Assembly: GCA_945949735.1 (NCBI GenBank)
Contig: CAMFFO010000002.1
Span: forward strand, 1 to 64,000
Direction of reading: 5' to 3'
From: an uncultured Clostridia bacterium
GTDB taxonomy: Bacteria; Bacillota; Clostridia; Oscillospirales; Oscillospiraceae
DNA length: 64,000 nucleotides
The notes beneath the pieces are model-generated. The model was not told the DNA's origin. It ran no database searches and worked only from the letters and a program-made list of their open reading frames with translations. This document shows positions 1 through 64,000 of the stretch, piece by piece (within the stretch, counting starts at the first letter, position 1; each line of letters begins with the position of its first letter). Both the position numbers and the translations under genes were made by a program.

Positions 1-2
1 GA

Positions 3-89
3 TCACCGGGCCTGCACCCTGAGATGGGTGAGAGAAGTGTGAAGCATTTGGAGCGGAGATTGCGGCAGGCGTATGTCAATGTAATTTGA
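3..89 (+). CDS. C-terminal fragment of a CDS cut by the window edge, product unknown
   Basis: Open frame from base 3 (..SPGLHPEMGERSVKHLERRLRQAYVNVI*) ending at TGA 87-89; no upstream sequence. Confidence 0.45.
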   Translation, partial: SPGLHPEMGERSVKHLERRLRQAYVNVI

Positions 90-98
90 CAGGAAGGC

Positions 99-334
99 AA
101 ATTGGTGTTTAGCGCTTTGGTCTAAGTATCCTGTCATTGCGAGACCAGTGCGCACACTGGTCGTGGCAATCCCCTTACTTAGAGGGAAAATGTATCGACA
201 ACTGCCCCACAGAGCGGGAAAACCTTGCGATTTTTGGTGGTAATCGTTACCTGGTTCCTTTCAACCGGGGGATTGCCACGCCACTTAAGCGCACTGGCTC
301 GCAATGACAGCAAAGAACGTACAAACATCAATTT
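99..334. repeat. MITE-like palindromic element, family A copy 1
   Basis: Termini aaattggtgttt / aaacatcaattt; internal TGTCATTGCGAGACCAGTGCGCACACTGGTCGTGGCAATCC and inverted GGGGGATTGCCACGCC..GGCTCGCAATGACAG. Confidence 0.85.
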
Positions 335-430
335 GTCGTACTGCTTGTGCAACCTGGCAGGTATTGCCGGAAACTGCCCAAAGACAGCGGCCCCGGTTGG
401 ATTTCCACCGGGGCCGCTGTGCGGGTTGGG

Positions 431-1390
431 TTACGGATTGACTACGTTTTGGGGATGTCCCTCCAGAAACGCGCGGATGTTGTCGGCCACACAGGCGAGG
501 AGCCGTTCCCGGCTTTCGGTGGGGGCCCAGGCCATGTGGGGCGTGAGAATGCAGTTTGGGGCGGTGAGCAGGGGGCTGTCCGTGGGGATGGGCTCCCGGG
601 CGACCACGTCCATTGCCGCGCCCCGGAGTTTACCGGTATGAAGCGCCCGGGCCACGGCTTCCTCGGAGATCAGGGGGCCTCGGGCAGTATTGAGGAGGAT
701 CGCACCGTCCTTCATCCGGGAAATTGTTTGCGTGTTAATGATTTCCTTGGTTTCCGGGAACAGAGGACAGTGGAGGGAAACCACGTCGCTGCGCCGGAGA
801 AGCTCGTCAAGCTCCACGTAGCTGCCGACGGCACGTCCTTCTTCGCATTGGCTGCGGCTGTAGGCGAGAACGTTCATCCCGAAGCCGTGGGCAATGCGGC
901 CCACGGCTCTGCCGATTTTGCCGAAGCCGATGATGCCCATGGTTTTTCCCGCCAGCTCCATCTGCGGCGTGGCCCAGAAGCAGAAGTCCGGGCATTCGCT
1001 CCAGCGTCCCTGGTGCACCAGGGTGTCGTGGAGCCCGATCCGATGACACAGCTCCAGCAGCAGGGCAAAGGTGTACTGGGCCACCGCGTCCGTGCCGTAG
1101 CTGGGAACATTGCACACCGGGATGCCCCGATCCCGGGCCGCTGCCGTGTCTATCACGTTGTAGCCCGTGGCCTGAACGCAGACCAGTTTTACACTGGGGC
1201 AGGCGTCCAGAAGGGTGGGGGTGATGGGAGTTTTGTTGGTCAGAAGGATCTGCGCCCCCCGGCTCCGGGCGATGGCCTGGGCCTCCGTTGCGGTGCGGTC
1301 ATAGAGGGTGACCTCACCAAATTGGTTCAGGCAGCTCCAATCCAGGTCGCCGGGGTTCAGGGCGTGACCATCCAGAATAACGATTTTCAT
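431..1390 (-). CDS. D-2-hydroxyacid dehydrogenase (NAD-binding; phosphoglycerate/glycerate dehydrogenase family)
   Basis: MKIVILDGHALNPGDLDW...GIIGFGKIGRAVGRIAHGFGM...LLNTARGPLISEEAVARAL...NCILTPHMAWAP; RBS aaaggag upstream. Confidence 0.9.
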   Translation of the reverse strand: MKIVILDGHALNPGDLDWSCLNQFGEVTLYDRTATEAQAIARSRGAQILLTNKTPITPTLLDACPSVKLVCVQATGYNVIDTAAARDRGIPVCNVPSYGTDAVAQYTFALLLELCHRIGLHDTLVHQGRWSECPDFCFWATPQMELAGKTMGIIGFGKIGRAVGRIAHGFGMNVLAYSRSQCEEGRAVGSYVELDELLRRSDVVSLHCPLFPETKEIINTQTISRMKDGAILLNTARGPLISEEAVARALHTGKLRGAAMDVVAREPIPTDSPLLTAPNCILTPHMAWAPTESRERLLACVADNIRAFLEGHPQNVVNP

Positions 1391-1462
1391 GAACATGGCT
1401 CCTTTCGCTTGCAATGCCATTGTTTTTTTGATAGGATAGGGAAAAGTGCGGGGGAAAACAGT

Positions 1463-2095
1463 ATGGAAATTCTTTATTTGGATGCGGATATTGTGGTATG
1501 CGTCAAGCCCCAGCGGGTGCTGTCCACCGATGAGCCGGGGGGCGTCCCGGAGCTGGTACGGAAAGAGCTGGGGGATGAAAAGGCAGACGTGCGGACGGTT
1601 CACAGGCTGGACCGGGTGGTGGGCGGCGTGATGGTTCTGGCGCGCTCCGCCTCCGCCGCCTCGGAGCTGTCCCGGCAGGTCCGGGAAAACGCATTCGGCA
1701 AGGAGTACCTGGCGGTGGTTCACGGCGAACCTGGGGCAGAGGAAGGGCAGCTGCGGGATTTGCTGGGCAGGGACAAGGCAAGACGCATGACTTTCGTGGC
1801 TGCGGAGCCGGCAAAGGGGATCCAGGAGGCGGTGCTGAGCTACCGGGTGCTGAACCGGGCGGATGACCTCACCCGGGTGCGGATTCGGCTGCACACGGGA
1901 AGAACCCACCAAATCCGGGTTCAGTTTGCCAGCCGGGGAATGGCCCTGGTGGGGGAACGGAAGTACGACACCCGGGAGGATCCCTGCGAGATTGCTCTGT
2001 GGTCGTATATGGTGGAATTCACCCACCCCCGCACCGGGGAGCGGATGACCTTCCGAAAGGAGCCGCCCCAGGTGTACCCCTGGACGGCGGTTTGA
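1463..2095 (+). CDS. RluA-family RNA pseudouridine synthase
   Basis: VHRLDRVVGGVMVLARS, RIRLHTGRTHQIRVQFASRGMALVGERKY motifs. Confidence 0.9.
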   Translation: MEILYLDADIVVCVKPQRVLSTDEPGGVPELVRKELGDEKADVRTVHRLDRVVGGVMVLARSASAASELSRQVRENAFGKEYLAVVHGEPGAEEGQLRDLLGRDKARRMTFVAAEPAKGIQEAVLSYRVLNRADDLTRVRIRLHTGRTHQIRVQFASRGMALVGERKYDTREDPCEIALWSYMVEFTHPRTGERMTFRKEPPQVYPWTAV

Positions 2096-2175
2096 AAATG
2101 GGTGCTGAATGAATTGTACCACGGATAAGGAAAAGCGCAAGGGAAATTGCCGCTGCCTTTACAAAAAAGGGATGG

Positions 2176-2288
2176 AAAACTGTTGTTTACCGCTTTGCTC
2201 CAAGTATCCTGTCATTGCCACGACCAGTCTGCGGACTGGTCTCGCAATGACAGAAAACTTTGGGGCGAGGCCGCTAAACAACATTTTA
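2176..2288. repeat. MITE-like family A copy 2, compact single-hairpin form
   Basis: aaaactgttgttta ... taaacaacatttta flanking tgtcattgccacgaccagtctgcggactggtctcgcaatgacag. Confidence 0.8.
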
Positions 2289-2325
2289 CACCCAAATCCG
2301 GCTTGGGTCGGGGATTGGAGGAGCT

Positions 2326-2592
2326 ATGAGCCATTACGATTATTTTCAGAACAGGGAATGCGAGTATTTCCCCTGTCATGAGGGGGCGGATCCGGAAAGG
2401 TTTAGCTGCCTGTTCTGCTACTGCCCTTTGTACGCTCTGGGCGAGAAGTGCGGGGGCAATTTCCGGTATACGGACAAGGGCATCAAGGACTGCTCCGGAT
2501 GCCTCCGACCCCATCGGCGGGAGAACTACGGGGCAATCTGTGAAAAAATGGGGGAAATCCTGGAACTCGCAAAACGGAAGGAAAACCCTTGA
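2326..2592 (+). CDS. Cysteine-rich small domain protein
   Basis: MSHYDYFQNRECEYFPCHEG...SCLFCYCPLYALGEKCGGNF...KDCSGCLRPH; gene-start context good. Confidence 0.8.
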   Translation: MSHYDYFQNRECEYFPCHEGADPERFSCLFCYCPLYALGEKCGGNFRYTDKGIKDCSGCLRPHRRENYGAICEKMGEILELAKRKENP

Positions 2593-2669
2593 TTTTTCCG
2601 GCAATAGCTGGTATAATATCCCGGTCGTGATGACGACAAATGGAGATACAATCGAGTTGAGATAGCTAC

Positions 2670-2711
2670 GGAGAGGTATCGAAGTGGTCATAACGGGGCT
2701 GACTGGAAATC
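2670..2711 (+). pseudogene. 5'-half tRNA-Ser(GGA)-like fragment
   Basis: ggagaggtatcgaagtggtcataacggggctgactggaaatc matches the 5' half of the intact tRNA-Ser downstream; no 3' acceptor strand CCTCTCC follows. Confidence 0.6.
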
Positions 2712-2848
2712 GTGGTCGCTACCCGGCAGCTCCCTGACCGGAAACCCTTGATTTTACGGGGGATTCGGGTGTCTTTAACTGTTTATTTTTCTTTGTTCTC
2801 CCCATCGGTTCTTCCCGTTTTCTGAGGTGCTGATGTTGAGATAAATAC

Positions 2849-2937
2849 GGAGACGTATCGAAGTGGTCATAACGGGACTGACTCGAAATCAGTTGATCCG
2901 CAAGGGTCCGTGGGTTCGAATCCCACCGTCTCCGCCA
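2849..2937 (+). tRNA. tRNA-Ser (anticodon CGA), CCA encoded
   Basis: Acceptor GGAGACG/CGTCTCC + G + CCA, anticodon loop ctCGAaa, long variable arm, ggGTTCGAAtcc T-arm. Confidence 0.93.
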
Positions 2938-2945
2938 GAATGCCT

Positions 2946-2985
2946 GCCAGCAGCCGGTTTTCCCGGCTGCTGGCTTTTCTTTTTT
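2946..2985 (+). terminator. Rho-independent terminator after tRNA-Ser
   Basis: GCCAGCAGCCGG ttttc CCGGCTGCTGGC TTTTCTTTTTT. Confidence 0.85.
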
Positions 2986-3216
2986 CGTTCGGAGCAAGTC
3001 CCAAACCACCCAGCATCGTGTCAGCCGAAGTCAGCTTCGAGCTATAATCCCGGTTGGCGTACGCTCTTTATGCCCCCAAATGTTATCCACAGCCCTGATA
3101 TCCGAAAAAAGCAGACCCTTTCTGATTCCAGAGAGGATCTGCTTGTTTTCTTAGTGGTTATTTATGGCAGCCTCCATTGTGCTGTGTTGCCTTAACATCC
3201 CCTATTGCCATATCCC

Positions 3217-4689
3217 TCAGGCGAAGGGATTTTCGGTGGGGTAGGGGAGGCTCTTGGGCTGGTTATAGGCGATATCGGAGACGCCGAAATACTTGAACAC
3301 CTCGTAAAGCGCCTTGCCGCAGTGGGCAAAGGCCACGGCACCGTGGTGGGGATACCGCTTCTGAATCAGCACATGGCGGTAGAACCGGCCCATCTCGGGA
3401 ATGGCGAACACGCCGATGCCGCCGAAGGAGCGGGTCTTGACCGGTAGCACCTCGCCCTGGGCAATGTAGGAGCGGAGGTTGCCCTCACTGTCACACTGCA
3501 GGCGGTAGAAGGTGATGTCGGAGGCGGCAATGTCGCCCTCCAGGGTGCCCCGGGTGAAGTCGGGCTCGCTGCCCGCGGGCTCCAGCAGACGGTGCTGGAT
3601 CAGCTGGTACTTGACGGCGCAATCCCCGCACATCTTGCAGCTGGGGGTATTGCCGCAGTGGAAGCCCATGAAGGTATCGGTGAGCTTGTAGTCAAACTTG
3701 CCGGCGATATCCTCGTCATAGATGTACTTGGGCACGGAGTTGTTGATGTCCAGCAGTGTTACGGCGTCGCCGGTGACGCAGGCACCCAGGTACTCGGAAA
3801 CCGCGCCGTAAATATCCACCTCGCAGGCCACGGGGATGCCCCGGGAGGCCAGGCGGGAGTTGACGTAGCAGGGCTCAAAGCCGAACTGCTCAGGGAAGGC
3901 GGGCCAGCACTTGTCGGCAAAGACCACGTACTTGCGGTCGCCCTTGTGGTTCTCGGCCCAGTCCAGCAGCGTCAGCTCAAACTGCGCCATCCGCTCCAGC
4001 ATATCGGTGTAGACCTTGGTGCCCATCTCCCGCTGCATATCCGCGATCACATCGGCGATACGGGGGTCACCCTTGTGGGCCTTGTAGGAAACCAGCAGGT
4101 CCAGCTCGGAGTTCTCCTCGATCTCAATGCCCAGCTCGTACAGACCCTTGATGGGGGCGTTGCAGGCGAAGAAGTCCTGGGGGCGGGGGCCGAAGGTGAT
4201 GACCTTCAGATTTTTCAGGCCGAGGATGCCCCGGGCGATGGGGACAAACTCCCGAATCATCTTCGCGCAGTCCTCAGCGGTGCCCACGGGGTACTCAGGG
4301 ATATAGGCCTTCAGATGGCGCATACCCAGGTTGTAGGAACAGTTCAGCATACCGCAGTAGGCGTCGCCGCGGCCGTTGATCAGGTCGCCGTCGCCCTCTG
4401 CCGCGGCGATGACCATGGCAGGGCCGTGGAACTTCTTGACGAGCAGGGTTTCGGGGGTCTCGGGGCCAAAGTTGCCCAGGAACACCACCAGGGCGTTGAC
4501 CCCGTGGGCGCGGACATCGGCGATGGCGTCGGAGGCGTCCTTCTCGTTCTCCACGGTGATGGGGCACTCATAAAGGCCCTCGCCGTAGGCGGCGACGATG
4601 TTCTTGCGGCGCTGAGTGGAAAGGGCAATGGGGAAGCAGTCCCGGGACACGGCGATGATGCCAAGCTTCACTTCAGGAATGTTGTTCAT
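3217..4689 (-). CDS. L-fucose isomerase-like / L-fucose-L-arabinose isomerase superfamily protein
   Basis: 490 aa; KLGIIAVSRDCFP...VVFLGNFGPETPETLL...AAEGDGDLINGRGDAYCGMLN...DFTRGTLEGDIAASDITFYRLQCD...HHGAVAFAHCGKALYEVFKYFGV. Confidence 0.8.
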   Translation of the reverse strand: MNNIPEVKLGIIAVSRDCFPIALSTQRRKNIVAAYGEGLYECPITVENEKDASDAIADVRAHGVNALVVFLGNFGPETPETLLVKKFHGPAMVIAAAEGDGDLINGRGDAYCGMLNCSYNLGMRHLKAYIPEYPVGTAEDCAKMIREFVPIARGILGLKNLKVITFGPRPQDFFACNAPIKGLYELGIEIEENSELDLLVSYKAHKGDPRIADVIADMQREMGTKVYTDMLERMAQFELTLLDWAENHKGDRKYVVFADKCWPAFPEQFGFEPCYVNSRLASRGIPVACEVDIYGAVSEYLGACVTGDAVTLLDINNSVPKYIYDEDIAGKFDYKLTDTFMGFHCGNTPSCKMCGDCAVKYQLIQHRLLEPAGSEPDFTRGTLEGDIAASDITFYRLQCDSEGNLRSYIAQGEVLPVKTRSFGGIGVFAIPEMGRFYRHVLIQKRYPHHGAVAFAHCGKALYEVFKYFGVSDIAYNQPKSLPYPTENPFA

Positions 4690-4703
4690 AGCGTTTTATC
4701 TCC

Positions 4704-5342
4704 TTACAATAAATTTGCGATGTCAATGTTCTCGCCGGACAGACCCACATGGGCGCCCTGGGCTGCCTCGGAGGAATCCGGGTGGGCAAGCAGCCACTTG
4801 TTGCGGGCCCAGAGCAGTTTGTCCTCGGAGGACTTGTTTTCAATGGCGGGCTTGTCCGTATTGGTTCCCTGGGGCAAGGCAACCAGCACCCGGAAGCCCT
4901 TGCTTTCGTCACAGTGGCAGGGGGCGTAGTGCAGCGTGGTGGCATAGACCTCTACCAGCACCCCGGCAGGAACCCGGAAGGCCCTGACCTTGGCGGTGTC
5001 CAGGACGCCGTTTTCAATCTCGTCCTGTTTCGCAAGCAGGAGGATAAAGTCCTCGGTGCCCAGGTTAAATTCGCTGTCCCGGTGGTATTCCAGACAGTTC
5101 AGCCTGGTGTTGTGGCCGTTGCACCAGCCAAGCTGCACCGGCATTCCACCGTAGCAATGCTCGGAAACCTCCACCATGGCGGGAAGCTCCTGGAGGGGTT
5201 CATACTCGGGAACATAGTCCACGCCGGGGCCCTGGGGGGCATCCTTTAAGACATTAAGGATTTCCTGCACGGTATCTGCCATACCGTCCACAATCTGACC
5301 GTAGGGCTTAAACTCTGGATCGTACACACTGTAGAATACCAT
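4704..5342 (-). CDS. DUF4867-family protein (cupin-like, sugar-operon associated)
   Basis: EYHRDSEFNLGTEDFILLLAKQDEI...VPAGVLVEVYATTLHYAPC; adjacent to isomerase and kinase. Confidence 0.7.
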   Translation of the reverse strand: MVFYSVYDPEFKPYGQIVDGMADTVQEILNVLKDAPQGPGVDYVPEYEPLQELPAMVEVSEHCYGGMPVQLGWCNGHNTRLNCLEYHRDSEFNLGTEDFILLLAKQDEIENGVLDTAKVRAFRVPAGVLVEVYATTLHYAPCHCDESKGFRVLVALPQGTNTDKPAIENKSSEDKLLWARNKWLLAHPDSSEAAQGAHVGLSGENIDIANLL

Positions 5343-5347
5343 AAGAA

Positions 5348-6829
5348 TTACTCCTTCGCAAGTCCCGCAAACAGTTCTTTGCAGGCTGGATAGATTTTTT
5401 TAAACTGCTGGTAGCGTTTTTCGTACTTCGCGGCCAGCTTCGGATCGGGCTTTACGGTGGAGGCTACACGGACGATCCGGTCACAGGCGGCTTTCACGCT
5501 TCCGTATTCCCCACAGGCCACCATGGCCAGCATGGCACCGCCCATGCCGGGGCCCTGTTCGGATTCCAGGCACTGCAGTTCGATATTCAGCACGTTGGCC
5601 ATAATCGTTTTCCAAAGCGTGCTCCTGGCGCCGCCGCCGCAGATCTTGGAGCTGTTGATCTCAATACCCAAGGATCTTGCCACCTCCACGCTGTCCCGGA
5701 TGGCGAAGGCCACGCCTTCCAGTACCGCCTGGGTTAAATCGGAACGGGCGGTGTCCATGGTCATGCCGATAAAGGTGCCCCGGGCATTGGTGTCGTTAAT
5801 GGGGCTGCGCTCGCCCATGAGGTAGGGGAGGAAGTACACATGGTTTTCTCCCAGCTTCTCCGGGGTGATGGGGGCCTGCTCCGCAGTGTAGTCTGTGGTT
5901 TTGAAAATGTCCTCCATGAGCCATTTATTGCAGGAGGCTGCGCAGAGCATACAGCCCATCAGGTGGTAGCCGCCGTCGGCATGGGCAAAGGCGTGGAGCG
6001 CGTTATTCCGGTCAACGCCGAATTTCTCCGAGGAGATGAATACGGTGCCGGAGGTGCCCAGGCTGATGTTGCAGCCGCCCGCGCCCACAACGCCGGTTCC
6101 CACAGCGGCCGCGGCATTGTCTCCTGCGCCGGCACAGACTCTCACGGTTTCGGGAATGCCAAGAAGCTTGGCGATCTCCGGCTTCACGGTGCCGATACAT
6201 TCATAGCTTTCGAAGAGGTGTGGCATCTGCCCTTCCGAGATGCCGCAGATGGAGAGCATTTCCTTCGACCAGCATTTGTGCTGAACATCCAGAAGCAGCA
6301 TACCAGAGGCATCGGAGTAATCGCAGGAATGGACACCGGTGAGAACGTAGTTGACATAATCCTTTGGAAGCATGATTTTGGAGATTCTCGCGAAGTTCTC
6401 CGGTTCTTTTTCCCGCAGCCACAGGAGCTTGGGGGCGGTGAAGCCCGCAAAGGCGATGTTCGCCGTCCAGGCGGAGAGCTGCTCCTTGCCGATTTCATTG
6501 TTCAGGTAATCCACCTGCTCCGCGGTGCGGCCATCGTTCCAGAGGATGGCGGGGCGGATCACCCGGTCGTCCTTGTCCAGCACCACCAGGCCGTGCATCT
6601 GACCGCCGCAGCCGATTCCAGCCACCTGGGAGGCATCGAAGTCCCGCAGAAGCTCCGGGACACCCGCCAGCACGGCTCTGCGCCAGTCATCAGGGTTTTG
6701 CTGGCTCCAACCTGGCTGGGGGAATTCCAGGGGGTAATCCCTTGTGACGGTGTTTTGGATCTGTCCGGAGGAGTCCATCAGCAGCAGCTTGACGGAAGAG
6801 GTGCCGAGATCAATTCCGATATATAGCAT
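5348..6829 (-). CDS. xylB: Xylulokinase-like FGGY carbohydrate kinase
   Basis: MLYIGIDLGTSSVKLLLMD...GWSQQNPDDW...GCGGQMHGLVVLD...AILWNDGRT; aaaggag RBS at 6829 start. Confidence 0.85.
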   Translation of the reverse strand: MLYIGIDLGTSSVKLLLMDSSGQIQNTVTRDYPLEFPQPGWSQQNPDDWRRAVLAGVPELLRDFDASQVAGIGCGGQMHGLVVLDKDDRVIRPAILWNDGRTAEQVDYLNNEIGKEQLSAWTANIAFAGFTAPKLLWLREKEPENFARISKIMLPKDYVNYVLTGVHSCDYSDASGMLLLDVQHKCWSKEMLSICGISEGQMPHLFESYECIGTVKPEIAKLLGIPETVRVCAGAGDNAAAAVGTGVVGAGGCNISLGTSGTVFISSEKFGVDRNNALHAFAHADGGYHLMGCMLCAASCNKWLMEDIFKTTDYTAEQAPITPEKLGENHVYFLPYLMGERSPINDTNARGTFIGMTMDTARSDLTQAVLEGVAFAIRDSVEVARSLGIEINSSKICGGGARSTLWKTIMANVLNIELQCLESEQGPGMGGAMLAMVACGEYGSVKAACDRIVRVASTVKPDPKLAAKYEKRYQQFKKIYPACKELFAGLAKE

Positions 6830-7116
6830 GGTATGCTCCTTTGACGCATGGATCGGCGGTGGGAGCTGCCGTCCGTGATAGGTTACGCAAGAAACTAGCG
6901 TTACTAAAATTGTAGCACGGGATGAGGATATGTGCAATACTGTTTTTTAGATTACAGGGTTTTTATGAAACTCCCACAAAATGAGAAAAAATAATTTGTC
7001 CAAAATGCAAGGGTTATCCCTTTGATTGCCCAAGGAACTTGCGTTTTTGAAAAAATGTGGTATGATGAAACCAATCTGTGCAGGAGCAATGCGCTCCAGG
7101 GGAAGGGCCGGTGAAT

Positions 7117-8385
7117 ATGAAACGAAAGAATGCGCCTGCTTCCATGCCCTCGGATCTCAAGTATTCCAATCGGATCCAGGTGATTAACGCATTCTTAAGC
7201 GGCGGAACACTGTGCGCCAGCGATGTCTCGGAGCGGATCGGGCTTAGCCGCCAGACGGTGATGAAATCCATCCAGTTTTTTGTGAAGAGCGGTCTGCTGG
7301 TGTCCGAGGGAAAGGGAAGCTCCACCAGTATGGGTGGAAAACGTCCGGAGCTGTTCGCCCTGTCCCGGGAGAAGTATTTTCTGTGCATTGCTCTGTGGCC
7401 GCAGGAGCTGAGGTTTCACCTGTATACCATCGGAAAGCAGCTGGCAGACAGCCTTTGCCTTACGATTCCGCTGCCGGACAGCCCGAAAACAGCCATTGAC
7501 AACGCAGGGCAGCTGGCCCGGCAGCTCCTGGAAAAAAATCGGGTTTCTCCGGATAATCTCTGCGCCGTCAGCCTGTCCACGTCCGGCACGATGGACTACA
7601 ATACCGGGCGGCTGAAGTACAGCTCTCAGTCTCCCCAGTGGGGCGTGGATCTGCCGCTGAGGGACTGGCTGAAGCCCTGGTTTGGATCGGATACTCTGAT
7701 TTTTCTGGAAAACGCCGGGAAAATGACTGCAAGACCCTTTCTCCTTGAACCGGAGCTTTCCGAAAAAAGGGTGATGGTCATTTTCTCCGGCTGGGGACTG
7801 TGCAGCTGCATGATTGAAAAGAATCATATCCTCAGCGGGAAGAATTCCCTGATCGGTGAAATCGGACATATGATTATTGATCCCAACGACCGGGAGGTCT
7901 GCGGCTGCGGGAGCCGAGGCTGCCTGGAAAGGCTGGTGAGCGAAGGGAGAATGCGGCGGCTGGTGGAGCGGAAACTGGCGGATTATCCCCAGTCGGCTTT
8001 GGGAACGCGGCCGCAGCAGGTTACGATTGCGGAGATTTTCCGCTGCTCCCAGGAAGGAGATCCGCTGGCCCGGGAACTGGTGAATTACCTGGCGCGGGTT
8101 TTTGCAACGGCTCTTCGGAACATCTCTCTGGTCTTTGACCCGGATCAGATCGTGTTTCAGGGAGACTATGCCCAGGCGGACTCGTTTTTTGATCGGCGGC
8201 TTCGGGAGTATCTGGGTGAATTTCAGTATGCCCCCGACCCCTTTGAAATCCGGTATGACCGTCGGCCCCTTGCGGAAATGGACGCTCTGGGTTCTTATAT
8301 TGCCCTTACTGAGCGGTATTTCGACGCGCCGGATCTTTACATGGAGTCGGAGGAGGAAGCTGTGCGGCAGCCCGATTTCCCATAA
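7117..8385 (+). CDS. ROK-family transcriptional regulator (HTH + ROK)
   Basis: N-terminal HTH (LSGGTLCASDVSERIGLSRQTVMKSIQFFVKSGLL); ROK signature GEIGHMIIDPNDREVCGCGSRGCLERL; divergent from the sugar operon. Confidence 0.88.
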   Translation: MKRKNAPASMPSDLKYSNRIQVINAFLSGGTLCASDVSERIGLSRQTVMKSIQFFVKSGLLVSEGKGSSTSMGGKRPELFALSREKYFLCIALWPQELRFHLYTIGKQLADSLCLTIPLPDSPKTAIDNAGQLARQLLEKNRVSPDNLCAVSLSTSGTMDYNTGRLKYSSQSPQWGVDLPLRDWLKPWFGSDTLIFLENAGKMTARPFLLEPELSEKRVMVIFSGWGLCSCMIEKNHILSGKNSLIGEIGHMIIDPNDREVCGCGSRGCLERLVSEGRMRRLVERKLADYPQSALGTRPQQVTIAEIFRCSQEGDPLARELVNYLARVFATALRNISLVFDPDQIVFQGDYAQADSFFDRRLREYLGEFQYAPDPFEIRYDRRPLAEMDALGSYIALTERYFDAPDLYMESEEEAVRQPDFP

Positions 8386-8501
8386 GTGCGGATCATCGGT
8401 GTTCGGGAGCATCGGATCGTCTGCTGCTGAGGGACAATCTCTCGCTGTCAGGTTTTGCCGATCAATTCAGAGCTTCCTTAGGTTCAGAAAGCTGAGGTAT
8501 T

Positions 8502-9854
8502 ATGGCGTCAATGGAAAAGAATCTGACAAAGGGCGGCGTGTTTCGGACGCTGTTGGGCTTCTCGCTGCCCTTCCTGCTTTCCTATTTCCTGCAGACCCTC
8601 TACGGCATGGCGGACCTGTACATCATCGGACAGTTCTGCGGCGTGGAGAGCACCACCGCCGTGTCCATCGGCAGCCAGGTGATGCATATGCTGACGGTGA
8701 TGATCGTGGGCCTGGCCATGGGCTCCACGGTGCGCATCGGCCAGGCCGTCGGCGGCGGGAAGCTGGAGGAAGCCTCCCGGGCGGTGGGAAACACTGTGAC
8801 GTTGTTTTTGGGAGTATCCCTCGCCGCAACCGCGCTGCTGCTTATTCTGGTGAAGCCAATTGTGGCGGTGATGTCCACCCCGGAGGAGGCCGCGGCGGGC
8901 GCGGTCAGCTACCTTACGGTTTGCTTCCTGGGGATTCCCTTCATCACGGCCTACAATATCATCAGCTCCGTTTTCCGGGGAATGGGGGACTCCAAGAGTC
9001 CCATGTACTTTGTGGCGGTGGCTTGTGCGGCCAACATCGCGCTGGATTATCTCTTCATCGGCGCTCTGGGAATGGGGCCCGCCGGGGCTGCGCTGGGTAC
9101 GACCCTGGCCCAGACCATCAGCGTGCTGGTCTCCCTTGCGGTGATCCGCGGAAAGCAGACGGGAATCACCCTGCGCAGGGCGGATTTCTTGCCGGAAAAG
9201 GGCATGATGGGGGCCCTCCTCCGGGTGGGTGTTCCGGTGGCCCTCCAGGACGGGTTTATTCAGATCGCGTTCCTGGTGATTACGGTCATTGCCAACCTGC
9301 GGGGCTTAAACGACGCGGCCGCTGTGGGAATTGTGGAGAAGATCATCGGATTTCTGTTCCTGGTGCCGTCCAGTATGCTCTCCTCGGTTTCCGCTCTGTG
9401 CGCTCAGAACATCGGCGCGGGGCGGCATGACCGGGCGAAAAAAACCCTGGGCTATGCCATCGCGCTGTGCGTGGGCTTTGGCCTTATCTGGGCGGGCGTA
9501 ATGCTCCTGGCGGCGGAGCAGTTTGTGGGGCTCTTTGCCCAGGACGCGGAGGTGATCCGGCTGGGCGGAGCGTATATGCGGGGCTATGTATGGGACTGCG
9601 TGCTGGCGGGAATCCATTTCTGCTTCAGCGGGTATTTCTGTGCCTACGGCCGTTCGGGGTTCTCGTTCCTGCACAACAGCGTGTCCATTGTCTGCGCCCG
9701 GATCCCCCTGGCGTATCTGGCGTCCAAAGCATTTCCGGATACCCTGCTGCCCATGGGCCTGGCCACCACCACCGGCTCGGCGGTCTCCGTAATCATCTGC
9801 CTGGCAGTCTTCGCCTGGATGCAGAGGAAGAGAATACGGGAGGAGAAAACATAA
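8502..9854 (+). CDS. MATE-family efflux transporter
   Basis: 450 aa multi-TM; LPFLLSYFLQTLYGMADLYIIGQFCG...AVGIVEKIIGFLFLVPSSMLSSVSALCAQNIGAG. Confidence 0.92.
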   Translation: MASMEKNLTKGGVFRTLLGFSLPFLLSYFLQTLYGMADLYIIGQFCGVESTTAVSIGSQVMHMLTVMIVGLAMGSTVRIGQAVGGGKLEEASRAVGNTVTLFLGVSLAATALLLILVKPIVAVMSTPEEAAAGAVSYLTVCFLGIPFITAYNIISSVFRGMGDSKSPMYFVAVACAANIALDYLFIGALGMGPAGAALGTTLAQTISVLVSLAVIRGKQTGITLRRADFLPEKGMMGALLRVGVPVALQDGFIQIAFLVITVIANLRGLNDAAAVGIVEKIIGFLFLVPSSMLSSVSALCAQNIGAGRHDRAKKTLGYAIALCVGFGLIWAGVMLLAAEQFVGLFAQDAEVIRLGGAYMRGYVWDCVLAGIHFCFSGYFCAYGRSGFSFLHNSVSIVCARIPLAYLASKAFPDTLLPMGLATTTGSAVSVIICLAVFAWMQRKRIREEKT

Positions 9855-9885
9855 AAAGGCTTACTGACCTGACTTGGCAGACAGG

Positions 9886-10106
9886 AAAACTGTTGTTTGA
9901 AATAATGCTGTCATTGCGAGACCAGTGCGCACACTGGTCGTGGCAATCCCCCCGTTGAGAGGAACCAGGTATCGATTACCACCAAAAATCGCAGGAACCC
10001 ACGTTTTTAGGTGCTTATCGGTACATTCCCCATCTAACCGGGGGATTGCCACGCCAGTGTGCGCACTGGCTCGCAATGACAGCAAAGAACGTTCAAACAC
10101 CAATTT
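9886..10106. repeat. MITE-like family A copy 3
   Basis: aaaactgttgtttg ... caaacaccaattt with paired tgtcattgcgagaccag / ctcgcaatgacag halves. Confidence 0.85.
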
Positions 10107-10149
10107 GTCGGTCTGCTTCGCCGTGCGCTTCGCCGTGCAGACTGGCATG

Positions 10150-10196
10150 AAAATATCCCCCCAAGGATTCGTGAGGAATCATTGGGGGGATATTTT
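10150..10196. terminator. Strong perfect hairpin (possible bidirectional terminator)
   Basis: AAAATATCCCCCCAA / TTGGGGGGATATTTT 15-bp perfect inverted repeat with inner GATTC/GAATC. Confidence 0.55.
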
Positions 10197-10212
10197 GGCA
10201 TGAAGAAACGGT

Positions 10213-10722
10213 TTATTTGCCGGAGGGTTCCGGGAGGCGGGCTTTCTTTCCGGAGAGAGAGGCGGTTTTGGAGCGGGTGCGGGACAGGGAGGCATCCGTA
10301 AAGCTGCCTCGTTTCAGGGTGTAGCCCCCTTCCTTCAGCGCACGGCTCACTGCGTCGGAGAAGGCCTTGTCCAGGGAGCTGCGCTGCAGCAGGTGCCGGA
10401 ACTTCCGCAGGGTAGTCCGGTCCGGTACGGTTTCGGTAAGAAAATCAATGCCGGTAAATTTGCGCATACAGTAGCTGTCGTAAATGGCGTCCTCCGTGGC
10501 CGCATCGGACAGGCGGAACCAGGTTTGCAGCAGGTACATCCGGAGCATTTTCTCCGGCGCCATGGGCGGACGGCCCCGGCCGCCCTTGGGATAGTGGGGG
10601 CGTATGGCGTCCACCCATTCCTCCCAGGGGATCAGCTCCTCCATGGTATACAGGAATGCCTCCCGCCGGGTTTTCCGCTTGCGGAGGCTGTATTCAAAAT
10701 CACTGATGGTCTGCTGCTTCAT
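10213..10722 (-). pseudogene. Truncated IS5-family transposase (N-terminal DUF772 region)
   Basis: MKQQTISDFEYSLRKRKTRREAFLYTMEELIPWEEWVDAIRPHYPKGGRGRPPMAPEKMLRMYLLQTWFRLSD...TTLRKFRHLLQ; only about 169 aa, DDE catalytic region missing. Confidence 0.8.
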
Positions 10723-10800
10723 TCTTCCACCGCCATTCCTTAGAATTATCGACATTATAGCATAATTTTCGAAGAAATGGTAGAGGGAATTCGGTAGATT

Positions 10801-11045
10801 TTACAAAATGTGCTTATCGGGTTAGCTCAGCAAGGCGGAAAAGTGGTGTTTGCCGGGATGCTATCGTAGGGGCGGCTATTAGCCGCCCGCAGCCTTCCGG
10901 TTCTGACAGCACTGCGTTCTAACGGAAATACGTAAGAATTGGAACGTCTCGGGCGGCTAATAGCCGCCCCTACGGTGGCGTTTGCAATCCTTCAGGCACC
11001 AATTTATCTGGAAGCTGAGTCAAGCCGATAAGCATTTTACAAAAT
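10801..11045. repeat. MITE-like family C copy 1
   Basis: Outer inverted repeats tgcttatcgggttagctcagc / gctgagtcaagccgataagc; inner GTAGGGGCGGCTATTAGCCGCCC and GGGCGGCTAATAGCCGCCCCTAC. Confidence 0.8.
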
Positions 11046-11114
11046 ATGACAATCAGTTGTTCCTGACGATCTGGAATGTCCCTCAAAAGCAGTTTTTGGA
11101 AGGTGGCTGATTTG

Positions 11115-11516
11115 TCAGTATGAGGCTTCATCGATCATGGCGCATAAATCGATTTGACGATCGCTGCAGCAAAGTGTTATCCCGTTGCCATAACTGAATG
11201 ACACATTGATTGTTTTTCCCTTATAGGTTCCATAAAAGAAATAGTATGAGTTGTAAACGTTGAACCTGGGGTTATAACGTTCATAATCCACGCTTTCGAG
11301 AAACTCCTGAACACTGGAGTAGTAGTCGTGATCCAAATCGCTGTCGAAGCCCACATCGTGATCCCCTTCCCTTTCGCCGTGTCCCAGCGCAACATCCGGA
11401 TTGCGGATCATGGCTTTCAGGCAATCAATCACTGTGTATGGCTCAGAAATCCGATAGCGTTTCAAGACTTCACCGTTCTCAAAGGTACTCATTTTTTCAA
11501 GATGCAGCATCTGCAC
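11115..11516 (-). CDS. Hypothetical protein, last gene of the FHA/zinc-ribbon operon
   Basis: 133 aa, same strand and spacing as upstream genes; no family recognised. Confidence 0.55.
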   Translation of the reverse strand: MQMLHLEKMSTFENGEVLKRYRISEPYTVIDCLKAMIRNPDVALGHGEREGDHDVGFDSDLDHDYYSSVQEFLESVDYERYNPRFNVYNSYYFFYGTYKGKTINVSFSYGNGITLCCSDRQIDLCAMIDEASY

Positions 11517-11574
11517 AACTCCTTTCTGCGGGGAAATGTCCCAGTAGGAACGATTCCGAAACCATTTGCGTGGA

Positions 11575-12543
11575 TCAGCCGTGGGGCATGATGGTGCGGC
11601 GTACCCAGTTGGGGCCGGGACAGTTGTCCGTATAATTCAGATTCTGGATGTGATACCAGATCGTTCGCAGAACGCTCCCGGAAAGGACCAGAGGGTGGTC
11701 GGAGAAGGGATCGATGACCACATCCCGCCCGGTCTGCATGATCAGATTGAAAATGGGAAGGGGATAGTCATAGAGAAAGGCTCCCAGATTGGTACCGCCC
11801 TTGCAGGCCTCTTCCTCTGAGGTGAACAGCGGAAGCTGGAGTTCCAGATCTTCACGGTACTGAATCGAATTCAGATACGCACAGTCATATTTGACCGAAG
11901 AATTTCTCCGGGCGGGAATGGGTGGAATATACACCTTGGAGTCGGTTCCGTCCTCATTATAGTGAATCCCCAACCAGGAGTACATGGGCATAGTGGTCAG
12001 CAGCGTGCTTATCAGCGTAATGAGATCCTGATCACCGGTTTTGGCATAATCCGAAAGGGCTCTTTCCATCTGCTGTCCCACGATCCATGCGGCGTCCATG
12101 GGCTTTCTGTGGGTTTGCGGAATGTACTCCACCGCGAATTTCGTGACGCCTTGCACGTCAATGGTGTTGAAGCAGGGGATGGCATAACGGTTCCCGGGCC
12201 GCAGACGGATCCCGTTGAGCCAGACATTATACGCTCCGTCCAGGCTGACGACATACCAAGTGGTGTTGGGGGCGTCATAACTCAGCATGATGATGGTTCC
12301 TGCAAGCTGGGTGTCACTGTAGAAAATGTCATCCCTGTTTTTACCGATGAAGATCCTGTTCCGATCAAAGAAACGCAGCTGCATATCCTGATGGACAAAC
12401 AGATATACTTTTCTCTCCGCCTTATCACTTGCCGGAAAGGGCATGGGATCTGCCAGGGGAAAGCGTTCCGGCGCGGGTGCGGCCGGGGTGGTCGTCTCTT
12501 TCTGCACGGCTTTTGAACGTTTAAAATGAAAAAAGCTGCTCAT
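11575..12543 (-). CDS. FHA-like domain protein
   Basis: RKVYLFVHQDMQLRFFDRNRIFIGKNRDDIFYSDTQLAGTIIMLSYD...WYVVSLDGAYNVWLNGIRLRPGNRYAIPCFNTIDVQG resembles a divergent FHA fold. Confidence 0.6.
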   Translation of the reverse strand: MSSFFHFKRSKAVQKETTTPAAPAPERFPLADPMPFPASDKAERKVYLFVHQDMQLRFFDRNRIFIGKNRDDIFYSDTQLAGTIIMLSYDAPNTTWYVVSLDGAYNVWLNGIRLRPGNRYAIPCFNTIDVQGVTKFAVEYIPQTHRKPMDAAWIVGQQMERALSDYAKTGDQDLITLISTLLTTMPMYSWLGIHYNEDGTDSKVYIPPIPARRNSSVKYDCAYLNSIQYREDLELQLPLFTSEEEACKGGTNLGAFLYDYPLPIFNLIMQTGRDVVIDPFSDHPLVLSGSVLRTIWYHIQNLNYTDNCPGPNWVRRTIMPHG

Positions 12544-12596
12544 TGGGATTCTCCTCTCGTAAGGCCGCGTCTGACTGTGCGCAGACGCGGGACTTT

Positions 12597-12759
12597 AGGC
12601 AACACCGCACAATTGCGTCAGCGGATCTCAGCGGATCTTTTGCGCCATTTCTGCAGTTCCAAAAACGGGAAATACATACAGTATTCCCCCGTTTTTGAAA
12701 CTTTGAAATGGCACAAAATCTCTCGCTGAGCTTCCTTGCCGAATTATGCGGTGTTGCCT
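12597..12759. repeat. MITE-like palindrome, family D
   Basis: AGGCAACACCGCACAATT...CAAAAACGGG arm paired with CCCGTTTTTG...AATTATGCGGTGTTGCCT arm along nearly the whole length. Confidence 0.8.
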
Positions 12760-12772
12760 TTATTCTTTCGCT

Positions 12773-13261
12773 TTATCGATGCCGGCGAGAGCTGCCGTAC
12801 TTCATGCTGCTTCCGCATCTGGGGCATTTCATGTTTTCGTATCGGTCAAAATACACAAGGGAGCTTCCGCATTTCCAGCAGGGCGTGGGAATTTGAAGCA
12901 CTCTTTCATAAGACGCTTCGCTGTTAAAGCCGGACAGGTGGTACGAGTCAGTCCAGTCATCGTATTCCAGTTCCGCCCGTTTTCCCTTTTTGTGAATGTA
13001 TACCGCGATTCTTCCGCCAAAATGGATCTCATCGCAGTGCGGGCAATAGGCATACTCCCCGGATCTGGATAAATATACACTGTCCGGGGATCTCATCCTG
13101 TTCTGTAATTCCCGTCCATATTTCCCGGCGGCAATGGCTTGGGTGATTTCCGTGTGGTACTGCCAATACGATTGTCTGGAAAAGCCGGTTTCGCCGGAGG
13201 TAAAGCGATATTCACAGGAACAAAACGGGTTGGAGCAGCTGCACTCATGCAGTACGGCCAT
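12773..13261 (-). CDS. Cysteine-rich (zinc-binding) hypothetical protein
   Basis: CSCSNPFCSC...CPHC...CWKC...CPRC cysteine pairs. Confidence 0.6.
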   Translation of the reverse strand: MAVLHECSCSNPFCSCEYRFTSGETGFSRQSYWQYHTEITQAIAAGKYGRELQNRMRSPDSVYLSRSGEYAYCPHCDEIHFGGRIAVYIHKKGKRAELEYDDWTDSYHLSGFNSEASYERVLQIPTPCWKCGSSLVYFDRYENMKCPRCGSSMKYGSSRRHR

Positions 13262-13365
13262 CTGCGCGCCTCCTTTCCGCAGTTTTTGCGCTTCCTTTCA
13301 GCCTGCTCCAGCAGCGGGGCAGGGAAGCTGCCATGCGCCCATGCGACGCCCGGACTGATGCTCCG

Positions 13366-14226
13366 TTATCGGGGGATTTCCGCTAACTGCTCCACGATTC
13401 TCTCAATCATGGTTCCAACGTACTGTGCGTTAAAATCCATTGCGAAGTAATTCATACCAAGGCGTTCCTGGATTTGCACGGAATCCTGAAACAGATTGGA
13501 CAGGGAAGAATTACCGGCGTTGGACAGCTTCCGTTTGTAATCCTCGGCCTGCTCCGCAAGCTCCTGGAACATTCCTATGACGGTCTCCATATTTTCCGCG
13601 TTCGGATCATATGCCTCAAGGTTTTTCAGGGCGTCGCGGGTCAGCTGGGAGCATTCATCAAATCCTTCGATTGCCTCATCAATCTTATCCCGAAGCAGCA
13701 CATCCAGAATCGCGTGGGAGAATTTGTCCATCGCTTCGTGGTAAATCTCTTTGTTGTTCAGTATGGCGCGGACGAACGGCTCATAGCCTTCGTATTCCTT
13801 CAGACTGACGACCAGCTCCGCGTACTCCAGCTCCGGGCACAGTTCCACCGTGACCCCTGCCTGCTGTGCGGCGTTCAGGGCTTGCTCGTAGGCGGTGATC
13901 AACTCCGTGTCCACAATCGGATCAACGGCGTAATCCTCGGCCAGATAGGTATAGGGATGATCCCGGAAGAAGGTCAGATAGTCGTCGACAGCCTTCAGAA
14001 GGTCATATTCCGCCCGCGCGCTGACCAGCACATCGTAATTTGTCACCTTTTCCTTATTTTTGTCGGAAAGAGCGTTGTAAGCCTCTTCCGCTTCGACGAT
14101 CTGCGCCTCGCTCCCGAGGGATACCGTCCCGATAGCGTCTATCAGCGCAACGGTCTTTTTGGGAGTAGCGCAGCCGCAAAGCGTACAGCAAATCAGCGCG
14201 CAGATCAAAAACAGCTTCCATTTCAT
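13366..14226 (-). CDS. Predicted lipoprotein
   Basis: MKWKLFLICALICCTLCGCATPKK signal peptide with lipobox; helical body. Confidence 0.75.
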   Translation of the reverse strand: MKWKLFLICALICCTLCGCATPKKTVALIDAIGTVSLGSEAQIVEAEEAYNALSDKNKEKVTNYDVLVSARAEYDLLKAVDDYLTFFRDHPYTYLAEDYAVDPIVDTELITAYEQALNAAQQAGVTVELCPELEYAELVVSLKEYEGYEPFVRAILNNKEIYHEAMDKFSHAILDVLLRDKIDEAIEGFDECSQLTRDALKNLEAYDPNAENMETVIGMFQELAEQAEDYKRKLSNAGNSSLSNLFQDSVQIQERLGMNYFAMDFNAQYVGTMIERIVEQLAEIPR

Positions 14227-14393
14227 AGAATATCCTCTCCTTGCTTTCCTGTGTGGGGGGGGTAAAGTGAAGTTTGAATGTGGCGGCTCTTTCGGCGAAG
14301 CCCTCCTCTAGCCAACTGCGGAGGGATTGGCATTTTCGTGCGGATTCCCTCCGCGCGGCTGACAGACGCGTGGAAAATCTCCCGGCTTTCTTT

Positions 14394-15590
14394 TCAGGAT
14401 CTTCGGTAAAGCGTATAGGTCGCGCCGTCCTGGTAGTTATAGACTTCCAGCGTGTTTGGGCCTGTCAGCGTCAGCTCCATCACATTTGCCGAAATACTGC
14501 CTGTGTCATTGGTCCATACCAGAGTCGTGTCCCAGATGGCCCAGTAGATAGTCCCAATGGGCTTGGAAACCATGGAAATATTGGACGACATATAGAAGCT
14601 GCTCCAGGAATCCGGATCGTTCACGGTGAAGCTTATGTATTTGCCATAGTTCGAATCCCACCAGGTGCCAACCATCCATGCGTATTTACAGCCGCTGCTG
14701 GTGATTATGTTTTGCCCGAGACTCGTAAACCAGAGCTTTTCCAGCGCTTCCCTGTGCTCTTTCACAAACAGCGACGGCGCGGCGGTGTTGTACTCCGAGA
14801 ACAGCAGCTCCAGTTCCTCCCGGAACGGATAGCGGCCCTCCGTGAGCATCTCCATCAGGATCTGCCGCACGGTAAAATCATCGCTGTTCCAGCTGCCGCT
14901 GGCGGAATACAGCGGCTTGCTGCACAGCATACTGTATAGATCCGCGCTTTGCACCCGGGTCAGCTGAACCACAGAGCGCAGCTGCTTTGCCTGGGCAACA
15001 TCGGGATTTTTCAGTGTCTCTGTCAGGCAGCTTTTGATCGCCTTCCACGCGCTGTCCTTCGCGCCCGGATAGTCTTTCAGAAGGTTAAACTGCCGATAGG
15101 CGTCAATATATTGGCGCTGGGTCAGAAGATGGGTTCCGTAATCAAATCGAATTTCTGATTTCAGCGCCTGGGCGGCGGGGTCGGAGGAGGCTTTCTGCAG
15201 GAGCGCCAGCGCCTGGTTGTATTGCCCCTCCCCCGCCAGGCTTTCCGCCCAGCCCAACAGGGACGCAAGCTCCTTCTCACGGCTGTCGCGATAGGTTTCC
15301 ATGGAGGAAAAAGCGTCGTAAGCCAGGGCGTACTCTCCGCGCTCCAGCAGCGAGCAGGCGTTGAGGTATGCGCTGTAGCGGGGCCACAGGGCAAGCGCCG
15401 CGCACAGCGCAGCCAGAACGGCAGCGCAGAGAATCCACAACAGAATACGCCTTTTCCGGGAGGTGTCCCGAACCGGGCGGGAAAAGCCGCAGACAATGCA
15501 GACATCGCCTGCGTTCCGGGTTTCGCAATCCGGGCAGACCCATTCCGCATGACAGCTCCGGCGGCTGTTTTCACGGTATTCGCTTTCCAA
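14394..15590 (-). CDS. Zinc-ribbon membrane protein with TPR-like repeats
   Basis: WVCPDCETRNAGDVCIVCGFSRPVRDTSRK zinc ribbon, one TM, then LLERGEYALAYDAFSSM.. repeats and C-terminal beta-rich domain. Confidence 0.7.
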   Translation of the reverse strand: MESEYRENSRRSCHAEWVCPDCETRNAGDVCIVCGFSRPVRDTSRKRRILLWILCAAVLAALCAALALWPRYSAYLNACSLLERGEYALAYDAFSSMETYRDSREKELASLLGWAESLAGEGQYNQALALLQKASSDPAAQALKSEIRFDYGTHLLTQRQYIDAYRQFNLLKDYPGAKDSAWKAIKSCLTETLKNPDVAQAKQLRSVVQLTRVQSADLYSMLCSKPLYSASGSWNSDDFTVRQILMEMLTEGRYPFREELELLFSEYNTAAPSLFVKEHREALEKLWFTSLGQNIITSSGCKYAWMVGTWWDSNYGKYISFTVNDPDSWSSFYMSSNISMVSKPIGTIYWAIWDTTLVWTNDTGSISANVMELTLTGPNTLEVYNYQDGATYTLYRRS

Positions 15591-15631
15591 AATCAGTTCC
15601 TCATAGGGCTCTGTGCATCAATGACCCGTGG

Positions 15632-16504
15632 TTACAGCTCCGGAGGGGGCGAAAAGCTGCTTTTTGAGTCCCCTTCGGAAGTGGGCGTCCGAACGTCGCC
15701 CAAAACGTCATGGTACTCCTCTGTGTCGCGACCAATGTAATCATCCTCCGTGCGCGGCTTTCGTAACTCGTCGTAGAAGCCTGCCCATACCGTATCGTAG
15801 AGCGCGAAATAATACATCAGGCCTACGAGGTTGAAGGAAAGAAGATTCAGGACGTCCCATCCTAAAAATTTCATTCTCCGGACAAACATCTCCATTTTAT
15901 GTCCGTGAGTCAGTTCTGCGGAGCATTTCAGCGCATCCTCCGCGGAGATCCCGGGATTGTCATAGAGAACATAGGGCGCAAGCATATAGCTGAACTGTTT
16001 GACATAGCCGAACACGGGCACCAGCATCCACAGGCCGATACGCAGCTTGATCCAGAACATACCGGCCATGGTTCTGCCATAGTCATGCATACCCTCAAAA
16101 AGGGTGGCAACGTTAAGATCCTCATCCCGGTACAGGTGCAATCCGGCAATGTGTTCGCCATATTCAAAAATGTTGCCCAGAAAGATCTTATAAATGGCTT
16201 CGGCAATCAGGACGCCTCCCAGCGCAAACATGAGACCGAAAAGCCAGCCGATCAGGAAGGAAAGTACCCAGTTCACCAGCCAGACCACAATGAAAAAGGG
16301 AATCGTCTCTCCAATCCGAAGCACAGCTGCTTTGTGGGCCTGATGGAGGAGCTTGTCCTCGGGCACCAGCCCGGTTTTTCGGGTGGTTTTACGCATGGGC
16401 CGCTCCCTGCCGCATACGCGGCAGCTGCTTCCGGTGTTGATTGTCTCACATCTGGGGCATTTCCAACCTTTGGGGACACCTGTGTGTCTTGTTATAGACG
16501 GCAT
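15632..16504 (-). CDS. Zinc-ribbon multi-TM protein (DUF975-like)
   Basis: WKCPRCETINTGSSCRVCGRERPMRKTTRK zinc ribbon followed by several TM segments and YVKQFSYMLAPYVLYDNPGISAEDALKCSAELTHGHK. Confidence 0.7.
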   Translation of the reverse strand: MPSITRHTGVPKGWKCPRCETINTGSSCRVCGRERPMRKTTRKTGLVPEDKLLHQAHKAAVLRIGETIPFFIVVWLVNWVLSFLIGWLFGLMFALGGVLIAEAIYKIFLGNIFEYGEHIAGLHLYRDEDLNVATLFEGMHDYGRTMAGMFWIKLRIGLWMLVPVFGYVKQFSYMLAPYVLYDNPGISAEDALKCSAELTHGHKMEMFVRRMKFLGWDVLNLLSFNLVGLMYYFALYDTVWAGFYDELRKPRTEDDYIGRDTEEYHDVLGDVRTPTSEGDSKSSFSPPPEL

Positions 16505-16552
16505 TTTTCTTCCTCCTTCATGATATGGGCGCCCGCGTGGGCTGCCCGTTTC

Positions 16553-17143
16553 CTATTCCCTTGCCGGTTCTGTTTCCGCGTCCGTGGAGGGCGGTGTTTC
16601 CTCTGCCTCCGGGAGGGAGGCTTCCGCCTCTGTGGGAACCTCCGGTACCGGTTCCCACTGGGCATAGAGCGTCAGTGGTTCCCACAACGGAAGGTCAAAG
16701 GGATCCCCCGGATTGACGCCCATTCCGTTTCCCTCCGGCTTGGTATTCCAGCCTGTGAATCGCCAGCTTCCGGTATCCTGCAGGGTGGGAACCGTCTGCC
16801 CCCGGGAGATGGACGGGACATCCGCCCCCTGTTCGTCCGGAAGGTTCCGGTCAAAGCACACTGTGTACACCGGAGCCTTTGCGGCGGAAGTCGCCGCGCG
16901 CAGCTGCCTGAGCTGAAGGACACCGAGGATTTCGAGCGCACAGGTGATCACCGCGACGACGAGAATCACGGCCAGCAGCCCGGACGAGGAAGCGGGATTT
17001 TTGGGGCGGGCGACCGAATGCTCATCGATCCCGGGAATTTTGCCCGGGCGGCTGCAGGTGCGGCTTATAAACTCTGTCTGCCGGTGGCAATACCGACAGG
17101 TCTCTCCCGTGTCTGTTTTCCTGCCGCAGTGCGGACAAATCAT
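16553..17143 (-). CDS. Zinc-ribbon TM protein with InlB B-repeat-like domain
   Basis: MICPHCGRKTDTGETCRYCHRQ; TM; VPTLQDTGSWRFTGWNTKPEGNGMGVNPGDPFDLPLWEPLTLYAQW. Confidence 0.75.
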   Translation of the reverse strand: MICPHCGRKTDTGETCRYCHRQTEFISRTCSRPGKIPGIDEHSVARPKNPASSSGLLAVILVVAVITCALEILGVLQLRQLRAATSAAKAPVYTVCFDRNLPDEQGADVPSISRGQTVPTLQDTGSWRFTGWNTKPEGNGMGVNPGDPFDLPLWEPLTLYAQWEPVPEVPTEAEASLPEAEETPPSTDAETEPARE

Positions 17144-17280
17144 TTTGAATTCCCCCTCCCGAGGTGTGATGCGTCCATTGTACCAGCGCCGGTTTCCGGA
17201 TAGGGGATACCTTGTCGAAACCGTACAGAAAATGTAATCAATTTCAAAACGGGACCGCAGCCATCAAACGACGGGCGGGT

Positions 17281-17514
17281 AAGTTGTTGTTTAGCGGCTT
17301 TGCTCCAAAGTTTTCTGTCATTGCGAGACCAGTCCGCAGACTGGTCGTGGCAATCCCCCAGTTAGAGGGGAAATGTACCGAAAAGTACCAAAAAATAGGA
17401 GTTGCCGCGATTTTTGGTGGTAATCGTTACCTGGTTCCTTTCAACCGGGGGATTGCCACGCCACTTAAGCGCACTGGCTCGCAATGACAGCGTTAATTCG
17501 CTAAACAACAATTT
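17281..17514. repeat. MITE-like family A copy 4
   Basis: aagttgttgtttag ... ctaaacaacaattt; paired tgtcattgcgagaccagt / actggctcgcaatgacag. Confidence 0.85.
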
Positions 17515-17539
17515 CCATTTCTCCCACGGGAGTCTGGGG

Positions 17540-18274
17540 CTAATAGAGCGTGGGATACTCTTCACTGATCAATTCGGTGCAGTAGCCGCAGTAGGCGCTG
17601 TGCAGGGCATCGGAAAAGGTGCTGCCCACGGGGATCTCGCAGCCGTTGATCATCTGAATATGGGAGGGGCACAGCATATGAATGTTTTGCAGGTTCACAT
17701 AATAGCTGCGATGGCACTGGGCGAAAACAGTGGTGCCGCTCTGCTCCAGAAGATCTTTTGGGGACTGATAGGTTTCAAAGGAATAGGTTTGGGTCACCAC
17801 AAGGGTTTTCCGAAGATTCTTTTCCATGTACAGGATCTGGGAGCAGGGGATGATCCGGTGCTCCCGTCCTGCAATCAGATGGACGTAACGCTCGCGTTTG
17901 CGCTCCAGAGAGGCGACCAGACGGTTGATCACGGTGATCAGATGCAGGGGCACCAGATCCTTGGGCAGCAGGACACTGTGGGACAGCCGGTACATTTCCG
18001 GAACCACATTGTTTTCTTCACTTAACAGGATCGCCATGCAGTGCGGATTCTCGGCCCGTACCTTCAGAATGATATCCACGCCGCATTCGTGTTCCAGATT
18101 CTGGGATATGATTAGGATGTCGAAGGATTCCGTGTTGGTGCAGACGTCCTCCACCAGCCAGCCGGGCTTGCAGTAGGTCACAATCAGACTTTCCCGGGTG
18201 CATTCGATCTGACGCACCAGACCGGTGAGCCACTGAACGTATCTCCAATCGCTGTCGCAAATTCCGATTCGCAT
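17540..18274 (-). CDS. LytTR-type DNA-binding response regulator with atypical receiver
   Basis: MRIGICDSDWRYVQWLTGLV...; C-terminal LytTR (REHRIIPCSQILYMEKNLRKTLVVTQ...FAQCHRSYYVNLQNIHML). Confidence 0.8.
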   Translation of the reverse strand: MRIGICDSDWRYVQWLTGLVRQIECTRESLIVTYCKPGWLVEDVCTNTESFDILIISQNLEHECGVDIILKVRAENPHCMAILLSEENNVVPEMYRLSHSVLLPKDLVPLHLITVINRLVASLERKRERYVHLIAGREHRIIPCSQILYMEKNLRKTLVVTQTYSFETYQSPKDLLEQSGTTVFAQCHRSYYVNLQNIHMLCPSHIQMINGCEIPVGSTFSDALHSAYCGYCTELISEEYPTLY

Positions 18275-18430
18275 GGAATCCCTCCCTCCCGGGCGCATCC
18301 CGTCCCATAAATATGCCGCGACGACAGAAACAAAAAATGATCGCGTGGTAATCATTATTTTACTACGGAAGAACGATCAATTCAAAGAAGAAAGCATAAC
18401 TTGCAGCTTATTTGTCATAATTTGCATACT

Positions 18431-18609
18431 TGCTTATCGGCTCGACTGAGCTTCCGGATAAACTGGCGCCTGTAGGATTGCAAATGCCGCCCGAGACGTT
18501 CCGATTCTTACGTATTTCCGTTGAAACACAATGCCTTCAGAGCCGGCAGGCTGCGGGCGGCTGTTGGCCGCCCCTGCGATAGCATCCCGTCAAACACCGC
18601 TTTTCCACG
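18431..18609. repeat. MITE-like family C copy 2 (degenerate, truncated)
   Basis: gcttatcggctcgactgagcttcc... matches the reverse complement of the 10801-11045 element with substitutions. Confidence 0.7.
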
Positions 18610-18852
18610 GGAAGGAACCCAAGTGCTCCGGACAACCGGCTGTCTGCAGGGGGATGCTGGATTTCGTTACAATATTTTGGGTTTTCCGACAAGGAATTTC
18701 CCCGAAAGAGAAGGGAGCAGATACAATATACCCAACGGGTATCACCCCGGAAACCGGTCATCCGGAAATATTGGAAAGCCCCGATCCGGTAGCGGAGCCG
18801 AAGAAGAGTCTCCCTTCGTATCCAGGGATTTCCGGGAAATGAGGTTATGATT

Positions 18853-19605
18853 ATGAATCAGGGAAGCTATTCATACGCCAGCCGGGACGATGGACAGGGA
18901 AGCTACAAGGTGCAGTTTTCTTATAATGTGGATCTGGTGTTGTGCATCGACGGCACCAAAAGCATGGAGCCGGTCATTCAGATGGTGAAGGAGAACGCGA
19001 AAAGGCTTCCGGACGATATCCTGCGGGAGGCGGCGGAGAAGAACAAGCGGATCAACAGCCTGCGCATCAGGATCATCGTTTTCCGGGATTACCGGGAGGA
19101 CGGGGTGCACGCCATCGAAACCACGGATTTTCTGAACATGCCGGAGCAGAAGGATGCTTTCTGCAGCGCGGTAAATTCCATCGAGGCAATCGGCGGAGGG
19201 GACGAGCCGGAGGATGGCCTGGAGGCGCTGGCCTATGCCATGGCATCCAAATGGCGGTGGCCCTCGGGAGGTCAGAAGTGCCGCCAGATCATTGTGGTCT
19301 GGACCGACGCATCCACCCATAAGATCGGTTACGGAAGCGCCGCGCCGAATTATGACCCCAAGATGCCAAAGGATTTTGCGGAACTGACGCAGTGGTGGGG
19401 AGATGAGCAGGACAATCCCAAGGCAAAAATGCATTATTCCTCCAAACGGCTGCTGCTGTTCGCTCCGGATGCCAAATTCTGGAGCACCATCAGCGAGAAC
19501 TGGGATAATGTGATCCCTGTTAAGACCATTGCCGGACAGGGAATGCGGGAACGGGATTACGACGAAGTGCTGGAGCTGCTGGTCAATACCCTAACTGTAA
19601 ATTGA
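18853..19605 (+). CDS. vWA-domain protein (TerY-like)
   Basis: MIDAS-like VDLVLCIDGTKSMEPVIQMVKENAK...IRIIVFRDY...GGGDEPEDGLEALAYAM...IIVVWTDASTH. Confidence 0.85.
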   Translation: MNQGSYSYASRDDGQGSYKVQFSYNVDLVLCIDGTKSMEPVIQMVKENAKRLPDDILREAAEKNKRINSLRIRIIVFRDYREDGVHAIETTDFLNMPEQKDAFCSAVNSIEAIGGGDEPEDGLEALAYAMASKWRWPSGGQKCRQIIVVWTDASTHKIGYGSAAPNYDPKMPKDFAELTQWWGDEQDNPKAKMHYSSKRLLLFAPDAKFWSTISENWDNVIPVKTIAGQGMRERDYDEVLELLVNTLTVN

Positions 19606-19632
19606 TCTCTTTCGGAACTGCTGAGGATTCGT

Positions 19633-20604
19633 ATGGGCATCATCACATTCACACTGAGCGTCTGTGAGGAAAAGCGCGCCCAAAAAGGGGAGGACGCGCC
19701 TCTCAGACTGACCTATGGCGAACGGGCCGGAATGATCGCCTGCATGGACGGCTGCGGCGGCAGCGGCGCCCGCAGATATCCCCAGTTCGGAGACTGGACC
19801 GGTGCAAGGATTTCCGCACGGCTTATCGGCAACACGCTGGCGGATTGGTTCCAGGCCGGGGGCATGGACGCCCGGGGAACCGGAGACGCAGCGCCGGAGG
19901 CTTTGGCGGGTCAGCTTCAGTCGCTGCTTTCCAGCCGCCTGAAGGAAGTCAAGGCGCAGATTTCTCCGGAGGATACGGCATTTTCCGGCCGCATGAGCAA
20001 GACCCTGCCGTCTACCCTGGCTGCCGTGCTGGTGGAGGCGGCGGGGAGGAACCGCTGCCGGATCTGCTCGTTCTGGGCAGGAGATTCCAGAACCTATTTT
20101 TTCCCGGCATCCGGACTTCGTCAGACAAGCCGGGATGATATTCGGGGAGGGGCGGATCCCTTTGACAGCCTGATCGGGGACGGGATCCTTTCCAACGTGG
20201 TCAGCGCCGATTCGGACTTCCGAATCAACTGGGCGGAGACCTTTTCCCTGGAACCCTGTATGGTGCTGACTGCCACGGACGGCTGCTTCTCCTATTTCCC
20301 TTCGCCCATGCATCTGGAAGAGCTGCTCCTGGATACGCTGATCAGTGCGCAAACGCCGCTGGACTGGGAGAATGCCCTGAGGGAGGAAATCGGTGCGGTG
20401 GCGGGAGATGACTATACGCTTCAGCTTGCTGTGGTCGGTTTCTCCAACTTCCGGGCGCTGCAAACCGCGTATACGCCCCGCCGGGAGTATTTCAGAACCC
20501 GTTTCACCCAACCGCTCTGTCAGATCCTGAAGGAGAATGACCTTGCGGGACATCGTGCCCTTTGGATGGCTTATAAACAGGATTACATGGCGGAGGAAGC
20601 GTGA
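19633..20604 (+). CDS. PP2C-like protein phosphatase
   Basis: MIACMDGCGGSGARR...CSFWAGDSRTYFF...MVLTATDGCFSY...GDDYTLQLAVV. Confidence 0.8.
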   Translation: MGIITFTLSVCEEKRAQKGEDAPLRLTYGERAGMIACMDGCGGSGARRYPQFGDWTGARISARLIGNTLADWFQAGGMDARGTGDAAPEALAGQLQSLLSSRLKEVKAQISPEDTAFSGRMSKTLPSTLAAVLVEAAGRNRCRICSFWAGDSRTYFFPASGLRQTSRDDIRGGADPFDSLIGDGILSNVVSADSDFRINWAETFSLEPCMVLTATDGCFSYFPSPMHLEELLLDTLISAQTPLDWENALREEIGAVAGDDYTLQLAVVGFSNFRALQTAYTPRREYFRTRFTQPLCQILKENDLAGHRALWMAYKQDYMAEEA

Positions 20605-20606
20605 GA

Positions 20607-21530
20607 ATGAAAGCAGGTATCAACGGCCTGGAAAGGATCAACGGCTATCAGCTGACTGCTCCCTGGACAACCAGCGGCAGCGCACAGTGGAGCTTCGCGG
20701 AAAAAGGCGGCAGCGAGTGGTTCATCAAGCGCTTCCTGGCCCCGAAGCGAAAGCGCGCGGAGGACGGTATTCCCCAAAGTACAGTGGATACCGCCAACGC
20801 CCGCTGCGACGCCTTTGAAAAAGCCCGGCAGGAGCTGTACCGCAGGATTCGGGAAGCCGATAACGGGAATATTGTTTTTGTGTCGGACTTCTTCTGTTAT
20901 GGTTCCAGCTATTACGCGGTGAGTCCCCGGATTCCCGCCGCAGGACTTAGCGTGAAGGGCATTGCGGAGCAGCCCCAGGAGAAGAGAATTCTCCTGATGA
21001 AGATTCTGACCTACTGCGTTCAGAGCCTCCACGACCACGGTGTTGTCCACGGAGATCTGAAGCCGGCAAACATTATCCTCAAGCGCACGGCAACCGGGGG
21101 CTTTACGTTGAAGCTGATTGATTTTGACGCGGGCTTCCTGGAAGAGGAGCCCCGCAGCGGGGATCGGATCTCCTTTGACACCGTGTATGCTGCGCCGGAA
21201 ACCCTGCTGGCGTTGGAGGATGATTCCATCCGGCTGACGAATAAGATCGATATTTTCGCCCTGGGGCTGATTTTCCACGAATATGCCTGCGGCAGGCAGC
21301 CCTCGCTTCCAATGGACTGCCCCTCGGCGGTTTACGCGGTGTTAAACGGAGAAGTTCCCCAACTCAACGGGGATCTGCCGGGATGGCTGCGGCAGCTGAT
21401 TGCCAGGATGCTTCTGCCTGATCCAGCCCAGCGGCCGGATGCGCAGACGGTATTCCGGAGGCTGCAGGAGCAGAACGCACCGGGCATGGAAAACGGAAAC
21501 AGTTTCTTTCACAGACCGAACCCGCTGTAG
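20607..21530 (+). CDS. Ser/Thr protein kinase
   Basis: SLHDHGVVHGDLKPANIIL, KLIDFDAGF (DFD), YAAPE, KIDIFALGLIFHEYACGR. Confidence 0.88.
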   Translation: MKAGINGLERINGYQLTAPWTTSGSAQWSFAEKGGSEWFIKRFLAPKRKRAEDGIPQSTVDTANARCDAFEKARQELYRRIREADNGNIVFVSDFFCYGSSYYAVSPRIPAAGLSVKGIAEQPQEKRILLMKILTYCVQSLHDHGVVHGDLKPANIILKRTATGGFTLKLIDFDAGFLEEEPRSGDRISFDTVYAAPETLLALEDDSIRLTNKIDIFALGLIFHEYACGRQPSLPMDCPSAVYAVLNGEVPQLNGDLPGWLRQLIARMLLPDPAQRPDAQTVFRRLQEQNAPGMENGNSFFHRPNPL

Positions 21531-21550
21531 GACGGGATTACGACCGACCT

Positions 21551-22402
21551 GTGTCCATGAACTATCAGCGGGAATCATCGGTTCACAAAGATAGTTACCG
21601 GGGAGACCAGGTGCTTGGGCGGGCCGAGTGGTTCCTTGACGTGCTGAACCGGGTGAACGGGAACCGGAACGGGAGGAATCTGCTCTGGAAGGCTGCGGCG
21701 TCCGCGCCTGTGGGCTTCTGCCATATCACCTCGGGCGTTCTGGGGACGCTGCTGGAGGGTATTATGGACGGCCTGAACCTGGACAGAATCCAGCGCCGGT
21801 TTGCACGGCTTGAAGAAATAGAGACGCGCTGGAAAGCACCCGCTCCTGCAGACCACGAGGGCGGCGTTTTTGCCGGAGTGCCCACCAGAACTGCAAAATC
21901 CAAAAGCGATGACCTGACGTCCAGGGTGAATATGACCTGGGTGAAATTCCGCGACACGGTGCTGCCCCGTGCCACAAAAATAGAATTCCAGGTGAGGCAG
22001 GGAAAGGACAATTTCTGTGCCATCGTTACCGCGGAGGATCCCGATGCGCCTCCCATCATCCAGTGGGACAGCCCGCAGCGGCGCAATCCTTTCAGCCTCT
22101 ATGTTTACAGAGGGGGATCTACGCCCGATCTCTGGGGGCTGACGCCCGGATACTGTAAGGTGACGGCGGTCACCCTGCAGCCGACTATGTGGCAGCCAGG
22201 TTTTGAACACAAGGGGAAATCGGTGATCTTTCTTCTGGAGGGCTGTCGGGATCACCGGGAGTCGGGTCTGGCTTTGTTCCCGGAGATTCTGAGAAGTGAG
22301 CTTCATGAGGTTCGTGCCACCATTGAGGCTTACTCCAATAGTCATGTTCTGTCCGGAGCCGAGGAAGCCTCCGCCTGCGGACTGGTTCGCAATGACAGAT
22401 AG
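21551..22402 (+). CDS. Conserved protein of unknown function, fourth gene of vWA/PP2C/kinase operon
   Basis: Co-directional, 20-bp gap; RNPFSLYVYRGGSTPDLWGL..KVTAVTLQPTMWQPGFEHKGKSVIFLLEG; 3' end overlaps a repeat fragment. Confidence 0.65.
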   Translation: MSMNYQRESSVHKDSYRGDQVLGRAEWFLDVLNRVNGNRNGRNLLWKAAASAPVGFCHITSGVLGTLLEGIMDGLNLDRIQRRFARLEEIETRWKAPAPADHEGGVFAGVPTRTAKSKSDDLTSRVNMTWVKFRDTVLPRATKIEFQVRQGKDNFCAIVTAEDPDAPPIIQWDSPQRRNPFSLYVYRGGSTPDLWGLTPGYCKVTAVTLQPTMWQPGFEHKGKSVIFLLEGCRDHRESGLALFPEILRSELHEVRATIEAYSNSHVLSGAEEASACGLVRNDR

Positions 22403-22434
22403 TTTTGGACGCAAAGCGACAAACACCAATTTTC
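22375..22434. repeat. MITE-like family A copy 5, right-end fragment
   Basis: tgcggactggttcgcaatgacagatagttttggacgcaaagcgacaaacaccaattt. Confidence 0.75.
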
Positions 22435-22462
22435 CATGCTGCGGAAAACCGGAGAACGAAAT

Positions 22463-22504
22463 GGCGGCTCTGAAAGACAGCGATTGCTGCTTTTCAGAGC
22501 CGCC
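22463..22504. terminator. Hairpin between convergent genes
   Basis: GGCGGCTCTGAAA / TTTCAGAGCCGCC perfect 13-bp stem; no clear T-tract. Confidence 0.5.
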
Positions 22505-22526
22505 AAATATTGTTGGCAGCACACGC

Positions 22527-24764
22527 TCAAACGGAATAGGGTTCCCAATTGAGAATGGTTTCCCGGAGGCCGGGAAGATCCAGAACGCCCAGGGCGAAGC
22601 CCTTGCGTACCAGCTCCTCGGGGAGGTATTCGTCATACTTATCAAAGAGGGGCAGCTCCTTCGGGTACACCAGCTCCAGGGGGTCAATGGGCTTTCGGAT
22701 CTCCTCCAGCAGCACCCGGAAGAAGGTGCGCGCGTCGGCCTTCATGGTGAACTGCATATAGTAGGGCCGGGCGGAGTCCAGATTCCGCAGGCCCAGACGC
22801 TCCCCGCATTTGATTTTCAGGAACCGCTCCATGGCGAGAAAGGTATAGGTTCCCACCCAGGGGAGCAGACACCACATGGTGCCGCCCAGGTTGATGAGGG
22901 GCTCTTTTGCCGCGCCGGAGTGGGCGGCGGTGAAGCGGGCCTGCTCCAACCGGGCCACAGCGTTTTTCATCAGGTAGGGGTAGCTCCGCTCCTCCTGGAG
23001 CACTTTGCGCATCCGCTGGAGAATTTTGGTATGGAGGTCTCCGGGGCACTGGCCAAAGTAGGCGGGGATGCTGCCCCGCACCTGCTCACAGTAGACCAGG
23101 TGCCGCTTGTGATCCACATCCAGCACCAACCAGACATGGCCCGCGATGGCCAATTTCTCCCCGACAGGAGGCGGCAGTACTACGGTTCCCAGCTCCTGGG
23201 AGTCACAGCGGACGGTGTACTCCTCATTCTCCTGGAACACACCGTAGAATTTGAAGGAGTTCACCACCCGCTCCCCGGCGAGGCCCACGATCAGGCCGCC
23301 CTGGTCGGTGGTCTGGATGTGGTCTGTGGAGATCAGGTGCCGCAGAAGAACCTTGTAATCCTCCTGACTGATCCGGCGGAAGTAGGAAAGACGCAGCACC
23401 CGGTCGGCCAGGGCCCGGGGGGACAGCTCCCCACAGGAGGCCAGGGTGGACATGGTCTGGTGGTAGAGCAGGCTGTAGGGAAGCCGGTCCAGGCGGGGCG
23501 GCTCCACCCAGCGCTCCTCCAGGTACAGCTGCACCAGGGCGATGCCCTGCAGCAGCTTCCAGGGGATGGTGGAGGGGAGCATGGCCCGCATCTCCGGCTC
23601 GTCCTCGCGCATGACGAACCACATCTCCGGGGGCTGCTCCCGCCGGCCGGTACGGCCCATCCGCTGCAGGAAGGAGGACACCGTCCAGGGAGCGTCGATC
23701 TGGAAGGCCCGTTCCAGCCGTCCGATGTCGATGCCCAGCTCCAGGGTTGCAGTGGTCACGGTGGTCATATACTGGGAGTCGTCCTTCATGATTCCCTCGG
23801 CGGTCTCCCGGAAGGAGGCGGAGAGATTGCCGTGATGAATCAGGAACCGATCAGGCTCGTGGTTGCGCTCGCAATACTGCCGCAGGGTGGTAGTGACGGT
23901 TTCGCACTCCTCCCGGGAGTTGACGAATACCAGGCATTTTTTCCCGCGGGTGTGCTCGAAGATATAGCCCAGTCCCGGGTCGGCGTTGGCGGGGGCCTGG
24001 TCGGTTTTTTCCTCCAGTACGCTCAGCGCCTCAATGTCCGTCCGATCCTCGCCGGCCTGGACATCCTTCACATAGAAGTGCTCCATGCTCAGCCGCCAGC
24101 GGCTGCCCTTGGCCTCGATTTTGGGGATGATGGTTTTCCGTCCGGTGCCCAGGGCCAGGAATTCTCCCGTGCCCTCCGGGTCGCCGATGGTGGCGGAGAG
24201 GCCGATGCGCCGGGGGCTGACGCCCGCCAGCCGGGAGAGCCGCTCAATGAGGCACAGGGTCTGCCCGCCCCGATCCCCCCGGAGCAGGGAGTGGACTTCG
24301 TCGATGACCACGAACCGCAGATCCCCAAAGAGCCTCGGGATGGCGGCGTGCTTATGCAGCAGCATAGCCTCCAGGGATTCCGGGGTGATCTGGAGAATGC
24401 CGGAGGGGTGCTTCATCAGCTTTTCCTTGTGGCTCTGGGCCACGTCCCCGTGCCAGTGCCAGACGGGAATGCCCGCCGCCGCGCACAGGTCGTTGAGGCG
24501 GGAGAACTGGTCGTTGATCAGCGCTTTCAGGGGCCCAATGTAGATGCAGCCGATGGAGGCAGGAGGATCCTCGGAAAACAGGGTGATGATGGGAAAGAAC
24601 GCGGCCTCGGTCTTTCCGGAGGCGGTGGAGGCGGTGAGCAGCACATGGTCGTCGGTATTGAAAATGGCCTCCCCCGCGGCCACCTGGATGGCACGCAGGT
24701 TTTCCCAATGGTTGCGGTAGATATACTCCTGAACAAAGGGCGCGTAACGGTCAAAGGTTCCCAT
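22527..24764 (-). CDS. Lhr-like SF2 DEAD/DEAH helicase
   Basis: LLTASTASGKTEAAFFP, VVIDEVHSLLRGDRGGQ, GLSATIGDPEG, CLVFVNSREECE, QRMGRTGRR. Confidence 0.88.
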   Translation of the reverse strand: MGTFDRYAPFVQEYIYRNHWENLRAIQVAAGEAIFNTDDHVLLTASTASGKTEAAFFPIITLFSEDPPASIGCIYIGPLKALINDQFSRLNDLCAAAGIPVWHWHGDVAQSHKEKLMKHPSGILQITPESLEAMLLHKHAAIPRLFGDLRFVVIDEVHSLLRGDRGGQTLCLIERLSRLAGVSPRRIGLSATIGDPEGTGEFLALGTGRKTIIPKIEAKGSRWRLSMEHFYVKDVQAGEDRTDIEALSVLEEKTDQAPANADPGLGYIFEHTRGKKCLVFVNSREECETVTTTLRQYCERNHEPDRFLIHHGNLSASFRETAEGIMKDDSQYMTTVTTATLELGIDIGRLERAFQIDAPWTVSSFLQRMGRTGRREQPPEMWFVMREDEPEMRAMLPSTIPWKLLQGIALVQLYLEERWVEPPRLDRLPYSLLYHQTMSTLASCGELSPRALADRVLRLSYFRRISQEDYKVLLRHLISTDHIQTTDQGGLIVGLAGERVVNSFKFYGVFQENEEYTVRCDSQELGTVVLPPPVGEKLAIAGHVWLVLDVDHKRHLVYCEQVRGSIPAYFGQCPGDLHTKILQRMRKVLQEERSYPYLMKNAVARLEQARFTAAHSGAAKEPLINLGGTMWCLLPWVGTYTFLAMERFLKIKCGERLGLRNLDSARPYYMQFTMKADARTFFRVLLEEIRKPIDPLELVYPKELPLFDKYDEYLPEELVRKGFALGVLDLPGLRETILNWEPYSV

Positions 24765-24808
24765 AGATTACCTCGAAAAAGGATATAGAGAATAACGTTG
24801 CGGGAAGG

Positions 24809-24984
24809 AGAATTGCTGTTTACGGTTTTCAAGCACCTTACGTTGCCACCGTAGGGGCGGATATTATCCGCCCGAATCGTTCCGGTTTTTGAGCATTTCC
24901 GGTGAATGTGCGTGCTATCCATGCGGTAAGGTTGCGGGCGGATAATATCCGCCCCTACGGTGATAGTGCTGTAAACAACAATTT
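24809..24984. repeat. MITE-like family B copy 1
   Basis: gaattgctgtttacgg ... ctgtaaacaacaattt; GTAGGGGCGGATATTATCCGCCCG and CGGGCGGATAATATCCGCCCCTAC. Confidence 0.88.
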
Positions 24985-25049
24985 ACAATGCGAATCAATA
25001 GTTGAAACAGGCAATAAACGTCAGAAAACGTGGTAAGCAGTTGAAAAAA

Positions 25050-25178
25050 CGGTGTCATTGCGAACCAGTCCGCAGACTGGTGTGGCAATCCCCCCGTCCT
25101 TCCGGGTGCTTATCGACACGTTTTTCCTCTAACCGGGGGATTCCCACGCCAGTGTGCGCACTGGCTCGGAATGACAGC
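25050..25178. repeat. MITE-like family A copy 6 (degenerate ends)
   Basis: tgtcattgcgaaccagtccgcagactggtgtggcaatcccc ... gggggattcccacgccagtgtgcgcactggctcggaatgacag. Confidence 0.8.
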
Positions 25179-25210
25179 ATGATTTTGGCATTTCAACTCT
25201 TGATTGGCAT

Positions 25211-26524
25211 TTACAGTTCAAACTCCGCGAAATTGGGGGAGGTTTCTTCCTCCTCCACGGCGTTCTGGGCGAAGGTAAAGCGGTCGCTGCCAAGAAGCTC
25301 CCGAACCTTCACGCCGGGGTTCTGGTACACAATGTCCAGCACCTGGATAAAGTCCCGGATCACCTCCCGGGGGGTGATGTGGGTGTCCGCGCCGATGCGG
25401 CCGAACTCAATCTGGATGAAGTCCACCATGTCGGGCTCCGTGACGATCTGGGGATACTCATACAGTCCCGCGTGGATGTCCGCCAGCTTCTCAATGAGAA
25501 TCAGCATTTCCTCATGGGTTAGGGGCTGCAGACGGATGACGGGGGAAAGCAGATCCTTGTGCTCTCCGGTGAAGTGGCCGTCAGCCAGCCGGGAGCGGAG
25601 GGCTTCGTAGCTGTAGACGCCCCGGCGGGGATCCTCCATGCACTGGGGGGTGCCGCAGAGGATGATGCCGAAGTGCTGGGCCTTGCCTTGCATGGTGTCG
25701 TTGTACATGGTGAGGATCTTCTCATAGTTATACTGCCGGGTGATGGCGTTGGGAATCTTGTAGATATTCACCAGCTCGTCGATGAGCACCAGCATTCCGG
25801 CGTAGCCCGCCTGCTTGAGGAAAGCGGCGAAGAGCTTCAGGTATTCGTACCAGTCGTCGTCGGTGATGACGATGTTCACCCCCAGCTCCTGCCGGGCTTC
25901 GGATTTGGTGGGGTATTCGCCCCGGAACCATTTGAGCACCTTGGCCTTCAGGGCATCGTCTCCATTGATATGGGCCTCATAATACAGGGTCAGCAGCCGG
26001 GCAAAGTCGAAACCGTGCACCATCTCGTTCAGGGAGTAGATCACCGCGGAGATGCGCTTTTCCACCAGCTTCGCAAGCCCCGGATCCGTGGCGCCAAGAC
26101 CGGAGGATACCATGACCTCCTGCTGGACGGAGCTGATCCAGCGATCCAGTATCAGCGACAGCGCGCCGCCCTCGGGCTTGGTTTTGGTGGACATATTCCG
26201 GATCAGTTCCTTGTAGGTGGCAAGGCCCTGGCCCCGGGTGCCCTGGAGCCTCCGCTCCGGGGACAGATCCGCGTCCACCACCACGAAATTCTTCGCCATG
26301 ACGTAATTGCGGATAGTCTGCAGCAGAAAGCTCTTGCCGCTGCCGTACTGACCTACGATGAAGCGGAAGGAGGCGCCGCCGTCGGCTACGATCTCCACAT
26401 CCCGCAGCAGGGCGTCAATTTCCTCCTTGCGCCCCACGGCCACATATTGAAGCCCCACCCGGGGCACCACGCCGCCCTTCAGAGAATTGATCAGAGCCTG
26501 GGCGATTCGTTTGGGTATTTTCAT
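25211..26524 (-). CDS. P-loop ATPase, DUF2791 / BREX-type ATP-binding (BrxD-like) family
   Basis: RRVG-type start, FRFIVGQYGSGKSFLLQTIRNYVM, GMLVLIDELVNIYKI, FGIILCGTPQCMEDPRRGVYSYEALRSRL. Confidence 0.82.
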   Translation of the reverse strand: MKIPKRIAQALINSLKGGVVPRVGLQYVAVGRKEEIDALLRDVEIVADGGASFRFIVGQYGSGKSFLLQTIRNYVMAKNFVVVDADLSPERRLQGTRGQGLATYKELIRNMSTKTKPEGGALSLILDRWISSVQQEVMVSSGLGATDPGLAKLVEKRISAVIYSLNEMVHGFDFARLLTLYYEAHINGDDALKAKVLKWFRGEYPTKSEARQELGVNIVITDDDWYEYLKLFAAFLKQAGYAGMLVLIDELVNIYKIPNAITRQYNYEKILTMYNDTMQGKAQHFGIILCGTPQCMEDPRRGVYSYEALRSRLADGHFTGEHKDLLSPVIRLQPLTHEEMLILIEKLADIHAGLYEYPQIVTEPDMVDFIQIEFGRIGADTHITPREVIRDFIQVLDIVYQNPGVKVRELLGSDRFTFAQNAVEEEETSPNFAEFEL

Positions 26525-27969
26525 GGGTGTACCATCTCTTTCAGTTCTTCAATATAGTCTCCCACCAGCTCCGGGCGGTCATTCATTTCCAGCACGGAGT
26601 CCGCGAAGGTATCGTAGAGCTTGTCGTTGATGCCGTCCACCAGAACGGAGAGCAGGTGCCCTTCGGACTGAACCCAGCTCAGATCCCCGCCGTAGAGCAG
26701 GCAGCGGAGCAGCCGATATTCCGCATCGTCCAGAGGCGTGTCCGCGGAGGGCTCCGGTGCGGGAGGCTCCGGGGCCTGGGGTTCCTCCGGCTCCAGCTCC
26801 TCCTCCACGGTCAGCTTGTCCCGGGTCAGGGCGGCGTCGGAGCGGATGGAGGACAGCTTGGAATAGTCAATGGTAATGACCTTCGCTTTGGCGGCCTCCT
26901 TTTGGGCAAGCAGCTTCTGAATCTCCTCGCGGATCAGCTTCAGGAGCCATTTGGTGTCCGTCTCACACTTGACCGGATGGCCATAGCCGTATTCCTGACG
27001 CATGAAGGAATCGATGGTTTTTACCAGTTGGTTCAACCTGGTGTTGGGGCGCTGGTGGATGTCCAGGCGGTAGAGGGTCCAGAAGCCGTTGCGGCACCGG
27101 TAGAGGGTATACCGGCTCAGACGGTATTCCCGGTCCCGGGATTTCTCCCGGTGGCAGAATACGGCGGTGGAGAAGGGGGCGGCGAACAGTTCCATAGGCT
27201 TGCCGAAATACTGCTGAATGAAGGTATTTTTGCGGTGGGCATAGTGGTCGGAGACCTTCCGGAGCACCCGGACAATGATCTCGTCCATGTCCTCCCGGTT
27301 CCCGGCGTAGAATTTCGAGCGATCAAGCCACTTGGTAAAGTACCGAACCGCCTCTATGACTTTTTCTTTTTCCTGGGTCTGCACGTCCTCCAGCATGGCA
27401 GCATAATTGTCAAAAACCATCTGGGGCAGGGCGGCAAGCAGCCCCGGATCCAGTTCGAAATAGGCTGCGTACTCATACAGCCACTGGTTCAGGTAGGGGA
27501 GAATCCTGTCGTCCAGGGAGCCGTAATCCTTGTGGAAGCGCAGCAGCTTCTCATAGCCGTCCAGAGGGTCTGTCACGCCGATCTGGTTGAGGAGCTCGTA
27601 GATGTAGAGAAACGCGAAGGACAGGGAGGTTTTCTGCAGGTTTCCCGCCCGGAGCTTCGTCCGCCAGGAAAAGTAGCCCCGCAGCTCCTGATCGGAGAGA
27701 GCCTGGTACGTGGGGTAATAGCAGGTCACGTTCTTGTCAAAGGGGTAATCATCGGAATAGAATTCCAGAAGCTTTGCCTGCTTGAGAAACAAAGCGCTGC
27801 GGGAATCCCGGGCGCCCGGGCCGCTTTCCAGGGAGCGGGCCGCCTGAAGCGCGGCGGGAAGGCGTTCCCTGGGCTGTTCGTTCCGGGGACGGATGGACTC
27901 CTCCCGGAATACGGTGGAGTAGAACCACTCGGCGGCTTTCTTCATTCGGTTGGTATCCGTGGCCCTCAC
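26521..27969 (-). CDS. TerB_N / TerB_C domain protein
   Basis: LLEFYSDDYPFDKNVTCYYPTYQALSDQELRGYFSWRTKLRAGNLQKTSLSFAFLYIYELLNQIGV (TerB_N-like); VITIDYSKLSSIRSDAALTRDKLTVEEE (TerB_C-like); 4-bp overlap with the ATPase gene. Confidence 0.8.
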   Translation of the reverse strand: MRATDTNRMKKAAEWFYSTVFREESIRPRNEQPRERLPAALQAARSLESGPGARDSRSALFLKQAKLLEFYSDDYPFDKNVTCYYPTYQALSDQELRGYFSWRTKLRAGNLQKTSLSFAFLYIYELLNQIGVTDPLDGYEKLLRFHKDYGSLDDRILPYLNQWLYEYAAYFELDPGLLAALPQMVFDNYAAMLEDVQTQEKEKVIEAVRYFTKWLDRSKFYAGNREDMDEIIVRVLRKVSDHYAHRKNTFIQQYFGKPMELFAAPFSTAVFCHREKSRDREYRLSRYTLYRCRNGFWTLYRLDIHQRPNTRLNQLVKTIDSFMRQEYGYGHPVKCETDTKWLLKLIREEIQKLLAQKEAAKAKVITIDYSKLSSIRSDAALTRDKLTVEEELEPEEPQAPEPPAPEPSADTPLDDAEYRLLRCLLYGGDLSWVQSEGHLLSVLVDGINDKLYDTFADSVLEMNDRPELVGDYIEELKEMVHP

Positions 27970-28189
27970 CCCTCGGTCAAATGTTTGCTAATATCATACA
28001 CGATTGGAAGGAAACAGTCAAGGGGCGGTTGGGGATTCCTGGAAAGATCCTCTTAGGGGAGGAAAGACAAAGCCCCGGAACCAATCAGGTTCTGACCAGT
28101 GCTTGCGGTCTTAACCAGCTTCCCACTGCCAGTGTTCAGCTTGTTTGTGAAGCAGACGGTTCTCGCGGCACCTGCGGTCACAGCCATCG

Positions 28190-28564
28190 AATGCTGGTTT
28201 CCCATGACGGAGGAATTTGCGCGGAGGCATTCCCGGCCGGCATAAACGGAGTACCTTCACCGGGAGATGAGCGGGTTTCCCTGCTTCTGTCCCCGGAGCC
28301 TGTGGGAATCACGTCCGCGTGGGGAAGCCTGATTGAGAATCTGTTCATCCTTCCCCAGGCGCAGAACAGGGGGGACGGCAGCAGGCTGCTCCGCTTTGCC
28401 ATGGCCATGCGTAAGGGAACGCCGGAGCTCTGGATTCCGGAGAACAACGAGGGGGGCAGGCGATACCGAGGTTCGGATTCCGAGAAACCGGAAGGGCGAA
28501 TCCGCTGAGCGATACCCTGCGGGAGATCCGGATGGTTTTCGCCGGCGGCATGGGTGAATTGTAA
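28190..28564 (+). pseudogene. GNAT acetyltransferase remnant (frameshifted)
   Basis: SLIENLFILPQAQNRGDGSRLLRFAMAMRKGTPELWIPENNEGGRRY, then a frame change to RFGFRETGRANPLSDTLREIRMVF.., stop TAA 28562-28564. Confidence 0.55.
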
Positions 28565-28620
28565 AGGAAATTGTGGTTATTTTTTCACAACGCTTGTTTT
28601 TTCCGGGGAAGGACGCTATA

Positions 28621-29886
28621 ATGGAGACAAATGAGCATATGGAGAGCGTGGGTATGGCAAACAATGTACAGCACCCGGATTGGGACGACCTGGGCCGGAG
28701 CATCCAGGAGGCCGTGGACAGGGCCGTGGGTTCCCGGGACTTTGGAAAACTGAATCAAACCATTTCCGACATTGCCGGGAAAGCGGTGGATATGGGCGCA
28801 CAGGCCGTGCGCAAGGGTGTGGAGAACGCGTCCCGCCCCAGGCCCGAATACAAGATCGCAAAACCCAACCTGCCCCAGGAGAAGGTGCAGCTTCCTGCCG
28901 TCTACGCGAAAACCGGAGGGATGACCGCCTGGGGCGTGGTGAAAACCACCTTGGGAGGAATGCTGTCCTTTTCGTTCCTGATCGCGCTGCTGACCCGGCT
29001 GCTGTCCTTTGCCCTGATGGGCACGGCGATTCTGACCTGGGGCATGGCGGCGCTGGGGGTGCTCTTTTTGGGCTCGGTCTGGACGCTGGGCAGCGGCATA
29101 TCCGACCTGTGCACGCTGAGCCGGTTCAACCGCTACCGCAGGGCCCTTGGGACAAGCACCCACCTGGCCCTGGAAAAGCTGGCCCGGAGTGTGGGAAAAA
29201 CAGAGAAATTCGTCCGCCGGGAGGTTCAGCGGATGATCGACAAGGGCCTTTTCCTGGAAGGCCACCTGGACAAGGAGGAGACCTGCCTCATCACCAGCAA
29301 CGAAACCTACCGCAATTTTGAGCGCAGCCGGTTGGAGCTGGAGGCGCGCCAGCGTCAGGAGGCGGAGGAGAAAAGACTCCTGGCCGCCCGGGAGGCTGCC
29401 GAACGGCAGCGGAAGGCCGTGTCGGCCCCGAATGCCCAGGTGCAGGAGGTACTGGATCGGGGAAATGCTTTCATTGCCCAGATCCGCAGCTGCAACGACG
29501 CCATCCCCGGGGAGGAAATCTCCGGGAAGATCTCCCGGATGGAGCTGATCGTTCAGCGGATTTTCCAGCGGGCGGAGCAGCATCCGGAGATTGTCCCCGA
29601 TTTGAAGAGGCTGATGGATTATTACCTGCCCATGACGGTGAAGCTCCTTACCGCTTACGCCGAGATGGACGCCCAGCCCGTCCAGGGGGAGACCATTCAG
29701 GCCTCCAAGCGGGAGATCGAGGACACCCTGGACACCCTGAACCTGGCCTTTGAAAAGCTGCTGGATTCCGTATTCAAGGAGACGGCCATGGACGTTTCCA
29801 GCGATATTTCCGTACTGAACACCCTCCTTGCCCGGGAGGGACTGGCGGAGGATGAATTGACGAAACTCCAGAAACAGAATATCTGA
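28621..29886 (+). CDS. xpaC: XpaC family (5-bromo-4-chloroindolyl phosphate hydrolysis) membrane protein
   Basis: TM pair then LEKLARSVGKTEKFVRREVQRMIDKGLFLEGHLDKEETCLITS...MDYYLPMTVKLLTAYAEMD; immediately upstream of telA. Confidence 0.8.
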   Translation: METNEHMESVGMANNVQHPDWDDLGRSIQEAVDRAVGSRDFGKLNQTISDIAGKAVDMGAQAVRKGVENASRPRPEYKIAKPNLPQEKVQLPAVYAKTGGMTAWGVVKTTLGGMLSFSFLIALLTRLLSFALMGTAILTWGMAALGVLFLGSVWTLGSGISDLCTLSRFNRYRRALGTSTHLALEKLARSVGKTEKFVRREVQRMIDKGLFLEGHLDKEETCLITSNETYRNFERSRLELEARQRQEAEEKRLLAAREAAERQRKAVSAPNAQVQEVLDRGNAFIAQIRSCNDAIPGEEISGKISRMELIVQRIFQRAEQHPEIVPDLKRLMDYYLPMTVKLLTAYAEMDAQPVQGETIQASKREIEDTLDTLNLAFEKLLDSVFKETAMDVSSDISVLNTLLAREGLAEDELTKLQKQNI

Positions 29887-29905
29887 CGAGAAAAGGAGAA
29901 TCCTT

Positions 29906-31051
29906 ATGGAAGACATTAACAAGCCCATTGTACCCAGCCTGACCCTGGAGCCTGATCTGGTGGAGGCACCCCAGCTGGCGGTGGCGGAGGAAACCGCCCT
30001 GCAGCAGCCCCAGGTGGAGGAGCCGGCGCTGACCCCCCAGGAGCGGGAGATGGTGGCCCAGGTTGCCGCCAAGATCGACGTGGAGAACACCGCCCAGATT
30101 CTGCAGTACGGCGCGGGAACCCAGAAGAAAATGGCGGATTTCTCCGACGCGGCCCTGGCCAACGCCCGCACCCAGGACTTAGGCGAGGTGGGCGACCTGA
30201 TCGTCAGCGTGGTGGGAGAGCTGAAGGGCATGGACGCCGATGAGGAAAAGAAGGGCTTCCTGGGCTTCTTCCGTAAGCAGGCTGACAAGCTGGAGACCAT
30301 GAAGAGCCGCTACGCCAAGGCGGAGGTCAATGTGGAGAAAATTGCCGACGCCCTGGAGCAGCATCAGGTGCGGCTGCTGAAGGACTCCGCGCTGCTGGAC
30401 AAGATGTATGAGCAGAACCTGGCCTACTTCAAGGAGCTGACCATGTACATCCTGGCTGGCAAGCAGAAGCTGGAGCAGGTGCGCACTGGGAAGCTGCGGG
30501 AGCTGGAGCAGCAGGCCAAGGCTTCGGGCCTGGCGGAGGATGCCCAGGCTGCCAAGGACCTGGCGGACAAGTGCGCCCGGTTTGAGAAAAAGATCCACGA
30601 TCTGGAGCTGACCCGTGCTATTTCCATTCAGACTGCCCCCCAGATCCGGATGATCCAGAACAACGACAATGTGATGGTGGAGAAAATCCAGACCACCCTG
30701 ATGAATACCATCCCCCTGTGGAAGAACCAGATGGTGCTGGCTCTGGGCATAGCCCACTCCACCGAGGCTGCTCAGGCCCAGCGGCAGGTGACGGACATCA
30801 CCAACGCCCTGCTGAAGCAGAACGCTGAGAAGCTGCACATGGCCTCCGTGGAGACCGCCAAAGAGGCGGAGCGGGGCATCGTGGATATCGAGACCCTGAA
30901 AAAGACCAACGCCGAGCTGATCCAGACCCTGGATGACGTGATGAAGATTCAGACCGAGGGCCGCGCCCAGCGCCTGGCCGCCGAGGCGGAAATGGCAAAG
31001 ATGGAGAACGACCTGAAAGCCAAGCTCCTCCAGATCCGGGACGGACAGTAA
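29906..31051 (+). CDS. telA: TelA-family toxic anion (tellurite) resistance protein
   Basis: 381 aa; FFRKQADKLETMKSRYAKAEVNVEKIADALEQHQVRLLKDSALLDKMYEQNLAYFKELTMYI...IQTAPQIRMIQNNDNVMVEKIQTTLMNTIPLWKNQMVLALG. Confidence 0.9.
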   Translation: MEDINKPIVPSLTLEPDLVEAPQLAVAEETALQQPQVEEPALTPQEREMVAQVAAKIDVENTAQILQYGAGTQKKMADFSDAALANARTQDLGEVGDLIVSVVGELKGMDADEEKKGFLGFFRKQADKLETMKSRYAKAEVNVEKIADALEQHQVRLLKDSALLDKMYEQNLAYFKELTMYILAGKQKLEQVRTGKLRELEQQAKASGLAEDAQAAKDLADKCARFEKKIHDLELTRAISIQTAPQIRMIQNNDNVMVEKIQTTLMNTIPLWKNQMVLALGIAHSTEAAQAQRQVTDITNALLKQNAEKLHMASVETAKEAERGIVDIETLKKTNAELIQTLDDVMKIQTEGRAQRLAAEAEMAKMENDLKAKLLQIRDGQ

Positions 31052-31068
31052 ACGGCATCCAGGGAAGG

Positions 31069-31244
31069 AAAATTGTTGTTTACAGTTTTCAAGCACCTTA
31101 CGTTGCTACCGTAGGGGCGGATATTATCCGCCCGAAACGTTCCGGTTTTTGAGCATTTCCGGTGAATATGCGTGCTATCAATGCGGTAAGGTTGCGGGCG
31201 GATAATATCCGCCCCTACGGTGATAGTGCTGTAAACAACAATTT
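31069..31244. repeat. MITE-like family B copy 2
   Basis: aaaattgttgtttacagttttcaagcacc ... ctgtaaacaacaattt. Confidence 0.9.
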
Positions 31245-31294
31245 ACATTCCTATCATACAAATAGCACCCTTCCGGGTTCCGGAGGGGTGCTGT

Positions 31295-31558
31295 TTATAT
31301 GCGGGAGAGGAAGAGAATTCCTGCCAGAAGCTGCAGAGCCAGGATCAGGGGAATTCCAATGGTGAATTTGGGGTGCCGGGTTTTGTGGCGGGCGGTGTAC
31401 ATTCCGATCAGAGCGCCCAGGCTGCCGCCCAGCAGGGCGGAGGTCATCAGGACGGATTCGGGGATGCGCCACTTCTTTTTTCTGGCGCGGTGCTTGTCCG
31501 CAAGCATAAGTCCGAAGGCCAGGGCATTGATTAAAGCGAGGTACAGGCAAAGTATCAT
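31295..31558 (-). CDS. DUF1294 small membrane protein
   Basis: MILCLYLALINALAFGLMLADKHRARKKKWRIPESVLMTSALLGGSLGALIGMYTARHKTRHPKFTIGIPL. Confidence 0.85.
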   Translation of the reverse strand: MILCLYLALINALAFGLMLADKHRARKKKWRIPESVLMTSALLGGSLGALIGMYTARHKTRHPKFTIGIPLILALQLLAGILFLSRI

Positions 31559-31586
31559 CTGAGAATCCTTTCGGGAGGGATGGATA

Positions 31587-32075
31587 ATGAAAAAACTGTT
31601 CTGGATGCTCCTTCCGCTTCTGCTTCTGGCGGGGTGCGCCGCCCGGGAAACCATGGAAACCCTGGGGGATATCCCGGTGGAGGGGACGGCTGCACCGCAG
31701 AGGCAGATCAGCGTGAAATTGCCGGATGAGGCGGCGGTTCCCGCCGCGGAAAGCGACAGCGGGCGGATCTATCTGTGCAAGGATTACGAAATTATCATCC
31801 AGACCCTGGAAGCAGGGGATCTGGACGAAACCATCCGGACGCTCTCCGGCTATGACCGGGACAGCCTCACGGTGATGAAAACCCGGGCGGAGGGGGCCGA
31901 CCGGTACGATTTTGTCTGGGCCGCCGCCGGGGAAAACGGAGAGCGGCTGGGCCGGGCGGTGATATTGGACGACGGAAATTATCACTACACCATGACGGTG
32001 CTGAAGGACGCCGAGGCAACAAAAAAGACCCAGGTGGTGTGGCGGACGGTGTTTGAATCCTTTTCTCTGGTCTAG
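31587..32075 (+). CDS. Predicted lipoprotein
   Basis: MKKLFWMLLPLLLLAGCAARE lipobox. Confidence 0.75.
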   Translation: MKKLFWMLLPLLLLAGCAARETMETLGDIPVEGTAAPQRQISVKLPDEAAVPAAESDSGRIYLCKDYEIIIQTLEAGDLDETIRTLSGYDRDSLTVMKTRAEGADRYDFVWAAAGENGERLGRAVILDDGNYHYTMTVLKDAEATKKTQVVWRTVFESFSLV

Positions 32076-33061
32076 GTAAGCTCTGAATACTGTTCCAGGG
32101 TTTCCCTGCACAGCTTCACGCATTCGTCAATGACGCTCTGGGGGTAGACAATCTGCGCTTTTGCCCCAAAGCCGATGACCCAGCTGAGGAACATGGGGGA
32201 TACGGCCACATCCACGGTGAAGAGAAAATGCTCCTCGCCGTCGGGAATCAGCATGGTATCCCGGCCGAAACGATCCACCACCACATTCACCAGATCCCGG
32301 TGGAACCGGAGCTTTACGGTGGTGGACTCTCCGGCGTACATCTGAAACAGCCGGTTGGCGTGTTCTGTCAGGGCTTTGCCTGTCAGTTCCGGGCAGGGGA
32401 TCCTCTTTTCTTCGGACAATTGGATATCGCTCATCCGATCCACCCGGTAGCTGGTGACCCCGTGCCGGGGGGACAGGGCCAGAAGGTAGCAGTTTTCATG
32501 ATCCTGGCACAGACCGTAGGGGCTTGCCGTGTAGCTTTTGTCCCGGTAGCGCCGTTTGCCGTCGATCCCCCAGTCAAAATAGCGAAAAACAATCTGCTTG
32601 TTGTGAGCGATGGCTTCCTGAATGGCGTCCACGTTGTAGTAGATGGTCTCGTTCATGCTTTTGACCCGACCGGACACCAGAACGTCCCGCCGCATGAGCT
32701 TGGCGTCGTAAACGCTGCACTGGCTGCACAGCTTCTCGATCAGCTCCCGGGATTTCTTGGCGGTGAGGAACCGGCTGGACTGGACGGCGTCAATGAGCAG
32801 CTTCAGCTCCGGCAGCTCGAAGTTCCGGGAGGCGATGTAATAGCCGCCGTTCTTCCCGGGGAGGGACACGATATCCATGCCGTAGTCCTGGAGGGCCGCA
32901 ATGTCCGAATAGACGGTCTTGCGGTCACAGACAATATTGTGCTGCTGCTCCAGCATGGACAGCAGCTCCGAAGCTCTCACCGGGTGATCCTGGTGAGAGT
33001 TTTGCAGCAGATAGTCCTGAATATAAAAGATCTTCAGCTTTTGGTTGTCGGATTTCGGCAT
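32072..33061 (-). CDS. WYL-domain transcriptional regulator (HTH_11 + WYL)
   Basis: LKIFYIQDYLLQNSHQDHPVRASELLSMLEQQHNIVCDRKTVYSDIAALQDYGMDI...YTASPYGLCQDHENCYLLALSPRHGVTSYRVDRMSDI. Confidence 0.88.
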   Translation of the reverse strand: MPKSDNQKLKIFYIQDYLLQNSHQDHPVRASELLSMLEQQHNIVCDRKTVYSDIAALQDYGMDIVSLPGKNGGYYIASRNFELPELKLLIDAVQSSRFLTAKKSRELIEKLCSQCSVYDAKLMRRDVLVSGRVKSMNETIYYNVDAIQEAIAHNKQIVFRYFDWGIDGKRRYRDKSYTASPYGLCQDHENCYLLALSPRHGVTSYRVDRMSDIQLSEEKRIPCPELTGKALTEHANRLFQMYAGESTTVKLRFHRDLVNVVVDRFGRDTMLIPDGEEHFLFTVDVAVSPMFLSWVIGFGAKAQIVYPQSVIDECVKLCRETLEQYSELT

Positions 33062-33169
33062 GGAACTCCCTCCTTTCCTTCAGTATAGCACATCTATTCG
33101 GCGGTGCAAACGGAAAATTTGCATTTTTTAAGGAAATGTGGTATGGTAAGGCGAAAGGAGGGGCTGCAT

Positions 33170-33997
33170 ATGATTTACGTAGGCTGCCATTTGTCCGCTG
33201 CGGCGGGGTACGAGGCCATGGTGCGCACCGCGCTGGACATCGGCGCAAATACCTTCGCCTTCTTTACCCGGAATCCCCGGGGAAGCCGAGCGAAAAGGGA
33301 GGATCCCGCGGATGCCACCGCTGCCGTGGAGCTTCTGGAGAAAAACGGGTTTGGGCCGCTGGTTGCCCATGGAGCGTATACCATGAATCTGTGTACGGCG
33401 GAGCCTGAGGCCAGGGCTTTCGCGGCGGAGGTGCTGCGGGACGATCTGCGCCGGATGGCGGCGATTCCGGGACAGTATTACAATTTCCATCCCGGCAGCC
33501 ATGTGGGCCGGGGAACCGAGGCTGGGATTGCGGATATCGCCGCGGCCCTGAAAAAGGCTCTGGAGCCCGGGTATCCCGTGACGGTTCTGCTGGAAACCAT
33601 GGCCGGCAAGGGCAGCGAAATCGGGGGCAGCTTCCGGGAGCTGAAGGACATCCTGGACGCGGTTGGCTCCAACAGGGTTGGGGTGTGCCTGGATACCTGC
33701 CACGTCTACGATGGCGGGTACGATATTGTGGGGAATCTGGACGGGGTGATCGCGGAATTCGACGCGGTGATCGGTCTGGGGAGGCTCAAGGCCCTCCACA
33801 TCAACGATTCCAAGAATCCCATGGGCAGCCGGAAGGACCGGCATGAATGTCTTGGAAAAGGAAGTCTGGGGTACGATACCTTCCGGGCTATTGTCAATCA
33901 CCCTGTGCTGAAAGGGCTCCCCATGATTTTGGAAACCCCCAACGAGCTTCCAGGCTACGCCGAAGAAATCCAGTGGCTTCGCAGCGCGGAGAACTGA
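33170..33997 (+). CDS. nfo: Deoxyribonuclease IV (endonuclease IV)
   Basis: MIYVGCHLSAAAGYEAMVRTALDIGANTFAFFTRNPRGSRAK...YNFHPGSHVG...VCLDTCHVYDGGYDI...LHINDSKNPMGSRKDRHECLGKG. Confidence 0.9.
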   Translation: MIYVGCHLSAAAGYEAMVRTALDIGANTFAFFTRNPRGSRAKREDPADATAAVELLEKNGFGPLVAHGAYTMNLCTAEPEARAFAAEVLRDDLRRMAAIPGQYYNFHPGSHVGRGTEAGIADIAAALKKALEPGYPVTVLLETMAGKGSEIGGSFRELKDILDAVGSNRVGVCLDTCHVYDGGYDIVGNLDGVIAEFDAVIGLGRLKALHINDSKNPMGSRKDRHECLGKGSLGYDTFRAIVNHPVLKGLPMILETPNELPGYAEEIQWLRSAEN

Positions 33998-34020
33998 TTG
34001 GGCAGCATGGGGGAGGAAGG

Positions 34021-34197
34021 TAAATTGTTGTTTACAGTTTTCAAGCACCTTACGTTGCTACCGTAGGGGCGGATATTATCCGCCCGAAACGTTCCGGTTT
34101 TTGAGCATTTCCGGTGAATATGCGTGCTATCAATGCGGTAAGGTTGCGGGCGGATAATATCCGCCCCTACGGTGATAGTGCTGTAAACAACAATTTA
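34021..34197. repeat. MITE-like family B copy 3
   Basis: TAAATTGTTGTTTACAG ... CTGTAAACAACAATTTA perfect 17-bp TIR. Confidence 0.92.
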
Positions 34198-34298
34198 CCA
34201 TCCCTGCGCGGGTGTATTTAAGAAATATTAATTTGACAGCGGGCGGGTTTTGTGCCATGCTATACTAGTGATGTTATGGAAGAAGGGACGGTGACGGT

Positions 34299-36020
34299 AT
34301 GGAAGGCTTGCTGGAGGCGTTTTATGCGTCCAGGGATACCTATGTCAGCGTGTATCTGGGACTGCTTCGGTACGCTGCGCCGCTGCTTGCTGTTTTTTTG
34401 CTGGTGCGGTGCGCAAAGCCTTTGCTGACATTTCGCCGGGAGCCGGAAATCTGGGCCTGGCTGAATCTGCCGGGGGACAATCAGATCCCCATTACCCACT
34501 GGGAAAACGTGATCGGACGGAGCAAAAGCTGTGACGTGACCATTAATTTTCCTACGGTATCCCGCAATCACGCGGTGCTGACCCGCTACGACGACGGCAG
34601 CTGGACCATTACCGATGCCGGCTCCAAGGACGGCGTGCAGGTCAATGGAGATCCTGTGCAGATCAGTGTCATCCGGGAGAAGGATGTGATCTCCATCGGC
34701 GGCGTGGATATGCGGCTGCAGCCCATCACCGCCAAGCAGGAGCAGCGTCAGGCGGAGCTGCGCACCAAGGCTGCCAGCGGCTGGGACAGCGTGGGCAATT
34801 TGCTGGTTCTGACACTGCTGCAGTGCCTGATGGTGTTGGGATATCTTCTCGCGGGGAACCGGGAGGACTTTATGACCATCCTCCAGGGTTTTGGCGGGAT
34901 CATGATCTGCCAGTGGGCGCTGCTGATCTTCTATCTGATCATCCGCAGAACCTCCTTCGAGGTGGAAACCCTGGCATTCTTCCTGTGTACCGTGGGTATG
35001 GCGGCCATCGCCTCGGTAAAGCCGGGGGAGACAGTTAAGCAGCTTATTGCCATGGCGCTGGGTGTCGTGACATTCCTGGCTGTGGGCTGGTCGCTGCGGG
35101 ATCTGGAGCGTGCCAAGATTGTCCGTTATCTTGCCGTGGTGGCGGGCGTGGGCTTCCTGGTGATCACACTGCTCTTCGGCCGGGAATACTATGGTGCGAA
35201 GAACTGGCTGGTGATCGGGGGAATGTCCCTGCAGCCCTCGGAGCTGAGCAAGCTCTGTTTCGTCTACGCGGGAGCCTCCACCATGGATCGGATTATGAAC
35301 AAGCGCAATATCATCCTGTTTATCGCCTATTCCGTGGTGATCTGCGGATTTTTGGCGCTGATGAATGATTTCGGAACTGCGCTTATCTTTTTCTGCGCGT
35401 TTCTGGTCATCGCGTACCTGCGCTCCGGGAATATGGGCACCATCGCCCTGGCCGTGACAGCCCTGGGCTTTGCGGGGGTGCTGGCGCTGAAGATCGCCCC
35501 TCACGCCCTGAAACGGTTTGCCGTGTGGCGGCACGTCTGGGAAGATCCCTTCGGGGGTGGTTATCAGCAGACCCAGGCCATGATCTCCATTGCGGCGGGA
35601 GGCCTGCTGGGACTGGGCCCGGATCGGGGACGGCTGCAGAAGGTATTCGCGGCGGACTCGGACATTGTGTTCGCCACCGTATCCGAGGAATGGGGACTGA
35701 TTCTTGCGGTGATTACGGTGCTGTGCATCGTGGTGTTCGGCCTGTTTGCCATTCGAACCGCGAGCGTGACCCGCAGCAGCTTCTATGCCATCGGTGGATG
35801 TACCGCCGCCAGCATTCTGGTAATTCAGACCATTCTCAACTGTCTGGGCACCGTGGATGTGCTTCCCTTTACCGGCGTCACCTTCCCCTTCTTAAGCAAC
35901 GGCGGTACCAGCATGATCGGGGCGTGGGGACTTCTTGGCTTTGTCAAGGCGGCGGATACCCGGCAGAATGCCAGCTTTGCCGTCCGCTTTACAGGCGGTG
36001 GGAGGGATTCCGATGAATAG
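34299..36020 (+). CDS. FHA-FtsW/RodA/SpoVE fusion protein
   Basis: FHA: NVIGRSKSCDVTINFPTVSRNHAVLTRYDDGSWTITDAGSKDGVQVNG; SEDS: GAKNWLVIGGMSLQPSELSKL, LMNDFGTALIFF, VDVLPFTGVTFPFLSNGGTSMIGAW. Confidence 0.9.
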   Translation: MEGLLEAFYASRDTYVSVYLGLLRYAAPLLAVFLLVRCAKPLLTFRREPEIWAWLNLPGDNQIPITHWENVIGRSKSCDVTINFPTVSRNHAVLTRYDDGSWTITDAGSKDGVQVNGDPVQISVIREKDVISIGGVDMRLQPITAKQEQRQAELRTKAASGWDSVGNLLVLTLLQCLMVLGYLLAGNREDFMTILQGFGGIMICQWALLIFYLIIRRTSFEVETLAFFLCTVGMAAIASVKPGETVKQLIAMALGVVTFLAVGWSLRDLERAKIVRYLAVVAGVGFLVITLLFGREYYGAKNWLVIGGMSLQPSELSKLCFVYAGASTMDRIMNKRNIILFIAYSVVICGFLALMNDFGTALIFFCAFLVIAYLRSGNMGTIALAVTALGFAGVLALKIAPHALKRFAVWRHVWEDPFGGGYQQTQAMISIAAGGLLGLGPDRGRLQKVFAADSDIVFATVSEEWGLILAVITVLCIVVFGLFAIRTASVTRSSFYAIGGCTAASILVIQTILNCLGTVDVLPFTGVTFPFLSNGGTSMIGAWGLLGFVKAADTRQNASFAVRFTGGGRDSDE

Positions 36021-37374
36021 AGTTGTAAAAAGAAGCTGGCTTATGGGCCTGTTTGTGTTCCTGCTGCTGGGAGGGCTGTGCTGGTTCCTCTTTGAATACG
36101 CCGTATCCGCGCCGAAGTGGATCGGCTCGGCGGGCTCCAGCTATGTCCATGCCGGAACCGTTGGCTACGGCAGCGTGACCGACCGGGCGGGGGAGAGTCT
36201 GCTGGAAATTGGCGACAGCAAGGCCTACAGTACCGACGCGGCCACCCGGATCTCTACCATGCACTGGCTGGGTGACCGGCAGGGGAACATTTCCGCGCCC
36301 GTCATTTCCAACTACGCGGCGGATATGTCCGGATATGACATCCTGAACGGTGTGTACGATTTTTCAGGACTGGGCGGGGAAATGGAGCTGACCATTTCCG
36401 CCCGGGTGCAGAACACGGCCATGGAGGCCCTGGCGGGAAGAAAGGGCACCGTGGCGGTTTACAATTATAAGACCGGGGAGATCCTCTGTGCAGTGAGCGG
36501 GCCCTCCTATGACCCGGATAACATTCCGGATCTGACGGGGGAGGCTTATGAGGGCGTGTTTCTGAACCGCTTTGTTCAGTCATCCTACGTCCCCGGTTCC
36601 ATCTTCAAGGTGGTGACCGCTGCCGCTGCCCTGGACTGCGTGCCGGACATTCTGGACAGAACCTTCCGCTGCGACGGGGTGGTTCAGTACGGCGAGGAAC
36701 GGGTCACCTGCGAGAAGGCCCATGGAACGCTGGATCTGAAGGGCGCCCTGGCCCATTCCTGCAACTGCTGCTTTGCTCAGATCGCCGAGCTGGTGGGCAG
36801 GAAAAACATGAATGCCTATGTGAAACAGTTCGCCATTACGGAGCCGGTACGCTTTGACGGCATCACCACCGCCAAGGGCAATTACGACGTGTCCGAGGCG
36901 GCTCCGGTGTCCTTCGCCTGGAGCTGTATCGGCCAGTATACGGATCTTGTCAATCCTTGCCGCTTTCTGACCTTTATGGGCAGCATTGCCGGGGGAGGGG
37001 TTGGGGCGGAGCCCTACATCGTTTCCAGCGTCAGCGCGGGAGGAAAGCAGGTGTACACGGCCCAGACTGTGAAAACAGGCCGGATCGTATCCGAAGAGGT
37101 GGCCGGCATCCTCCGGGAGTATCTGGAGAATAATGTGAATACCATCTACGGCGCGGGAAATTTCCCGGGACTCACCGTCTGCGCCAAGTCAGGAACCAGC
37201 CAGCTGGGAGGGGGACAGACCTCCAACGCCATGTTTGCCGGGTTTGTGGCGGAGGAAGCGTATCCGCTGGCATTCCTTGTTGTGGTGGAAAACGGAGGCT
37301 ACGGCGCCAGCACCTGCGTGCCCATCCTCTCCCGGGTTCTGGCTGCCTGCAAGGAGGTCTTGGACGGAGAATAA
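36013..37374 (+). CDS. Penicillin-binding protein transpeptidase (class B-like)
   Basis: YVPGSIFKVVTAAAAL (SxxK), AHSCNCCFAQIAE (SxN), CAKSGTSQLG (KSGT). Confidence 0.9.
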   Translation: MNRVVKRSWLMGLFVFLLLGGLCWFLFEYAVSAPKWIGSAGSSYVHAGTVGYGSVTDRAGESLLEIGDSKAYSTDAATRISTMHWLGDRQGNISAPVISNYAADMSGYDILNGVYDFSGLGGEMELTISARVQNTAMEALAGRKGTVAVYNYKTGEILCAVSGPSYDPDNIPDLTGEAYEGVFLNRFVQSSYVPGSIFKVVTAAAALDCVPDILDRTFRCDGVVQYGEERVTCEKAHGTLDLKGALAHSCNCCFAQIAELVGRKNMNAYVKQFAITEPVRFDGITTAKGNYDVSEAAPVSFAWSCIGQYTDLVNPCRFLTFMGSIAGGGVGAEPYIVSSVSAGGKQVYTAQTVKTGRIVSEEVAGILREYLENNVNTIYGAGNFPGLTVCAKSGTSQLGGGQTSNAMFAGFVAEEAYPLAFLVVVENGGYGASTCVPILSRVLAACKEVLDGE

Positions 37375-37438
37375 CCGGTTTGTGCATTGTTGACAAAAAA
37401 CTACAGAATTGTTAAGAGAATATGTAGTGTTTGCCTCG

Positions 37439-37467
37439 TTGACAAATGTCCTCCCATGAGATACAAT
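37439..37467 (+). promoter_or_regulatory. Sigma-A type promoter of the liv leader/operon
   Basis: TTGACA (37439-37444) - 17 bp - TACAAT (37462-37467). Confidence 0.8.
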
Positions 37468-37497
37468 AGCTTCAAATTCAAGGGGAGGTACAAAGCA

Positions 37498-37668
37498 ATG
37501 ACCGAACGGTTTTCTTCTGCAACCAGTCGTTCCAACCGCTGTTTCGCAGCGGCTGCCTGTGCTGCCTCCTCTTCCGTCCGCGATCTATTGGACACTGCCG
37601 AATTGCTGGTAGTGTCCATTTTCGCGCTTTGCCTGCTGGTACTGCGAATTATGCTGCCAATTGGGTAA
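37498..37668 (+). CDS. Small 56-aa ORF, candidate Leu/Val/Ile-rich leader peptide of the liv operon
   Basis: AGGGGAGG RBS 9 nt upstream; MTERFSSATSRSNRCFAAAACAASSSVRDLLDTAELLVVSIFALCLLVLRIMLPIG*. Confidence 0.7.
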   Translation: MTERFSSATSRSNRCFAAAACAASSSVRDLLDTAELLVVSIFALCLLVLRIMLPIG

Positions 37669-37691
37669 CCGGAATTCATGTTGTATGAAGA

Positions 37692-37722
37692 AGCGGTTAC
37701 GACGAAACGTAGCCGCTTTTTT
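37692..37722 (+). terminator. Intrinsic terminator / attenuator upstream of livJ
   Basis: AGCGGTTACG acgaaa CGTAGCCGCT TTTTT; competing GTAACCG (37665-37671) complementary to CGGTTAC (37694-37700). Confidence 0.75.
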
Positions 37723-37749
37723 ATAGTATGAAGAAAAGGAGAATACATT

Positions 37750-38958
37750 ATGAAAAAGGTACTTGCACTTGTTTTGGCTGTTATCATGGTGATGTCCCTG
37801 GCCGCCTGTGGCAGCAAGACGGATACCCCCACCGAGGCTCCGAAAACCGACGATGCCCCGCAGACCACCGAGGCTGTCGGCTCCGACGCCGCTCCTGCCG
37901 GTGCGATCAAGGTCGGCGCCATCGGCCCTCTGACCGGTGACTACGCCATCTACGGAAGCGCTGTTGCCAATGGCATCCAGATCGCAATCGAGGAGATCAA
38001 CGCCAAGGGCGGCCTGCAGTTCGAGCTGCTGAGCGAGGATGATCAGGGCGATCCCACCATGTCCGTGAACGCCTACAACGTGGAGATGGAAAAGGGTATG
38101 CAGGTTCTGCTGGGCACCACCACCTCCGGCGCCTGCGCCGCGGTTGCTGACGTTGCCAACGAGGAGCGCGTATTCGTTCTGACTCCCTCCGCTTCCAACC
38201 CCGTTGTCAACGAGGGTAAGGATAATGTTTACCAGGTTTGCTTCACCGACCCCAACCAGGGCGCTTCCTCCGCACAGACCATTAAGAGCCTGGGCCTGGG
38301 CACCAAGATCGCTGTGATCTGGAACAACGCGCAGGACTACTCCACCAGCATTTACCAGTCCTTCATGGCGAAGGCTCAGGAGATCGGCCTGGAGGTCGTT
38401 TCCGACACCACCTTCTCCGATGACGGCAACGCTGACTTCTCCGTCCAGCTGCAGGACGCTGCCAACGCCGGCGCGGATCTGGTATTCCTGCCCATCTACT
38501 ACACCCCCGTTGTTGCCATTATGCAGCAGGCTGACGCCGCCGGTTACGGCTTCAAGTTCTTCGGCGTTGACGGCATGGACGGCCTGCTGGCCGTGGAAGG
38601 CTTCAACACCGCTCTGGCCGAAGGCTCCTACATGCTGACCCCCTTCGATGCCAACAAGACCGATGACCTGACCGCTTCCTTCGTGGCCAGCTACGAGGCC
38701 AAGTTCGGCGTTACCCCCAACCAGTTTGCCGCTGACGCCTATGACGCCATGTACATTTTCTACGCTGCCTGCCAGGAGCTGGGCTTCACCTCCGAGACGA
38801 CTCCTCAGGAGATCTGCGAGGCCATGATCCCCTGGATGCAGAGCTTCACCTACACCGGACTGACCGGCGAGGGCATGGTATGGACCGCTGACGGCTGCGT
38901 GAGTAAGGTTGCCACCGCTTACGTTATCAGAGACGGCGCTTACGCTTCCGTTGACTGA
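37750..38958 (+). CDS. livJ: Branched-chain amino acid ABC transporter substrate-binding lipoprotein
   Basis: Lipobox LAACGSK; KVGAIGPLTGDYAIYGSAVANGIQIAIEEINAKGG. Confidence 0.92.
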   Translation: MKKVLALVLAVIMVMSLAACGSKTDTPTEAPKTDDAPQTTEAVGSDAAPAGAIKVGAIGPLTGDYAIYGSAVANGIQIAIEEINAKGGLQFELLSEDDQGDPTMSVNAYNVEMEKGMQVLLGTTTSGACAAVADVANEERVFVLTPSASNPVVNEGKDNVYQVCFTDPNQGASSAQTIKSLGLGTKIAVIWNNAQDYSTSIYQSFMAKAQEIGLEVVSDTTFSDDGNADFSVQLQDAANAGADLVFLPIYYTPVVAIMQQADAAGYGFKFFGVDGMDGLLAVEGFNTALAEGSYMLTPFDANKTDDLTASFVASYEAKFGVTPNQFAADAYDAMYIFYAACQELGFTSETTPQEICEAMIPWMQSFTYTGLTGEGMVWTADGCVSKVATAYVIRDGAYASVD

Positions 38959-39126
38959 TGCGTTGACTCCATTCCGCTAAAACAAACCGGGCGGGTCCCG
39001 CTCCCGTGGAAAAGGATCCGCCCGGTTCCATGCCTCTCCCGGGATGACAAGCCATGGTCACCCCCCGGGGAGTGACCGGGGCTTATCACCCTGGAAAACA
39101 ATGAAAAAGAAGGAAGGAAAAACGGT

Positions 39127-40011
39127 ATGACAATGTTCTTGTCCAACCTGATTAGTGGGATCAGCCTGGGCAGCGTCTATGCCATCATCGCGCTGGGATA
39201 CACCATGGTGTACGGCATTGCGAAAATGCTGAACTTTGCTCACGGCGATATTATTATGGTGGGCGCGTATATCTGCTTTACCTGTCTGTACAGTCTGGGG
39301 CTTTCTCCTGCGGTGGGGGTTCTGGCCTCTGTGATGGTGTGTACGCTGCTTGGCATCCTGATCGAACGTCTGGCCTACAAGCCTCTGCGGCAGGCCACAT
39401 CTCTTGCCGTGCTGATCACTGCCATCGGCATGAGTTATTTTCTGCAGAATTTGGCCCAGATGATCTGGGGCGCCAACCCCAAGAGCTTCCAGACCGTGAT
39501 CCCCGCCGGAAATCTTTCCATTATGGGCGGAGAACTGAAGATCTCCTATGTTTCCATGGTTACCATCGCCGCATCCGTGGTCGTTATGGTAGCCCTTTCG
39601 CTTTTTGTCGGACGCACCAAGATGGGACGCGCCATGCGCTGTGTGTCGGAGGATAAGGGCGCGGCACAGCTGATGGGTGTCAACGTGAATCTGACCATTT
39701 CCGTGACCTTCGCCATCGGTTCCGCCCTGGCCGCCATAGCCGGTGTGCTGATGTGCTCGGCTTATCCCACCCTGAAGCCGACCACCGGCGCCATGCCCGG
39801 CATCAAGGCGTTCACCGCTGCGGTATTTGGCGGCATCGGCTCCATTCCCGGCGCAATGCTTGGCGGCATTCTGCTGGGTGTCATCGAAATCCTGGGCAGA
39901 GCCTACGTCTCCTCGGAACTGGGTGATGCGTTTGTTTTTGCGGTGCTGATCCTCGTCCTGCTGATCAAACCCACCGGTTTGCTTGGCAAGAAGATTCACG
40001 AGAAGGTGTGA
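39127..40011 (+). CDS. livH: Branched-chain amino acid ABC transporter permease
   Basis: LISGISLGSVYAIIALGYTMVYGIAKMLNFAHGDIIMVGAY. Confidence 0.92.
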   Translation: MTMFLSNLISGISLGSVYAIIALGYTMVYGIAKMLNFAHGDIIMVGAYICFTCLYSLGLSPAVGVLASVMVCTLLGILIERLAYKPLRQATSLAVLITAIGMSYFLQNLAQMIWGANPKSFQTVIPAGNLSIMGGELKISYVSMVTIAASVVVMVALSLFVGRTKMGRAMRCVSEDKGAAQLMGVNVNLTISVTFAIGSALAAIAGVLMCSAYPTLKPTTGAMPGIKAFTAAVFGGIGSIPGAMLGGILLGVIEILGRAYVSSELGDAFVFAVLILVLLIKPTGLLGKKIHEKV

Positions 40012-40021
40012 GGTGGCAGAT

Positions 40022-41080
40022 ATGAAAAAGACAACGGTTTCCAAGCTGCTCCAAAAGTACCTTCCCTATGTGATCGTGATCGTGGGCTTCGCGGTGTGCC
40101 AGTCCATGGTATCCGCTGGTACGATGCCCCGCACGACGAAATCCCTGCTGATTCCTGTGTGTGTCTATATTGTAATGGCGGTTTCCCTGAACCTGACCGT
40201 CGGTATTTCCGGCGAGCTGAGTTTGGGCCATGCCGGCTTCATGTCAATCGGCGCCTTTACCGGTATCGTGATCGCGGCTTATGTCCGTGAGGTGTTCGGA
40301 TGCTCGGAATCGCTGCAGCTGCTGATTTCCATTGCTGCCGGCGGTGTGATGGCTGGGCTATTCGGTTTCCTGATCGGAATTCCGGTGCTCCGTCTGCAGG
40401 GCGACTACCTGGCCATTGTGACCCTGGCCTTCGGTGAGATCATCCGCAACATACTAAACTGCATTTACATCTCCGTTGACGGCTCCGCGCTGCGGTTCTC
40501 CTTTAATCAGCCCAATCTTCCCGGTAAGCTCCTGTTCCGCGGCCCCACCGGCGCCACCGGCGTCACCCGGATCGCTACCTTCACGGCGGGATTCATCCTG
40601 GTTCTTTTCACGCTGTTTGTGGTTTTGAATCTGGTGCATTCCCGCTCCGGCCGTGCGATCATGGCTGTTCGGGACAACAAGATCGCTGCGGAAGCCTGCG
40701 GACTGGACGTGACCAAATACCGCATGATGGCGTTTGTTACCTCCGCAGCTTTGGCAGGTATGGGCGGCGCGCTGTTCGGACAGAACTATTCCACGCTGAC
40801 TCCCGCCAATTTCTCCTTCAATGCGTCGATCCTGATCCTTGTGTATGTGGTGCTGGGCGGTATCGGCAACATCACCGGATCGATCATTGCCGCAACGATT
40901 CTGTATGTCCTGCCTGAGGAGCTGCGTGCCTTTGCTGACTACCGGATGCTGGTTTATGCTGTGGTTCTGATCGGGGTCATGCTGCTGACCAACAACCGGA
41001 CCATCAAGAATTTCCTGAATTCCCTTCGGGAAAAGATTCGCGGAAATGAAGAGAAGAAGGGCGGTGCGCTGCATGAGTGA
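40022..41080 (+). CDS. livM: Branched-chain amino acid ABC transporter permease
   Basis: LNLTVGISGELSLGHAGFMSIGAFTGI...RDNKIAAEACGLDVTKYRMMAFVTSAALAGMGGALFG. Confidence 0.92.
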   Translation: MKKTTVSKLLQKYLPYVIVIVGFAVCQSMVSAGTMPRTTKSLLIPVCVYIVMAVSLNLTVGISGELSLGHAGFMSIGAFTGIVIAAYVREVFGCSESLQLLISIAAGGVMAGLFGFLIGIPVLRLQGDYLAIVTLAFGEIIRNILNCIYISVDGSALRFSFNQPNLPGKLLFRGPTGATGVTRIATFTAGFILVLFTLFVVLNLVHSRSGRAIMAVRDNKIAAEACGLDVTKYRMMAFVTSAALAGMGGALFGQNYSTLTPANFSFNASILILVYVVLGGIGNITGSIIAATILYVLPEELRAFADYRMLVYAVVLIGVMLLTNNRTIKNFLNSLREKIRGNEEKKGGALHE

Positions 41081-41930
41081 CAAAATCAAGCGGAAAAGCG
41101 ACACAAAGATGGTTCCGTTCCCTTCCCACGCCATTGTTCCTGAGCGGGATTTGGGGAGCCGGCCCGTGCTGGAATGCAGCCACCTGGGGATTGATTTCGG
41201 CGGCCTGCGTGCCGTGGATGATTTTAACCTGACCATCGGAAAAACGGAAATCGCCGGCCTGATCGGCCCCAACGGCGCAGGCAAAACCACGGTTTTCAAC
41301 CTGCTTACCAAGGTATACCAGCCTACCTCCGGAACCATCATGGTAAACGGCAAGGATACTGCCGGAATGAATACCGCTCAGGCCAACAAGCTGGGCCTGG
41401 CGAGAACCTTTCAGAACATTCGACTGTTCAATCAGATGACTGTGGAGGATAATGTCCGCATTGGCCTGCACAATCAGATTTCTTACGGTATGTTTTCCGG
41501 TATTCTCCGCCTGCCGCCTTACTGGTCAGGGGAGAAGAAGCAGCATGAAAAGGCTATGGATCTTCTGTCCATTTTCCACATGGAGAATATGGCCAATGAG
41601 AAAGCGGGAAGTCTGCCCTACGGAGCTCAGCGTCGTCTGGAAATCGTCCGGGCCCTGGCCACGAATCCCAGCCTGCTGCTGCTGGATGAGCCTGCCGCCG
41701 GTATGAATCCCAAGGAAACGGAAGAGCTGATGGATAACATCATCAAGATCCGTGATCAGTTCCAGATCGCCATTATGCTGATCGAACATGATATGAATCT
41801 GGTTATGGGCATCTGCGAGGGCATCTGCGTTCTGAACTTCGGCAGGGTCATCGCCAAGGGTACTGCCGAAGAGATTCAGCATAATCCGGAAGTGATCGAG
41901 GCCTACCTGGGCCGTCAGAAGGAGGACTGA
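41073..41930 (+). CDS. livG: Branched-chain amino acid ABC transporter ATP-binding protein
   Basis: LIGPNGAGKTTVFNLLTKVYQPTSG...LARTFQNIRLFNQMTVEDNV; overlaps livM stop. Confidence 0.92.
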   Translation: MSDKIKRKSDTKMVPFPSHAIVPERDLGSRPVLECSHLGIDFGGLRAVDDFNLTIGKTEIAGLIGPNGAGKTTVFNLLTKVYQPTSGTIMVNGKDTAGMNTAQANKLGLARTFQNIRLFNQMTVEDNVRIGLHNQISYGMFSGILRLPPYWSGEKKQHEKAMDLLSIFHMENMANEKAGSLPYGAQRRLEIVRALATNPSLLLLDEPAAGMNPKETEELMDNIIKIRDQFQIAIMLIEHDMNLVMGICEGICVLNFGRVIAKGTAEEIQHNPEVIEAYLGRQKED

Positions 41931-41932
41931 AT

Positions 41933-42652
41933 ATGAGTGATAAAAAGTGCCTTCTTCGGGCGGATAATCTGAATGTATATTACGGCTCCATCCATGCCAT
42001 TAAGGATGTGTCCTTTCATGTGGATGAGGGCGAGATCGTGACGCTGATCGGCGCAAACGGCGCGGGAAAGACCACCACGCTGAATACCGTGGCGGGACTC
42101 ATGAAGCCCAAATCCGGCACGGTCACCTTTGATGGGAAGGTTATTTCCGGAATTCCGGCCGACCGGATCGTGTCCTTGGGCATGGCTCTTTGCCCGGAGG
42201 GACGACGGATATTCCAGCATATGACGGTTCGGGAGAATCTGGAAATGGGCGGCTACAGCCGTCCCGGAAGCGAGATTGAAGATTCCATCGAGCAGGTGTT
42301 CCAACGGTTTCCCCGGCTGAAGGAGCGGCGCAAGCAGATCGCGGGCACCCTCTCCGGCGGCGAGCAGCAGATGCTGGCAATGTCCAGGGCTCTGATGAGC
42401 AAGCCCAAGCTGATGATGCTGGATGAGCCCTCCATGGGTCTGGCGCCCATTCTGGTGGATCAGATCTTTGATATTATCAAGGAGCTCCATCAGGCGGGAA
42501 CAACGATTCTCCTTGTGGAGCAGAATGCACGCAAGGCGCTGCAGGTGGCTGATCGGGCCTATGTCCTTGAAACGGGCAGCGTGACCCTCAGCGGCACCGG
42601 CGCAGAGCTGGCCAGCTCCGACTCGGTCAGAAAAGCGTACCTCGGCGGTTAA
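41933..42652 (+). CDS. livF: Branched-chain amino acid ABC transporter ATP-binding protein
   Basis: LIGANGAGKTTTLNTVAGLMKPKSG...LSGGEQQMLAMSRALMSKPKLMMLDEPSMGLAPILV. Confidence 0.92.
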   Translation: MSDKKCLLRADNLNVYYGSIHAIKDVSFHVDEGEIVTLIGANGAGKTTTLNTVAGLMKPKSGTVTFDGKVISGIPADRIVSLGMALCPEGRRIFQHMTVRENLEMGGYSRPGSEIEDSIEQVFQRFPRLKERRKQIAGTLSGGEQQMLAMSRALMSKPKLMMLDEPSMGLAPILVDQIFDIIKELHQAGTTILLVEQNARKALQVADRAYVLETGSVTLSGTGAELASSDSVRKAYLGG

Positions 42653-42658
42653 TTTCAG

Positions 42659-42693
42659 ACACCCCCTGCATACAATGTGCAGGGGGTGTTTTT
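42659..42693 (+). terminator. Rho-independent terminator of liv operon
   Basis: ACACCCCCTGCA tacaatg TGCAGGGGGTGT TTTT. Confidence 0.88.
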
Positions 42694-42843
42694 ATGTGCC
42701 GGAAACGTCATATGCATGGATGGTGCATGATCTGCCTGGGGTTTGGCATTTTGGTGGGACACTGCCTGGATTCCTGGTTTCTATGCGCGGTAGGAGGCTT
42801 TATCCTGGTTGTGGTGGGCTTCTGCACGCTGCGGAGAAGATAG
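42694..42843 (+). CDS. Possible small TM protein (49 aa)
   Basis: MCRKRHMHGWCMICLGFGILVGHCLDSWFLCAVGGFILVVVGFCTLRRR*; begins immediately after the terminator. Confidence 0.35.
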   Translation: MCRKRHMHGWCMICLGFGILVGHCLDSWFLCAVGGFILVVVGFCTLRRR

Positions 42844-42862
42844 AGCCGGAATGTTGAGCAGA

Positions 42863-43113
42863 TAAATTGGTGTTTGTCGCTTCACGTCCACGATTATCTG
42901 TCATTGCGAACCAGTCCGCTTAAGTGGTCGTGGCAATCCCCCGGTTGAAAGGAATCAGGTAACAATTACCGCCAAGAATTGCGGCGAAACTCACTTTTAC
43001 CGGTACTTTTCGGTACATTTCCCCTCTAAGTAAGGGGATTGCCACGACCAGTGTGCGCACTGGTCTCGCAATGACAGTATTTTTTCGGGTTCGCACTTGT
43101 AAACAACAATTTA
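42863..43113. repeat. MITE-like family A copy 7
   Basis: taaattggtgtttg ... tgtaaacaacaattta; paired gtcattgcgaaccagtccgct / agtgtgcgcactggtctcgcaatgacag. Confidence 0.87.
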
Positions 43114-43181
43114 CATAAGGAATATCCTTGTCCCCCGGGGAATATGCTTTGGTAACACTGCGTGGAGAAGGAGTGATCCGC

Positions 43182-44684
43182 ATGGAGATTCAATTTAAAA
43201 ACTACGCCTGCGCCTGCCTGGACACGTGCTTGTGGGAGGTTCAGAATGCCGAAGGGACGCTGGAGATTCGCGTGCCGGATGGAATGCCGGATATCGGCAG
43301 GATTCTGGCTTCCTGGGGACAGCCTATCCTGAGAGGGAAGGAATGGAGAAGTGAGCAGATTTCCTTCTCCGGAGGAATGATGGTATGGGTGCTGTACGCG
43401 CCGGAGGACGGAAGCGCGCCTGGATGCCTGGAGGGGTGGATTCCGTTCCAAATGCGCTGGGATCTGCCTGGGAATATCCGGGATGGTCAGATCCGCATAG
43501 GGCTGACGACTCGGTTTGTGGATGCCCGGTCGGTTTCTGCCAGGAAAATCATGATTCGCGCGGGGCTGGCAGCCATGGCCGAGGCCTGGACACCCGGGGA
43601 AGCGCAGCTTTATTCCCCCGAGGAGATCCCCAAGGGGGTGGAGCTGAAACGGGAGCGGTACCCAATGCGGCTGCAGAAGGAGGCGGGAGAGAAAACCTTC
43701 CTGCTTGCCGAGGAGCTGCCCCTGCCCGGCTCCGCGCCCCAGCCGGAGAAGATCCTCTACTGCAGCTTAAGTCCGGAGGTAACGGATCAGAAGGTGATGG
43801 CGAACAAGGTGGTTTTCCGGGGAAACGGAAATCTTCATATGCTTTATACCGCGGAGGGCGGACAGATTCATAGCTGGGACTTCCCCCTGGCGTTTTCCCA
43901 GCTGGCGGAGCTGGAGGAGAGCTATTCCGGGGACGCCCAGGTCAGCGTTATCCTCTGCGCCACCACTCTGGAGCCGGAAATAGACGATGAGGGTGTTCTG
44001 AAGCTGAAGTGCGCGCTGGTTGGACAGTATTTGGTGGATGATATTCAGACCGTAGAGGTTGTGACGGATGCTTACTGTCCGGGAAGAAGCATGGAAATGA
44101 CCATTCAGGAGCTCTGCTTGCCCGTGATTCTGGATTCCAGTAAAGAGAGCGTTTTTGGAGAGCAATCCATTCCTGCGGGAGGAAATCTGGCGGCGGATGT
44201 TCAGCTGCAGGCGGATTACCCAAGCGTCCGTTCCGGTGAGGACGGCCTGCAGATCGAGATTCCCGGTTCCATGCAGGTGCTCTATTATGACCGGGATGGG
44301 ACACTGCAAAGCACAACATCCCGCTGGGAGGGCAAATGCAGCCTCCGCGCGGACGGGGATTCCCAGGTGATCGCCCGGCCCCTTCCAACCCCGGAACCAC
44401 AGCTTATGGTGGGCGGCGAGCGTATGGACGCCCGGTGGGAGCTTCCCATGGAGATTGTCACCACGCAGCGAACCCACATTCCCATGGTCACCGGGCTGGA
44501 ACTGGGGGAGGCGAAGAAACCCGAACCGGGCCGCCCCTCTCTGATTCTGAAGCGGGTGGGTTCGGACGGCCTCTGGGAGATTGCCAAGCACACAGGCTCC
44601 ACCATGGAGGCCATCCGCAAGGCCAATAACCTCCGGGATGAGCCGGAACAAGGACAGATGCTCCTGATCCCGGTAGGATTGTAA
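43182..44684 (+). CDS. SipL-like sporulation protein (DUF3794/SPOCS repeats + C-terminal LysM)
   Basis: SPOCS-like blocks; C-terminal LWEIAKHTGSTMEAIRKANNLRDEPEQGQMLLIPV LysM. Confidence 0.8.
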   Translation: MEIQFKNYACACLDTCLWEVQNAEGTLEIRVPDGMPDIGRILASWGQPILRGKEWRSEQISFSGGMMVWVLYAPEDGSAPGCLEGWIPFQMRWDLPGNIRDGQIRIGLTTRFVDARSVSARKIMIRAGLAAMAEAWTPGEAQLYSPEEIPKGVELKRERYPMRLQKEAGEKTFLLAEELPLPGSAPQPEKILYCSLSPEVTDQKVMANKVVFRGNGNLHMLYTAEGGQIHSWDFPLAFSQLAELEESYSGDAQVSVILCATTLEPEIDDEGVLKLKCALVGQYLVDDIQTVEVVTDAYCPGRSMEMTIQELCLPVILDSSKESVFGEQSIPAGGNLAADVQLQADYPSVRSGEDGLQIEIPGSMQVLYYDRDGTLQSTTSRWEGKCSLRADGDSQVIARPLPTPEPQLMVGGERMDARWELPMEIVTTQRTHIPMVTGLELGEAKKPEPGRPSLILKRVGSDGLWEIAKHTGSTMEAIRKANNLRDEPEQGQMLLIPVGL

Positions 44685-44699
44685 CGGCCAATTGCAGGA

Positions 44700-44875
44700 T
44701 AAATTGTTGTTTACAGCACTATCACAGTAGGGGCGGATATTATCCGCCCGCAACCTTACAGCATTGATAGTACGCACATTCACCGGAAATGCTCAAAAAC
44801 CGGAACGTTTCGGGCGGATAATATCCGCCCCTACGGTAGCAACGTAAGGTGCTTGAAAACTGTAAACAACAATTT
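44700..44875. repeat. MITE-like family B copy 4 (inverted orientation)
   Basis: taaattgttgtttacagcactatcac ... gcttgaaaactgtaaacaacaattt. Confidence 0.9.
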
Positions 44876-44885
44876 TCAACATAAA

Positions 44886-44957
44886 GACAGCCTGCAGTGT
44901 GGGGCCGCGAAAACGCCGTTCCGGGGGAGAACCGGGACGGCGTTTGGGCAGGCTGTC
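44886..44957. other. Nested hairpin element, candidate structured RNA or terminator
   Basis: GACAGCCTGC/GCAGGCTGTC outer stem and AAACGCCGT/ACGGCGTTT inner stem. Confidence 0.5.
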
Positions 44958-45072
44958 GCGTTTGGGGGAAGGACCTGCCTGGAAACAGCTTAACGAAAAT
45001 CCTCTGTCATTAGCAAGGGGAATCTGTCGAAGAGAACGCCGGGGAGAAGAAAGAAGTTTTTTCGGTTTCCGC

Positions 45073-45101
45073 TTGTCATAGCATTGTTTTGGTGGTATAA
45101 T
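45073..45101 (+). promoter_or_regulatory. Sigma-A type promoter for the CobW-family gene
   Basis: TTGTCA (45073-45078) - 17 bp - TATAAT (45096-45101), 34 bp upstream of ATG. Confidence 0.75.
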
Positions 45102-45135
45102 ATCGGGTAGAATTTTTATATAGAAGGTGTATTCC

Positions 45136-46326
45136 ATGACAAAAATCGATATTTACTCCGGGTTCCTGGGCGCCGGAAAAACGACCCTGATCAAGAAAAT
45201 GATCCAGGAGGGCTATCAGGGGGAGAAGCTGGTACTCATTGAGAACGAATTCGGTGAGATCGGCATTGACGGCGGATTCCTGCAGGATGCGGGCATCAAC
45301 ATCACCGAGATGAATTCCGGCTGCATCTGCTGCTCTCTGGTGGGTGACTTCGGAAAGGCTCTGGTTAAAGTCATTGACGAGTATCATCCCGACCGGATCA
45401 TCATTGAACCCTCCGGCGTGGGCAAGCTGTCCGATGTGATCGGCGCGGTGAAGAAGGTTATGAACGAGGATGTTACGCTTGGTCATACCGTGGCTGTGGT
45501 GGACGCGGGCAAGGTCAAGGTGTATATGAAGAACTTCGGTGAGTTCTATAACAACCAGGTGGAGACTGCCTCTGCCATCATTCTCTCCCGTACCGATTCC
45601 ATTCCCCAGGCGAAGCTGGACGCCGCCGTGGCCATGCTGCGGGAGCACAATGACAAGGCGGCCATTGTCACAACCCCCTGGGGTCAGCTCACCGGGGCGC
45701 AGCTGATGGACGCCATGGAGGGACAATCCTCCCTGGCCCGGGAGCTGGCGAAGCTGGAGGAGGAGCATCACCATCATCACGACCATGACGACGATGACGA
45801 TGATTGCTGCTGCCATGACCATGAAGAGCATGGACACCATCATCACGACCATGATGATGACGATGATGGCTGCTGCCATGACCATGAAGAGCATGAGCAT
45901 CACCATCACGATCATGAGCACCATCATCATGACCATGACGACGATTGCTGCTGCCATGACCATGAGGAGCATGAGCACCACCATCATGATCATGACGAGA
46001 ACTGCACCTGTGGCTGCCACGACCATGGGCACCATCACCATGACCATCACGCCGATGAGGTCTTTACCTCCTGGGGCGTGGAGACTGCCAGAAAGTTCGA
46101 CAAGGCCGCGGTGGAAGCCGCTTTGAAGGAACTGGACACCGGGAAATACGGCGCGGTGCTTCGCGCCAAGGGCATTCTGCCTGCAGCAGACGGAAGCTGG
46201 ATCCACTTTGATTATGTTCCTGAGGAGATCAATGTGCGTACCGGCGGTGCGGATATCACCGGCAAGCTGTGCGTCATCGGCTCCAAGCTGGACGAGAAGG
46301 GCATCGCGGCTCTCTTTGGGGTGTAA
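45136..46326 (+). CDS. CobW/COG0523-family GTPase with His/Asp/Cys-rich metal-binding insertion
   Basis: FLGAGKTTLIKKM, ENEFGEIGIDGG, NSGCICCSL (CxCC), LSRTD; about 90-residue HHHHDHDDDDDDCCCHDHEEH-type repeat region. Confidence 0.9.
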   Translation: MTKIDIYSGFLGAGKTTLIKKMIQEGYQGEKLVLIENEFGEIGIDGGFLQDAGINITEMNSGCICCSLVGDFGKALVKVIDEYHPDRIIIEPSGVGKLSDVIGAVKKVMNEDVTLGHTVAVVDAGKVKVYMKNFGEFYNNQVETASAIILSRTDSIPQAKLDAAVAMLREHNDKAAIVTTPWGQLTGAQLMDAMEGQSSLARELAKLEEEHHHHHDHDDDDDDCCCHDHEEHGHHHHDHDDDDDGCCHDHEEHEHHHHDHEHHHHDHDDDCCCHDHEEHEHHHHDHDENCTCGCHDHGHHHHDHHADEVFTSWGVETARKFDKAAVEAALKELDTGKYGAVLRAKGILPAADGSWIHFDYVPEEINVRTGGADITGKLCVIGSKLDEKGIAALFGV

Positions 46327-46329
46327 GCC

Positions 46330-47274
46330 ATGCAGCAGATTCCAGTCTATGTCTTTACCGGGTTCCTGGATTCCGGAAAGACGAAATTCATCCAGGAGAC
46401 CCTGGAGGACCCCCGGTTCAACGCCGGAGAGCGGACGCTGCTGCTTGTTTTTGAGGAGGGGGAGGAGGAATATGACTTCTCCACCTATCCTCACCAGAAT
46501 GTGTTCCAGGAGGTTCTGGATCAGCAGACCGTGACCACAAAGGAGCTCCAGGCCCTGGCCAAAAAGTACAAGGCTCAGCGGGTTGTGGCGGAGCTCAACG
46601 GGATGCAGCAGGTGGGCGACCTCTATATGCGCTTCCCGGAGAACTGGGCCGTAGCTCAGGAGGTTATGTTTGCCGATTCCACCACCTTCCAGGCCTACAA
46701 CGCCAATATGCGCAATCTGGTGATGGACAAGCTGGTGGGCGCCCAGATGGTGGTGTTCAACCGAATGACGCCTGGCCAGGATGTGATGCCGCTGCATAAG
46801 ATCGCGAGAGCCGCCAACCGCCGGATCGACATCCTGTATGACTACACCGACGGCACGACGCAAATGGACGACATCGCCGATCCGCTGCCCTTTGATATCA
46901 ACGCTCCTGTGATTCAGATTCTGGATCAGGATTTTGCCCTCTGGTACCGGGATGTGACGGAGGAACCGGAGAAATATGACGGGAAAACCGTCTGCTTCAA
47001 GGCCCAGGTGGCCATGCTTCGGCGGAATAAGGATGGGATCTTTGCCCCGGGCCGGTTTGTGATGACCTGCTGTGTGGAGGATATCCAGTTCTGCGGCATT
47101 CCCTGCCGGTATGCGGAGGCGGCCAGTCTGGAATCCCGTTCCTGGGTGATGGTCAGCGCAAAGATCAGCGCGGAGAAGCACCCGCTGTACAAGGGCGAGG
47201 TGGGCCCTGTGCTCACCGCCATCCGGGTAGACCGCAACGCAGAGCCCGCCGATCCGGATGTGGCAACGTTCTAG
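46330..47274 (+). CDS. CobW-like GTPase domain protein with C-terminal TIGR03943-like domain
   Basis: QQIPVYVFTGFLDSGKTKFIQETLED; C-terminal YDGKTVCFKAQVAMLRRNKDGIFAPGRFVMTCCVEDIQFCGIPC. Confidence 0.75.
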   Translation: MQQIPVYVFTGFLDSGKTKFIQETLEDPRFNAGERTLLLVFEEGEEEYDFSTYPHQNVFQEVLDQQTVTTKELQALAKKYKAQRVVAELNGMQQVGDLYMRFPENWAVAQEVMFADSTTFQAYNANMRNLVMDKLVGAQMVVFNRMTPGQDVMPLHKIARAANRRIDILYDYTDGTTQMDDIADPLPFDINAPVIQILDQDFALWYRDVTEEPEKYDGKTVCFKAQVAMLRRNKDGIFAPGRFVMTCCVEDIQFCGIPCRYAEAASLESRSWVMVSAKISAEKHPLYKGEVGPVLTAIRVDRNAEPADPDVATF

Positions 47275-47283
47275 ATAACAGCA

Positions 47284-47314
47284 AACCTCCGGGAACGGTG
47301 TTCCCGGAGGTTTT
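47284..47314. terminator. Terminator between convergent genes
   Basis: AACCTCCGGGAAC ggt GTTCCCGGAGGTT TT. Confidence 0.85.
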
Positions 47315-47327
47315 GACATTGATACGC

Positions 47328-47906
47328 TCAGGTATCCATATCCTGAACCTTGGTGTTCTTCCCAAAGTAGGCAAGGATATAGCTGATGAAGGAGAAAATC
47401 AGAAAGCCGGTATCCACCAGAGCGATGGTGTTGACTGCGCCACGGGGAATGCCAGGGAAAAGCACCAGGGCGATGAGGCTGACAAACAAAATGGTGGTGC
47501 AGATTTTTCCCGCCATCAACGCGCCCGGAAGCATTTTGCCCTTGCGGAAGTGAATGATCCCCACGATGAGCTGAAAGCCCTCCTTGATGACGAAAAGCAC
47601 CAGCACGGGACGCAGCACCGGGTAATGGACGGACAGGCACAATGTCAGGGAAAACTGGGTCGCTTTGTCCGCAAGCGGATCCAGAACCTTGCCGACCGTG
47701 GAAATCATGTGGAAGCGGCGGGCGATTTTGCCGTCGATGAGATCCGTCACGCAGGATACCGCGAGGATCGCTCCCGCCACATAATACTGCCAGTCCTCTT
47801 CCGCGTTCAGGTAGACGGTAATATACACAGGAATCAGCGCCAGACGGAACAGGCTCAGCAGATTCGGGATGGTGAAAACTTCCTTTTTCCAGTCTTTGAT
47901 ATACAT
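47328..47906 (-). CDS. pgsA: CDP-alcohol phosphatidyltransferase (PgsA-like)
   Basis: DLIDGKIARRFHMISTVGKVLDPLAD signature. Confidence 0.88.
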   Translation of the reverse strand: MYIKDWKKEVFTIPNLLSLFRLALIPVYITVYLNAEEDWQYYVAGAILAVSCVTDLIDGKIARRFHMISTVGKVLDPLADKATQFSLTLCLSVHYPVLRPVLVLFVIKEGFQLIVGIIHFRKGKMLPGALMAGKICTTILFVSLIALVLFPGIPRGAVNTIALVDTGFLIFSFISYILAYFGKNTKVQDMDT

Positions 47907-48064
47907 GGGTTTCTCCTCCGGTGGGCAGTTGGGGTTATAATTGCCATATTAGCGTATTATAGACAGATTTGAGAACATTATCAAGTATGGGGAGAGAAAA
48001 TGGGCAAAAATTCATAAAATGGAAATAAATAGGTGATTTGCATCCGGTTTCTCTCCTGGCGTGG

Positions 48065-48296
48065 AAAATTGTTGTTTGTGTGTTCTTTGCTGTCATTGCG
48101 AGCCAGTGCGCTTGAGTGGCGTGGCAATCCCCCGGTTAGTGGGGAAATGTATCGACAACTACCCCACAGAGCGGAAAACCTTGCGATTATTGGCAGAAAT
48201 CGTTACCTGGCTCCTCTCAACGGGGGGATTGCCACACCAGTCTGCGGACTGGTTCGCAATGATAGCTTCTTTTTTAGTACGCTAAACAACAATTTA
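48065..48296. repeat. MITE-like family A copy 8
   Basis: aaaattgttgtttg ... gctaaacaacaattta. Confidence 0.87.
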
Positions 48297-48342
48297 TCTG
48301 CGTGATACGACATGGAGACAGGCTTTCGGTATTGTTCGGTTT

Positions 48343-48870
48343 TTATGGACGATAGCGGCTGGCGGCAAGGGGATAGTGGAGCGCCAGGTGCTTCCAGGTG
48401 ATCTTATCCAGCTCTCCGGTCATGGGAAGGCTGCTGAGGGCCTGCAGCGTGGCGATGGAATCCGCTGTGGCTTCGTCCAGAAGTCCTCCCTGGGAGGGAA
48501 GGGGGATGCTGTGATAGACCTGGGAGAGTACCGTCAGCATGGCCTGGGCCAGGTACAGATTCGGGTGAACCTCCCCCTTGCAGATGACCTGCCCGGGGGC
48601 TAAGAGAATATCCAGGGGCTGGGCTGAGGTGACCCGGATCAGGGCTGGGTTACAATGACGGACAATGGCTTCCCAGGTGGGAAGATCCGTCACCCCGGTG
48701 ACGCCGAGGCCGTGGCGGCGCTGAAAATGCGACACGGCCGCCATGGTTTCGGGGCCGTAGATCCCGTCGGGAACCAGCGTGGGATGGCTGGGGTCATCCT
48801 CCGCGATGACCCGGAGCATGGTTTGCAGCGCCCGGATGGGCTGGCCGACAAAGGATTCGGTTGGTCTCAT
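48343..48870 (-). CDS. Peptidoglycan-binding domain protein
   Basis: PIRALQTMLRVIAEDDPSHPTLVPDGIYGPETMAAVSHFQRRHGLGVTGVTDLPTWEAI. Confidence 0.8.
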   Translation of the reverse strand: MRPTESFVGQPIRALQTMLRVIAEDDPSHPTLVPDGIYGPETMAAVSHFQRRHGLGVTGVTDLPTWEAIVRHCNPALIRVTSAQPLDILLAPGQVICKGEVHPNLYLAQAMLTVLSQVYHSIPLPSQGGLLDEATADSIATLQALSSLPMTGELDKITWKHLALHYPLAASRYRP

Positions 48871-50099
48871 CGTACCGCCTCCTGACTGACTGGATCCTGG
48901 TTCCCCATGCTCAGGGAGTTTCCGGGGAACTGGGTCATGGTTGAGGTTCGGGAATACCGGTTGCGGGGGTTGTTTCCGCTGATGATTGCGGAGGTGAAGG
49001 GGAAGCTCTCCGGGTCACGCCAGGAGATGGCTTCAATGCCGGAGAACTGCTCGTAGATCCCGTCCCAGGTTTCCGCGTTCACAACCCCGGTCTGAGGAAG
49101 CCCAAAGCGGCGTTGGGCGGCGAGTACCGCGTTCTCGGTGGCGGAGCCGAAAATCCCATCCACTGTTACCGGAGGTATTTCCGGGATGTAGGCCGAGAGC
49201 ACCGAGAGCATATACTGAAGATGCTCCACCTTTACCCCGGTATCTCCCCGGCTGATGGGGTTTGTGGTGGCCCAGGAGATGGAATAGAACCGCTGGCCTT
49301 GGCTGCGCAGCTCCGAAAGGGAGGTAACGGCTGTGTAAATCCGGACGAGGGCGTACCAGGTGGCCTTTCCTACCACACCGTCCGGCTCCAGACCAAAGAC
49401 CTCCTGGAACCGACGAACCGCCGCCTCGGTCTGGGCGCCGAAGATTCCGTCCACCGGGGAGATTTTTGGGATGGATGGGTAGTTCTGTGAGATCCGGTTC
49501 AGGGATGCCTGAACCACCACCACGCTGGGGCCGGAAAAGCCCCGGCGCAGGGCAATGCCGGGGTAGGAGGAGGTGATTCCCCGGATGGGGGCATCGGTGA
49601 CGATTTCCACGTCCCCATAGTAGCTCCTGAGAATCTGGGTGGAGTTGTAGCCCTGCTTGGCAAGGTTTTGACTGCCCCACTGGCTCAGTCCCTCGCAGGT
49701 GACGGTGGTTCCGTTGCAGAATTTGGCGGCCAAGGGCTCCACGAAGCCGGGACGGCGGAGATAGTCGTTGAACAGATCGTCCACCAGCCGGGCCACATTG
49801 GTAAAATAGCTCCGTCCGTTGACAAAGAATTGGTCGTAGGCCGTGGAGCTGGTGATGTCAAAATCATAGCCCCGGCTGCGGTAGAACTCGGTGTACACCC
49901 GGTTCAGTGCGAAGGATACGATGGCCAGAATGTTGGCCCGGAGGGCGCTTTCCTCCCAGGTGGGATAGATCTCGCTGGAGGCTACGTTCTTGACATAGTC
50001 GATAAAGCTGACGGTCACGTTCTGGGCATCGGAGCCCGGCGCGCCCAGGTGAACCGTAATCCGCTGGGGTACATAGGGCGTTACAGGGGGCATAGGCAC
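48867..50099 (-). CDS. SpoIID-like N-terminus + two peptidoglycan-binding domains
   Basis: VSFIDYVKNVASSEIYPTWEESALRANILAIVSFALNR...SQWGSQNLAKQGYNSTQILRSYYGDVEIV; two VDGIFGxxTExAV repeats. Confidence 0.78.
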   Translation of the reverse strand: MPMPPVTPYVPQRITVHLGAPGSDAQNVTVSFIDYVKNVASSEIYPTWEESALRANILAIVSFALNRVYTEFYRSRGYDFDITSSTAYDQFFVNGRSYFTNVARLVDDLFNDYLRRPGFVEPLAAKFCNGTTVTCEGLSQWGSQNLAKQGYNSTQILRSYYGDVEIVTDAPIRGITSSYPGIALRRGFSGPSVVVVQASLNRISQNYPSIPKISPVDGIFGAQTEAAVRRFQEVFGLEPDGVVGKATWYALVRIYTAVTSLSELRSQGQRFYSISWATTNPISRGDTGVKVEHLQYMLSVLSAYIPEIPPVTVDGIFGSATENAVLAAQRRFGLPQTGVVNAETWDGIYEQFSGIEAISWRDPESFPFTSAIISGNNPRNRYSRTSTMTQFPGNSLSMGNQDPVSQEAVR

Positions 50100-50102
50100 C
50101 TC

Positions 50103-50483
50103 CTACAGGTTCTGGGGCGGCGTGTTGAAGATGATGTTCTGGCTCCAGGATTGGGGAAGCTCCGCAAGGGGGATCATCTCCAAATTCTGCAAGGTGGTGG
50201 TATCCGCGAATACCTGAAGGTTCTCCGATTCGATCTGTTCATAGCCCTTCAGATGAGCGTACAGATTCACGGAGGTGAAGGGCTTCTCCCCGGGGTCCGG
50301 GGACTGGCTCTCCGCCAGATCCGGTACCGGAATCTCGATGGGGGCAATCTGACCGCTGCGATCCGTCAGACGCATGGCAATCGCCGTTCCGTCGGTGGAT
50401 GTGACGGCTATGGCCACATTTTCCAGAGGAAGCTGGGCATAGCTGGAGTAGGCGTGTACCTGTATGTAGCCTGTGGCAGGCAT
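50103..50483 (-). CDS. Small beta-rich protein (carboxypeptidase-regulatory-like), operonic with PG-binding genes
   Basis: MPATGYIQVHAYSSYAQLPLENVAIAVTSTDGTAIAMRLTDRSGQIAPIEIPVPD; aaggaggga RBS. Confidence 0.65.
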   Translation of the reverse strand: MPATGYIQVHAYSSYAQLPLENVAIAVTSTDGTAIAMRLTDRSGQIAPIEIPVPDLAESQSPDPGEKPFTSVNLYAHLKGYEQIESENLQVFADTTTLQNLEMIPLAELPQSWSQNIIFNTPPQNL

Positions 50484-50557
50484 GAAATCCCTCCTTATGG
50501 CGTTCTGGATTATTATATGCGGCGAAGGGGAATTCGGTTCCGCCACGGGCCTTTCCG

Positions 50558-50986
50558 TTATAGGAAGCTCTGCATCTGGCGAATGTTGGCGGTTTCGCAG
50601 TCCAGGAGCTTCTGGGATAGGGTTCTGATTTTTTCGTCCGGTTGGGGAAACTGGTGGAGGTTTTTCAGACCCTTGATCATCCCCTTGGTATTGCCCTGGA
50701 TCATCATGTCTGCGATCCGGGAATCGCAGTTTCCCCGGCTCAGCTTCATCCGGGTCATGGCGTCCGTCATGAAGCGGAGCGCGGGATCCAGCTCCTCCAC
50801 CTCCCAGCCCCGCTGAGAGGCGATTGCGTGAGCTTCGCTTTCAATGGCGTCATACTCCCGGAGCTGGGATTCCAGCGCCTTGCGCAGGCCCGGACGCATA
50901 CTGGCGTTTAGACAGCTCCGGATCCCAAGCTGACCCATTTGGGTGGTTTTCAGAAGAGAGGACAGTATTTCCTTCCCGTTTTTCAT
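50558..50986 (-). CDS. Hypothetical helical protein (ferritin-like?)
   Basis: 142 aa, helix-rich; no confident family. Confidence 0.6.
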   Translation of the reverse strand: MKNGKEILSSLLKTTQMGQLGIRSCLNASMRPGLRKALESQLREYDAIESEAHAIASQRGWEVEELDPALRFMTDAMTRMKLSRGNCDSRIADMMIQGNTKGMIKGLKNLHQFPQPDEKIRTLSQKLLDCETANIRQMQSFL

Positions 50987-51094
50987 GCTGCATCACCTGG
51001 GAGCAGTATGCCCCGGCCCCGCAAAAATCATTCACCCGGGAATACTCCCCGTTTTTCCGGCATAGGCTATGCGGACGGAAAGGATGTGTTGGGT

Positions 51095-52918
51095 ATGTGC
51101 GCAATCGCGGGAGCCGTTGGGCTTAGGGTGGACGCGGACACCGGGAAGAAGATGCTGGGCACCATGGTTCGCAGGGGGCCGGATGGGGAGGGGGTCTTTC
51201 GGCAGGGGGAATGCTGCCTGCTCCACAGACGGCTTGCTGTCATCGATCCAAGGGGTGGTGCACAGCCCATGGAGCTCCGCTGGGCGGGAGAAAGGTACGT
51301 GCTGGTCTACAATGGGGAGCTGTACAACACGGATTCCCTTCGCCGGGAGCTGGAGGGCCTTGGGCACCGCTTCCTGGGACACTCGGACACCGAGGTGGTG
51401 CTTCACGCCTATGCGGAATACGGGGAAGCGTGTCTGGAGCACTTCAACGGGATTTTTGCATTTGCCGTCTGGGAAACTGTTCGGGAATCGTTGTTCCTGG
51501 CCAGAGACAGGATTGGGGTAAAGCCCCTGTTTTATCTGCTTCACCGGGAGGGCCTGCTCTTCGCCTCGGAGATGAAAACCATTCTGGCGTACCCCGGGGT
51601 TCGGGCGGAGCTGGATGAAACCGGCGCGGCACAGCTGATTCTGATGGGCCCCGGCAGGCTGCCCGGCAGCGGCGTGTTCCGGGGGATGCAGGAGCTGGAA
51701 AGCGGCTGCTGTGCCCGGTTCGAGGGAGGGCGTCTGCAGCGCCGCCGGTACTGGAAGCTAAAGGATCGGGAGCACCGGGATTCCTTTGAGGAAACCGCCC
51801 AGCGGGTACGGGAGCTGGTCACCGACGCCATTCGCAGCCAGATGGTATCCGATGTCCCCATCGGAACCTTCCTGTCCGGCGGGCTGGATTCCAGCATCAT
51901 CAGCGCCATCTGCGCCGGGGAGATGGCCAAGCGGGGGGAGCGGCTTCGAACCTTCAGCGTGGACTACCGGGACAACGACCGGTATTTTCAGCCCGGGAAA
52001 TTCCAGCCCAATTCCGACGGACACTTCATCCGCGTGATGGAGGAGGCCCTGAATTCCAGGCACAGCCGGACGGTGCTGAGCCCCCGGGATCTGGCGGACT
52101 GCCTGGAGGAGGCGACCATTGCCCGGGATCTGCCTGGAATGGCGGATGTGGATTTCTCCCTGCTGGCCTTCTGCCGGGAGATCCGAAGGGATGTGACGGT
52201 GGCCCTCTCCGGCGAGTGTGCCGATGAGATTTTTGGAGGATATCCCTGGTACAGAGACCCGGAGGTGCGGGCACTGGAGGGGTTCCCCTGGGCCCAGAAC
52301 ACCCGGACGCGGGCATCGCTGCTGGGAGAGGGCCTGCGGGGACGGTTGAATCCGGAAGAATTTGTCATGGATGCCTACCGGAAAACCTGCCGGGAAAGTG
52401 ACATTTTGCCGGGGGTGTCTGCGCAGGAACGGCGGATGAAGGAAATGGTGAACCTGAATTTCAACTGGTTCATGCAGACCCTGCTGGATCGGAAGGATCG
52501 AATGAGTATGTACTGCTCCCTGGAGGTGCGGGTGCCCTTCTGCGATTACCGGATTGCGGAATACCTGTACGGCGTTCCCTGGGAGTACAAGGATTACAGG
52601 GGCCAGGAAAAGGGCCTTCTGCGCTATGCCATGCGGGGGCTGCTGCCGGAGGAGGTGCTGTACCGGAAGAAAAGCCCCTATCCCAAGACCTTCGACCCGG
52701 AGTATGAGCGGATCATGGATAGCCGACTCCGGCGGACGCTGAACCGGGGGGATTCGCCCCTGGAGGCACTGGTGGACAGGGAAGCTCTGGAAACGCTGCT
52801 GGATGAGGAAAGCCCTTGGCCATGGTATGGACAACTGATGCGCCGCCCTCAAACCATGGCCTACTTTTTGCAGCTGGATTTCTGGCTGCGGCATTACAAT
52901 GTGCAGCTATTGTTTTAG
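51095..52918 (+). CDS. asnB: Asparagine synthase (glutamine-hydrolysing)
   Basis: MCAIAGAVG Ntn-type start, RRGPDGEG, SDVPIGTFLSGGLDSSIISAI, ALSGECADEIFGGYPWY. Confidence 0.95.
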   Translation: MCAIAGAVGLRVDADTGKKMLGTMVRRGPDGEGVFRQGECCLLHRRLAVIDPRGGAQPMELRWAGERYVLVYNGELYNTDSLRRELEGLGHRFLGHSDTEVVLHAYAEYGEACLEHFNGIFAFAVWETVRESLFLARDRIGVKPLFYLLHREGLLFASEMKTILAYPGVRAELDETGAAQLILMGPGRLPGSGVFRGMQELESGCCARFEGGRLQRRRYWKLKDREHRDSFEETAQRVRELVTDAIRSQMVSDVPIGTFLSGGLDSSIISAICAGEMAKRGERLRTFSVDYRDNDRYFQPGKFQPNSDGHFIRVMEEALNSRHSRTVLSPRDLADCLEEATIARDLPGMADVDFSLLAFCREIRRDVTVALSGECADEIFGGYPWYRDPEVRALEGFPWAQNTRTRASLLGEGLRGRLNPEEFVMDAYRKTCRESDILPGVSAQERRMKEMVNLNFNWFMQTLLDRKDRMSMYCSLEVRVPFCDYRIAEYLYGVPWEYKDYRGQEKGLLRYAMRGLLPEEVLYRKKSPYPKTFDPEYERIMDSRLRRTLNRGDSPLEALVDREALETLLDEESPWPWYGQLMRRPQTMAYFLQLDFWLRHYNVQLLF

Positions 52919-52983
52919 CGCCTGTTTCTTGACGCATAGGATGTTTCGTGGTAGAATAAAAAAATCCAGGAGAAGCGCAGTGG

Positions 52984-53217
52984 TAAATTATTGTTTGAAA
53001 AAATGCTGTCATTGCGAACCAGTCCGCAGACTGGTGTGGCAATCCCCCGGTTGAAAGGAACCAGGTAACGATTACCACCAAGAATTGTTGCAACTCCCAT
53101 TCTTTAGGGTACTTTTCGGTACATTTCCCCTCTAACCGGGGGATTGCCACGACCAGTGTGCGCACTGGTCTCGCAATGACAGAAAACTTTGGGGCAAAGC
53201 CGCTAAACAACAATTTA
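52984..53217. repeat. MITE-like family A copy 9
   Basis: taaattattgtttg ... gctaaacaacaattta. Confidence 0.88.
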
Positions 53218-53300
53218 TCGCAGAATACAGCTTTCCTCTGACTTGAGGTTTGTTTGAAAGGATCCCGCGCCGATGGTGTGGGAGGAATAGGAGAAGCGAT

Positions 53301-54713
53301 ATGCGTAAGACAAAAATAATCTGCACCATCGGCCCATCCAGTGCCAATGAGGAGACTTTGACCCAGATGTGCCTTGCCGGTATGAATGTGGCGCGGCTGA
53401 ACTTTTCCCACGGCACCCATGCCGAGCATAAGGAGAAGATGGACCTGGTGAAGAAGGTTCGGGAAAAGCTGAATCTGCCCATTGCCATCATGCTGGATAC
53501 CAAGGGGCCGGAGTATCGTATCCGAACCTTCCAGGGCGGAAAGGTGGAGGTGAAGGAGGGCGACCCGTTTACCTTTACCACCGAGGATATTCAGGGAGAC
53601 CGGACGCGGGTTTCTGTGAATTATGCCGGATTGATCCGGGATCTTTCCGTGGGGGATCGGATTCTGGTGAACAATGGTCTGGTGGTCTTTGAGGTGGAGA
53701 AGCTGAAAGGATCCGAGGCCATCTGCCGCACCCTGGTGGGCGGCGTTCTCAGTGACCGGAAAAGCATGAGCTTTCCCAACAAGGTCATGTCCGGCCCCTT
53801 CCTGTCGGAGCAGGACAAGGCGGATCTGCTGTTCGGAATTGAAAATGACGTGGATTTCGTGGCGGCCTCCTTCGTGTCCACCAAGGCCGATGCGGTATCC
53901 CTGCGGGAGTTCCTGAATGCCCACGGCGGTGAGCACATCGACATCATTGCCAAGATCGAGAACCAGTCCGGTGTGGACAATATTGAGGGAATATGTGAGG
54001 CCTGCGAGGGCATTATGATTGCCCGGGGCGACCTGGGGGTGGAGATTCCCTTTGTGGAGGTTCCCGCTATTCAGAAGCTGCTGATCAACAAGTGCCGGAT
54101 GCTGGGCAAGCGGGTAATCACTGCCACGGAGATGCTGGAATCCATGATCTACAATCCCCGCCCCACCCGTGCGGAGATTTCGGACGTGGCCAATGCGGTG
54201 TATGACGGCAGCAGTGCGGTCATGCTCTCCGGGGAGTCCGCCGCGGGCAAGTACCCGGTGGAGGCAGTTCGGAACATGGCGCAGATCTGTGAGTACACGG
54301 AAAAGCATACCAGCTACCGCAAGCGGTTTTATAACGCGGAGTTCCGCATCCGGGACAATCTGGATGCCATTTCTCACGCAACCTGCGCCATGGCCATTGA
54401 CGTGGATGCCAAGGCCATCGTGGTTTGTTCCGTATCCGGAAAAACCGCCCGCCTGGTCAGCCGGTTCCGCTGTCCGGTGGATATCATCGGCATGACCACC
54501 GACCCCAAGGTCTGGCGGAAGCTGGCGCTCAGCTGGGGTGTCACCCCCACTCTGAGCGAGGCCTTCACCAGCATGGACGTGATGTTCCACTATGCCCGAA
54601 ACAGCGCAAGGGATATCCTGAAGCTCAGCTCGGGGGATAATGTGGTTCTCACAGGCGGCCCTATCAACGGCAAAAGCGGAAACACCAATACCATCAAGGT
54701 CGAGCAGATTTAA
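53301..54713 (+). CDS. pyk: Pyruvate kinase
   Basis: MRKTKIICTIGPSSANEETL...MLDTKGPEYRIRTF...IMIARGDLGVEIPFVEVPAIQK...TATEMLESMIYNPRPTRAEISDVANAVYDG. Confidence 0.96.
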   Translation: MRKTKIICTIGPSSANEETLTQMCLAGMNVARLNFSHGTHAEHKEKMDLVKKVREKLNLPIAIMLDTKGPEYRIRTFQGGKVEVKEGDPFTFTTEDIQGDRTRVSVNYAGLIRDLSVGDRILVNNGLVVFEVEKLKGSEAICRTLVGGVLSDRKSMSFPNKVMSGPFLSEQDKADLLFGIENDVDFVAASFVSTKADAVSLREFLNAHGGEHIDIIAKIENQSGVDNIEGICEACEGIMIARGDLGVEIPFVEVPAIQKLLINKCRMLGKRVITATEMLESMIYNPRPTRAEISDVANAVYDGSSAVMLSGESAAGKYPVEAVRNMAQICEYTEKHTSYRKRFYNAEFRIRDNLDAISHATCAMAIDVDAKAIVVCSVSGKTARLVSRFRCPVDIIGMTTDPKVWRKLALSWGVTPTLSEAFTSMDVMFHYARNSARDILKLSSGDNVVLTGGPINGKSGNTNTIKVEQI

Positions 54714-54718
54714 TCATC

Positions 54719-54756
54719 CGCCTCCCCGGAAATTTTTCGGGGAGGCGTTCTTTTTT
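54719..54756 (+). terminator. Rho-independent terminator after pyk
   Basis: CGCCTCCCCG gaaattttt CGGGGAGGCG TTCTTTTTT. Confidence 0.9.
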
Positions 54757-54873
54757 CACCAAATGGAAGTGGCAAAATTCGGCAAATTCAACACATGAAA
54801 TTTGACGGGAATTGTGTTATTATATAGTCAATTAAGGGATGATGGCCGGTTTTTTCAGGGGGAGGAATTTGAA

Positions 54874-55392
54874 ATGTATCAGATTGGCGACCGCCTTGTG
54901 TATGGAGTTCACGGAGTATGCCAGGTGGCTCGTGAGGAGCAGCGCAGAGTAGACGGGAAGGAATTGACCTACCTGGTTCTGGAGCCTGTGGGGCAGCGCG
55001 GCGCGTGCTATCTTGTCCCGATCCAGAACCCTTCCGCCATGAAACGGCTTCGTCCTCTTCAGAACCGGAACGCCATGGAACAGCTGCTGCGCTCCGGCCC
55101 GGAGCTGCCGGATGCCTGGATTCCGGAGGAGCCCGTCAGAAAACAGCGCTATCGGGAGTACATTGCCAGCGCGGATGTGGAAAGCCTGATTCGCATGATC
55201 TGCTCGTTATACCGTCACAGGGAGCTGCAGCGCGCTTCCGGGAAGAAATGTCATGTCAGCGACGAGAACTTCCTCCGGGATGCGGAGAAACTCCTGTCCG
55301 GTGAGGTGGCTGCGGTGATGGGGCTGGAGGAGGATCAGGCGAAAAATCTGATCCGGAGCAGGCTCAGAATCTCTGACCGGACAACCGGATAA
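54874..55392 (+). CDS. CarD/CdnL-family transcriptional regulator
   Basis: MYQIGDRLVYGVHGVCQVAREEQRRVDGKELTYLVLEPVG. Confidence 0.88.
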   Translation: MYQIGDRLVYGVHGVCQVAREEQRRVDGKELTYLVLEPVGQRGACYLVPIQNPSAMKRLRPLQNRNAMEQLLRSGPELPDAWIPEEPVRKQRYREYIASADVESLIRMICSLYRHRELQRASGKKCHVSDENFLRDAEKLLSGEVAAVMGLEEDQAKNLIRSRLRISDRTTG

Positions 55393-55445
55393 TACAAAGA
55401 AAACGCCCCGTGAGGGGCGTTTCTCGTTGCGCGGGAGAACCCGCC

Positions 55446-56087
55446 TCACAGCGTCTGGAGAATGCTCAAAAGCTCATCCATGGTCGCTGCGATGGCGGCG
55501 GCTCCCGCTTTTTTCATTTCTTCCACACTGCCATAACCCCAAGCGACGCCTACCGCAGGGATTCCGTGGGCGGCGGCCCCCAGAATGTCAAATACTGTGT
55601 CCCCGACCATGACCATCGGTTCCTCGGTTCCGTGCTGCTGAAGCAGATAGGCGATCACCGCGTCCTTACTGCTGCGGGAGCGATCCAGGGAGGCTCCACA
55701 GATACGGTCAAAGAAGTGCGCCAGGTCAAAGTGTTCCAGAATTTCCACGGACATATCCTCGGGCTTGGAGGTGGCGACAAACAGCCGATGGCCCTGGGCA
55801 CGAAGCTGCTCCAGAAGCTCCCGGATGCCGGGATAGGGGGTGTTTTCAAATTTTCCGATGGGCACATACCGGCTGCGGTAGATCCGGATGGCCTCATCTA
55901 CCTGATCCTCCGGGACTCCGAATTGCCGGAAGGTATCGTGAAGCGGGGGGCCGATAAAGACCCGCAGAGCGTCCCGCGGGGGAATGGGAATTCCGAAGCG
56001 TTCCAGGGCCAAGGCCGCGCAGTTCATGATTCCCTCGCCGGAATCTGTCAGGGTTCCGTCCAGATCGAAAAGAATGCTTTTGGGCAT
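55446..56087 (-). CDS. HAD hydrolase (phosphoglycolate phosphatase-like)
   Basis: MPKSILFDLDGTLTDSGEGI...VATSKPEDMSVEILEHFDL...VMVGDTVFDILGAAAHGIPAVGVAWGYG. Confidence 0.9.
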   Translation of the reverse strand: MPKSILFDLDGTLTDSGEGIMNCAALALERFGIPIPPRDALRVFIGPPLHDTFRQFGVPEDQVDEAIRIYRSRYVPIGKFENTPYPGIRELLEQLRAQGHRLFVATSKPEDMSVEILEHFDLAHFFDRICGASLDRSRSSKDAVIAYLLQQHGTEEPMVMVGDTVFDILGAAAHGIPAVGVAWGYGSVEEMKKAGAAAIAATMDELLSILQTL

Positions 56088-56433
56088 AATTACCTCCTGT
56101 GGATTCTTCCGGACAGGAAAAGGGCTGGCGGATAAAAAGCCGGCCTTTTCCGCCCCGGGAGAATGTCTTTTTCCCATGATAGTGGATTTGCAGAAAAATG
56201 TCAATGGATTCCATGGCTTCCGGGCCGTTTTCCGGAGAATCCCCCCAGTCAAACATCTTTTTAGAAAATCAGCGTCCAGAGCCTGATTTCGCCAGCAGGT
56301 GACAGCGGCTTCGTGTTAGAATCGGGACGTATCCGGGATATACAGCAATTCTCTCAGAAAAGCGGCGCGAAGAGGGAGTTGGTCTGCCGCTTTGCGCCGC
56401 AAAGCCATTTTATTTTCAGAAAGGATGGATTCT

Positions 56434-58953
56434 ATGGATATTTTTCGCAAACGGTTCCTGGCCGCCCTGCTGGCACTGACATTCCTGGCAGCGGCCCTGG
56501 GAACAGCTCTGCCGGAAGCCAGGGCGGAGGAGGAATTCACGGATCCCTATGTGCTGAGCTTCGAGGGGGATGTGGGCGGGTATGCCTACAGCGGCGTGCC
56601 GTTTTTGTACACCAGCCCCTTCCAGATGTACCATACCTACCATGCCCCCGCGGGTTCCGACCCTGACTGGCCCTATACATACAGCGCCGAGGTGTTTCAG
56701 TTGATCAACACCACGCTCCTGGCACAGGGCGGGGAGGGAGCCTACGCCTCCATCGGGGCCTATTGTACGGATGTGGCATCCTATACCCGGGGCAACACCA
56801 ATTACCGACGGATCAACCTGGAGGATTCCACCTACCATGCCTCCGGCGCCGCCGCCAGGCTTCGCAGTGTGATCCTGAAGAGCTTCCCCTATGTGACGGA
56901 TATGGAAACCATCACCGCTTCCGCCAACACCTGGCTCCGGGCCAACGGCCTGACGGAAATCCGGCAGCTTCAGGTGGGGGAGGCCATCCTCGCCACCCAG
57001 CAGGCCATCTGGAAGATCACCCATGGGGAAAGCTACTCCATCGATGATGCCTATGTGGGCTGCGGAAACTATGACGGCTCCAACGCGGTGTTCCAGACGA
57101 ACAGCGGGGAGGGGGAGACGGAATACACCGAGAACAACATTCAGATGCTCTTTGAGTACCTGATGGCCCTGCCCGGAACGGCGCCCATTTCCGATGCCGT
57201 CAGCGAGGCTGTATTTGAGGAGCCTGTCTACAGCGCGGTGCGGGAGGAGGACGGAACCTACACCGTAGTCGTCAGCTTCCGGGTGAACACCCAGGTTGGG
57301 GAACGGGACAGCCTGACCTTAAGCGCACGGTGCGGTGACCAGCGTCAGAGCATCGAGCTTACCGAGGGCGGCAGCTATCAGTTCACCTTCCGGGATCTGG
57401 AGGATCGTCCCGAGGTCAAGCTGGAAATCAACGGCTATCAACTGGGCGGGGACGTATACCTGTTTGACGCCCCCGGCAGCCGGGATACCTCCCAGTCCAT
57501 GGTGGGCTATGACGACAGTCTGCTGCCTGTCCACGGCGAGGTGCTGGTGACCCCCGACCGGATCCTGAACATTCTGAAAACCACCAGCGAGGTGGAGGGA
57601 AAGAAGCCTCTGGCCAATATCTCCTTTGAAATCTACCGCGTTGCGGATCTGGAGCAGTTGGAGCAGGGGACGGTGACCCTGGGGGAGAAGCCCACCCGGG
57701 AGGACATCCTGAGATACCAGAAGCAGGAGAATCTGGTCGCCACCCTGACCACCGATGCTCAGGGCATGGCCAGCTACAACTTTACGGAAAATGGCCAGCC
57801 GGATGGGGCATACCTGATTGTGGAGCAGTACAGTGCCGCCACCACGGGCGCAATTGAGCCATTTTTTATCCTGATTCCCGGTACTACAGAGGATGGCTCC
57901 GGCCACAGCTACAGTCTGTTTGTCAGCCCAAAGAACATCTCCGAAACCGGGCCGGACATCAAAAAGGACGTCACGGAGATTGAGAATAACAGCGATTCCT
58001 TCGACATGGGCCAGGAGCACACCTGGATTCTCCGGGGCGGTGTGCCCGCGGGTATCGGCTCCGCCCAGAGGTATGCCATTTCCGATACACTGGACTACCG
58101 CCTGACCTATGTCAAGGGCAGCCCTGTGGTAAAGCTCTTCACCAAAGCAGGGGAGGAGCTGAGTATGACGGACGACACCTTCTACACCCTGGCGGAGGGG
58201 ACGGCTGTGGTGGACGGGCGTACTGTAGACCGGTTCTCCGTATCCCTCACGGCAAAGGGCATGGCCTATGTGGCGGGCAACCTGGGCGAGGGCTCCCATC
58301 TTCCGGAAATCCGGGTATACTACAGGGCTGCCATCAATGAAAATGCCGGGCTTGGGGAGCAGATCCCCAACCAGGCCCATGTGGATTACCTGAATTCCGC
58401 GGGAATGGACTATGACGCGGATTCGGATATCCCCGAGGTTCATACCGGCGGCATCCATCTGCTGAAAACCGATGCTGAGGGGAATCCCCTTGCCGGAGCG
58501 GAGCTGCGGATTGCCCGGGAAGCTACGGAAGCGGAGCTGGCGGATGAAAGTGTGGTCAAGCAGAAGCTGACGGTCCAGGGCGAGGTGCTGGATGTGGTAT
58601 TCGTGGACTTCCTGCCACAGGCGGATCTGAGCGGGGAAAAGGTGGACAGGGTTGTCACCGGTGAGGACGGAAAGGCGTCCTTCTGCGGCCTGGCCTACAG
58701 CAGCTACTACCTGGTGGAGACCAAAGCCCCTGGGGGCTACAACCTCCTTACGGAGCCGGTAGCCGTGCAGATTGACGGGGAAAGCCATCTGGTAACTGAG
58801 GACAAAGACCCTACGGTGCGGATCATCAATACGAAGTTTGTGCTGCCGGAAACCGGCGGTACAGGCACCGCGCTGTTTACAGTGGTGGGCCTGCTGATTA
58901 TCGGATCGGCAGCCATCCTGATCTTTATGAACAGCAGAAAGAAAAAATCCTGA
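56434..58953 (+). CDS. Surface-anchored thioester/isopeptide-domain pilin-like adhesin, LPETG-anchored
   Basis: Signal peptide; thioester-like Cys (GAYCTDVAS) and Gln (ATQQAIWKIT); SpaA/Cna-B-like repeats; VLPETGGTGTALFTVVGLLIIGSAAILIFMNSRKKKS. Confidence 0.88.
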   Translation: MDIFRKRFLAALLALTFLAAALGTALPEARAEEEFTDPYVLSFEGDVGGYAYSGVPFLYTSPFQMYHTYHAPAGSDPDWPYTYSAEVFQLINTTLLAQGGEGAYASIGAYCTDVASYTRGNTNYRRINLEDSTYHASGAAARLRSVILKSFPYVTDMETITASANTWLRANGLTEIRQLQVGEAILATQQAIWKITHGESYSIDDAYVGCGNYDGSNAVFQTNSGEGETEYTENNIQMLFEYLMALPGTAPISDAVSEAVFEEPVYSAVREEDGTYTVVVSFRVNTQVGERDSLTLSARCGDQRQSIELTEGGSYQFTFRDLEDRPEVKLEINGYQLGGDVYLFDAPGSRDTSQSMVGYDDSLLPVHGEVLVTPDRILNILKTTSEVEGKKPLANISFEIYRVADLEQLEQGTVTLGEKPTREDILRYQKQENLVATLTTDAQGMASYNFTENGQPDGAYLIVEQYSAATTGAIEPFFILIPGTTEDGSGHSYSLFVSPKNISETGPDIKKDVTEIENNSDSFDMGQEHTWILRGGVPAGIGSAQRYAISDTLDYRLTYVKGSPVVKLFTKAGEELSMTDDTFYTLAEGTAVVDGRTVDRFSVSLTAKGMAYVAGNLGEGSHLPEIRVYYRAAINENAGLGEQIPNQAHVDYLNSAGMDYDADSDIPEVHTGGIHLLKTDAEGNPLAGAELRIAREATEAELADESVVKQKLTVQGEVLDVVFVDFLPQADLSGEKVDRVVTGEDGKASFCGLAYSSYYLVETKAPGGYNLLTEPVAVQIDGESHLVTEDKDPTVRIINTKFVLPETGGTGTALFTVVGLLIIGSAAILIFMNSRKKKS

Positions 58954-59010
58954 CGCGGGGAATGGAGGATGGACCTTTGGCCCATCCTCCATTCGATTGG
59001 GAGGTACACT

Positions 59011-59901
59011 ATGGGGAAAAAACGCATCGTCTGGCTGTACCTGTTCCTGGCGGCAGGGGTGATGATCCTGTGCTATCCAACGGTGAGCAGCGCGGTCAAC
59101 CGGCGCAGCGGCTCCTACGCCATTGGACTGTGGCAGCGGGATATGGGGACGCTGGAGGATAGCGCGCTGGAGGCGCAGCGGCTTCAGGCACAGCGGTACA
59201 ATCAGGAGCTGCTGACGGGGGGAGAGCCGGAGGGGTATGAGGAATGCCTGAACCTGGGCAACGGGATGATGGGCTACATTCGGATTCCCAGAATCGATGT
59301 GGAGCTTCCCATCTACCACGGGGTGGAGGAGGACACGCTGGCCCGGGGGGTGGGGCATCTGCCCGGCACAGCTTTGCCCATTGGAGGCCCAGGAAACCAC
59401 GCGGTGCTCACGGGGCACACGGGGCTGCCCAGCGCCCGGCTTTTCACCGACCTGACGGAGCTGCAGGAGGGAGACCGGTTCTACATCCACACGCTGGATG
59501 AGGTTCTGTGCTATCAGGTGGATCAGATTCAGGTGGTGCTGCCCAGTGAGGGGCAGGCGCTGGCGCCCCAGCCGGGGAAGGATTTCTGCACATTGGTGAC
59601 CTGCACCCCCTACGGCATTAATTCCCACCGGCTGCTGGTTCGGGGAAGCCGGGTCATTCAGGAGGAACTGATTTCCGCTGGAGAGGCGCCGGAGCAGTCG
59701 GGAAGAACTCTGGGACTGGTTTGGCTGCCAATGCCGCTGTGCGCCGTGGCCGCAATTGCCTGTCTGTGCAAGCGAAGCCTTGACGCCAGACGCAGACGGA
59801 ACTATAATACATCCGATGAAACAGTCCGGAAAAAGAAGAGGAAGGGCCGGTTATGGAAGTTCAAAAAATACAAGGGGAAGTACTTAGCGGAAACGCGCTG
59901 A
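59011..59901 (+). CDS. Class C sortase
   Basis: GYIRIPRIDVELPIYHGVEEDTLARGVGHLPGTALPIGGPGNHAVLTGHTGLPSARLFTDL, TLVTCTPYGINSHRLLVRG; C-terminal TM and basic tail. Confidence 0.93.
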   Translation: MGKKRIVWLYLFLAAGVMILCYPTVSSAVNRRSGSYAIGLWQRDMGTLEDSALEAQRLQAQRYNQELLTGGEPEGYEECLNLGNGMMGYIRIPRIDVELPIYHGVEEDTLARGVGHLPGTALPIGGPGNHAVLTGHTGLPSARLFTDLTELQEGDRFYIHTLDEVLCYQVDQIQVVLPSEGQALAPQPGKDFCTLVTCTPYGINSHRLLVRGSRVIQEELISAGEAPEQSGRTLGLVWLPMPLCAVAAIACLCKRSLDARRRRNYNTSDETVRKKKRKGRLWKFKKYKGKYLAETR

Positions 59902-60590
59902 AGATCCTGGGAGCTCTGGCTATGGTGGCGGATCATGTGGGACTGATGTTTTTCCCTGGGATGACGATGCTGCGGATCGTGGGAAGGCTGGCCTATCCCA
60001 TTTTTGCCTATATGATCGCCGAAGGGTGCGCCCACACCAGGAACAGAGGGAGGTATTTCCTTCGGGTGTTCGTCCTGGCGGCGTTGTGCCAGATTGTGTA
60101 TTACCTGGCGGAGGGGAGCGCGTATCTGAGTATTCTGGTCACCTTCTGCTGTGGGATCGGCATGGTTTTCGCGCTGCAGGATATGAAGCAGGAGCTCTTT
60201 TCCGGGGAGCGTCCCCGGTATTTGGGCGCGGTGGAATTTGCGTTGACGGTTGTGCTGGTATGGCTGCTGAACCGGAGGCTCACCATTGACTATGGTTTCT
60301 GGGGCTGCATGGTTCCGGTATTTTCCAGCCTGTTTCAGAGTGTGGAGGGCGCTCCCAACTGGCTCCGAAAGCTGGATCGGAAGGCGGTTCATGTGGCAAT
60401 GACCGGCGTGGGACTGATCTTGCTTTCCTGGGATCTGAAGGGTATCCAGGTTTGGAGCCTGCTGGCTCTGCCGCTGCTGATGCTTTATTCCGGCAGACGG
60501 GGAAAATGGAATATGAAATACTTCTTCTACATCTTCTATCCTGCCCACCTTGCGATCCTCCAGGGAATTGCCTGGTTGCTTGCAAGGTAA
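59853..60590 (+). CDS. TraX-family membrane protein
   Basis: LSGNALKILGALAMVADHVGLMFFPGMTMLRIVGRLAYPIFAYMIAEG; overlaps the sortase 3' end by 49 bp. Confidence 0.85.
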   Translation: MEVQKIQGEVLSGNALKILGALAMVADHVGLMFFPGMTMLRIVGRLAYPIFAYMIAEGCAHTRNRGRYFLRVFVLAALCQIVYYLAEGSAYLSILVTFCCGIGMVFALQDMKQELFSGERPRYLGAVEFALTVVLVWLLNRRLTIDYGFWGCMVPVFSSLFQSVEGAPNWLRKLDRKAVHVAMTGVGLILLSWDLKGIQVWSLLALPLLMLYSGRRGKWNMKYFFYIFYPAHLAILQGIAWLLAR

Positions 60591-60600
60591 GGATTGAAAA

Positions 60601-60635
60601 ATACATCCGCACGACCTTCTGTCATGCGGATGTAT
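60601..60635. terminator. Terminator between convergent genes
   Basis: ATACATCCGCA cgaccttctgtca TGCGGATGTAT. Confidence 0.75.
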
Positions 60636-60640
60636 TATTG

Positions 60641-61087
60641 TCAACGGAAGGCGCTGAAGAATTTTGCCAGGGGTTCGATGACGGCGGACAGGTCCTGGAT
60701 GGCCTTGTTCAGGGCGTCAAAGTCGATGGCGTTGATTTTCTCCAGAGTCTCCACCAGACCGTCCTGATTGGTGGAAACCAGCGTGTCAACATTGGTGACC
60801 AGGGAATCCACGTTGGTCAGCAGAGACTGCATCTGCTGGACCAGGGAGGTCACGTCCATGTTTGCCAGCTCCTGCGTAGTGGCTTCCAGGTTCCCCAGGA
60901 TCTGCTCCGCCTGACCGACCATGGCCTCCACCCTGGGCACCGCAACAAAGACCAGCACCACCACAATCACGCAGCAAACCAGACTGATGAGACTGAACAG
61001 GCATTGCAGCCGGGTGTATTTCAGCTGCTGGCGGCTGTACTCCTCCAGAGTAGAAAGGCGCGTTCCCAATTCCTGATCGTTTTCCAT
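60641..61087 (-). CDS. Hypothetical membrane-anchored coiled-coil protein
   Basis: Single TM (CLFSLISLVCCVIVVVLVFVAV) then long helical region; aaggaggtt RBS. Confidence 0.7.
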   Translation of the reverse strand: MENDQELGTRLSTLEEYSRQQLKYTRLQCLFSLISLVCCVIVVVLVFVAVPRVEAMVGQAEQILGNLEATTQELANMDVTSLVQQMQSLLTNVDSLVTNVDTLVSTNQDGLVETLEKINAIDFDALNKAIQDLSAVIEPLAKFFSAFR

Positions 61088-61127
61088 GTTGTAACCTCCT
61101 TGATGTTTTTCTTTTGAGGGAAGCGAA

Positions 61128-61302
61128 AAATTGCTGTTTACAGTTTTCAAGCACCTTACGTTGCTAACGTAGGGGCGGATATTATCCGCCCGAAACGTTC
61201 CGTTTTTTGAGCATTTCCGGTGAATATGCGTGCTATCAATGCGGTAAGGTTGCGGGCGGATAATATCCGCCCCTACGGTGATAGTGCTGTAAACAACAAT
61301 TT
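61128..61302. repeat. MITE-like family B copy 5
   Basis: aaattgctgtttacagttttcaagcacc ... ctgtaaacaacaattt. Confidence 0.9.
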
Positions 61303-61328
61303 CCGTTTTCACGCGGCTTGGGGAAGGG

Positions 61329-62693
<1,365 letters not shown>

Positions 62694-62792
62694 ACGCGTT
62701 CGCTCCTGTCGAAAAAGGTTTCTTTCAGTATATTCGATTTTGGGGCAGAATGCAAGCGTTGCTTTCGATCCAATGGAGGAAGCGGAGCGTGG

Positions 62793-62932
62793 AAGCCGTA
62801 GGGGCGGCTATTAGCCGCCAGAAACGTTCCGGTTTTTGAGCATTTTCGGATAAAACGGACATTTCCGTAGTCGTTAGGTTGCGGGCGGCTAATAGCCGCC
62901 CCTACGATAACAAATTACCAAACACCAATTTA
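62793..62932. repeat. MITE-like family C copy 3 (left end incomplete)
   Basis: GTAGGGGCGGCTATTAGCCGCC ... GGGCGGCTAATAGCCGCCCCTAC ... caaacaccaattta. Confidence 0.8.
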
Positions 62933-62969
62933 ACTGTTCCCCGAGGGGAGAAATGACGCGAAAAGGGGA

Positions 62970-64000
62970 TTATCCTGCTTCGTAGACAAAGACCTGATAG
63001 CTTTCCAGAAGCTGCTGGTATTCCTGCTGAGAGATGGGCTTCCACTGTTCGGGGATGGATTCCACAGGGATATCCCAGGAGTCCAATTCCGCCTTGGCCC
63101 ACTTGGCGTCGCCGCCGTTGGGGTCATAGCGCAGGCAGTCCCGCAGGAAAAAGCCGTCTTTCAGGATGCGCAGGAAGGTGTGGTACTCAACGCCGTCCCG
63201 GGTTTCGGTGAAGCCTGGAAGCTTCCCTTCGTTGGATACCGGCTGAGCACCGGCATTGTGGGCTTCATAGAAGAGGAAGCCGTCCTCATGAATCCACTGG
63301 GTGAGCATTCTTCCCTGTCCGTCCAGCAAGCAGACCGCCCGGAACCAGCCGTCATACATCACGGCCAGATCCAGAACCCCATCGTTGTCGAAGTCGTCCT
63401 GGAAGTAGAACAGCATTTTATCCGGGAAGAGGCTTTGGAACCGGGTATAGAGATCCGTGGCGGATACGGCGCCCTCGGCAAAAGAATGCACCTCCGGTTC
63501 CCGGTAGGAATATTCGTCACAGATGGAGTCATAGACTTCCAGGGAAATTTCCTCCCAGTACATGGGGCTTTCCCGGAAGGCGCGCACATCCTCTCCGGGA
63601 GCATTGGTGCAGCGGAACCAAGGCCCATCGGCGTTGGAAGAAAGATCTCGCTTCAGGAAATCCCGATATCGAAGGGTATCCCCGTCCACCTCCAGGAACA
63701 GGTAGTAGGTCTGGTTTCCGTGAACCTGTGTGGATTGAATGACCGGGGCGCCGTCCTGTGCCCAGCGGATCCAGAAGCCGGTGTAATAGGCGTCGAAGGG
63801 CAGCTCCTCCATATAGCCGTTTTTCAGGGTATAGAGCATGGAATAATCCTGGGCGCTTCCATAGCCTACGGCCAGCTCTTCCGTTCCGTCGCCGTCAAAG
63901 TCCAGAAGGGTATAGTAGCCGTTCGTATCGCTCCGATGGGCCAGGAAGTACTCCTCATAGCTTTTGGGAGCGGTGGCCTGCTGATTTTCCAGGCGGATGC
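62970..64000 (-). CDS. Hypothetical protein with FG-GAP/VCBS-like repeat segment, 5'-truncated by the window edge
   Basis: Frame stays open beyond the annotated Met at 63839 to the edge (..NGYYTLLDFDGDGTEELAVGYGSAQDYSMLYTLKNGYMEEL..). Confidence 0.7.
   Translation of the reverse strand, partial: IRLENQQATAPKSYEEYFLAHRSDTNGYYTLLDFDGDGTEELAVGYGSAQDYSMLYTLKNGYMEELPFDAYYTGFWIRWAQDGAPVIQSTQVHGNQTYYLFLEVDGDTLRYRDFLKRDLSSNADGPWFRCTNAPGEDVRAFRESPMYWEEISLEVYDSICDEYSYREPEVHSFAEGAVSATDLYTRFQSLFPDKMLFYFQDDFDNDGVLDLAVMYDGWFRAVCLLDGQGRMLTQWIHEDGFLFYEAHNAGAQPVSNEGKLPGFTETRDGVEYHTFLRILKDGFFLRDCLRYDPNGGDAKWAKAELDSWDIPVESIPEQWKPISQQEYQQLLESYQVFVYEAG

Follow-up and report, generated by a model that had tools for sequence, protein, structure and literature searches.

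Genes and regulatory features at the liv locus

The window analysed here (the whole 64-kb stretch of DNA) carries on its forward strand an operon predicted to serve the import of branched-chain amino acids (BCAA), with the gene order livJHMGF. Its first gene, livJ (37750–38958), encodes a BCAA-type periplasmic binding protein (Pfam Peripla_BP_6). Downstream lie livH (39127–40011) and livM (40022–41080), both BPD_transp_2 by Pfam, livG (41073–41930, start uncertain; ABC_tran with BCA_ABC_TP_C), and livF (41933–42652; ABC_tran), so that livH to livF span 39127–42652. The upstream neighbours encode, again by Pfam, an FtsW-type protein and a penicillin-binding-protein transpeptidase.

The features of interest occupy positions 37439–37725 of the + strand, ahead of livJ. 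They begin with a sigma-70-type promoter (37439–37467), in which TTGACA (37439–37444) and TACAAT (37462–37467) are separated by 17 nt; it agrees with the consensus at 11 of 12 positions, is unique within the window, and is conserved at the livJ loci of the same genus. Transcription would start near 37474. The conservation reaches far past the hexamers (TTGACAAATGTCC..GAGATACAAT), a GACA-AA-TGTC palindrome lies over the −35 element, and the promoter is retained in relatives from which the attenuator is gone; the extended conservation and this persistence suggest a putative regulator binding site. A TTGTGCATTGyATACAAAAA-like sequence (about 37378–37400) also recurs in many relatives, some 50 nt upstream of the −35 element.

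Between the promoter and the operon is an apparently translatable leader ORF of 56 codons plus TAA (37498–37668), preceded by the ribosome binding site AGGGGAGG (37481–37488); an equivalent Shine–Dalgarno sequence and the start codon are conserved in relatives, and the homologue in one of them (G005) is 75% identical. The N-terminal part of the ORF is poor in Ile, Leu, and Val and the last 14 codons are rich in them, with 15 such residues among the final 29. Two hairpins lie within the ORF. The smaller, CCGCTGT/GCAGCGG (37536–37552), recurs in relatives. The larger, TGGACACTGCCG/TGGTAGTGTCCA, has its arms at 37590–37599 and 37608–37617, extends to 12 bp when folded (37589–37618), and stands immediately 5′ of the putative control codons CTT TGC CTG CTG GTA CTG CGA ATT (37627–37650), which were assigned from the sequence, the enrichment described below, and footprint arithmetic.

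The leader stop codon (TAA, 37666–37668) is contained in the sequence GTAACCG (37665–37671), the exact complement of CGGTTAC (37694–37700). The latter belongs to an intrinsic terminator recognizable at 37692–37722, whose stem is lengthened by folding to 37684–37725 (18 pairs, z = −4.4); its 5′ arm (37684–37701) shares CGGTTAC with the antiterminator, and its 3′ arm (37708–37725) takes in the U-tract. A simple terminator scan missed this terminator, which folding recovers. In the antiterminator, comparison and folding place an apical helix, TTCATG-TTG-TATGAA, at 37675–37689. Promoter, ribosome binding site, ORF, hairpin arms, terminator, and the GTAACCG/CGGTTAC match had all been read from the sequence in a preliminary description, and each was recovered at its position.

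Complementarity of 7 nt was reached in 199 of 5000 shuffled sequences (∼4%) and is weak evidence on one sequence alone, so the case for a switch rests on the comparison of genomes.

Codon content of the leader

Taken over the 34 leaders of a non-redundant set, the last 14 codons specify Ile, Leu, or Val in 238 of 476 cases (50%) and codons 2–21 in 24 of 680 (3.5%). The background is 24.6% in the genes of the window, and when the tail is read in its other two frames the share is 13%. The codons enriched at the control position match the operon that follows, LivJHMGF by Pfam, as is expected of an attenuator. CTA, TTG, and GTA, which the preliminary description had thought uncommon, do make up only 0.5%, 6%, and 9% of their codon families in the neighbouring genes, and the leader tails use the rare codons GTA, ATA, and TTG more often than expected.

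One might instead regard the ORF as a gene for a small functional membrane protein that precedes livJ by chance, the hairpins being incidental. The 56-aa product is indeed hydrophobic at its C-terminus, and two stretches of the peptide are seen again in relatives, an LDTA..VVSI segment and, in the N-terminal part, a CC..AAACSSARI motif. The tail, however, is free to diverge in sequence and length among relatives while its Ile/Leu/Val content stays near 50%, which bears out the earlier proposal that the peptide is conserved by its BCAA codons and not as a protein. No Pfam family was found for the product, the stop codon co-varies with the terminator arm (see below), and the ORF is altogether missing in several relatives. 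The LDTA..VVSI segment coincides with the larger RNA hairpin and is conserved partly because it encodes that hairpin. We therefore consider a membrane protein highly improbable. The CC..AAACSSARI motif recurs although the segment that carries it is nearly free of Ile, Leu, and Val.

The rare Arg codon CGA is also strongly over-used in the tails, where it was observed 17 times against 0.9 expected and accounts for 17 of the 32 Arg codons. The codon at 37645–37647 and its equivalents in relatives are often found within CTG CGA ATT or GTA CGA ATT. This excess, together with the conservation of peptide segments that precede the control region, is what would speak for translation being slowed in general, or arrested by the nascent chain as in an inducer-sensing arrest peptide, and not by branched-chain codons. 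Against such a reading, residues that would lie in the exit tunnel with the ribosome at the control codons are partly conserved and those at the stall site are not; the three enriched amino acids are chemically alike and fit the transporter encoded downstream; and the N-terminal part of the leader nearly lacks them. An arrest peptide or a general slowing of translation is thus very unlikely, and we retain stalling at BCAA codons as the preferred reading.

Pairing of the antiterminator with the terminator

The preliminary description had held that GTAACCG and the terminator compete for the same arm. Almost all relatives retain this mutually exclusive pairing and show compensatory changes in it. 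In the main class of leaders, 94.3% of the cells of the antiterminator helix are paired, against at most 56% in slid alignments; the corresponding value for the terminator is 93.2%. The mean duplex energy of cognate strands is −15.35 kcal/mol, compared with −12.76 ± 0.41 kcal/mol when strands are re-paired between genomes, and none of 10,000 re-pairings was as low. Cells changed on both sides number 8, versus 3.2 in shuffles (0/500), and the covariation score is 0.249, versus 0.200 (2/500), p-values throughout being nominal, as the leader sequences are related and not independent. These covariation figures refer to the leaders from within the genus.

Of the 32 main-class leaders, 22 have their stop codon inside the antiterminator strand and the other 10 have it a short distance 5′ of the strand. 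Where the stop codon lies within the strand, its identity goes with that of the terminator arm: UAG is accompanied by CGGCU in all four leaders that use it and UAA by CGGUU in nine of 10, while UGA is found with CGGUU in five, where G-U pairs form, and with CGGCU in three. These last three represent the small clade whose antiterminator helix contains an A-C mismatch (L160, L161, L163, and L166). In some leaders the central A-U pair is replaced by G-C, and L156, L164, L171, and L193 have divergent sequences that are still complementary. L176 showed no such pairing in the duplex test. Judged by sequence comparison, the antiterminator helix is maintained by compensatory changes in nearly all relatives.

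Folding agrees with a switch of this kind. RNA that ends before the 3′ arm of the terminator folds as the antiterminator (about −14.5 kcal/mol), the complete RNA folds as the terminator, and RNA without GTAACCG yields the terminator only. Control would presumably be kinetic, as in known attenuators.

Conserved hairpins and a terminator might instead point to a riboswitch that binds a metabolite, or to a leader bound by a protein, acting on the terminator without leader translation, and a weak Rfam match to nqrA-II (25.6 bits, where the gathering score is 55) could be cited in support. We reject that match as chance, because it is sub-threshold, disappears once the searched stretch is made slightly longer, and concerns a motif that comes from Pasteurellaceae (PMC11109978). 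No Rfam family reached its gathering threshold at the window locus or at any related locus. Since the frame-specific codon bias and the placement of the stop codon require translation, a translation-independent leader is extremely improbable, and a switch operated by the ribosome is the reading that we follow below.

The hairpin upstream of the control codons

The hairpin at 37589–37618 is kept in nearly all leaders, with 342 of 350 cells paired. Its loops measure 5 or 8 nt, that is, they are one codon apart, and a C-G to U-A change is seen in L156 and L157. It is missing from L154 and L162 and is therefore not indispensable. The hairpin noted in the preliminary description is thus present and conserved; it lies clear of the antiterminator strand and is therefore no classic “1:2” protector. 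We suggest instead that it probably has a transcription-pause, or synchronising, role.

A different helix, between the control codons and the antiterminator strand, was considered for the part of protector, namely 37629–37635 with 37662–37668. It is suggested by the lowest-energy fold of the window sequence, yet in 31 leaders this region folds no better than its shuffles. In the same comparison (31 leaders, mean z −0.21) no conserved upstream helix that would sequester the antiterminator strand in the absence of a ribosome was found beyond chance. A sequestering 1:2 pause hairpin is a usual feature of attenuators, not an indispensable one, and the switch would work without one.

Proposed mechanism

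Taken together, these results make it very probable that the liv importer operon is controlled by ribosome-mediated transcription attenuation, with charged Leu, Ile, and Val tRNA as the signal sensed. The anatomy of the leader and the evolutionary conservation of its pairings are matters of observation; from them we infer leader translation, pausing, and the response to amino acids.

RNA polymerase would probably pause past the hairpin at 37589–37618 until the first leader ribosome catches up. When BCAA are plentiful, this ribosome would pass the control codons and reach the stop codon. As the stop codon is part of the antiterminator strand, a ribosome positioned there is expected to mask GTAACCG (37665–37671), the extent of its footprint being taken by arithmetic. 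The terminator (37684–37725) could then fold, and transcription would end before livJ. When BCAA are scarce, the ribosome would stall at codons 44–51 and leave the antiterminator strand free to pair with CGGTTAC before the 3′ arm of the terminator is made, which would allow read-through into livJHMGF.

Distribution among relatives

The relatives examined are metagenome-assembled genomes titled Oscillospiraceae and Candidatus Faecousia. Of the 101 genus genomes, 63 were found to have LivJ. Loci were collected by a search for the internal hairpin and, in the other genomes, by inspection of the sequence that precedes LivJ; most other matches of the hairpin scan to the genome contigs were unrelated palindromes. 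The complete arrangement of promoter, leader ORF, antiterminator strand, and terminator was found upstream of livJ in 34 of the 63 LivJ-bearing genomes (Candidatus Faecousia-like Oscillospiraceae). A further 11 keep the promoter and have lost the leader ORF (L158, L159, L165, L167, L172, L177, L182–L184, L186, and L191), and these loci are apparent losses of the attenuator. In some of them part of the terminator survives. Both promoter and leader are lacking in several genomes whose LivJ homologues are more distant.

Beyond the genus, a covariance model running from the hairpin to the terminator was searched across the order and the family, and a pattern search was made across the family. The matches of the model outside the genus were mostly generic terminators, and among those inspected only L215, L234, L236, and L237 were real relatives; the pattern search contributed L254, L255, L257, L258, and L259. 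Homologous leaders of 49–106 codons stand ahead of livJ-type genes elsewhere in the family, in at least six further genera, with 5–16 Ile, Leu, or Val within up to 20 residues past the hairpin. The leaders of L259, L260, L261, and L269, from other genera, have 83–106 codons and very long Ile/Leu/Val runs, enough for a membrane-spanning stretch.

A bolder and rather unlikely proposal is that these leaders of up to about 106 codons form a class of their own throughout the Oscillospiraceae. In such a class the synchronising hairpin and the switch would be separate, there would be no protector helix, and occupancy of the stop codon would be the sole “off” signal, while a second input beyond BCAA (e.g., nascent-peptide or arginine sensing) might come from the N-terminal peptide, with its conserved motif, and from the rare CGA codons.

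Regulators and amino acid supply

CodY was found in none of the 31 genus genomes searched. Ketol-acid reductoisomerase (KARI, ilvC) was found in 29 of 101 genus genomes and was undetected in the other 72, nearly complete genomes included; it was not found in the genome of the window, which is 81.5% complete. It occurs in 18 of 34 genomes with the attenuator and in 11 of 67 others, counts that take no account of shared ancestry. The missing ilvC suggests widespread BCAA auxotrophy in the genus. Given that CodY was not found in 31 genomes and that just 29 of 101 yielded ilvC, many of these bacteria may obtain their BCAA mainly by import, and the proposed attenuator, if true, explains how likely auxotrophs tune it.

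Comparison with known systems

For BCAA biosynthesis, ribosome-mediated attenuation is an established mechanism in Gram-negative bacteria and has been shown in Listeria and Staphylococcus aureus (PMC6123439, PMC5864092, PMC5794164). A search of the open-access literature brought up no attenuator described for the liv importer operon of any member of the Clostridia; the mechanism is classic and the switch family seems undescribed.

Several other RNA devices invite comparison. T-box leaders likewise sense tRNA charging for amino acid genes in Firmicutes, whereas the liv leader would do so via the translating ribosome; this genome has eight T-box matches (one above the cut-off), and no match to RF00230 was found in the window and none at liv. 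The livJ motif SRC-36-2 of Streptomyces is also an RNA element upstream of LIVBP-type genes, but it is a translation-level riboswitch candidate with Shine–Dalgarno sequestration (PMC11109978). The hisS*/hisZ histidine leader peptides of Bacillus (PMC2965389) are another case of leader-peptide attenuation in Firmicutes, with a different amino acid and different genes.

The enterobacterial ilvGMEDA, ilvBN, and leuABCD operons have leader peptides of 28–32 aa with 4–15 BCAA codons (PMC6123439). The switching logic is alike, while the liv leader differs in target and sequence, is longer, has no detectable 1:2 protector, and places its stop codon within the antiterminator strand. Closest in kind are two attenuators of BCAA biosynthesis in Firmicutes, Rli60 of Listeria ahead of ilv-leu (PMC5864092) and the leucine-rich attenuator peptide of the S. 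aureus ilv-leu operon (PMC5794164), which share with the liv leader a BCAA-rich peptide, mutually exclusive antiterminator and terminator, and presumed stalling on BCAA codons. These two control biosynthesis in combination with CodY, whereas the liv leader has an importer as its target, is longer, and carries a conserved hairpin before the control codons. The liv leader would thus extend leader-peptide attenuation from the biosynthesis of BCAA to their import, in uncultured gut Oscillospiraceae, and its stop codon, which doubles as antiterminator strand and co-varies with the terminator, records the evolution of the mechanism with unusual clarity.
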